A stretch of 43,458 bases of DNA from a virus: the IMG/VR virus record IMGVR_UViG_3300009502_000091, positions 1-43,458 of that record. The stretch is one strand, 5' to 3'. The notes below the pieces were generated by a model. It made no database searches and was not told where the DNA came from. It worked only from the letters and a program-made list of their open reading frames with translations. A program made the translations under genes and the position numbers. Numbering within the stretch: the first letter of the stretch is position 1; each line of letters opens with the position of its first letter. Shown piece by piece: positions 1-43,458 of this stretch.

Positions 1-1
1 T

Positions 2-508
2 GATAATATTTTTAATATTAATAATTGTTTTCTTAATGAAATAACAAATAAAACCTGTGTTGATTTTTTAAATGTCAATGATATTCAAGAAAGAATAGAT
101 TCAAACGTTAGTTTAGGTTTATTTTATAATAATGATTTAATTACAATATTGTTAATAAATAATAAATTATCTGGTGAATATGAAATAAGATTTTGTAATA
201 AATTAAACTGTAAAATAATTGATAGCGAAAGAAAATTATTCGAATACTTTATAAAAAAATATAATCCAAAAAACGTAATAACGTTTGTAGACAGAAGATA
301 TTCGCAAGGAGATTTATATAAAGAATTAGGATTTAAATTTATTGAAAATATTAAACCTAATTGCTGGGAAGTACAAAAAAATCATATATCCAGAGAACGT
401 AGATATAATTTTAGAAATAAATTATTAAATGAAAATATAATTGAAAATTTTGGTTTAAAAATTTATGATTGCGGCTATATAAAATTTGAACTAAGTTTTA
501 TTTTTTAG
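2..508 (+). CDS. Vsr-like (EDxHD-type) homing endonuclease, C-terminal part, cut by window edge
   Basis: The frame is open from the first bases of the window, so the gene starts upstream and only its last ~168 codons are visible. These match the C-terminal half of the three complete endonucleases at 707-2263, 10623-12383 and 18700-20376: an N-x-x-DIQxxIDS segment, GLFYNNDLI, the RFCNKLN block, FVDRRYSQGDLYKELGF, and the terminal KIYDCGYIKFEL. The catalytic Vsr-like core would lie outside the window. Compared with its relatives, it lacks about 11 residues between the RRYNFRNKLL block and the IYDCG motif, where the others have EGxDxNKTEF. The loss is in frame. The gene ends convergent with, and overlapping by 11 bases, a disrupted minus-strand frame. 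Confidence 0.75.
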   Translation, partial: DNIFNINNCFLNEITNKTCVDFLNVNDIQERIDSNVSLGLFYNNDLITILLINNKLSGEYEIRFCNKLNCKIIDSERKLFEYFIKKYNPKNVITFVDRRYSQGDLYKELGFKFIENIKPNCWEVQKNHISRERRYNFRNKLLNENIIENFGLKIYDCGYIKFELSFIF

Positions 509-664
509 CATAACCCGTTCTACGAAATAAATTTTGTTCACTATGGCTTAATTTTTTTCTAACAGTTATTTCAATTATTTTATCATCAATAATTTCTTTA
601 TTATCAGTCAAAGAATTATTTTCTAATAATTCAATATCTTTTTTGTATTTTTCTTTAATTTCAT
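498..664 (-). pseudogene. Small disrupted gene (about 55 residues), probable one-base homopolymer loss
   Basis: On the minus strand, codons 665 to 498 are open and read as a credible charged helical peptide (...KKDIELLENNSLTD... ending NLFRRTGYAKK), but no in-frame start codon exists. ATG at 664-662 is in another frame. Adding one A to the A5 run (T5 at 648-652 on the plus strand) joins that ATG to the open frame and gives a 55-residue protein beginning MKLKKKYKKD. The start is embedded in three tandem AAATG units. A promoter-like AGTATTTATA lies 34 nt upstream. The function is not recognised. It could be a real small late gene with a sequencing error, or a decayed gene downstream of the inserted endonuclease. 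Confidence 0.45.
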
Positions 665-698
665 TTCATTTCATTTATTTTAAATAGGATTATTTTGA

Positions 699-708
699 TA
701 TAAATACT
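699..708 (-). promoter_or_regulatory. Late-promoter-like motif before the small disrupted gene
   Basis: AGTATTTATA on the minus strand, 34 nt from the ATG at 664 and overlapping the stop codon of the upstream endonuclease gene. It is one of the series of identical motifs that precede virion genes in this window. Confidence 0.45.
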
Positions 709-2263
709 ACAAATCAATATATTTCAATTTACCACAGTCAAATATCCTTGGAATTTTTCTTTCTAGCATTATTTTATGTTCCGTTTTAGAATTATCAAAA
801 CCTTCTTTAATCAAAACATCTTTTTTATATAAGAATTTATGTTTTCGTTGTTTACCTAAAACATACCAATAATTAGGTCTGGTTTCAGAATCGAGGATAA
901 ATTTTAATTTATTAAATATTATCCCGTTGTCATATCTTCTATCTGCAAATCCTATAACTTTGGATGGATTGTATTTTAATTTAAAATAATTATATAATTT
1001 AATTGATGAGTTGACTATATTATGATTTATTTTATTACAAAATCTTAATAATTCATATTCGTCAACTTTTTTATTTCCAAGGACATTTCTTAATTTACTA
1101 AAAGTCATTATTGAAACTAGCGTGTTATGATAAAATAATCCTATTTTAATTGATGAATTAATATTACCTTGAATATGATTTTCTTTTAAAAAGTTTGAGG
1201 ATGTTTCGTTATTAATTTCAGATATTACACAGTCATCTAAATTAATAACATTATCATATAAATTTAAATGAGTTTTTATAATTGATTCAATAATATCATA
1301 TTTTTCAATTAACTCATCTTCAAAAAAATGCAATAATTGAATATTTTTCTCTTCACATTTTTTTGTTTTTATTAAATGATAATCATCGTTTATGTAATAT
1401 TCCGAATGCCAACGTAAACCATCAATTTCAATTGCTAAATTATTTGATGGTATCAAAATATCAAGTTCCAATTTAATTGTTTTTCTATCATTTGGTATAT
1501 ATTTAATGTTATTATCTTTTAATAACTTACATATTTTTCTCTCATAAGTAGTTCTTGGTGATCCTATTGGTTGTATATTTGTTGATAATTCAACATTATG
1601 ATTCAATCTATTTACGATTAATTTTCTATTATTTTTAAAAATATGACCATCAGGATGTTTAACAGTAATATCTTCATCATTAAATTCTATTATCGAATAA
1701 CCTATTTCCGAAAATCTTTTTATTAGTTTTTGTTGTCTTTTTTCTTCTACTTTTTTTGTTATTATTTTAGAAATTTCCTTACCTCTTATTTTATATGTTT
1801 CTTTTGCATTTTTTTGTGCTTTCTTTTGAATATCTGGAATTTGAAAAGAATTTTCAACGCCATATTTCTTTAACATTATATTTTTTGAAGCATTTTTTCT
1901 TGTTTCTATGTTTTCTGGTGTTGTTTGCCATATTAATCTACATTTTTCGGAACAAAATTTTCGATCATGTTTAATTCTTTCATTAAATGTTTTTCCACAA
2001 ATTAAACATATTCTATCTTCTCTTGAGTTATCTTTATGCGTTTTGCTTGAACATTCGTTTGAACAATACTTTCTCTTTTGTTTTATTTTTGATTTAAAAA
2101 TTTTACCACAGCATTCGCATTGCTTTTCTATGTAATAAATTTCATCGTTTTTTGCTCTACTGTTTAATTTACATTCTTTTGAACAAAATTTCTTTTCACG
2201 TCCTTTTTTTACAATAAAATTCTTTCCGCAATATTCACAGGATAAATTAATTGCTGTTATCAT
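707..2263 (-). CDS. Vsr-like (EDxHD-type) homing endonuclease with three zinc fingers
   Basis: A 518-residue selfish DNA endonuclease. Three Cys4 zinc fingers (CxxCGK...FCSxxC) lie at residues 9-31, 49-71 and 86-108. One KKYGVENSFQ-type repeat follows near 132-141, then a KHPDGHIF segment near 202-209. The Vsr-like nuclease core spans about 240-318: Glu241 in a helix, Asp268 in LELDI, His286 in WHS, His296, and Asp316 in FEDE. The family precedent is the phage endonuclease I-Bth0305I, whose catalytic domain is Vsr-related. A C-terminal domain (about 355-518) with ADRRYDNG...RPNYWY and IFDCG is shared with the other copies here and resembles an acyltransferase (GNAT) fold. The gene sits downstream of the sheath terminator with its own promoter-like motif, so it is probably a free-standing inserted gene. 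Confidence 0.85.
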   Translation of the reverse strand: MITAINLSCEYCGKNFIVKKGREKKFCSKECKLNSRAKNDEIYYIEKQCECCGKIFKSKIKQKRKYCSNECSSKTHKDNSREDRICLICGKTFNERIKHDRKFCSEKCRLIWQTTPENIETRKNASKNIMLKKYGVENSFQIPDIQKKAQKNAKETYKIRGKEISKIITKKVEEKRQQKLIKRFSEIGYSIIEFNDEDITVKHPDGHIFKNNRKLIVNRLNHNVELSTNIQPIGSPRTTYERKICKLLKDNNIKYIPNDRKTIKLELDILIPSNNLAIEIDGLRWHSEYYINDDYHLIKTKKCEEKNIQLLHFFEDELIEKYDIIESIIKTHLNLYDNVINLDDCVISEINNETSSNFLKENHIQGNINSSIKIGLFYHNTLVSIMTFSKLRNVLGNKKVDEYELLRFCNKINHNIVNSSIKLYNYFKLKYNPSKVIGFADRRYDNGIIFNKLKFILDSETRPNYWYVLGKQRKHKFLYKKDVLIKEGFDNSKTEHKIMLERKIPRIFDCGKLKYIDL

Positions 2264-2305
2264 ATTAAGTGTATTTAAAATGCAACCAACTAAATTGATT
2301 GTGCA

Positions 2306-2314
2306 TATAAATAC
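2306..2314 (-). promoter_or_regulatory. Late-promoter-like motif before the zinc-finger endonuclease
   Basis: TTGTATTTATA on the minus strand, 42 nt before the ATG at 2263 and downstream of the sheath terminator, so the endonuclease can be transcribed separately from the sheath gene. Confidence 0.4.
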
Positions 2315-2325
2315 AATAGTATAAT

Positions 2326-2360
2326 AAAAAAGCCACTAATATGAAATTAATGGCTTTTTT
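2326..2360 (-). terminator. Factor-independent terminator after the tail sheath gene
   Basis: Hairpin with arms AAAAAAGCCA-C-TAAT and ATTA-A-TGGCTTTTTT, short loop, flanked by an A-run and a T-run, so it can act in both directions. It lies 20 nt beyond the sheath stop codon. Confidence 0.8.
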
Positions 2361-2379
2361 ATTAAATATCGAGTTTAGT

Positions 2380-5169
2380 TTAAACGTTAGCAAATGATGC
2401 CCCAGAAGGTGTGATAGTGAAAGTTATTCCAATAAATTCCACGCTTCTTGTCGGTTTTAATTGAAGTTCCCCGTAAAGTTCTTCTCTATCATTAGTTTCA
2501 GTAGTATTATTACTACTATCCATTTTAATTCTAAAATCATTTAACCCTCTTTCTCTTTTAATTACATCAAGGGTAGGATTTGCTTTTGCCAAGAATTGAT
2601 CAATTGTTGTTTGATCGTTCTGTTCAAATACAAGTCTGATAGCGATATTAGCAATAAGGACTTTAACTTGAAGTAATAATCTACGAACATTAATTCTATC
2701 AAGAGCACTTTCTTTTACCTGAAGAGTTTTTTGTCCAAAGATTGCTGTTCCGGTATCAGCAAAATCTGCCATTGGATTAATTCTACCAGCATATAAAATA
2801 TCACGTGCTTCTTGAGATAATTTATATTTTGATTTTCTTGCATTGGTTACTCCACGATTAAGACCAGCAGGTGCAAACCAAGGAAACTTAGTATTATCTG
2901 TATATGCAAGTGCTCTTAGAATTTCACCAGTTGGTGGAATAAAGACATTAAGATTATTCTGAGTATCTCTCATTTGAATCCAAGGAAAATAAGTACAAGA
3001 ATAACTACTATCAATTCCAGCAGTATCAAGTAAATCAGTAATATCTTGTGCAGCAATAACGTCTGCTCTACCACCATCACCAACGGTTGTCATTACGGTT
3101 ACATTAGGGGCATCGATAACATATAATGAATCGGTTCTTTTTGTTTCAATCATTTCTATTGTATCTTGAATTAAGATAGTTTGATCAGACCAGTTAATAC
3201 CCGGAGTTGCAAACACATTAATTGATACTTCTTCAGGATTTGCAAATGTATTAATAGCGGTTTCCCATGCTTGAAAATCGTTTGTTGGATTTCCATTAGG
3301 ATTAACACCATCATAAAGTCCATTTAAACGATAATAATCGCTATATGAACGTTCAAATCTATTGACATTCCAACCATCAAAACCACCAGCAGGAACTAAC
3401 GAGAATTTTCTTGTTGCGATATTATAATATGGTGCACTTGCATCAACAGTAACATCTTCAATTGTTTTAAAATCACCAATACCGCAATCAAATGAATAAC
3501 CATTTGAAGTAATACCAGATGCATCTTTATCCATATGGAAACCATGCGTTTTAACATGACTACCAGTACTGATTTGTCCATTAAAATTAAAGAAATTCTG
3601 ATTAATTCCATTTCCAACAACACTACTAGAGTCATATCCATTTTCAGAAACACCTAAATATACTTTCTTTATTTTTTCATCATCATTATATTTAGTTTTA
3701 TAGAAGATTTTAGGACTAATACCAGCAGTACTATCTGTTGTAGCTGATATTGCATAATTATTAAATAAATATCCTTCAAAACCAGCAGGAAAATCGGTTA
3801 AATTTATTTCGTCTGCCATTTCAACCATAATATAATTACTTAAAAGATCATAATTTCCATCAGTAGTTCCGATACGTTGTCCGATAAAATTATTTTGTCC
3901 TTCAATTATTCCACAATTTGAAAATGATTCTAGAATATTAACATTATCATCAGTATCATAAAAATTACGAACAACAACATCAAAACTAAGTGATATTGGA
4001 TTAATGTTAACGATGCTTATTTTAATTTCTTCATTTGCCGCATTACCATCAGAAATGCTAATAAATTTAAATAATCTGCTAACCTTATTACCATTGATTT
4101 GTGATACAACCCAAGGTGTTTCGGGAGTTTTAAATTGTGTTTTATAATTACTGTAAAAATTACTATTACAAACAATTAAATCATCCGAAATACCATAACC
4201 ATAAGGAGCAACACCAGAAATTCCATAAGATGTTAAGCCAGTTGGGTAAGTATTTCCATAACTATCCAATAATTTAATTAAATCAGGATATATAGCTTCT
4301 ACCCATATTTTAGTTGTTTTATCCTTTGCTTGAAAACCAATAACATTTGGTAAGAAACTACTTGCATCAGGATTTAATGAAGCAATATATGTTTCATTAG
4401 TTGAACCACTAGATGCTTTAAGTTTAAATGTTCCAAATAAATTACCAACGCCTAAATTGGTTGTATTTCCAGACGATGGTAATGTAACTGTTGTTGCATC
4501 CCAAACAGATGTTGGTGGAGCATTAACATGATCGACAACATAACCTCTACTTCTTACTACTCCAAGTACCATATTTTTATATTCGGTATATTCTGTTCCA
4601 ACAAAAACAGTACTTGTTCCAGTAACAGTACCAGTACCAGCACTTGCAACATAATTTGTACATTTAAATGAATAAGAAGTACCACTAAAATCAGTACTAT
4701 TAATTTTTTCAAACCCACTAAAACTTACACCAGTATCATTTAATGCATTTATAGAAACACCCATAAATGAATAATCACTAAATGATGCACTAAATGGACT
4801 TGATGTTGTAGCAGATACTGATAGTGGATCAACGCCTGCATTTAATGTAATAGCCCATGCTTTTCCAGCATCATATCCACTTAAACCCAATACTCTTGTT
4901 ACCCACAATTGATTGGATTCTTCAAGATATGCATTAGCCACATAAGGTAATTGATATTGAAGATTACCATTGGTAAATTTATTAGTACTTTGTGAGCCAA
5001 ATCGATTTGAGAATTCAGTTTTATCTTTAAGAAAAACTTTTTCAAAGGCTGGTCCTTTCATTGTTTCACCAACTAATCCTGCTGTAGTAACGCCTACGTT
5101 TCTAACAACATAATCTAAACTTTTTTCTACGAATTTTATCCCCGGAGAAGTAAATACAAAATCTGTCAT
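2380..5169 (-). CDS. Contractile tail sheath protein (T4 gp18-like)
   Basis: Major tail sheath subunit, which polymerises around the tail tube and contracts during DNA injection. The N-terminus (SPGIKFVEKSLDYVVRN...GLVGETMKGP, then FLKDKTEFSNRFG) is the classic start of sheath proteins. The C-terminal third carries the conserved sheath core: INPMADF, RRLLLQVKVLIANIAIRLVFE, the NDxRI segment, and the final TRSVEFIGITFTITPSG strand. At 929 residues it is longer than T4 gp18 (659), mainly through a Ser/Thr/Asn-rich middle that is probably surface-exposed. It has its own promoter-like motif 50 nt upstream and a terminator downstream. The tube protein (gp19) is not next to it in this window. Confidence 0.93.
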   Translation of the reverse strand: MTDFVFTSPGIKFVEKSLDYVVRNVGVTTAGLVGETMKGPAFEKVFLKDKTEFSNRFGSQSTNKFTNGNLQYQLPYVANAYLEESNQLWVTRVLGLSGYDAGKAWAITLNAGVDPLSVSATTSSPFSASFSDYSFMGVSINALNDTGVSFSGFEKINSTDFSGTSYSFKCTNYVASAGTGTVTGTSTVFVGTEYTEYKNMVLGVVRSRGYVVDHVNAPPTSVWDATTVTLPSSGNTTNLGVGNLFGTFKLKASSGSTNETYIASLNPDASSFLPNVIGFQAKDKTTKIWVEAIYPDLIKLLDSYGNTYPTGLTSYGISGVAPYGYGISDDLIVCNSNFYSNYKTQFKTPETPWVVSQINGNKVSRLFKFISISDGNAANEEIKISIVNINPISLSFDVVVRNFYDTDDNVNILESFSNCGIIEGQNNFIGQRIGTTDGNYDLLSNYIMVEMADEINLTDFPAGFEGYLFNNYAISATTDSTAGISPKIFYKTKYNDDEKIKKVYLGVSENGYDSSSVVGNGINQNFFNFNGQISTGSHVKTHGFHMDKDASGITSNGYSFDCGIGDFKTIEDVTVDASAPYYNIATRKFSLVPAGGFDGWNVNRFERSYSDYYRLNGLYDGVNPNGNPTNDFQAWETAINTFANPEEVSINVFATPGINWSDQTILIQDTIEMIETKRTDSLYVIDAPNVTVMTTVGDGGRADVIAAQDITDLLDTAGIDSSYSCTYFPWIQMRDTQNNLNVFIPPTGEILRALAYTDNTKFPWFAPAGLNRGVTNARKSKYKLSQEARDILYAGRINPMADFADTGTAIFGQKTLQVKESALDRINVRRLLLQVKVLIANIAIRLVFEQNDQTTIDQFLAKANPTLDVIKRERGLNDFRIKMDSSNNTTETNDREELYGELQLKPTRSVEFIGITFTITPSGASFANV

Positions 5170-5219
5170 GTTTTTTATTTATTAATTTTATTATTATTTT
5201 TTGCTTTTAATTGCTTTAC

Positions 5220-5229
5220 GATAAATACT
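5220..5229 (-). promoter_or_regulatory. Late-promoter-like motif before the tail sheath gene
   Basis: AGTATTTATC on the minus strand, 50 nt upstream of the sheath ATG. This is the longest leader among the motif-bearing genes here. Confidence 0.5.
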
Positions 5230-5455
5230 AAAAAATAATGCAAAAGGATAATAAAATTTATTTTTATAATGTTGCCATTCTTATCGATAATGATAAATTT
5301 TGTTATTTTTTAATTTTTTTTGGTTAAATTTTAATAAATTTTAATTTTTTTATCTTAAATTTTTTAATATTTTACTAAAATTTTTTTTAAAAATAATTGA
5401 AAATAATTTTAGATAGGTAAGATTTTCATTAAATTAATAAGATTTTCTTGAAATT

Positions 5456-5465
5456 AGTATTTATA
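5456..5465 (+). promoter_or_regulatory. Late-promoter-like motif before the plus-strand tail cluster
   Basis: TTAGTATTTATA, 15 nt before the ATG at 5481. The motif reads the same way relative to the gene as on minus-strand genes, which argues that it is directional. Confidence 0.5.
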
Positions 5466-5480
5466 ATAAAGAATTAATAA

Positions 5481-6560
5481 ATGAATAAGTCTCAACAAAT
5501 TTATTTTGACCCCAACATACAAGGAAATGACTTACATGTTAAAGTAAAACTTGAACAAGATGTTGATACCATAGAATTTATGACAATGACAATAAGCACT
5601 GAAGATATTTATCAAAATTTTAATGCTGATTATGGTGTATTAGTTGGTCATGTAATTGCTAACGGTGGTGTTGGAATCCCAAATGCAAAAATAAGTGTTT
5701 TTATACCATTAACTGATGAAGATTCTGCAAATAGTGGTATAACAAGTACATATCCATATAAAACACCAAGAGATAAAAATAACGAAGGAAAAAGGTATAA
5801 TTTATTGCCACGTGTTTCAAAAATTGACCCGATTACTAATCAAATACATCCTAAACAAGCATTTGGTTCATTTCCGATTAAAGAAGAATTAATAACAAAT
5901 GTATCTTTTTTAAACGTATATAAAAAATATTATAAGTATACTGCAACAACTAACGATGCAGGAGATTATATGATTTTTGGTATACCAATAGGTACACAAA
6001 CAATTCATTTAAGTGTTGATATAACTGATATTGGAAAATATAGTATGACACCTGCAGCAATGGTTACAAATTTAGGTTATTCTCCAAACTTGTTTACAAA
6101 TAATAATACTGAAATTAAACCTAGTTCGGATTTAAATGACTTACCAAATATTGAAACACAAGAAATTAGTGTAAATATTGTTCCTTTTTGGGGCGATACA
6201 ACTAATTTTGAAATAGGAATCACTCGTCAAGATTTTAGAATCAGAGCCGTATTAAAAAACACTTTTGTTCTCTTTGGCAGTGTTTTTACCGATGGCGATA
6301 ATTCAATGTGGGGCGAAAATAATGTTGCTGGTAGATATATATATGAATTGTTTAGAATTAGAGACGATGGATATACTAATGTAGGTATTCTTTCAAAAAG
6401 AATCGGTAAAATTACTGAAAAAATTTATTATTATCCACCATCAATATCAGATTACGATATTGAAATAATTTTAATGTTAATTATGATGGGAGTGATATGT
6501 TATTATTATCCCCATCGGAATATTCTATTTATAAAAGAGACGGAGATTTTGCAATTATAA
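5481..6560 (+). CDS. Tail/baseplate structural protein, 5' part of a frameshifted gene
   Basis: Putative virion protein. Residues about 50-200 look like a carboxypeptidase-regulatory (beta-sandwich) domain: YGVLVGHVIANGGVGIPNAK at the start and NDAGDYMIFGIPIGTQTIHL near its end. Such domains are frequent in Bacteroidetes surface proteins and their phages. The sensible sequence ends near residue 328 (SDYDIEII); the tail MLIMMGVICYYYPHRN looks like out-of-frame reading. The continuation is found in the -1 frame from 6464 onward. Adding one T to the T4 run at 6469-6472 fuses both parts into a protein of about 718 residues. Co-oriented with two further tail-like genes and divergent from the sheath gene. 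The exact baseplate role is not known. Confidence 0.6.
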   Translation: MNKSQQIYFDPNIQGNDLHVKVKLEQDVDTIEFMTMTISTEDIYQNFNADYGVLVGHVIANGGVGIPNAKISVFIPLTDEDSANSGITSTYPYKTPRDKNNEGKRYNLLPRVSKIDPITNQIHPKQAFGSFPIKEELITNVSFLNVYKKYYKYTATTNDAGDYMIFGIPIGTQTIHLSVDITDIGKYSMTPAAMVTNLGYSPNLFTNNNTEIKPSSDLNDLPNIETQEISVNIVPFWGDTTNFEIGITRQDFRIRAVLKNTFVLFGSVFTDGDNSMWGENNVAGRYIYELFRIRDDGYTNVGILSKRIGKITEKIYYYPPSISDYDIEIILMLIMMGVICYYYPHRNILFIKETEILQL

Positions 6561-7636
6561 TTAGTTGTAATAGAAATAAAATAATAACAGTTAATGGAAA
6601 AGAAGTGAATGTAGATTATAGTTCATCAAGCGGAATATATACTAAATTCAGAGGGTTTATAACTTTAGAAATAACACCTGATGATATTCCAATGAATTTT
6701 AGTGGTAGTATTGGAAATAATACAGTATTAAAACCGTTTAGATACACATTAAAATTTCCCCAATATAGTGAAAAGAATCAATCATTTAATAAAAACGAAA
6801 CATTACAAACACCTAATTGGAGAAAAGAACATTTTCAATTTGAAGCAGGTAAATTTTATAGTTTAGCAAAATTTCATGGAATCACATCAAATGATAGAAG
6901 AGATGATTCTTTTCAGGGAATTGATTTAGACGGATTTTTTTCTGGAGATATTATTAATAATCCGTATAATTCAGACCCTTTTTGGAATGTCGGAATAATT
7001 GTATCAGGTAACGTTTTTAACGATATTGATCCTTCAATTATTACATATAATAACGAAATTTATGAATTTCCTTCGAATACATATACCGATCAATCAATCA
7101 AATCATTTGGAGGTAATTGGTTAAATTTAGGAATATATTTACCACAACTAGGGTTTCTTGAAAGTGGGTATGCACACATATCTAATGTAAGATCAGCAGA
7201 CCATTTTTCTTTTCAAGTTCCATATAATCATCCTGATGATTTTTTTAAAAATTATTTTTACTATTATGATAATGATCAAATAATTGCAGCAAACCAAACA
7301 AACACTAAATGGTTTGCTCGTTCTGATTTAAACTGGACTGATATTATTAATGTTCCAATTACTGATTTAAATATAATGCTGAATATGAATAAAAAAGGAT
7401 TTATTAATTCTGAAGTTACTGGTGGTACATTAACTATTAATAATTATCGAAATGGTATTAATATTCCATCCCATACAACAAGATATGTAACAAGTGCATG
7501 TCCACTAAGTGGTGGTACTACAAATGGTGATGTAACAAATTATCCGGCAAATCTAGATACTAATACTTATTTTTATAAAGGATTTGGTAAAGCAGATTGT
7601 GTTGAATTTTTATCAAGTCTTGGTTTAATTAGTTAG
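6497..7636 (+). CDS. Tail/baseplate structural protein, 3' part of the frameshifted gene
   Basis: The frame is open from 6464, and sensible sequence (NFNVNYDGSDMLLLSPSEYS) begins before the first ATG at 6497. This supports continuation of the 5481 gene rather than an independent gene. Content is typical of virion proteins: many Asn, Tyr, Phe and Gly residues, beta-rich, no catalytic motif. No ribosome-binding site or promoter-like motif precedes 6497. The C-terminus (KADCVEFLSSLGLIS) is followed by a 31-base gap to the next gene. Family not recognised. Confidence 0.55.
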   Translation: MLLLSPSEYSIYKRDGDFAIIISCNRNKIITVNGKEVNVDYSSSSGIYTKFRGFITLEITPDDIPMNFSGSIGNNTVLKPFRYTLKFPQYSEKNQSFNKNETLQTPNWRKEHFQFEAGKFYSLAKFHGITSNDRRDDSFQGIDLDGFFSGDIINNPYNSDPFWNVGIIVSGNVFNDIDPSIITYNNEIYEFPSNTYTDQSIKSFGGNWLNLGIYLPQLGFLESGYAHISNVRSADHFSFQVPYNHPDDFFKNYFYYYDNDQIIAANQTNTKWFARSDLNWTDIINVPITDLNIMLNMNKKGFINSEVTGGTLTINNYRNGINIPSHTTRYVTSACPLSGGTTNGDVTNYPANLDTNTYFYKGFGKADCVEFLSSLGLIS

Positions 7637-7667
7637 TTCAATAAAAATTTAAAACTATTTATATTTA

Positions 7668-8852
7668 ATGGATAAACAAGAAAAAATATTACTTCATACT
7701 TATCAAAATATTAAATCAGTTAATGCTGATTTATATAATAAAATTGAATTAACAAATAAACTAACTGAAATTAATGAATATAATATAAGAAATGTTATTA
7801 ATTCAACAGAAATATTTGATATTGAAAGAAATAGTAATGAGATTTATAGGATATATGGTAGATTTGAATATATGTCATTATTTAATGGATTAAAAAACAA
7901 TTATTTATATTTAAAAGATTTTTTTAATCCACAGGTAAGCGGAAATAGTAAAAATATTTTTAATTCCTTTGATTTTTATTTAGTAAGACCTGCAAGCGGA
8001 TATACTGCAATAACAGGATATAGTGCAACAACAGGTACAACTGTTTGGGAAAGATATTTCGAAGTAATAGCAACACCAAATAATTTTGAAATATTTCCAA
8101 TTGGTTTTTCGAATAATGTATATAACGAACAAGCATATTCATTCAATTTTAATATCGATTTTGATATCTTAAATTATTATGATGAGTTCAATTTTCCATT
8201 AACCGAATTATTTTTATATGCCCAATATAAACAAACAGTATTACCAAATGAGAATTTGTCTGGAACTACATGGTCAATAAGTGGAATCTCAACTCAAACA
8301 ATATTTAATTTAACTAATTTAAATATTGGTGATTATGTTCAAACATCAACACATAAATTTGGTAATATAATTGAATATTCTAAATCAAATTTTTATCAAA
8401 ATCAATTATTTCAGCAAGAATTTTATATAGAAACTCCCTATTTAGATGGAGTTACGCCTAAATCTCTTATTTGGAAATATAATCCTTTTATTCCAATAAG
8501 ATTAAGATATTTTACTAGTGATATCTATTATGCAAATACAGGTAGTTCATCATATGACTTAGTTATGTCAATACCGCCATATGCAACACAGTTGGATAAT
8601 AATGGTAATTTTGTCTGGAAAAGCATTTCACCAGAGGGATATTTCGATCCATTAACAGGTCTTGGTACTGATAATCCATTTATAAACGGTAAAAGATACT
8701 TATTTTCATCAATTATATTTGATATTACACCAGATTTAAACGATAGTAATACCTATGACATATTCAAGGATATTTGGTTTGAAAAAAATGCAATCACATC
8801 AAACATAACACCAACAGGGGATATTAATAATATAGGAAAACCATGTCGCTAA
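7668..8852 (+). CDS. Putative tail/baseplate structural protein
   Basis: A 394-residue protein, not recognised. It is rich in aromatic residues and Asn/Thr, predicted mostly beta, with no signal peptide or membrane span. It has a helical start (MDKQEKILLHTYQNIKS...) and a Gly/Thr-rich middle. A CTATTTATA sequence lies at 7655-7663, only 4 nt before the ATG, probably too close to be its promoter. It ends overlapping the next gene by 10 bases, so the two are translationally linked. Its place between two tail genes, with the gp15-like gene convergent beyond, suggests a baseplate wedge or fibre-attachment component. This is inference from position only. Confidence 0.6.
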   Translation: MDKQEKILLHTYQNIKSVNADLYNKIELTNKLTEINEYNIRNVINSTEIFDIERNSNEIYRIYGRFEYMSLFNGLKNNYLYLKDFFNPQVSGNSKNIFNSFDFYLVRPASGYTAITGYSATTGTTVWERYFEVIATPNNFEIFPIGFSNNVYNEQAYSFNFNIDFDILNYYDEFNFPLTELFLYAQYKQTVLPNENLSGTTWSISGISTQTIFNLTNLNIGDYVQTSTHKFGNIIEYSKSNFYQNQLFQQEFYIETPYLDGVTPKSLIWKYNPFIPIRLRYFTSDIYYANTGSSSYDLVMSIPPYATQLDNNGNFVWKSISPEGYFDPLTGLGTDNPFINGKRYLFSSIIFDITPDLNDSNTYDIFKDIWFEKNAITSNITPTGDINNIGKPCR

Positions 8853-9637
8853 TTCAAGAAAAAATAAGAAGCATTGGACAAGATTCTAGTTTAAGAATTG
8901 CTTTAAGTACTAATGATGATTTCATTGGATATCAACAAGAAATAGATAAATTAGCAGAGGATACCGCAGCAAATTTAATCAATTCGATTAATGATGTTGA
9001 AGTCAGAAAATTTAAACCTAATTTTAACTCACCAGTTTTTTCTTTTTATTTTAGAAATATGATTAATTTTAATAATGCTTATTTTACTGATATTGAAATT
9101 AGTGGTCAAAGTTCTAATTTTATCAATAGCTTTTTCATTTTGGACTATTATGATTCTTATGACACCAACACACAACAAAAAATATTTACAACCTATTTAA
9201 CTAATTTAGGCTTTCGTCCAACGTATTTAATCAATAATAAAAATCAATTATATCCTTGGTATATTCCTATATCATATACGGAACAACAAACAGGAACAAC
9301 ATGTACTGGCTATACAAAATTTTCCTTTTATAATGCAAAACTAGGAAAAATTACAGAATTTTATAATCAAATAAATGCAAATATTCCGCCAGTAAGTGCA
9401 ACAACAGAAGTACAATATTTTAAAACAAAACTTGATTTAATTAATAAAAGTTGGGAAATTTTAGATATGCCCATTTATCCCACCCATTATATTAACATAA
9501 TTGAATTAACTGGCAGTACTCAATATAATAATAGAATTGATAGTACTTTTGTGAAATATAGTGATGTTGTTCAACAATACCCAACAGGTAATACTTATGA
9601 TTACAAAACAAATAAATATATTATTCCAAGCGTGTAG
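8843..9637 (+). CDS. Putative tail/baseplate structural protein
   Basis: A 264-residue protein of unknown family. The N-terminus is helical (MSLIQEKIRSIGQDSSLRIA, then a KLAEDTAANLINSIND helix) and the rest is aromatic- and Asn-rich like its upstream neighbour. The start ATG overlaps the stop of the previous gene, and its stop codon directly abuts the stop of the convergent gp15-like gene with no spacer. Last member of the plus-strand tail cluster that starts at 5481. No enzymatic motif seen. Confidence 0.6.
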   Translation: MSLIQEKIRSIGQDSSLRIALSTNDDFIGYQQEIDKLAEDTAANLINSINDVEVRKFKPNFNSPVFSFYFRNMINFNNAYFTDIEISGQSSNFINSFFILDYYDSYDTNTQQKIFTTYLTNLGFRPTYLINNKNQLYPWYIPISYTEQQTGTTCTGYTKFSFYNAKLGKITEFYNQINANIPPVSATTEVQYFKTKLDLINKSWEILDMPIYPTHYINIIELTGSTQYNNRIDSTFVKYSDVVQQYPTGNTYDYKTNKYIIPSV

Positions 9638-10402
9638 CTATATTATACTATAACCAATTTTTGGCTTTCTGGTGGTTTTAACAATTTCAAATTCTTTTTC
9701 GTCTTGTATAAAACCCAATATTTTCAATGCATATTTAGACACAAAAAACCTATCTCCATCAATATTTTCCATTGTATTCGATTCTGCAAATCCTTCAAAT
9801 AACAACGGAACTGGATTACCTTTAACTCTAATATATTCCTGTCTTGATGCAAAATTTTTCAATATTTGTTCATCATATTGATTAACATCAACAAAATACT
9901 TTGTGAATAACGCTATTTCATATATTAAATCAACATTCGTTGGCTCTGGCATTTTAAAATGCAAATAAATGACTTCTCCTGCATCTAAAATAGGAACGGC
10001 TAAATATCTAAATTTTCGTGGCTGTGGAACTCTATATTTTGTTCCTAGTCTTGTTCCTGCTTGTTTATTAATGCGCCTTACTGTAAGAAAAGGCGTGGGA
10101 ACATTTTTATCGTTATCAACAAATTTCCACGTTTTACTGAATTCACCCCATCTATCATTCGAAAGGAAAAACGTTGGAACTGATTTGTTATCAATTACTA
10201 GTTTCATTCCTTCTAAATTAACATAGTCAAATAATGCTTGGTCTAAATCTTCAAGTAAAATTGTTCTAGGCAAATATTTTGTTTTAGTATCAGTTAATTG
10301 CATTAATTCTTCAATTCGATCTATACCGTATTTAAGATATTCATTTCCAACTTTTGGCGGATTAGTATCGATAATAACTTTTGGTTTTTTTGGAAGTGCC
10401 AT
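9638..10402 (-). CDS. Tail sheath stabiliser/completion protein (T4 gp15-like)
   Basis: A 254-residue protein that by family would cap the tail and join it to the head neck. The segment DLIYEIALFTKYFVDVNQYD aligns by eye with the T4 gp15 stretch around IYELSIFTRYEDD, and a later strand (FFVSKYALKILGFI) corresponds to the WSLTFEVNGWM region. T4 gp15 is 272 residues, a similar length. Synteny supports the call: minus-strand genes upstream look like gp14 and gp13, and the sheath gene lies downstream. It starts 14 nt after a promoter-like motif and is divergent from an RHH-endonuclease pair. An unrelated structural protein remains possible. Confidence 0.55.
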   Translation of the reverse strand: MALPKKPKVIIDTNPPKVGNEYLKYGIDRIEELMQLTDTKTKYLPRTILLEDLDQALFDYVNLEGMKLVIDNKSVPTFFLSNDRWGEFSKTWKFVDNDKNVPTPFLTVRRINKQAGTRLGTKYRVPQPRKFRYLAVPILDAGEVIYLHFKMPEPTNVDLIYEIALFTKYFVDVNQYDEQILKNFASRQEYIRVKGNPVPLLFEGFAESNTMENIDGDRFFVSKYALKILGFIQDEKEFEIVKTTRKPKIGYSII

Positions 10403-10416
10403 TTTAAAATATTTTA

Positions 10417-10427
10417 TATAAATACTT
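10417..10427 (-). promoter_or_regulatory. Late-promoter-like motif before the gp15-like gene
   Basis: AAGTATTTATA on the minus strand, 14 nt before the ATG at 10402. It faces away from the motif at 10457-10466, so the two form a divergent pair. Confidence 0.5.
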
Positions 10428-10456
10428 GCGTTTTATTAACTTTTTATTTATTTTTG

Positions 10457-10466
10457 AGTATTTATG
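10457..10466 (+). promoter_or_regulatory. Late-promoter-like motif before the first RHH gene
   Basis: AGTATTTATG on the plus strand, 20 nt before the ATG at 10487. It would transcribe the RHH gene and the endonuclease gene behind it. Confidence 0.45.
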
Positions 10467-10486
10467 TAAAGCAAATAATATACTAT

Positions 10487-10633
10487 ATGAAAAATGCAAT
10501 TAAAATCAAAATGATCAACATTAGAATTGATCAAGAAACGAATGAAAACTTTAAACTTCATTGTATAAAAAATGGATATTCAATATCTAAAAGAATAAGA
10601 ATTCTAATAAAAAACGATATTGATGGAAAATGA
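10487..10633 (+). CDS. Small ribbon-helix-helix DNA-binding protein (RHH-1)
   Basis: A 48-residue protein. The beta strand INIRIDQET is followed by helix NENFKLHCIKNG, turn YSIS, and helix KRIRILIKNDI, which is the ribbon-helix-helix layout. Such proteins bind operators as dimers through the strand. The gene overlaps the start of the downstream endonuclease gene by 11 bases (the stop TGA at 10631-10633 lies after ATG 10623), so the two are co-translated. It closely resembles the RHH protein at 18555 in its RIxxxxxxxFxxxCxxN-Y and RI-LI-ND positions. It likely represses its own divergent promoter region; the target is not known. Confidence 0.75.
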   Translation: MKNAIKIKMINIRIDQETNENFKLHCIKNGYSISKRIRILIKNDIDGK

Positions 10634-12383
10634 TATATTATTTGATAATAACGGAAGTCCTCACTCTGAGAAATATGTAAAAAAATATAATTTAAAATTA
10701 TATAAAATAATAGAAACATTAAATATAAATTATTCTAATCTTCGTTGGGCATGTAAGGTATATAATTATATTCACAATATAACAGAATTTCCCAAATGTC
10801 CGATATGTAATAGTGATCTTAAATTTGTTAATTTTAATAAAGGTTATAGAAAATTTTGTTCTGCAAAATGTTCCGCAAATTCACCAGAAACTAAAGAAAA
10901 TAAAAAAATTACATCACTAAAAAATTACGATACAGAATACCCAACACAAAATATAATAAATAAACAAAAAAAAGAAGAAACTAATCTCAAAAAATATGGA
11001 ACAAAATACCCAATACAAAATAAAGAAGTTAGAGAAAAACAAAAGAGTACCTTATTTAAAAATTATGGAGTAGTTTCGCCATTTAAATCATCAATAATTA
11101 GAGAACGGGCAAAAAAAAGTGTTATGAAAAATTGGGATGTTGAAAACGTATCGCAGTCAAAAATGATTATTGAAAAAAAGAAAAATTCTTCTTTAAAAAA
11201 ATTTGGAACAGAGTGTACTTTTCAGTCTGAAACAGTAAAAAATAAATCAAAAATAACTACCAGAAATATATATGGCGTAGATTATTATGTTCAAACTGAA
11301 GAAAATAAATTAAATATAAAAAATGAAATTAATGAAAAAAGAATTGATTTTTGGACAAATTATTTAAAAATAAATAATGAAGATATTAAAATTAGTGGTT
11401 CTACATTTATTATTAATAATTTATGTGAAATTCATAAATCGTTCAACATTAATAGATACAATTTATATAATAGAACAATTGTCGGACATTTCGAAAATAT
11501 TTGTACAATATGTAATCCAATTTCCGAGAACTCATCAATCAAAGAAAATGAAATTAAAATTTTTATTGAAAACGAACTAAATTTAAACACAAAAAAAATA
11601 AAAATTAATAAAAAGGAAATTAATATTAATGTTCCTACACATAATTCGGGAATTGAATTTGATGGATTGTATTGGCATTCTGATAAAAGAAAAAATAGTA
11701 CTAGATATCATCTAGATAAAACAGAACTATGTAAATCTGTTGGAATAGACCTCTTGCATATTTTTGAAGACGAATGGACGTTTAAAAAAGAAATTGTTAA
11801 ATCAATAATTAAGTCAAAATTAAACATTTTTGATAAGACAATTAATTCGGAGGATTGTGAAATAATTATCCCAAATTCTGATATAGTATCTAGTTTTCTG
11901 GAAGATAACAATATTCAAGGTAATATTGATTCCGAAATATCAATTGGATTAACATATAATAATGAATTAGTATCATTAATGATAATCAGTAAAAAACGTT
12001 CAACAATAAAAAAAGACGGTGAATATGAGATTTTGAGATATTGTAATAAACTGAATACTAATGTTATTAATAGTATTAATAAGTTATTAAATTATTTTAT
12101 TAATGAATATCATCCTAAATCAATATTAGTTTTTGTTGATAGAAGATATTCACAAGGTGAGTTGTATGAAGAATTGGGATTTACAAATATAAAAATAACT
12201 AAACCTAATTATTGGTATTTTAAAGCAGGTACGTTAATACGAGAACACCGATTCAATTATAGGAAAGAAATCTTAATAAAAGAAGGATATGATATAAATA
12301 AAACTGAATTTCAAATTATGGCAGAGAGAGGTTATTTGAAAATTTATGATTGTGGAAGTATTATATTTGAAAAACTTCTTTGA
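10623..12383 (+). CDS. Vsr-like (EDxHD-type) homing endonuclease with YG repeats
   Basis: A 587-codon frame exists if an in-frame TTG is used; ATG at 10623 gives 586 residues and is preferred. A zinc finger lies at Cys59, Cys62, Cys79 and Cys83. Five or six ~25-residue repeats of the type LKKYGTKYPIQN...VREK span about 95-225 and are probably DNA-reading modules. A possible second metal site involves Cys268, Cys294 and Cys297. The Vsr-like core spans about 305-384: Glu308/310, IEFDGLYWHS with His352, His363, and FEDE at 381-384. The position of the catalytic Asp (LELDI in relatives) reads INI, with Asn334, so activity may be reduced. The C-terminal GNAT-like domain carries FVDRRYSQGELYEELGF and IYDCG. 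Translationally coupled to the RHH-1 gene. Confidence 0.85.
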   Translation: MENDILFDNNGSPHSEKYVKKYNLKLYKIIETLNINYSNLRWACKVYNYIHNITEFPKCPICNSDLKFVNFNKGYRKFCSAKCSANSPETKENKKITSLKNYDTEYPTQNIINKQKKEETNLKKYGTKYPIQNKEVREKQKSTLFKNYGVVSPFKSSIIRERAKKSVMKNWDVENVSQSKMIIEKKKNSSLKKFGTECTFQSETVKNKSKITTRNIYGVDYYVQTEENKLNIKNEINEKRIDFWTNYLKINNEDIKISGSTFIINNLCEIHKSFNINRYNLYNRTIVGHFENICTICNPISENSSIKENEIKIFIENELNLNTKKIKINKKEININVPTHNSGIEFDGLYWHSDKRKNSTRYHLDKTELCKSVGIDLLHIFEDEWTFKKEIVKSIIKSKLNIFDKTINSEDCEIIIPNSDIVSSFLEDNNIQGNIDSEISIGLTYNNELVSLMIISKKRSTIKKDGEYEILRYCNKLNTNVINSINKLLNYFINEYHPKSILVFVDRRYSQGELYEELGFTNIKITKPNYWYFKAGTLIREHRFNYRKEILIKEGYDINKTEFQIMAERGYLKIYDCGSIIFEKLL

Positions 12384-12409
12384 TTTTATATTAATATTAA
12401 GTACATTTG
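12379..12409 (+). promoter_or_regulatory. Bacteroidetes-type housekeeping promoter of the dut-thyA operon
   Basis: TTTG (12379-12382), exactly 19 bases, then TACATTTG (12402-12409). This fits the Bacteroidetes primary sigma consensus TTG-N19-TAnnTTTG. The next ATG is 20 nt downstream. It would allow early transcription by unmodified host polymerase of the plus-strand accessory operon running to the terminator at 17320. Confidence 0.65.
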
Positions 12410-12428
12410 CCTGTTAAATATTTTTCAA

Positions 12429-12773
12429 ATGTTAATGGAACGCAAAGAATTTAAAGAAGAAGATAATAGCATAGGCTATATCGAATCGGTTTTTGATTCT
12501 GGTAATGTATTAAAAACCAGCTATTTTCCAAACATGCAAAGACTATATATCGCATTTAGCAGGGGTCATACCTATTCATATGGTAATATTAGTCAGGAAT
12601 TATATGATGAATTTGAAGATAATTACTCCCAAGGTATCTTCTTTCATAATAGGATTAACAATAAAAAAGAATTTCCTTCTCGTAAGGAATTTACATTATA
12701 TCCAACAGAAGTAAAAGAATTAAAAGAAATTGTAGAAATGCATAAAAATAATCAGGAGGAAGAAGATGAATGA
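12429..12773 (+). CDS. KTSC-domain protein
   Basis: A 114-residue protein with a KTSC-type domain: SxxxSxxxY-like start (SGNVLKTSYFPNMQRLYIAF), then SRGHTYSYGNISQELYDEF, then NYSQGIFFHNRI. KTSC domains are small, of unknown biochemical role, often attached to or near nucleic-acid enzymes. A second ATG is two codons in (ATG TTA ATG), so the start could be at either. First gene behind the housekeeping-type promoter and overlapping the next gene by 8 bases, which suggests an early operon. The acidic tail EEEDE is unremarkable. Confidence 0.75.
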   Translation: MLMERKEFKEEDNSIGYIESVFDSGNVLKTSYFPNMQRLYIAFSRGHTYSYGNISQELYDEFEDNYSQGIFFHNRINNKKEFPSRKEFTLYPTEVKELKEIVEMHKNNQEEEDE

Positions 12774-13065
12774 TATTGACATTGATAGTTATAGAAGTTT
12801 AGTTGAATTATTAAAAAAAGCATTGGAATTTTATGCAGATAAAAATACATATAGTGGGTTTATGGGTAATGCATCATCTATTGATTTAGATGATCAAGGT
12901 TCACAAGCAAGATTTGCATTGGATAAAATTAGAGAAGTAGAAGAATCACACGAAAAGTTATTAGCAGATTGGGATGAAATAAAAATTAAACATGCCGATT
13001 TTTTCAATAATGTTGATCAATTTAAAAAAATATTTGGAGACGAAAATAATGAAAATCAATTTTAA
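12766..13065 (+). CDS. Small conserved-looking phage protein, function unknown
   Basis: A 99-residue protein. A central pattern, ALEFYADKNTY...IDLDDQGSQARFAL, recurs in many small phage proteins, often next to nucleotide or restriction-alleviation genes, but gives no reaction. The rest is helical and acidic. It overlaps the KTSC gene at its start (GGAGGAAG just upstream of the ATG is a fairly good ribosome-binding site, unusual in this window) and overlaps the dUTPase start by 17 bases, so translation of the three is probably coupled. Confidence 0.65.
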   Translation: MNDIDIDSYRSLVELLKKALEFYADKNTYSGFMGNASSIDLDDQGSQARFALDKIREVEESHEKLLADWDEIKIKHADFFNNVDQFKKIFGDENNENQF

Positions 13066-13510
13066 AAAATTAATACCCGAAGCCAAAACACCAACAAAAT
13101 TACATAAGCCTGATGCTGGTTATGACTTTTATTGTACATCAATTGAGCATAATGATAATTATATAATCTATCACACAGGAATTGCAGTTGACATTCCAGA
13201 AGGAATGGTTGGTTTAGCATTTCCAAGAAGTTCAATAATTCATAAAGATTTAATGTTAAAAAATTCTGTCGGAGTAGTTGATTCAGGATATATTGGTGAA
13301 ATTAAATTTATGTTTACTGATTTAAAACAACAAATAATAGTACCTCCATATTATAATGCAGCAACATGTATTGAAAGAAAACAATATGAAGTTGGAGATC
13401 GTATTGGTCAATTAATATTTTTAGACTTACCAGAAATAACATTAATTGAAACCGATCAACTATCTGAAACCGATAGAGGTACTGGTGGTTTTGGTTCGAC
13501 AAATAAATAA
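13049..13510 (+). CDS. dut: dUTP pyrophosphatase (dUTPase)
   Basis: Hydrolyses dUTP to dUMP and pyrophosphate, keeping uracil out of phage DNA and feeding thymidylate synthase. All five motifs of the trimeric dUTPase family are present in 153 residues: DAGYDF (22-27), PRSSI (59-63), GVVDSGYIGEI (75-85) with the catalytic Asp, GDRIGQLIF (117-125) and RGTGGFGST (143-151). The upstream in-frame ATG at 12992 would add 19 residues with no family match; the start at 13049 follows GGAG and fits the family length. It lies in the same operon as thyA, so the two act in sequence on dUTP to dUMP to dTMP. Confidence 0.95.
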   Translation: MKINFKKLIPEAKTPTKLHKPDAGYDFYCTSIEHNDNYIIYHTGIAVDIPEGMVGLAFPRSSIIHKDLMLKNSVGVVDSGYIGEIKFMFTDLKQQIIVPPYYNAATCIERKQYEVGDRIGQLIFLDLPEITLIETDQLSETDRGTGGFGSTNK

Positions 13511-13513
13511 ATT

Positions 13514-14416
13514 ATGAAAAAAATAACAAAAGAAAAATTAGAAGAAAAAGGATTTTTTAATAAATTATCAGAAAACCGTAAAGAAAAATTGATTGGTGAA
13601 ATCAATAGAAAATTAGAATGGCTTGAATTTTATTATTCATCAAATATTCCAAATATTAAATCAAAATATATGACTGATTTATATCTGGCATTAATTTGTG
13701 GTGAAAAAAATAGTATTGTTGAATTAATAGATGCTAAATGTAAATTTGATGTAGAAAAAAGAAAAATAATTGAACAGGGTTTTGTTGATGATCCTTATTA
13801 TTTTAATATGAGTAATGTAATTCCAACTCAGAAAGAAATTGATGAAGCAAATGCTAAAAATGAAAAATTTCTTATTGAAAATGAAGTATTACCTGACATA
13901 CAAGAAGAGGAAGATAAATATAAATCTGTTGATGCATTAATTGATGTTTTATCTCAATTTTATGATAATAATGATCCATATCCTTTCATGGTTTTTAATG
14001 ATACATTTGATTTTGAGTTAATTTCAGATGATTTCGAATTAAACACCAAATACAATAAAACAATAAACAGCACAATCTTTACCACACTAAAAGAAGCATA
14101 TAAAAATTGGAAACCTTATCTAGATAATATTGGTAATAAAAATAAATATTTCTTGGCAGATAAATTGGATTGTGCTAATAATTTATTATTAATATATGAA
14201 CGAACATCTTATATAAATCTATATAGGACATCGTTTTATGATATATTTATTCCCATATTAATGGAAATGTATAAAGAATTTGATATTTTTGATTTTCTAA
14301 TGAAATATGATAAAGCAATCAAAGTCTATAATCCAATTAATGAAAATTTTAAAGAATTGTTCATCAATCAATATACTCGTGAATTTAGAATCAAAAATGA
14401 AATAAAATTATTTTAG
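13514..14416 (+). CDS. Hypothetical protein between dut and thyA
   Basis: A 300-residue, mostly helical protein that I do not recognise. It has no signal peptide or transmembrane span. A charged linker lies near residues 110-135 (KEIDEANAKNEKF ... IQEEEDKYKS), separating an N-terminal helical part from a C-terminal part with aromatic-rich helices (LYRTSFYDIFIPILMEMYKEFDIFDF). It begins 3 bases after dut and ends 2 bases before thyA, so it is firmly part of the nucleotide operon. A role in nucleotide metabolism or host takeover would be a guess. Confidence 0.65.
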   Translation: MKKITKEKLEEKGFFNKLSENRKEKLIGEINRKLEWLEFYYSSNIPNIKSKYMTDLYLALICGEKNSIVELIDAKCKFDVEKRKIIEQGFVDDPYYFNMSNVIPTQKEIDEANAKNEKFLIENEVLPDIQEEEDKYKSVDALIDVLSQFYDNNDPYPFMVFNDTFDFELISDDFELNTKYNKTINSTIFTTLKEAYKNWKPYLDNIGNKNKYFLADKLDCANNLLLIYERTSYINLYRTSFYDIFIPILMEMYKEFDIFDFLMKYDKAIKVYNPINENFKELFINQYTREFRIKNEIKLF

Positions 14417-14418
14417 TT

Positions 14419-15249
14419 ATGAATAAAGCTGATCAATATTATATTAATAATTTAAATAAAATAATAAAAGAAGGTTCTTGGGATGAAAATCCTAGACCAA
14501 AATATTCTGATGGAAGTCCAGCATATAGTAAATTTATTACACAAGTATTTGAAGAATATGATATTAGTAAAGGAGAATTTCCTATAACAACATTAAGAAA
14601 CACAGCAATAAAAACAGGAATTAATGAAATTTTATGGATTTATCAAAAACAAAGTAACTCATTAAGTATTGCCAACGAAATGGGAATTAATTGGTGGAAT
14701 GAGTGGAATATTGGTGACGATACTATTGGTCAAAGATATGGAGCAACTATTAAAAGATATAATTTAATTAATAAATTATTATATTCACTTAAAAACGATC
14801 CATTTAGTAGAAGACATATTATAAATTTATATCAAGAAAATGATTTAGCAGAAACTAAAGGATTATACCCATGTGCTTATGAAACAATTTGGTCTGTTAG
14901 AACAGGTAATAATATTAATTACTTAGACTTAACATTAATTCAAAGATCAAATGATTATATCATGTCTGGATATATTAATAAAATACAATATGTTGCACTG
15001 CAAATGATGATTGCTTCACATTTAGGTTATTCTGTTGGTAAGTTTTGTCATTTAGTTCAAAATTTACATGTTTATGATAGACATTTTGAAGCAATTTATG
15101 AAATTTCAAATAGAATACCAGTAAAAATTAAACCTAAATTAATATTAAAAGAAAATAAAAATTTTTACGATTTTACTATTAATGATTTTGAAATTAAAAA
15201 TATTAAAGGAATTGAAAAATTAAATATTAAATTAGAATTGGCAATTTAG
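14419..15249 (+). CDS. thyA: Thymidylate synthase
   Basis: Methylates dUMP to dTMP using methylene-tetrahydrofolate. A 276-residue protein with the family landmarks: RR pair at 131-132 for phosphate binding, the nucleophile Cys152 in LYPCAYE, QRSND at 175-179, the Asn187 region, and HVY at 217-219. The active-site context differs from the common PPCH (here YPCAY), as in some divergent phage enzymes. The N-terminal DGSPAYS replaces the usual DRTGTGT motif. It follows dut and one unknown gene. A GIY-YIG endonuclease begins 63 bases downstream, behind a strong inverted repeat. Confidence 0.93.
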   Translation: MNKADQYYINNLNKIIKEGSWDENPRPKYSDGSPAYSKFITQVFEEYDISKGEFPITTLRNTAIKTGINEILWIYQKQSNSLSIANEMGINWWNEWNIGDDTIGQRYGATIKRYNLINKLLYSLKNDPFSRRHIINLYQENDLAETKGLYPCAYETIWSVRTGNNINYLDLTLIQRSNDYIMSGYINKIQYVALQMMIASHLGYSVGKFCHLVQNLHVYDRHFEAIYEISNRIPVKIKPKLILKENKNFYDFTINDFEIKNIKGIEKLNIKLELAI

Positions 15250-15270
15250 ATTTATTTTAGGACTATCTTA

Positions 15271-15313
15271 TAATATTATTTTTATTTTATTATTTATAAT
15301 AAAAATAATATTA
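15271..15313 (+). promoter_or_regulatory. 16-bp perfect inverted repeat with promoter-like loop before the GIY-YIG gene
   Basis: The left arm 15271-15286 (TAATATTATTTTTATT) and right arm 15298-15313 are exact complements, separated by 11 bases. The right arm ends on the A of the endonuclease ATG. ATTATTTATA at 15289-15298, one base off the late-promoter-like motif, lies in the loop 14 nt before the start. Read-through RNA from thyA could fold and hide the start, whereas RNA started at the loop motif would lack the left arm. It could also act as a weak terminator for thyA. Confidence 0.6.
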
Positions 15314-16047
15314 TGACAGGGATATATAAAATTAGAAATATAAATAATAATGATTGTTATATTGGTTCAGCGAAAAACATTAATAGAAGATGGAATAGGC
15401 ATAGATGCGGTTTAAGAAATAATAAGCATGAAAACATAATTCTTCAACGAGCATGGAATAAATATGGCGAAGAAAATTTTATTTTTGAAATACTAGAAGA
15501 GTGTATGGTAGAAGATTTATTAACGAATGAACAAAAATATTTAGATTTAAATCCAAAATATAATATTGGAAAAACTGCTAGTGGTGGTGATAATTTAACA
15601 AACCACCCAAATAGAGATAACATCATAATAAATATAAAAAATGCCACACAATTAAGAATAAACAATATGTCAGATGAAGATAGAAAAGAAAAATTTTCAA
15701 GACCAATGGAAAAAAATCCAAATTGGAAAGGAGGGAAATCTTATAAATATTGTAAATGTGGTAAACGAATAGCACTAATTAATTCCACTTGTAATCAATG
15801 TAAACCAAGTACCGGAAAAGATAATCCTTTTTATAATAAACACCATACAGATGAAACAAAATTAAAATTATCAGAACAAAGAAAAGGTATATACAATGGT
15901 ACTCAAAACATTCCAATAATTATAAATGATATTGAATATAATTCAGCAGGTGAAGCATCTAAAAAATTAGGAATTCCAATGGTAACTATTAGATGGAGAG
16001 TATTAAGTAAAAATAAAAAATTTGAAAACTATAAATATAAAAAATAA
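15313..16047 (+). CDS. GIY-YIG homing endonuclease with NUMOD-type modules
   Basis: A 244-residue site-specific endonuclease. GIY-YIG nuclease at residues about 2-90: GIYKI, YIGSA, the catalytic Arg in NINRRWNRH, and Glu in LLTNEQKYL. Downstream come a FSRPMEKNPNWKGG NUMOD3-like motif, a Cys4 zinc finger (CKCGKR...CNQC, near 150-168), a second NUMOD3-like stretch (NPFYNKHHTDETKLKLSEQRKG), and a C-terminal NUMOD1-like helix-turn-helix (NSAGEASKKLGIPMVTI). This is the modular plan of T4 I-TevI. Its place just after thyA is notable because the T4 thymidylate synthase gene also hosts a GIY-YIG endonuclease, there inside an intron. No intron is evident here, as thyA is intact. Confidence 0.88.
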   Translation: MTGIYKIRNINNNDCYIGSAKNINRRWNRHRCGLRNNKHENIILQRAWNKYGEENFIFEILEECMVEDLLTNEQKYLDLNPKYNIGKTASGGDNLTNHPNRDNIIINIKNATQLRINNMSDEDRKEKFSRPMEKNPNWKGGKSYKYCKCGKRIALINSTCNQCKPSTGKDNPFYNKHHTDETKLKLSEQRKGIYNGTQNIPIIINDIEYNSAGEASKKLGIPMVTIRWRVLSKNKKFENYKYKK

Positions 16048-16052
16048 TTAAT

Positions 16053-16328
16053 ATGGATGATAAATTAAGAAATGTAAATCTGATTAGCGAATTGGATTTT
16101 ACTTTCAGTGATGTTGAACAGCAACTCATTGAAGATGAAAAACGTTGGGGAGATACTTGGAAAGAAAGAGGCTTGGTTTGGAATGATCAATCACAAGAAG
16201 AAAGATTCTTTCAAAAAATAGAAGGATATTTTCTTGATCATATTGAAAATGGTACGCCAATGCCTTGGAAAAAAATAATTGGTGAAGCACATATCGCATT
16301 AGTAAGAGAGAAAAAACTTACAGAGTAA
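16053..16328 (+). CDS. Hypothetical phage protein
   Basis: A 91-residue acidic protein that I cannot place. The core EDEKRWGDTWKERGLVW, then QEERFFQKIEGYFLDHIENG and MPWKKIIGEAHIALVREKKL, looks conserved-type: dense Trp and charged residues, helical, without metal-binding Cys. It starts 5 bases after the endonuclease gene within the same plus-strand accessory operon. No membrane segment. Roles in nucleotide or replication metabolism are possible but not shown. Confidence 0.65.
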   Translation: MDDKLRNVNLISELDFTFSDVEQQLIEDEKRWGDTWKERGLVWNDQSQEERFFQKIEGYFLDHIENGTPMPWKKIIGEAHIALVREKKLTE

Positions 16329-16337
16329 TTACATTGA

Positions 16338-16580
16338 ATGGTAATATCATATATAATAATTTTTCTTTTGATATTAATAATAATATTATTATCTTTGTCA
16401 TTATTAATTTTTTTAAGAAAAAATACATACATTTCAGATAAAGAGAAAGAATTTTTACTGTTCGTAATTAGTATATATAAAGAATATTCAGCAGATTTAG
16501 GAATTCAATCAAAAGAAGAACATGAAAAATTAGTAAAAGAATTAGAAAAAATAAAGAATAAACATCTAAAATTTAAATAA
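16338..16580 (+). CDS. Small single-span membrane protein
   Basis: An 80-residue protein with one N-terminal transmembrane helix (about residues 3-27, IIIFLLILIIILLSLSLLIFL), followed by a charged, probably coiled-coil tail (EEHEKLVKELEKIKNKHLKF). The topology is N-out or signal-anchor with the tail cytoplasmic, judged from the RKN after the span. Such small proteins occur as lysis accessory (spanin- or Rz-like) or superinfection-exclusion proteins, but nothing here decides between them. It lies between two soluble unknowns in the early operon, one base before the next start. Confidence 0.6.
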   Translation: MVISYIIIFLLILIIILLSLSLLIFLRKNTYISDKEKEFLLFVISIYKEYSADLGIQSKEEHEKLVKELEKIKNKHLKFK

Positions 16581-16581
16581 A

Positions 16582-23817: not shown

Positions 23818-24746
23818 AACGAAAACCAAACGGATATTGGACGTTTGAAAAATGTAAAGAAGAAGCGTTGAAATATTATACGAAAAAAGAATTTCATCAT
23901 AAATCTGGCAGCGCATATGATTCCGCATGTACACATGGATGGCTTGATGAAATACAATCGCATTTAAAAGGAAATAGAAAACCTAATAATTATTGGACTA
24001 AAGAAAAATGTAAAGAAGAAGCGTTAAAATATGAAACTCGAAATGAATTTCAAAGAAATTCAAGAAGTGCATATACAGCATCTCGAAGAAATTTTTGGAT
24101 TGATGAAATATGTATTCATATGAGAGAAAAGGGAACATTACGTAAGAGATATATTTATTCGTTTGAATTTGATGATAATTATGTATATGTTGGATTAACA
24201 TATAACATTGAAATAAGAAAAAATCTTCACATGGGTTTAAATAAAGCATTAACACAAAGCGAAAAATCTCAAGTTTATTGTCATATGAAAAAAACAGGAT
24301 TAATACCAAATTTATTTATATTAACAAAAGAACCTATTGATGAAAATTCTGCTGCTGAAATTGAACGATTATATATTAAATATTATAAAGATAATAAATG
24401 GATTCTTTTGAATAAAATAGTCGGTGGTGGTTTGGGATATGGTGCAAAAAAATGGACAAAGGAAAAGATTAAAGAAGAAGCATTAAAATATAAAAGCAGA
24501 TACGAATTTAAGAAAAAATCAGTTGGAGCATATAATGCCGCAGTTAAACTTAGAATTATGAATGATGTGTGTTTACATATGAATACTAAACCTATAACAC
24601 ATTGGACAAAGGAATTGGCACACGAAGAAGCATTAAAATATGATAATACAACCGATTTTTTAAAATATTCATTAAAAGCATATAGTGCAGCACGAAAATA
24701 TGGATGGCTTAATGAAATTAGAACACATATGAAAATAATAAAATAA
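23814..24746 (+). CDS. GIY-YIG endonuclease with the nuclease between W-EALKY-H repeats
   Basis: 310 residues. Two ~50-residue repeats (YWTFEKCKEEALKY...WLDEIQSHL and YWTKEKCKEEALKY...WIDEICIHM) precede the nuclease at about residues 107-205 (RKRYIYSFEF...YVYVGLTYNIEIRKNLH, catalytic Glu in AAEIERLYI, ending GGGLGYG). Two more repeats follow. The repeats and nuclease match those at 21781, but there the nuclease is N-terminal with five repeats behind it. It starts with an ATGA overlap and its stop abuts the helicase ATG, so it sits seamlessly inside an accessory operon, with no RHH partner. Probably a free-standing homing endonuclease. Confidence 0.82.
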   Translation: MKRKPNGYWTFEKCKEEALKYYTKKEFHHKSGSAYDSACTHGWLDEIQSHLKGNRKPNNYWTKEKCKEEALKYETRNEFQRNSRSAYTASRRNFWIDEICIHMREKGTLRKRYIYSFEFDDNYVYVGLTYNIEIRKNLHMGLNKALTQSEKSQVYCHMKKTGLIPNLFILTKEPIDENSAAEIERLYIKYYKDNKWILLNKIVGGGLGYGAKKWTKEKIKEEALKYKSRYEFKKKSVGAYNAAVKLRIMNDVCLHMNTKPITHWTKELAHEEALKYDNTTDFLKYSLKAYSAARKYGWLNEIRTHMKIIK

Positions 24747-26228
24747 ATGAATCATAAACCAACGTCTGAACAGGAACGTATCTTTATGTTTATAAAGAAA
24801 AGACCTGAAAATGTATTAATTAAAGCCTATGCAGGAACTGGTAAAACATATACTATTGTAGAAGCAGTTAAATTATTACCTAAAGATAAATCAATCATGT
24901 TTCTTGCATTTAATAAACATATCCAAGAGGAACTTAAAACAAAACTTCCAGAATATGTCCGTTGCTACACCACATATGGTTTAGGTACAGCAGCAATTAA
25001 AAGAAAATATGGTGATAGTATTCAATTTGATGAATTTAAAATAGATAAAATCATTCAGAAGAAAGCAAAGGGTTGGAATTTGAATGAAGAATTTGATGGT
25101 GACGAAGAAATATCGATTTATTTAAACCTAGTTAAAAAGTTAGTTAACTTATGTAGGTTAACATTAACTTTAAAGCCAGAATATGTGTCATATATCACAG
25201 ATCGATATGATATCAATATAACTAAGCCAAAAGATATTAAAAGGGTATTTAAGGTCTTAGATGAAGCCACAAACGATAGAAAATCTTTTGATTATACAGA
25301 CATGATTTATCTACCTGCTGTTGATAATTCTATTTGGATGTTTCCACAAGATTATGTTTTTATAGATGAAACACAAGACTTAAATAAATGTCAAATTAGA
25401 ATTGTTGAAAAAATACTTAAAAAGGATAAATTATCAGGTAAATTAACAGGTAGATTAATTTCAGTTGGAGACAAATTTCAAGGTGTTTACGGCTTCAACG
25501 GTTCTGATGAAAAATCATTTGAATGGTTTGAAAAATTTCCAAATACCAAAATATTACCATTAACCGTTTCTTTCAGATGTGCAAAAAATATTATATTAAA
25601 AGCACAAGAAATTGTACTTGATATTAAAGCATTAGACAATGCTCCAGATGGTGTTGTTAGAGAAGGTGATGTTTTAACCGAAGCACAAAGTGGTGATTTT
25701 GTTCTTTGTAGAACAACAATGCCATTAGTTAAATTGTTTTTTGAATTTTTAACACAACATAAAAAAGCAATTATCAAAGGTTCTGATATTGGTGTACATC
25801 TAATTGAATTAATTGGTAAAATTAATAATATTGATAAATTAAGAACGTTTTGGGAACACGAATTAGAATCTTTCAGAAAAGATTTAAAATCAAGCGGTGT
25901 TTTAAACCCAATCGAACATAGTGGATATTCTGCATTGGAAGATAAAGTAACAACATTATTATTTCTTGCCCGTTTATCCAATAGTATTTCTGATTTAAAA
26001 TTAAAAATTAAAACAATATTTACTGATGATATTGAAGGTATTTGTTTAAGTACGATACATAAAATTAAAGGGTTAGAGAGCGATAGAGTATTTATTGTAA
26101 GACCTGATCTAATGCCATTACCTAATACGAGAAGTTGGCAATTTGTACAGGAAAAGAACTTGGAATATGTTGCTATTACTCGTGCCCGTTTAGAATTAAT
26201 ATATGATAAAAATTGGAGTGATGAATGA
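24747..26228 (+). CDS. Superfamily 1 (UvrD/Rep/Dda-like) DNA helicase
   Basis: 493-residue ATP-driven 3'-5'- or 5'-3'-type helicase; direction cannot be read from the sequence. Motifs in order: Q-like TSEQERIF; Walker A AYAGTGKT (27-34); motif Ia LAFNKH; YTTYGLG; Walker B VFIDETQD; motif III GDKFQGVYGFNGS; motif IV VSFRC; motif V CLSTIHKIKGLESDRVF; motif VI EYVAITRARLELI. It lacks a large 2B insertion, so it is compact like T4 Dda or UvsW-class accessory helicases. Likely works in phage replication or recombination. It sits in the second plus-strand accessory block. Confidence 0.92.
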   Translation: MNHKPTSEQERIFMFIKKRPENVLIKAYAGTGKTYTIVEAVKLLPKDKSIMFLAFNKHIQEELKTKLPEYVRCYTTYGLGTAAIKRKYGDSIQFDEFKIDKIIQKKAKGWNLNEEFDGDEEISIYLNLVKKLVNLCRLTLTLKPEYVSYITDRYDINITKPKDIKRVFKVLDEATNDRKSFDYTDMIYLPAVDNSIWMFPQDYVFIDETQDLNKCQIRIVEKILKKDKLSGKLTGRLISVGDKFQGVYGFNGSDEKSFEWFEKFPNTKILPLTVSFRCAKNIILKAQEIVLDIKALDNAPDGVVREGDVLTEAQSGDFVLCRTTMPLVKLFFEFLTQHKKAIIKGSDIGVHLIELIGKINNIDKLRTFWEHELESFRKDLKSSGVLNPIEHSGYSALEDKVTTLLFLARLSNSISDLKLKIKTIFTDDIEGICLSTIHKIKGLESDRVFIVRPDLMPLPNTRSWQFVQEKNLEYVAITRARLELIYDKNWSDE

Positions 26229-26556
26229 CGATATAAATGAAATTGGTGAAATAGAATTTCACGATTTAATAGTAAAAATATATTACGATGAGTATCTTGA
26301 TGATAATGGATGTGCAAACGCTATTTGGAGAATGAGAAATCCAGATAGTTGTTATCAAGGAATTCTATATAAAAATATAACTACAGGTGAAATTACCTAT
26401 CCTGAAGATGCGGTAATTCCAGAACAAACAACAGAAGATAGAGAAATAATACCAATTGCTGTAATAATTGGTAGTAATATATTAACTAATGAAAATATTG
26501 ATAATATAAGAATTCATTTAGAAAATGGATATAAAAGGAGAAATAATATAACATGA
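26221..26556 (+). CDS. Hypothetical protein
   Basis: An 111-residue acidic protein of unknown function from ATG 26221 (overlapping the helicase end). An in-frame ATG at 26203 would add six residues. The first part is a small beta sheet (EIEFHDLIVKIYYDEYLD, AIWRMRNPDSCYQG, TGEITYPEDAV). It ends with an ATGA overlap into the next gene. Part of the helicase operon. Confidence 0.55.
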   Translation: MNDDINEIGEIEFHDLIVKIYYDEYLDDNGCANAIWRMRNPDSCYQGILYKNITTGEITYPEDAVIPEQTTEDREIIPIAVIIGSNILTNENIDNIRIHLENGYKRRNNIT

Positions 26557-26924
26557 AAAAAGAAAAAACAATTGAAGAACTCGAACAAGATTTAAAAGAA
26601 TTAAGAGAAAATAATCAATGGGCTTCAACCCACTATGGTAGTGAACTCTGTGTTGGCGATATGATTCGTCAAGAAATAGAACTAGAAGATCAAATATTTG
26701 ATCTTAATTATAGAAATGGAATAATAAAACGATGGGAAGAATCTGGTATATTAGATGGATTAAATAATGATTTTGATGATAATATATCATTAGTATTAGG
26801 CTTTGATAAAGCAAAAATGGATGTAATTTCATCAGCATCTACATTCATTTTTAATGAAACAAAACAACCCAAAGTAAGATTAAATCAACCATTTATAAAT
26901 GAAATGAAGAAAAATTTAAAATAA
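26553..26924 (+). CDS. Hypothetical protein
   Basis: A 123-residue acidic protein with an N-terminal coiled-coil-like helix (KTIEELEQDLKELREN), then WASTHYGSELCVGDMIRQEIELEDQI and a C-terminal part. No recognised domain. Start overlaps the previous gene by 4 bases; a GGAG-type ribosome site (aaaaGGAGaaa) is present just upstream. Confidence 0.6.
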   Translation: MKKEKTIEELEQDLKELRENNQWASTHYGSELCVGDMIRQEIELEDQIFDLNYRNGIIKRWEESGILDGLNNDFDDNISLVLGFDKAKMDVISSASTFIFNETKQPKVRLNQPFINEMKKNLK

Positions 26925-26927
26925 ATA

Positions 26928-27113
26928 ATGATGAAAAGTAAATTTAAAAAAGACGTAAAATATAAAGCCAAAGCAACGATTTTTTCACCATATGGCATTA
27001 TAGAGGAAGGAACAATATTTACAGGTAAAGAATGGCAAGAAATATTGGTTTATGAGGTTGGCAATGACTTTAAAGCATTATTTGAAATTATTGAAGACAA
27101 AAATTTCAAATAG
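26928..27113 (+). CDS. Small hypothetical protein
   Basis: A 61-residue protein beginning at one of two adjacent ATGs. Predicted as a small beta barrel (KYKAKATIFSPYGIIEEGTIFTG split over strands, then WQEILVYEVGNDFKALFEII), possibly OB- or SH3-like. It lies 3 bases after the previous gene and 5 before the next. Function unknown. Confidence 0.55.
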   Translation: MMKSKFKKDVKYKAKATIFSPYGIIEEGTIFTGKEWQEILVYEVGNDFKALFEIIEDKNFK

Positions 27114-27118
27114 AAATT

Positions 27119-27424
27119 ATGAAATGGACTGTTAATATAGAAGGAAAGAATAATCAACGAATATTGGTAAAATTTGAACCCTTAACAGAATCAATTAAAT
27201 TCGTTGGTCAATATAAACCACATGATAAAGAATGGGTTGATTTTGCAGTAGGTACACACTCAATGGATGTAAATCTTGAAGATATTGTAACATTAATAGA
27301 AGAAACATATGATACAATGAAAATAAGGTTAGAAGCCTATAATAATATATCGGAAGGATTTAAACATATTAAAACCATTGAAATTAAAGAAGATAGTGAT
27401 GATATAGAAAGTGATGATATTTAA
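27119..27424 (+). CDS. Hypothetical protein
   Basis: A 101-residue protein: beta-rich start (MKWTVNIEGKNNQRILVKFE), a WVDFAVGTHSMDVNLEDIVTL segment, a helix, and an acidic Ser/Asp tail (EDSDDIESDDI). Last gene of the plus-strand helicase block, and convergent with the GIY-YIG gene at 27432 with a 7-base gap. No terminator hairpin is seen at that junction. Function unknown. Confidence 0.6.
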   Translation: MKWTVNIEGKNNQRILVKFEPLTESIKFVGQYKPHDKEWVDFAVGTHSMDVNLEDIVTLIEETYDTMKIRLEAYNNISEGFKHIKTIEIKEDSDDIESDDI

Positions 27425-27431
27425 TTAATGA

Positions 27432-28460
27432 TCATTTAAAAATAAAAAAATCATAATACCAAGGCATTCCCGTTTTCATTTCAATTTGTTTTCTTTTAAA
27501 TTTTGATTCAATTTTAAAATCAGGATATGTACTAATAATATGTGTGGTTAATGCACCAGATTTATTGATAACATCGGAAAATTGTTTTTCTGTTTTTTTG
27601 CATACGGCAAAATTAAAATTTTTTATATTAAAATCGTCAGTTTTTGGTTCTTCTTTTTGTTTAATATACTTATTTAATGTTGAAAAATAAATAAAATATT
27701 TTTTAGATAAACTTCTTATTGAAACATTATTATTTAAATATTCATTGTATATATTTAAAAGTTCTTCTTCTGTAAATTCGGTTAATTCTTTATAGTTTAT
27801 TTGTTTATATTTATTAATATTACTAGATAAAAAATCGTCCTCATAACACCAATAAGAATAATCTTTATTTTTTGAATATCCTAAACATTTTCTTAATAAT
27901 TGTTGATATGATAAACCATCACTATTAGTTCTACCAGCATCTGCTAATGATTTATATGTTTCTAAAATAATATTCTTTTCTTTATCTATTTTTAAAACAA
28001 CTTTAGAAATTTTAAGATTTCTTTTATTTACCCAACCATCGTTTTGTTTTCTTCCTTTTCTTTGATCTGATAATTTCTTTTTAGTTTCTGGACTTGCAAG
28101 AGAATTTTTACCGCCAGATTCAATATTATATCCGAAATTTCTATTATTTGATTTATATAAATTTATATAAACAATTTCTTTATTATTCAGTTCAATTATA
28201 TTGTTGGCTGAATCGATGATGCTAAATTCAAAATTTTCTAAACCATACCTATTTATTGCATTATAAAGAACACAGTTTTTCTTGTTTATTACATTTTGGA
28301 TATGTTCTGATATTCGATCTCTAACTCTAATACTTTGTCCTATATATCGTTTACCATTTATTTTGTTAATAAATAAATAAATATGTCCAAACTCTTTTAA
28401 TGTTATATCATTTAATATATTGATTTCAATATCATGATTTCTTAATTTTAATGTGTTCAT
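27432..28460 (-). CDS. GIY-YIG homing endonuclease
   Basis: 342 residues with a ~23-residue extension before the nuclease. Nuclease about 24-115: HIYLFINKINGKRYIGQS (variant GIY-YIG), Arg in VRDRISEHI, Glu in NNKEIVYINLY, ending YNIESGGKNS. A NUMOD3-like motif follows (SPETKKKLSDQRKGRKQ), then a NUMOD1-like segment (KIDKEKNIILETYKSLADAG ... LRKCLGYSKNKDYSYW) and a C-terminal helix-turn-helix-like stretch (NNVSIRSLSKKYFIYFSTLNKYI). The last ~80 residues are of unknown type. Start overlaps the stop of the upstream GIY-YIG gene by 4 bases. Confidence 0.85.
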   Translation of the reverse strand: MNTLKLRNHDIEINILNDITLKEFGHIYLFINKINGKRYIGQSIRVRDRISEHIQNVINKKNCVLYNAINRYGLENFEFSIIDSANNIIELNNKEIVYINLYKSNNRNFGYNIESGGKNSLASPETKKKLSDQRKGRKQNDGWVNKRNLKISKVVLKIDKEKNIILETYKSLADAGRTNSDGLSYQQLLRKCLGYSKNKDYSYWCYEDDFLSSNINKYKQINYKELTEFTEEELLNIYNEYLNNNVSIRSLSKKYFIYFSTLNKYIKQKEEPKTDDFNIKNFNFAVCKKTEKQFSDVINKSGALTTHIISTYPDFKIESKFKRKQIEMKTGMPWYYDFFIFK

Positions 28461-29200
28461 TGCTTATTATATGTCCAAAGAATTCCGTTAATTATTTTAT
28501 CATTACAACACCACCTACTTATTGTAGATTGATGTACATTCTGAAACTTACTGGCTTCAACTGTTGATTCAAAAATGTTAATTATTTCTTTTGTAATTGA
28601 ATTTAAACTATATACCTTTTTATTTAAGATTTCTTTTTGTAATTGAGAAAAACCTTGATCAGATTTAGTCTGGCTTATTTTTTTTCGTGTTTTTTCATCA
28701 CGTGTTTTACCTTGCCAATATTTTGGAGAAATTTTACTTAAATATTTTTTTTCTTCTTCAGTTTTTTCTTTACCATATTTTTTGGCTTCGATACTTCCAG
28801 CACTAGCAATTCTATTATTAATCCATTCTTTGCTTTGTTTTATGCCTTTATGTGCTTCTGACATTTTAGTTAATGTTTCTGTACATGGAATTGAATTTTT
28901 ACCACCCGATTCTATATTATATCCGTATTTTCTATCATTTGATTTATATATGTCAATATAGTAAATTTCTTTTTCATTTAATTCTTCAATAGTTTTTGCT
29001 TTGTCAATTATAATAAATTCAAAATTTTCCCATCCATATTTATTAAATGCTTTTAATAAATATGGATTGTTTAATTTATTAGATTTCATATCACGCTTAT
29101 ATTCATTAATTCTTTCATTTAATGATCTTATGGTTTGCCCAATATAAATTTTATTATTTATTTTATTTAACAATTTATAAATTATTCCAAATTCTTTCAT
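28457..29200 (-). CDS. GIY-YIG homing endonuclease, tandem with its paralogue
   Basis: 247 residues. Nuclease about 4-95: GIIYKLLNKINNKIYIGQT, Arg in LNERINEY, Glu in LNEKEIYYIDIY, then YNIESGGKNS, a block nearly identical to the one in the downstream paralogue. NUMOD3-like motifs (TETLTKMSEAHKGIKQ; KISPKYWQGKTRDEKTRKKI) and a C-terminal NUMOD1 (NSITKEIINIFESTVEASKF ... STISRWCCNDKIINGILWTY). It starts 37 bases beyond the capsid gene terminator, so expression would need read-through or a promoter that I cannot identify. Confidence 0.87.
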   Translation of the reverse strand: MKEFGIIYKLLNKINNKIYIGQTIRSLNERINEYKRDMKSNKLNNPYLLKAFNKYGWENFEFIIIDKAKTIEELNEKEIYYIDIYKSNDRKYGYNIESGGKNSIPCTETLTKMSEAHKGIKQSKEWINNRIASAGSIEAKKYGKEKTEEEKKYLSKISPKYWQGKTRDEKTRKKISQTKSDQGFSQLQKEILNKKVYSLNSITKEIINIFESTVEASKFQNVHQSTISRWCCNDKIINGILWTYNKQ

Positions 29201-29236
29201 ATGCTTTATATGTTAATATGCAATATACAATATTAT

Positions 29237-29267
29237 AAAAAGGCTTGCATAATTGCAAGCCTTTTTT
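29237..29267. terminator. Strong factor-independent terminator after the major capsid gene
   Basis: Perfect 13-bp stem AAAAAGGCTTGCA / TGCAAGCCTTTTT with a TAAT loop, 21 bases beyond the capsid stop codon. The flanking A-run and T-run allow function on both strands. Confidence 0.9.
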
Positions 29268-29287
29268 ATTTATCTATTCAGTTAATT

Positions 29288-30967
29288 TTACTGTAAGTCA
29301 CCAATTCCGAATGTCTGTAAACCATCACAGAAGATACGACCATAATAACGGTTAAGTACCATCTTTTTTGCATACCTCGTCATGATTCCACGAATGGGTG
29401 TGAAATCAAACGGATTATACATCACGGGGGTCAACTGCATCGGAACGTAGGGAGCGTAAATATACCCAGTTTCCAGAATACTTGTTCCTTTATGTCCGAT
29501 CAAAACGGTATTAGCAGGTGAATAAGGATCACGGAACACTAAATAACGTCCAGATAAAGTACCGATTTTTTCGATACCCATGTTATATTTATCTTGCTCT
29601 GGAGAAGCATTACTAACATGGAAATACTCCAAGTCATCGAATACTGCTGATACTTCAGGAGACACAACAACCCAAGAAGCACCACCACGAAGTGTTGATT
29701 TATGAATTTGGGCTGAAATCTGGTTGATCTTTGTGATCAAAGTCTGATTCCAGTCTTTTTGTGTGCCATAATAAGTATTGGCTGTTCTACGAAGACCATT
29801 ATAGTCCCAACGAGCAGTCCAAGCAGCACCTCTACGTAAGTCACGTAAGATTTCACGGTCAATTTCAGCAGCCATTTGTTCTGATAACAAAGCAGTTAGT
29901 TCTGCTTCAGCATCAATATTATGGAAGGCTGATACGTCTTGTGCAAGTTCAGGAGTCCACATTGCTCTCATTTTACGAGTTTCAACAGAAACAGTTACTT
30001 GATCCAATTGGAAGGTAACTTCTGCCATTCTTGAATCTTCTTCAAGATCAGAATAGCTTCTGTATTCATAGTAGAAAGCAGGAGTTGTAGATGCGCTTAA
30101 AGGTTTATAACCATTAGTTCCAGCATATTGAATATCAACAATTAATACAATATCACCTTGTTTGTTAACAATTGCCTGTCCGTATTTCTGAACTTTCACA
30201 TTAAAAGGCAGTGAAGTACCAGCAACAAGGTCACCTTCTGAGAATCCAACAGGTGCAACAAAGTTAGCATTTGAAGTAATTTTTAAACTAGCAAGGAATG
30301 ATTCAGTATCCATTTGAACACCAGCCGGTCCTACTAATTTTCCAGAATCGCTTACCAAGAAGCCATGAATGACAACTTGAACGAATTTATCACCATAAAC
30401 ATATGTACTACCAGTAGTTGTACCAGTATGAACATACATATCGCCTTTTGAACGATCAAATAATGATGAACCTTCTTGAGCATATTCGGTTGCATAGAAT
30501 GCATCATATAAAGAACGAGTTTCGAACTGTGTTCTTTCGTCAGATGCTTTACTTGCAGCATTTCCATAAGCACCGTTAGGTGAAGTATGTTCGTTACCCG
30601 GAGTCAAAGTATTGCTACCATCCAGAACTCTAACACTTGCTTTAGGATTGATGTAGTACAGTTTACCAATAGGTAAGTTAAGTGCCTGTACGGACACGAT
30701 ATCATTTGCCAATAATTTGGCAAATACCCTACGAATGACAGGAAACGCAACCGTCTCAAACTGTCCACTATTTGACGAATCGGAAGATTCGTTGATCATG
30801 TGAGATAACTGATTTTCGAACAACTGTGCGCAGTTTTCTTTTACGTTACCTTCTAATCCCTCTAACAAACCGATTTTTTCCCAACGGTTTGTGGTAATTT
30901 CTCTTTGTTCACGAAGTTGTTTCAAACCAATGTTGCCAACTTCAGCACTTTCCATTAAAAATCCCAT
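29288..30967 (-). CDS. Major capsid protein precursor (T4 gp23-like)
   Basis: 559-residue capsid subunit. The layout is gp23-like: an N-terminal helical propeptide (NRWEKIGLLEGLEG, LFENQLSHMINE), then GQFETVAFPVIRRVFAKLLANDIVSVQ, where T4 gp23 has VMGMVRRAIPNLIAFDICGVQ. Downstream come LPIGKLYYI and the late QDVSAFHNIDAEAEL, EIDREILRDL, GASWVVVSPEVSAVFD and MTRYAKKMVLNRYYGRI blocks. A gp21 cleavage site of the (L/I)xE type ends at Glu60 (INE before SSDS), comparable with the T4 cut after Glu65. No promoter-like motif lies between it and the scaffold gene 26 bases upstream, so both share a transcript. Codon use is less AT-biased than in neighbours, as expected for a highly expressed gene. Confidence 0.95.
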   Translation of the reverse strand: MGFLMESAEVGNIGLKQLREQREITTNRWEKIGLLEGLEGNVKENCAQLFENQLSHMINESSDSSNSGQFETVAFPVIRRVFAKLLANDIVSVQALNLPIGKLYYINPKASVRVLDGSNTLTPGNEHTSPNGAYGNAASKASDERTQFETRSLYDAFYATEYAQEGSSLFDRSKGDMYVHTGTTTGSTYVYGDKFVQVVIHGFLVSDSGKLVGPAGVQMDTESFLASLKITSNANFVAPVGFSEGDLVAGTSLPFNVKVQKYGQAIVNKQGDIVLIVDIQYAGTNGYKPLSASTTPAFYYEYRSYSDLEEDSRMAEVTFQLDQVTVSVETRKMRAMWTPELAQDVSAFHNIDAEAELTALLSEQMAAEIDREILRDLRRGAAWTARWDYNGLRRTANTYYGTQKDWNQTLITKINQISAQIHKSTLRGGASWVVVSPEVSAVFDDLEYFHVSNASPEQDKYNMGIEKIGTLSGRYLVFRDPYSPANTVLIGHKGTSILETGYIYAPYVPMQLTPVMYNPFDFTPIRGIMTRYAKKMVLNRYYGRIFCDGLQTFGIGDLQ

Positions 30968-30993
30968 TTTATTAAATTTTTATTTTTATTAAA

Positions 30994-32562
30994 TTATTTT
31001 TTACCTCTATTTTCCACGTAATTGATTAACCTTTTCATATTTTGAATATGTTTATCATTTGCGTATGCTGTTTTTTCAACAACTTCATCAAGTCTCTGTT
31101 TAGAAGAAGGTTGTATCGAGGTAGATACTTTTTTCTCTAAACTTTCTGAGATTGTTTTTTTACTTTCTTTCATTTCTGTTAAGAAGGTTTTATATTTATC
31201 TTGAGACTCGGAAATACTATTAACTTTTTTAAATTCGTTAATAATCTTAATTTTATCGTCATGAGTCAAGGCTAAACTTTCATTTACCAATAAATTATTA
31301 ACATGTGCTAAATTGGTATTGAAAACTGCCATTTCTTTCAATTGATTGCGATACTTTTCTAATGCAGTTTTATAATTTTCAATTAAAGTACTTGCAGATT
31401 GTTTGTATTTTTTGGTTTCATTTAATTTTTTTGTCAATTTTTTATTTTCCCCAATTAAACTACCCATTTTTACATCAGATTCGTTAAATTTACTAAAACG
31501 TCTTCTGCTTTGTTCGCCAGTACTTAAATATTCAGGGCGTGGATTAAGACTTGACTTAACAGTACCTGCTGAATGAGAAACACCATGTGCTTCTTGCACG
31601 GTTTCTTCTTCAGGTTGATAATTTTCTTCTTCGGGTCGATAACTTTCTTCTTCAGGAGCACTACCCAAAATTGAATTAATATCTTCGTCAGTAATTCCAC
31701 TTTCTTCTTCAGGTTGATAACCTTCTTCTTCTTCTTCAGGTTGATAACCTTCTTCTTCTTCTGCACCAGAACCACCCATAGTTTTAATCATTTCATCGAT
31801 GTCTTTTCTCATACTAACTAGTTTAGAGAATGCATCACCACCTTGGTGAATTGGTGAACCAAGTTTACCACCAAGTTGAGGACGAGGATAAGTTCCTTTA
31901 TCATCAAATTCTTCCATTTTTGATATTTCATCATCAATTTCATTCATTGTAATAATTTCATCATTATCATCAGCACCATCGATTGCAGAACCAACACTAC
32001 TTGTATCAAGTTCTGATATGTCAAATTCTTCTTTAAGATTTGAAATTGGCTGTTGTTTTTTACCGACATTAGAATTAAACGCAATACCTTTAGCAGAACC
32101 CTTTTCTTTGTTAGGAGTATCACTTTCGATATCACCAACAAAACTTTTATCACGTTCTTCTTCAATTTTTTGTGAATTCTTTTTATGGGTAAAAGGATCA
32201 CTTTTTCCAACAGTATTAGTAATTTTTACATCTTCTTCCACACTTTTAGGTTTTTGTTCAAAGGGTTTCCCTTTACCAACTGTGTTTGTAACCTTTACGG
32301 TTTCTTTTACTTGATTGTTCATATCAGATTCTTTTTTAGATTTATTCTCATCTGATTCCTCAGATTCTTCTGCATCGTCTATTTTTTTATAAGACTCTTT
32401 TGCTTTTTTATTTTTATTTATTTCTTCTTTTAATAACAGGTTAAAGTTTTCTGGATATTCTTCTGCAAGTCTTTTTTTTGCATTAATTTCCGCAGCATCC
32501 CTAATTGTTTTAAAATCAGTTATGGCTTCTTTAACTATCGATGATTTATTATCGTCTTTCAT
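30994..32562 (-). CDS. Prohead core scaffolding protein (T4 gp22-like)
   Basis: 522 residues, highly charged and helical, without a globular enzyme domain. The long coiled-coil C-terminal third (LIGENKKLTKKLNETKKYKQ ... LIENYKTALEKYRNQLKEMA) and its place between prohead protease and capsid genes identify it as the assembly core protein. It is longer than T4 gp22 (269) because of a Glu-rich middle with imperfect repeats: two copies of EEEGYQPEEE, then SYRPEEE and NYQPEEE (about residues 268-325), and two copies of VK(V/I)TNTVGK (near 89-125). Several (L/I)xE sites fit its expected digestion by gp21 during head maturation. A promoter-like motif lies 37 nt upstream. Confidence 0.82.
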   Translation of the reverse strand: MKDDNKSSIVKEAITDFKTIRDAAEINAKKRLAEEYPENFNLLLKEEINKNKKAKESYKKIDDAEESEESDENKSKKESDMNNQVKETVKVTNTVGKGKPFEQKPKSVEEDVKITNTVGKSDPFTHKKNSQKIEEERDKSFVGDIESDTPNKEKGSAKGIAFNSNVGKKQQPISNLKEEFDISELDTSSVGSAIDGADDNDEIITMNEIDDEISKMEEFDDKGTYPRPQLGGKLGSPIHQGGDAFSKLVSMRKDIDEMIKTMGGSGAEEEEGYQPEEEEEGYQPEEESGITDEDINSILGSAPEEESYRPEEENYQPEEETVQEAHGVSHSAGTVKSSLNPRPEYLSTGEQSRRRFSKFNESDVKMGSLIGENKKLTKKLNETKKYKQSASTLIENYKTALEKYRNQLKEMAVFNTNLAHVNNLLVNESLALTHDDKIKIINEFKKVNSISESQDKYKTFLTEMKESKKTISESLEKKVSTSIQPSSKQRLDEVVEKTAYANDKHIQNMKRLINYVENRGKK

Positions 32563-32599
32563 TTTTTATAAAATATGGTATTCTATACTATAATTTTTC

Positions 32600-32609
32600 T
32601 ATAAATACG
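32600..32609 (-). promoter_or_regulatory. Late-promoter-like motif before scaffold and capsid genes
   Basis: CGTATTTATA on the minus strand, 37 nt before the scaffold ATG at 32562. It probably serves both scaffold and capsid. Confidence 0.45.
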
Positions 32610-32669
32610 TGATTAATATAAAAAAGTATCAAATATTTATTAATTTCTTGTTTTTATTAATAATTTTTA

Positions 32670-33371
32670 TTATAATAAAAATTTATTTGTTGCATTAATT
32701 ATCTTCTTTTCCATTTCATTTAGATAAATTCCATTCTTATTTACATAGGTTTCATCAAAACTCATATCACCAGATTTAGATGGAAATAAAAACGCACCCG
32801 GAGTACTTGGTGTTGCAACTAAGTCAAAACCAATTAGTTCAAAGTCATTTTGAACTAAATTTTCTCCATTAATTTCTTTTAACGTACCAACACCACGAGA
32901 TGATATCCCTAATTTTATTTTATTTTGTATATAAAGAACAATTTTATCTCCCATAACAGAAGCAACACCATAACGAATATAACCGGGACTAACAATTATT
33001 TTTAATTGTCCATATAAAACATTTTCATGATCACCAGTTCCCCACCACATTTTAGTAATCATATGGGAAATATTTTGAAGGGAAATAATAGATGAGTCAG
33101 GATGGTCCGACTCTGATACAGCACAATTAGTATCAACTAATTTTTGATATTCCATCACTTGAGGAACTAAAACGTCTTTAGGATAAATTCTTCCATTTTT
33201 ATTTTTAACCCCCCATTTTTGTAATATACAATTAACTAAAACAGGTTCATTTGGCTTAATTTCAAATGCTTCATTAAGAAATTTAGGATTTAAATCGCTA
33301 TTTATATATCCTGCATCACTTTCATACAGCATTCCAAATCCACATTCGCCAGCCTTTAATATCTTACTCAT
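32670..33371 (-). CDS. Prohead core protease (T4 gp21-like)
   Basis: 233-residue serine protease that digests the scaffold and trims head proteins after (L/I)xE. Landmarks are KNKNGRIYPKDVL near 56-68, His90 in ESDHPDS (catalytic His), HMITKMWW, and Ser157/158 in LGISSRGVG (catalytic Ser), then FELIGFDLVATPSTPGA. T4 gp21 is 212 residues. FLNE at 31-34 is a possible self-processing site. It begins 16 nt after a promoter-like motif and lies immediately upstream of the scaffold gene, as in T4. Confidence 0.93.
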   Translation of the reverse strand: MSKILKAGECGFGMLYESDAGYINSDLNPKFLNEAFEIKPNEPVLVNCILQKWGVKNKNGRIYPKDVLVPQVMEYQKLVDTNCAVSESDHPDSSIISLQNISHMITKMWWGTGDHENVLYGQLKIIVSPGYIRYGVASVMGDKIVLYIQNKIKLGISSRGVGTLKEINGENLVQNDFELIGFDLVATPSTPGAFLFPSKSGDMSFDETYVNKNGIYLNEMEKKIINATNKFLL

Positions 33372-33387
33372 ATATAATAATCTTTAA

Positions 33388-33397
33388 TATAAATACT
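33388..33397 (-). promoter_or_regulatory. Late-promoter-like motif before the prohead protease gene
   Basis: AGTATTTATA on the minus strand, 16 nt before the ATG at 33371, just beyond the stop codon of the 50-residue gene upstream. Confidence 0.5.
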
Positions 33398-33550
33398 TTA
33401 CTTTTTATGTTTATTATATTGTATCAATTTCTTATTTGTTTTTCCTTCTTCGATAAGGCAATTTTCTATAAAAATTTGTGCTTCTGCTTTTTTTACTGCT
33501 TCTGTGAGCAATAAATTAATTTCTTTAAGTTTTTCTATCTTTGTTTGCAT
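33398..33550 (-). CDS. Small hypothetical protein
   Basis: A 50-residue basic helical protein (MQTKIEKLKEINLLLTEAVK..., ending NKKLIQYNKHKK). It fills the gap between the membrane protein gene and the protease gene on the same strand, 11 bases after the former's stop. The N-terminal heptad pattern suggests a short coiled coil. It could be a small head-core component (gp67/gp68-like position), but nothing in the sequence proves this. Confidence 0.5.
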   Translation of the reverse strand: MQTKIEKLKEINLLLTEAVKKAEAQIFIENCLIEEGKTNKKLIQYNKHKK

Positions 33551-33561
33551 ATTAGAAATAA

Positions 33562-33942
33562 TTAAGTAGTTGTTATTTTTTCTACTTTATCTTGAATTTC
33601 TTGAAGTTTTTTTAATATTTTATCTGAATCAAATTTGCATAGTTTTTCGCTTACATCTAATAAGTTTGAAACTCCATTTAAAACATGTAATGTTTCTTTT
33701 TCAGATTCCATCCATTGTCTTGTTCTTTCATCTTCACGTCTAAGTAATTCAATTCTCATTCTCTCCAATGATTTTTCATATTCATTAATATCAATATTAT
33801 GATTAGCTTGTAATTTTTTCTTTTTTTTATTTGATATGTATATAAATAAAAAGAATATGATTGTTTCTATAATAAACAAATAAAAAAATATATTATTTGC
33901 TATGTTATTAGTCAATTGAAATAATTCATGTGTTGGCATCAT
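33562..33942 (-). CDS. Membrane-anchored coiled-coil protein
   Basis: 126 residues: an N-terminal transmembrane helix (about 16-36, NNIFFYLFIIETIIFFLFIYI), a lysine patch (KKKKK), then a long helix with heptads (YEKSLERMRIELLRREDERT, SDKILKKLQEIQDKVEKI). Two adjacent ATGs can start it. The topology resembles an inner-membrane spanin or an anchored assembly factor. No lysis genes are next to it, so the role is open. A weak ACTATTTATT sequence lies about 10 nt upstream. Confidence 0.6.
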   Translation of the reverse strand: MMPTHELFQLTNNIANNIFFYLFIIETIIFFLFIYISNKKKKKLQANHNIDINEYEKSLERMRIELLRREDERTRQWMESEKETLHVLNGVSNLLDVSEKLCKFDSDKILKKLQEIQDKVEKITTT

Positions 33943-34005
33943 TTTTGTTTATAATAAATAGTTAAAAATTCCAATAAATTTTACATTTTTAAAAATTAAT
34001 ACTTT

Positions 34006-34015
34006 AGTATTTATC
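34006..34015 (+). promoter_or_regulatory. Late-promoter-like motif before the baseplate hub gene
   Basis: AGTATTTATC on the plus strand, 16 nt before the ATG at 34032, at a divergent junction with the membrane-protein gene. Confidence 0.5.
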
Positions 34016-34031
34016 ATAAAATACAATAAAA

Positions 34032-37000
34032 ATGGCAGTTGATTATCTAAATGATCCTAATAGTGTTAACATAAATGAAAATCTAATTAATGCAATTCCT
34101 GAATATCAGGATATGCATATTTTTGCCGAATTAACGGCAACAGCAAGAGGAAGAAGTGTAATTGTAATGGGGAAAGGACTATCAAGTACAACAAAATCGG
34201 TAAATGTTAATTTTATTGGAAACAATCAAAACATAGATAGTCCTAATTATTTGAATTTCACTACTAATTATTATGATGGCAGTACTGCTGGTAATGAAAC
34301 ACAATATGAATCCTTCGGTATTTCTAATATTAAAGTCACCATAAATTCATCCTATGTACCACAAGTAAATATAACCTTTGTTGACATAAGAGGACTATCA
34401 TTTTTCAATCAAGAAAATTCTCCATATAGAATATTGTTTGATTTTCCACCACCAATTTTTAATTTAAAAATTAGGGGTTATTATGGAAAGACATTGGAAT
34501 ATAAATTACATCTAGTTAAATATACATCGGAATTTAAATCAGAAAATGGTAATTTTGTAATCGATGCTCATTTTGTGGCAATTACTTTTGCACCATTAAG
34601 TGATGTTTTATTTAGATATGTTGTTAATTTTCCATTAATGGATAAAAATGCACCAGCAATAAGTTCAGATACAAGTATAGAACCTGTAAATACTTATGAT
34701 TTAATATTAAAACTTAAAAATCTATATTCAGCCGTTAATTCAAAAATTAAAACAGATATAGATTCACAAAATTATGATAGAATAATAAAACAACTTACAG
34801 CAAATTCGGATGCAATATTTGCCTTATCAAGTTTTAGATCAGTATTGGGTGGACAGGGAACACCTTTTATGTTCATTTATGACGGCAATATACCCAACAC
34901 CACACCCAACACCACATCAATAATTCCATTATCACCATTTAACGAATTAAATGAGTATGATGAAAAACTAAAAGCATCTAATAAATTTTCAAATCCATTT
35001 GGATTATTCGTTGGTTGGAAATCTAATTATTTAGATTCTACAGTAAAAGATGAAGTTTTACTCAATTATAGAAAACAATTATTATTATCGGTAAATGCAA
35101 GAATTGGGACAAACGGTAGTATTATTGATTCTGATATATCATTACCCGAATATTTACCCGATGTGTTTGATCTGGAAACAAATCAAACAATTACGTTTCC
35201 AATAAAAACAACATATAGTGTTATTGATATAACTAATTATTATAATAAATTATATCAAGCAAAAAGTAGTCTCGAAGACATGAAAAAATCATTAGCAAAT
35301 ATAATTAATACAAAAATTAATAACGCAATTGAAGGTTATCTTGGAATGCGACCCACAATATATAACATATTTAAAATTATACTAAATGATGTGGATAAAT
35401 TTTTTGATGTACTAAGAACATGTTCAAATAATGCAGAATATCATCATAATATTCAACCAAACAGAAATATTATTGCTAATAATAATCTTCAAGATTCAGG
35501 AATAAATGATAATGAAAAAATTTATTCATTTCCTTTAATAATTAAGTCAGTATATAATAATTGTAATAAAACTGAAACTAGAACTTCGCCTAAAGAAATA
35601 AATGATAAATTACCAGCATCAAGTCCTTTTCCTGAATTATCATTGATAAATGATTTTATTAATACCTTTTCCAAACAAAAAGATATTGCTGAAGATATAA
35701 CAAGAAAACAGCAAAAAGGAGATAATAATGTAAATTCATGGTTTCCAATATCACCATTAGATACTGCAACATTTGGAACAAATATTAGTTCACCATATCT
35801 TCATATAATTCCAAATGGTAATGGTGTAAATACCAATTCCGATATAATTATTGATCAAATATTAAATATATTATTAGAAAGATTTTATATACTTTCTCAA
35901 AATTCATTATCAAAAGATTTTTATGGAAATAAAGTATATTCCGATTTATATTCAAAATCAGAAGCGTATAATTTAGTATTGTCAATTAATAATTCAATGC
36001 TTTCATCTAATTTAAAAACATTCGCTACAAATTATAGCGATCCCACTAATTTATATAATTATCTTAAAACCAGTAAAAGTAGTGATCTAAAAGCAACGTA
36101 TGATTTTTTAAATGATAATACAATTGATAGAAACCAAATTGATGGAATTTACGTTGATAAAACTAACGATAATTTTTCTGGCGTTATTATCTATGACGGA
36201 GAAATTGCATTACAACAAACAACAAGAAGTGGTAGTACATTAACAGATCAATTTACTAATGAGGTACATACTGGTTTTCTAAAAAGTTTAATTATGTTCG
36301 GTCCCACAAAAGAAGAGTCATTTTCATTTACAGATGAAAACTTATATTATATTAATGATATAAGTAATGGTGAAGCATCAAAAGGGATTAATTTTGAAAC
36401 GAGACAGATTGATAATATTATTTGGACAAGTTTTCCAAATAATTTAATTGATAACTTAACATTATATGGTAATAATTATTTTGATGCTAACATAAAAAAT
36501 ATTACAATAAAATATGAATCAAATAATATTGTACATAATAATGATGTGTATAATTGGACATATACATTAACCAATAATGATGATTTAATTAAAGATGATG
36601 TTATTTTAAATTATAGTGATTTGAGCGCAATAATATTATTATCAAATTTTGGAAGTACAATAAGTCCTTTTAATAAATATCCAAATCATTTAAATTTAAA
36701 TATTTTTAGTATTCCTGCTGCGGTGGAAGTTCCTCGTTTTTTACCGTTATATATTGGCTCATTGGTAGATGCTGATAGTAATGGAATGGTTGATCAATTA
36801 AAAACATTTTTTTATAATGCTGGTAAAAACCTAAATAATAACGGATTTTTTATTTTTGCTGATATATACGATATTAATAATAATTTGTCCAAAAAAGATA
36901 AACAAATGTTTAAATCCCTATTTCGTAATTTTATGGATAATAGTACTTCGGAATTTGTATCAATTCATAACGATTTAAAAAACCTTTATATTGCAATAGG

Positions 37001-38477
37001 TAAAGATGTGGCAAATGGTATAAAAAAATTTGATGCATATTCATCATATTTAAATCCCAATTTTAAAAAGAATATATCAAATAAATCATCAGACACAGAT
37101 TTTTTTGAAACAATATTAAAACCATTGTTAATAAAAACACATATGATTGTATTTAGCCAAACAACATTTAATATTGATATACCATTAACACCACCATCAG
37201 CTACATATATATGTCTTGCTGAAGGAAATAACAATACAAATAAGAAAATAATAAACGATAGTTATTTTAAAAATTTTTTAACAACACTAAATAAAAAATT
37301 AATTGATAAAGAAGAACAAACACGAAAAAAAGAAGAAGAACAGAAAAAATTAACAGGAGATGAAGACGTTTTAACACAAACATATTATTCGTTTAAAAAC
37401 ATTAACGATAAATGGTTATGTGATCCAGAAGAAAGTAAAAACGGATATCCATATAATAATGAAAAACAATTTAACAACGGAAAAAATAGTTTAATTGATT
37501 CATTTGTATTTGTGGATAGAGCAATGAACCCAATAGGAAATACAATAATTAATCCACAAATGTTAATTGATATGTTTGATGATACTAATATTTCAATATT
37601 CACAGTACTTTCACAATTATTATCTGTTAATGGTTTTGAGTTTTTTCCTTTACAAAATTTTATGACAAATAGTAATGATAGTTGGAAAGATAGTTTTAAA
37701 ATTGACCCGATTGGAAGTATTAGTAAAAGAATTGCATTTGTATGCATGTATATTGGTGGTAGTTCTAGTTATCCCACAAATTTATCAAATGAATTTAAAA
37801 ATGATGGAATTGTAAATATTGGCACAACAGATGCAACAGATTTCAGAACAGATAATAATCCAAACAATAAATGTAATCCAGTTTCTACCGATGATGCACA
37901 AGTTGAAAGAATTGGAAATAATTTTCCTTGGAGTCATGTACGTGCATTCAAAGTAATGTTTGGACAACAAAACCAATCCATGTTTACTGAAATGAAAATT
38001 GAATCGAAAGAATATCCAGAAACAAATGAATCTATAAAAATTCTTGCTATGTTGGCTGGTGATGAAAAAAATACAGAACCAATACCTAAAGGTCAAAATT
38101 TATATAATTTATATGAAAATCGTGCATATCGTGCAACAATTACTGGTCTTGGAAACGCAATGATTCAACCAACACAATATTTTCAATTAGATAATGTACC
38201 AATATATAATGGAGCATATGTTATATTATCGGTTGAACACGATATTACAGCGAATAAAATGTCAACATCATTTTCTGGCACAAAAATATTACGATACCCA
38301 ATTCCTAGAGTTTTAAATCCTGCTGCCATAATGGGATTTGAAGGCGGAAGTTCTGAAGCTACAAGCATTGCATCAAGTAGTGCAGGCGAAATAACAGCAG
38401 CATTTAATACGGAAAATTTAGGAAATGAATACGATATGGCAAAATATAATTCAATGTATAAAATAAGAATTCAATAA
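34032..38477 (+). CDS. Large baseplate hub protein (gp27/late-control-D-like)
   Basis: 1481 residues, the largest gene here. N-terminal region (about 40-210) with SYVPQVNITFVDIRGLSFF, IRGYYGKTLEYKLHLVKYTS and FVIDAHFVAITFAPL resembles hub-type beta-barrel domains. The C-terminal region (about 1290-1450) has SWSHVRAFKVMFG-like sequence, then YRATITGLGNAMIQPTQYF and YNGAYVILSVEHDITANKMS. This is the pattern of late-control-D/gp27 hub proteins, where a final barrel ends in a G-Y-V-x-H strand. The middle is Asn-rich and unassigned, with a charged coiled coil near 1095-1115 (KEEEQKKLTGDED). It is directly followed by a lytic transglycosylase gene, as hub and lysozyme cooperate in T4 (gp27 and gp5). 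Hub role moderately sure; domain borders approximate. Confidence 0.6.
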   Translation: MAVDYLNDPNSVNINENLINAIPEYQDMHIFAELTATARGRSVIVMGKGLSSTTKSVNVNFIGNNQNIDSPNYLNFTTNYYDGSTAGNETQYESFGISNIKVTINSSYVPQVNITFVDIRGLSFFNQENSPYRILFDFPPPIFNLKIRGYYGKTLEYKLHLVKYTSEFKSENGNFVIDAHFVAITFAPLSDVLFRYVVNFPLMDKNAPAISSDTSIEPVNTYDLILKLKNLYSAVNSKIKTDIDSQNYDRIIKQLTANSDAIFALSSFRSVLGGQGTPFMFIYDGNIPNTTPNTTSIIPLSPFNELNEYDEKLKASNKFSNPFGLFVGWKSNYLDSTVKDEVLLNYRKQLLLSVNARIGTNGSIIDSDISLPEYLPDVFDLETNQTITFPIKTTYSVIDITNYYNKLYQAKSSLEDMKKSLANIINTKINNAIEGYLGMRPTIYNIFKIILNDVDKFFDVLRTCSNNAEYHHNIQPNRNIIANNNLQDSGINDNEKIYSFPLIIKSVYNNCNKTETRTSPKEINDKLPASSPFPELSLINDFINTFSKQKDIAEDITRKQQKGDNNVNSWFPISPLDTATFGTNISSPYLHIIPNGNGVNTNSDIIIDQILNILLERFYILSQNSLSKDFYGNKVYSDLYSKSEAYNLVLSINNSMLSSNLKTFATNYSDPTNLYNYLKTSKSSDLKATYDFLNDNTIDRNQIDGIYVDKTNDNFSGVIIYDGEIALQQTTRSGSTLTDQFTNEVHTGFLKSLIMFGPTKEESFSFTDENLYYINDISNGEASKGINFETRQIDNIIWTSFPNNLIDNLTLYGNNYFDANIKNITIKYESNNIVHNNDVYNWTYTLTNNDDLIKDDVILNYSDLSAIILLSNFGSTISPFNKYPNHLNLNIFSIPAAVEVPRFLPLYIGSLVDADSNGMVDQLKTFFYNAGKNLNNNGFFIFADIYDINNNLSKKDKQMFKSLFRNFMDNSTSEFVSIHNDLKNLYIAIGKDVANGIKKFDAYSSYLNPNFKKNISNKSSDTDFFETILKPLLIKTHMIVFSQTTFNIDIPLTPPSATYICLAEGNNNTNKKIINDSYFKNFLTTLNKKLIDKEEQTRKKEEEQKKLTGDEDVLTQTYYSFKNINDKWLCDPEESKNGYPYNNEKQFNNGKNSLIDSFVFVDRAMNPIGNTIINPQMLIDMFDDTNISIFTVLSQLLSVNGFEFFPLQNFMTNSNDSWKDSFKIDPIGSISKRIAFVCMYIGGSSSYPTNLSNEFKNDGIVNIGTTDATDFRTDNNPNNKCNPVSTDDAQVERIGNNFPWSHVRAFKVMFGQQNQSMFTEMKIESKEYPETNESIKILAMLAGDEKNTEPIPKGQNLYNLYENRAYRATITGLGNAMIQPTQYFQLDNVPIYNGAYVILSVEHDITANKMSTSFSGTKILRYPIPRVLNPAAIMGFEGGSSEATSIASSSAGEITAAFNTENLGNEYDMAKYNSMYKIRIQ

Positions 38478-38478
38478 T

Positions 38479-39351
38479 ATGTCAATACCACAATTTAAAT
38501 TAACAGTACAAGGAGAAAACTTTATTAAAAGCATCTGTAGTGGTAATGGAAACTCATTACTTGTTGGAACAAACAATAAACCATTTCCATATTGTGATCC
38601 TGAAATAACTGTTGATAAAATATGGACATCATTTTCTGGTATTAATGGGGATATTAAAACCAATGAACAATTGGGTCTTTCATTAATTAAATGGTATAAC
38701 GAATATAGTGATCTATGTAAAATTGATGCTAATTTTTTAGCAGCACAAACATTTATAGAATCGGGATATAAAGTTTGGAATTATTCAAATACAGGCTCAA
38801 TGGGAATTGGTCAATTTACTCCAGCAACTATTTTTGATGTTATAATTAAATCTAATTCAACAATGGATAATTTATCTAAAATTATTATGACAGCAGATGA
38901 AAGAGATTATATCACATATGGTATACCAACAAATATAATAAATGATGTAAATAATTTTACATCATGGAAAAGATTAGCACCATATAGAGAACAATTATTC
39001 CAAAATATTGTCGATGCTCCTAGAATTATAGTTAAAATGCAATTTAGATACATGAAATATATTGCCAATCTATATTCAAAATATCCAAACAATTCATTAG
39101 CAAGTCATGTATTATTTGGTTATAATAGAGGATATGGTTATATTAAAAAATCATATTCAGGATCAATTGAATATGCAAAAATTCATGGAAAAATTGATGA
39201 AAAAGGAAATTCATATGAAAAAGAAGGAATTAAATACGTATATAAAATATTTGATACATTATATAAAAATTTTGGATATACCGAATTAAATATGAATATC
39301 CCTACAAGTAATTTTGATTCAACAACAGCAAATATAGACGATCCTGTTTAA
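38479..39351 (+). CDS. Tail-associated lytic transglycosylase (SLT/lysozyme fold)
   Basis: 290 residues. A transglycosylase SLT-type domain covers about 60-250: AAQTFIESGYKVWNYS with catalytic Glu94, then GSMGIGQFTPATIFD (106-120), and late FGYNRGYGYI. It would cut peptidoglycan under the baseplate during entry, the job that gp5 does in T4, or act in lysis. No signal peptide or transmembrane span is present, and it starts 1 base after the hub gene, which favours a virion-bound role. The N-terminal ~50 residues (PQFKLTVQGENFIKSI) may attach it to the hub. Confidence 0.8.
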   Translation: MSIPQFKLTVQGENFIKSICSGNGNSLLVGTNNKPFPYCDPEITVDKIWTSFSGINGDIKTNEQLGLSLIKWYNEYSDLCKIDANFLAAQTFIESGYKVWNYSNTGSMGIGQFTPATIFDVIIKSNSTMDNLSKIIMTADERDYITYGIPTNIINDVNNFTSWKRLAPYREQLFQNIVDAPRIIVKMQFRYMKYIANLYSKYPNNSLASHVLFGYNRGYGYIKKSYSGSIEYAKIHGKIDEKGNSYEKEGIKYVYKIFDTLYKNFGYTELNMNIPTSNFDSTTANIDDPV

Positions 39352-39352
39352 A

Positions 39353-40141
39353 CTATAAAACATCTCTTTTCAGTTCATAGAGGCTAATAATATCATCGTC
39401 AATCTTGGTTTTATTGTATTTCATTTCCTTAATCTTCTGCATTGCCTTGGCAATATTATCTTTTATGCCGTCCTTATTAATACTTTCCAATAGTTGAAGA
39501 TTTTCATTTTTATAATTTTCAAGCAATTCTTGTTTTTCATTATCATTTAATTCAATTAAATTCTGAAATAAATTTCTATCGTCTTCATTCATTGAACCGT
39601 ATTTTTCGTTAAACTTATCAACAGCAATTTCGATAACTTCTTCATTAAGATCATTTAAATCAATATCAATATTTTCATTTAATGAATTTTCTTTGGATTC
39701 TTTAATATGATTTAAAACAAATGAAAATGCTTCATGAATATTATTAACATCAATTTTATCATAGTCATTAAGTGATTCTTTAATTAACGTGTCTATTGCA
39801 TTGAATAATAGTATTTTATTGTTATCAATAATTTTTGGTTCTTCATTAAGAAAGGTGTTTAATTTTTCACGCTCATCGTCAATTTCTTTTATCGTATAAA
39901 TTTCAAATAACTTAATGTTACTATCAATGTAACGTGATGCTATTAATTCGTTTTCAATATGTTTATTTTCAAGATTATTAAAGACTTCGAATTCAAGTCG
40001 TAGTATTGGAGAATTTTTTACTATATTTAAAAATTTGGTTGTTAATTCTTGTGATTCTTCATTTAAATTATTATTTAAATAAAAATCCTTTAATTTATTT
40101 GAAACAATTAAATTAGCAATTCCTATGTTGACATTTTTCAT
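39353..40141 (-). CDS. Putative prohead core/head protein downstream of portal
   Basis: 262 residues, helical, acidic and Asn-rich, with no recognised domain. It lies immediately downstream of the portal gene, where T4-like genomes carry small prohead core genes. It contains several (L/I)xE sequences (NLNE near residue 27, FLNE, SLNE, DLNE) that would be substrates for the prohead protease, as expected of a core protein. The C-terminal helix (DGIKDNIAKAMQKIKEMKYN) is basic. It starts 16 nt after a promoter-like motif and is convergent with the transglycosylase gene with a 1-base gap. The core role is inference. Confidence 0.5.
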   Translation of the reverse strand: MKNVNIGIANLIVSNKLKDFYLNNNLNEESQELTTKFLNIVKNSPILRLEFEVFNNLENKHIENELIASRYIDSNIKLFEIYTIKEIDDEREKLNTFLNEEPKIIDNNKILLFNAIDTLIKESLNDYDKIDVNNIHEAFSFVLNHIKESKENSLNENIDIDLNDLNEEVIEIAVDKFNEKYGSMNEDDRNLFQNLIELNDNEKQELLENYKNENLQLLESINKDGIKDNIAKAMQKIKEMKYNKTKIDDDIISLYELKRDVL

Positions 40142-40157
40142 ATTAACTAAAATTTAA

Positions 40158-40167
40158 TATAAATACT
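40158..40167 (-). promoter_or_regulatory. Late-promoter-like motif downstream of the portal gene
   Basis: AGTATTTATA on the minus strand, 16 nt before the ATG at 40141, in the 70-base gap between portal and core-like genes. Confidence 0.5.
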
Positions 40168-40211
40168 GTTAATAACAATAAATGAATCAATCTTTACAAT
40201 AAATTAAACTT

Positions 40212-43200
40212 TTACGGTAACTCAATATCTTCAATGTCTTCAAAATAAACATCTTCTGCTTCAGTTACATTTATCTTTTTATTAATACTGCCATTATTTT
40301 TCAATAATAAATCAATTTCGTTGATCATTGTTAATGCCTTAGTATTAAGTTTATCATTAATTTCATTATTTTCACTAATGACTTTATTTTTATTTTCTTC
40401 TTTTTCACGTTTTGTTGCTGAACCATTACCTAGAACCATTTTTTCAACATATTCGTTGAATTCTTCAGTTGTTAATCTTTTGGATTCAGCCAATGGTGGC
40501 ATTCCGCCACCCATTGCTCCACCGCCACCTGCTGGTGCTCCACCACCGCCTACTGGTGGCATAGGTGCTCCACCGCCTACTGGTGGCATAGGTGTTCCAC
40601 CGCCTACTGGTGGCATTCCACCGCCTGCTGGTGCGCCTGTAGGTGGCATACCTTGTTCAGTTCCACCACTTGTGCCAATTAACCCCATTTCAGGTTCACC
40701 AAATCTTTTATCAATATCAGTAAATAAACCACTTTTCTTAATAGTAACTGGAGCATCTGCGAGTTCTTGCATAACAACTTTTTCCATTTTTTGTTGTTTC
40801 AAATCTTCAACAATTTCACGATCACTCATATTCCAGAGTTTTCTTTTTGCTTCTGTATGTGACATTGCTGCAATTCCATTTTCTCCACGAGTTAATTCTG
40901 TATAAGTTTGTGCCTTATCTCTCATTAACTCTGATTTTAATAATTCCTGTTGCGTTGAAGGATTGGTTAATGTTAATTCAAAATTACTAAAATCTTCTTC
41001 GTCATACCCTAAAAGATATAAATGAATCATAGCCATTTTATTTAACTCTTGAATCATCGCCTGTTGAATACGACTAATCTTTTTAGAAAAACGAATATCA
41101 TATTGTGCCATGTTTTTACCAGCACCTGCAGCATCTTGAAAACTTAAAAATGGCTTTGGTACACCTAAACCAACAAATAAATTATCTCTAAGATATTCAA
41201 TATCAGCAATATCGTTTAAATTTTGTGCTCCCGGTAATGTCTCAATTCCTGTTTGTGTATTGGCATTCTTAACTGGTAAAAAATAATCTTCATCATTTCC
41301 CAAGATATTGAAACGATAATCAATTTGTCCATCATTTGGGGCAATTTGTGCAGTTTTTTTAAATTTAGTTGCAACTTTATAGATATATTCTTCAATATCA
41401 TCTTCATCAAGATTTCCAACATCAATTTTAAATACTTTTTTCTCTCCTGCACGAATAATTCTATATGTTAACATTGCATCTTCTGCCATTACCAATTGTC
41501 TGAAAACCCTACGAACTTTATTTAAAACAGAATTATGTACTACTATATTATTTGCATAAAAATTATGATTCTCATTATCAACATGAATGTCATAAACAGG
41601 TAATATTTCATCTAATTCAATTGATTTAATCTTTTCAATAATAAAATTATCATTAATTTTTCCATCAATTAAATCACATTTATTTTGTTTTAAATTTGAT
41701 TGATAATAGTACATAACGTATGAGTCTGCAATATTTTTCACTTCAATTCCTTTAATAAAAGTAGGGCGTTCTCTTTTTTTTCTTTTATTAATTCCCCCAC
41801 TTTTCCATCCAATAGATTGAATTAATGTTTTTAAATCATTTAATAGTTCGAAATTAGAAATTTCTATTTGATATTTAATACAATTCCATTTATCGATACT
41901 AACTGTTCCATCTGCGTCAGTAAATCCCTCAAGAAATGCCTTTTTTATTTCGTTTGATGCCGAATAAACCCACTCAGGAATTCTTTTTGTAGTAGCTTTT
42001 CCAACAAAACCCATATTAACAAATGCTTCGGCAAATGTTTTACTATTTATTACTGCACTTGCAATACCATTAGCATATTTATTATTTTTTCTTAAATATA
42101 TTTTTTTGTTGGATAATTTTTCCATTAAATCAATATATTTTTTATTATCACTTTCGTTTTTACCATAGGCAAATGATACCATTGATGGTCTATCAACACG
42201 AATAGTGCCATCTCCCAATAAAAACCCAAATAATTTAGCAAAATCCTCATTAATAAATTCTGGAATAGAGTCAATATTTTCTAAATGTTTATTATATATT
42301 CTCCCATTAAATTCCTTTACGTCATTATTTTTGTTAATACGTACATCTTCATCAAACATATCAAAAGAATTGGTAACTAAACCATCACCAATATTTAATT
42401 CCGAAACTAATTTATATTTAAATGACTTGTCATTATAGTCGTAAATTAAAAATTTATGGTTATCGGTTGCTTTAACAAAATTATGTTGTGTTGATATTTT
42501 ATATGTTTGTTTTTCCCCATTACAAACAACGTCTAAAACTTTTGTAATAATTTTTTCTTGGAACTCAACGTCAAACGAATAAATTAAATCTCCCGTTTTA
42601 ATGTCTTGAATATCACTATACCCATTTTCGGTCAATATTTTAGTTGATTTTGCAATACAAGAACCGTAGGGTAAATATTTATCATCTCCTAATAATCTAA
42701 AGTGTGCAATTTCAAATGTATTAAATTCATCACCTGTCATTCTTTCTTTAAATCTAATCAATGGCTGACCATTTTGGATTCTTTCAAATCTTTCTATTTC
42801 ATAATTAACCAATTGTTTAACATGTGTAATTCCTTTTCTTCTTTCACCATAAAGAAGCAAAAAATCGTCACCATATTTCACCGTGTTACGAACCCAAAAA
42901 GGTAAGTTAACGTTTATGTTAACGGTATTATAAAAAAATTCTTCCAATAAAGATTTTATTCTTTCTTTATTGGAATATATGTTAAGCATTTTTCCATTCA
43001 TTCCTATTGTCGTGGCTTCTTCCATAAATAAATCTAAAGCAGATGATATAATTGGATAGTACTCCATCCCTTCATAGTCAATATATGCAGGCAGTCTCGC
43101 TGCCTCATATTGTAACGCCTTTTGGAAACCCCTATCAGTCGTTCTGAAAAACTTATTTTGTAATTCCCTTTTTTGTTCTATTTCAAGTCCTTTTTTATGA

Positions 43201-43458: not shown

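Follow-up and report, generated by a model that had tools for sequence, protein, structure and literature searches.

The window (the whole stretch of DNA analyzed here, 43,458 bases) comes from a T4-related myovirus with PHROGs matches for tail sheath, portal, head protease, and major head protein. On its plus strand, an uninterrupted thymidylate synthase gene, thyA (positions 14419 to 15249; Pfam PF00303, E 1.7e-60, positions 2 to 262 of 266), is followed by a gene for a GIY-YIG endonuclease of 244 amino acids (15313 to 16047; PF01541, 1.5e-11; PF22635, 1.7e-9; PF07460, 3.8e-6). The window ThyA is a single 276-amino-acid frame of the SGYINKIQ type and lacks the LGLPFN homing site. No group I intron or intron remnant was matched by Rfam in the window, which, together with the single ThyA frame, agrees with an earlier note on this DNA that no intron is present. 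The endonuclease is free-standing rather than encoded in a thyA group I intron and is a relative of I-TevI, not I-TevI itself. A hairpin, a late-type promoter, and a homing-site-like operator lie at its start.

These 43 kb also contain no fewer than seven other genes for putative homing endonucleases of the HNH, DUF7487, and GIY-YIG kinds (707 to 2263, 10620 to 12383, 18700 to 20376, 21781 to 22899, 23814 to 24746, 27432 to 28460, and 28457 to 29200). The last, a GIY-YIG gene on the minus strand, contains within its coding part (at 29022 to 29077) a perfect 16-bp inverted repeat (29032 to 29047 and 29052 to 29067) around the conserved NKYG codons. At 23814 to 26228, a helicase open reading frame (24747 to 26228) that begins at position 149 of the 776 in its PHROG profile comes right after a GIY-YIG-domain frame, and the helicase gene has possibly been split by the endonuclease gene.

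Start-codon hairpin and late-type promoter

The inverted repeat between thyA and the GIY-YIG gene is 17 bp long and perfect, with arms 11 nt apart. The left arm (ATAATATTATTTTTATT, 15270 to 15286, plus strand) overlaps the 3' part of the operator and would be part of read-through RNA only; the right arm (AATAAAAATAATATTAT, 15298 to 15314, plus strand) takes in A15313 and T15314 of the start codon. The stem is made of A-U pairs only (−11.8 kcal/mol), and the arms of the window are without homologues. No Shine-Dalgarno sequence was found upstream of 15313, and the ATG itself is paired. The earlier note had described a perfect 16-bp repeat ending on the A of the ATG; the repeat is present and perfect, but it is one base pair longer and covers both the A and the T.

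The loop holds the late-type promoter, ATTATTTATAATAAA (15289 to 15303, plus strand), with TATTTATA at 15291 to 15298, 14 nt before the ATG; the right arm begins with its last A (15298). The first T of TATTTAT lies 22 nt from the ATG, as is usual in this phage: GTATTTAT has 16 copies in the window, most of which precede genes in the sense direction, with the ATG at a modal distance of 22 to 24 nt. The motif GTATTTATNNTAAA occurs six times, against 0.09 expected (5215 to 5228, 5457 to 5470, 33383 to 33396, 34007 to 34020, 40153 to 40166, and 43376 to 43389), and is found in sense upstream of the tail sheath, portal, and head protease genes; we infer its late character from the genes that it serves. 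In the hairpin copy, a T replaces the first G. Because this copy is only one base off and 22 nt from the ATG, it can be taken as the phage's own late-type promoter, as had been proposed from a loop motif one base from the late type and 14 nt before the ATG. By itself, TATTTATA was rejected as a promoter signal, being only mildly enriched (30 versus 20); the longer motif with TAAA is informative. TATTTATA, the core of GTATTTATNNTAAA, is T4's TATAAATA in reverse complement, and GTATTTATNNTAAA also occurs often in the contigs of L019, L236, L006, and L036.

By analogy with T4 late geometry, in which RNA is taken to start 13 nt past the initial T of the motif, the predicted late transcription start is 15304 (plus strand), leaving a leader of 9 nt. 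The mean unpaired probability of the region from −12 to +3 was 0.01 in read-through RNA versus 0.58 in the late RNA so modeled. A start-hiding hairpin with a late-type promoter in its loop, beside thyA, is borne out by the sequence and by this folding computation.

The homing-site-like operator and the probable thyA target

The operator core, TTTAGGACTATCTTATAATA (15256 to 15275, plus strand), matches the thyA codons for LGLPFN, the equivalent of the td insertion point falling between 15262 and 15263. Scored with a matrix from 50 GLPFN thyA sites, it is the best-scoring upstream place in the window (shuffle p 0.005), and it has three mismatches to the nearest GLPFN thyA versus nine to the window's own thyA. 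In all 42 thyA-linked members tested, the best upstream place was a homing-site-like operator (shuffle p 0.025 to 0.065 in six diverged members and 0.005 or less in the rest). The family-wide match is limited to about −7 to +12, grows weaker up to +24, and elsewhere does not rise above background; these ∼20 bp equal the size of the primary binding region given for I-TevI in PMC2988022. As the match fades outside −7 to +12, the operator is more likely a short site than a piece of a gene, and an origin as a thyA exon remnant was rejected, similarity being at background upstream of −7 and weaker after +12.

The CNNNG cleavage motif is missing from the window operator, which reads AATTG at −27 to −23. 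At cutting distance, CNNNG occurs in no operator where this was testable, versus 146 of 158 thyA genes, and a C at −27 occurs in none of 26 operators of the clade. The sequence TTAGGACTACCATTTAAC translates as L-G-L-P-F-N, the I-TevI homing site in thyA, and T4 I-TevI has TAGGACTGCCCTTTAAT in the same upstream place, also without the cleavage motif; this T4 site is described in PMC2988022 as a known autorepressor operator. The window operator stands 15 nt upstream of TATTTATA, with no overlap, at about −48 to −29 of the predicted late start. In the Acinetobacter phages and several other relatives, the site is present in inverted orientation. On the T4 analogy, the operator is probably a decoy that would let the endonuclease switch itself off. 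The operators of L101, L106, and L293 read LGLEFN or LGLDFN, not LGLPFN, and a changed target specificity is possible in these.

GLPFN is kept in none of the 22 thyA genes of carriers versus 59 of 70 distinct classic noncarrier genes (Fisher test, 2e-13, uncorrected for kinship). When the association was paired on the thyA tree, it gave seven pairs and a sign test median p of 0.25, with none in the wrong direction. The replacements in carriers are varied (GIPMN, GTPFN, GLSFN, GVSFN, GCPFN, GAPFN, and others), and some carriers, the window included, have a thyA of another type without such a site. Judged from the sequences, the endonuclease probably cuts the LGLPFN-bearing thyA genes of coinfecting phages.

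Recurrence in relatives and readings of the hairpin

Dozens of relatives of the endonuclease were found, the closest group being 50 to 66% identical and mostly located beside thyA. Upstream of their starts, TTAGGACTACCNTTTAAY, TATTTAT, and the ATG follow one another at nearly fixed spacing, and in 26 relatives the start region is more occluded in read-through than in late RNA, with a late leader of 7 to 10 nt. The hairpin geometry recurs despite different arm sequences; the elements, their spacing, and their recurrence can all be read directly from the genomes. In class A (L007, L015, L016, L024, L026, L089, L090, L100, L102, L103, and L107), the two arms are reverse complements of each other, and the right one stops at the ATG. 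In class B (the window, L032, L092, L101, L106, L281, L293, and others), the stem is made of other sequence. Whether arms diverge in relatives without compensatory changes, a check set by the earlier note, received a divided answer: the class A stem covaries (score of 0.114 versus 0.063 shuffled, reached in 1 of 500 shuffles), with a compensatory example in L100 (GGGGTACC/GGTACCCC), but covariation in the second class, that with AACTTTT arms, was not significant (193 of 500 shuffles). The hairpin is not universally kept, since four of the seven members of the window's subclade (L005, L006, L017, and L019) have weak stems that fold scarcely better than shuffles (z of −0.7 to +1.0). Because class B stems differ and some are weak, the position of the stem appears to be kept more than its sequence.

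The inverted repeat could be a DNA operator only, adding a second protein-binding site in inverted orientation beside the start, and RNA structure would then play no part. Such a reading would suit class A, in which both arms are homing-site-like and in opposite orientation, and the Acinetobacter phages, which have just an inverted operator before the ATG and in which no long hairpin was seen. However, the right arm in the window, L032, and L281 is not operator-like and yet pairs with the left arm, the arms of class A covary, and an unrelated HNH gene after thyA (L249) has complementary arms of other sequence around TATTTATA. We consider a role confined to DNA unlikely.

Less likely again is a chance hairpin in A+T-rich DNA, with only the promoter and the operator being of importance. 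A stem of A-U pairs alone and its weakness or absence in four of the seven subclade members are what chance might produce, but perfect repeats of at least 14 bp (loop of 3 to 20) number three in the real window versus none in 20 dinucleotide-shuffled windows. In 1,000 shuffles of the 80 nt upstream, the hairpin energy was matched in 1.3%, and the start was never as strongly occluded as the real one. The comparison was extended to 166 late-promoter genes, defined by TATTTAT 15 to 35 nt before the start, in ∼800 kb from five phage contigs, and the computed occlusion in read-through RNA was highest at the endonuclease start (rank 1 of 166). Endonuclease domains (GIY-YIG, HNH, endonuclease VII, and DUF7487) are overrepresented at the most occluded starts (7 of 11 versus ∼17 of 155 others; p of ∼1e-4), the latter count being a rough tally, with possible overlap of domains and with 30 long proteins outside the Pfam scan.

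A transcription terminator of thyA, which the position just past the thyA stop might suggest, is highly improbable and was rejected, as the stem is without G-C pairs, no T tract follows it on either strand, and a scan found no terminator.

Strongly hidden starts are also found at other late-promoter genes, namely an HNH gene (L398, 2800 to 2865, with a 14-bp stem around GTATTT), a GIY-YIG gene (L420, 10920 to 10983), and an endonuclease VII gene (L393, 19070 to 19134). T4 gene 49, the comparison for endonuclease VII, is hairpin controlled as well, according to PMC3014915. A hidden start likewise precedes a large protein in L403 (7719 to 10658) with a LAGLIDADG domain inside a terminase-like protein, likely an intein. 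In other related phages, thyA is followed by HNH enzymes (L249, 2320 to 2420; L282, 2332 to 2440) or by a different GIY-YIG family (L239, 2329 to 2430; L259, 2332 to 2430; L277), and on inspection TATTTATA was seen there close to short hairpins or within them, beside the ATG in L249, L282, L239, and L259. Reuse of the same control logic may hold across enzyme families.

Kinship with I-TevI and proposed control

The endonuclease carries a zinc finger of the I-TevI type and NUMOD3, and its catalytic residues are kept (G3, I4, Y5, Y16, G18, R26, H39, E73, and N84, invariant in A1). It matches the sequences of I-TevI domains whose structures are known, both DNA-binding and catalytic (PDB 1i3j/1t2t, 1.4e-14, residues 127 to 232; 1mk0, 9e-13), and its AlphaFold model has a pLDDT of 77 and a pTM of 0.40. 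In the enzyme tree, thyA-linked enzymes stand apart from other GIY-YIG enzymes, with the exception of L066, and among them the intron-encoded enzymes are interspersed with the free-standing ones (at least five changes). The earlier note had interpreted the locus as an I-TevI-like switch that was independently reused. The geometry is supported, but its independence does not agree with the I-TevI-type domains, the interleaved tree, or a homing-site-like operator that is the same as in T4. Given the domain matches and the tree, a common ancestry of enzyme and operator is more probable than their wholly independent invention. On sequence comparison, the operator looks inherited, and what seems specific to the lineage is limited to the promoter motif and the stem sequence. 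The hairpin, promoter, operator, and kinship therefore describe an endonuclease of the I-TevI family that is free-standing and whose I-TevI-like control is related to, and not wholly independent of, that of I-TevI.

We think it likely that the hairpin, the late promoter in its loop, and the target-site operator together time and limit this free-standing I-TevI relative after thyA. We infer the transcription start, translational silence, protein binding, and repression from T4, and the control would proceed as follows. First, in read-through RNA from thyA and earlier genes, the 17-bp hairpin would bury the start codon, and no enzyme would be made. Second, late in infection, the loop promoter would start RNA inside the right arm, so that the left arm would be absent and the message, with a leader of ∼9 nt, would be translated. 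Third, the enzyme would bind the target-site core at 15256 to 15275, directly upstream of the promoter, without cutting and would lower its own transcription, as does T4 I-TevI. More tentatively, the two inverted copies of the target core on either side of the late promoter in class A (e.g., L016) could serve both as twin DNA operators and as arms that pair over the start codon in read-through messages, and in window-like members the right copy could have been replaced by a new complement, with the switch kept and the second operator lost; we regard this history as possible rather than probable.

I-TevI of the T4 td intron is a homologous enzyme with a zinc finger and a DNA-binding domain, and it shares with the window gene the upstream homing-site-like operator without a cleavage motif, the hairpin at the start, and the placing of a late promoter, which in the window is a predicted one, within the control region (PMC2988022). 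Unlike that of T4, the window gene has no intron and lies after thyA rather than inside it, its late motif is TATTTATA rather than TATAAATA, and its promoter is downstream of the operator rather than overlapping it. The T4 hairpin hides a Shine-Dalgarno sequence, whereas here there is none and the ATG is hidden, and the stem sequences are unrelated. MobE of Aeromonas phage Aeh1 and SegB of T4 are also free-standing, and their genes have a late promoter and a hairpin that covers the initiation region (PMC2988022 and PMC3014915); in contrast to the thyA-linked I-TevI relative, MobE is of the HNH type and lies embedded within a ribonucleotide reductase gene, and the site of action of SegB is the tRNA region. 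In the portions of these papers that deal with them, a homing-site operator is described for neither. Free-standing I-TevI relatives also occur beside thyA in T5-like Salmonella and Escherichia phages and in Acinetobacter T4-like phages, the latter with the inverted operator next to the ATG, but no hairpin surrounds a late promoter at the starts inspected. A literature search on this architecture in free-standing thyA-linked enzymes returned T4 reviews only.

The three-layer control of I-TevI, consisting of hairpin, late promoter, and autorepressor operator, thus appears not to be tied to the td intron. Distant T4-related phages appear to have it in free-standing relatives as well, with promoter and stem rewritten in each lineage. 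The thyA genes next to the endonuclease have lost the target that the operator still displays, so that homing and self-protection can be tested directly. How intron and endonuclease came to be united (collaborative homing, PMC2988022) is a question on which free-standing enzymes already aimed at the td intron site also bear.
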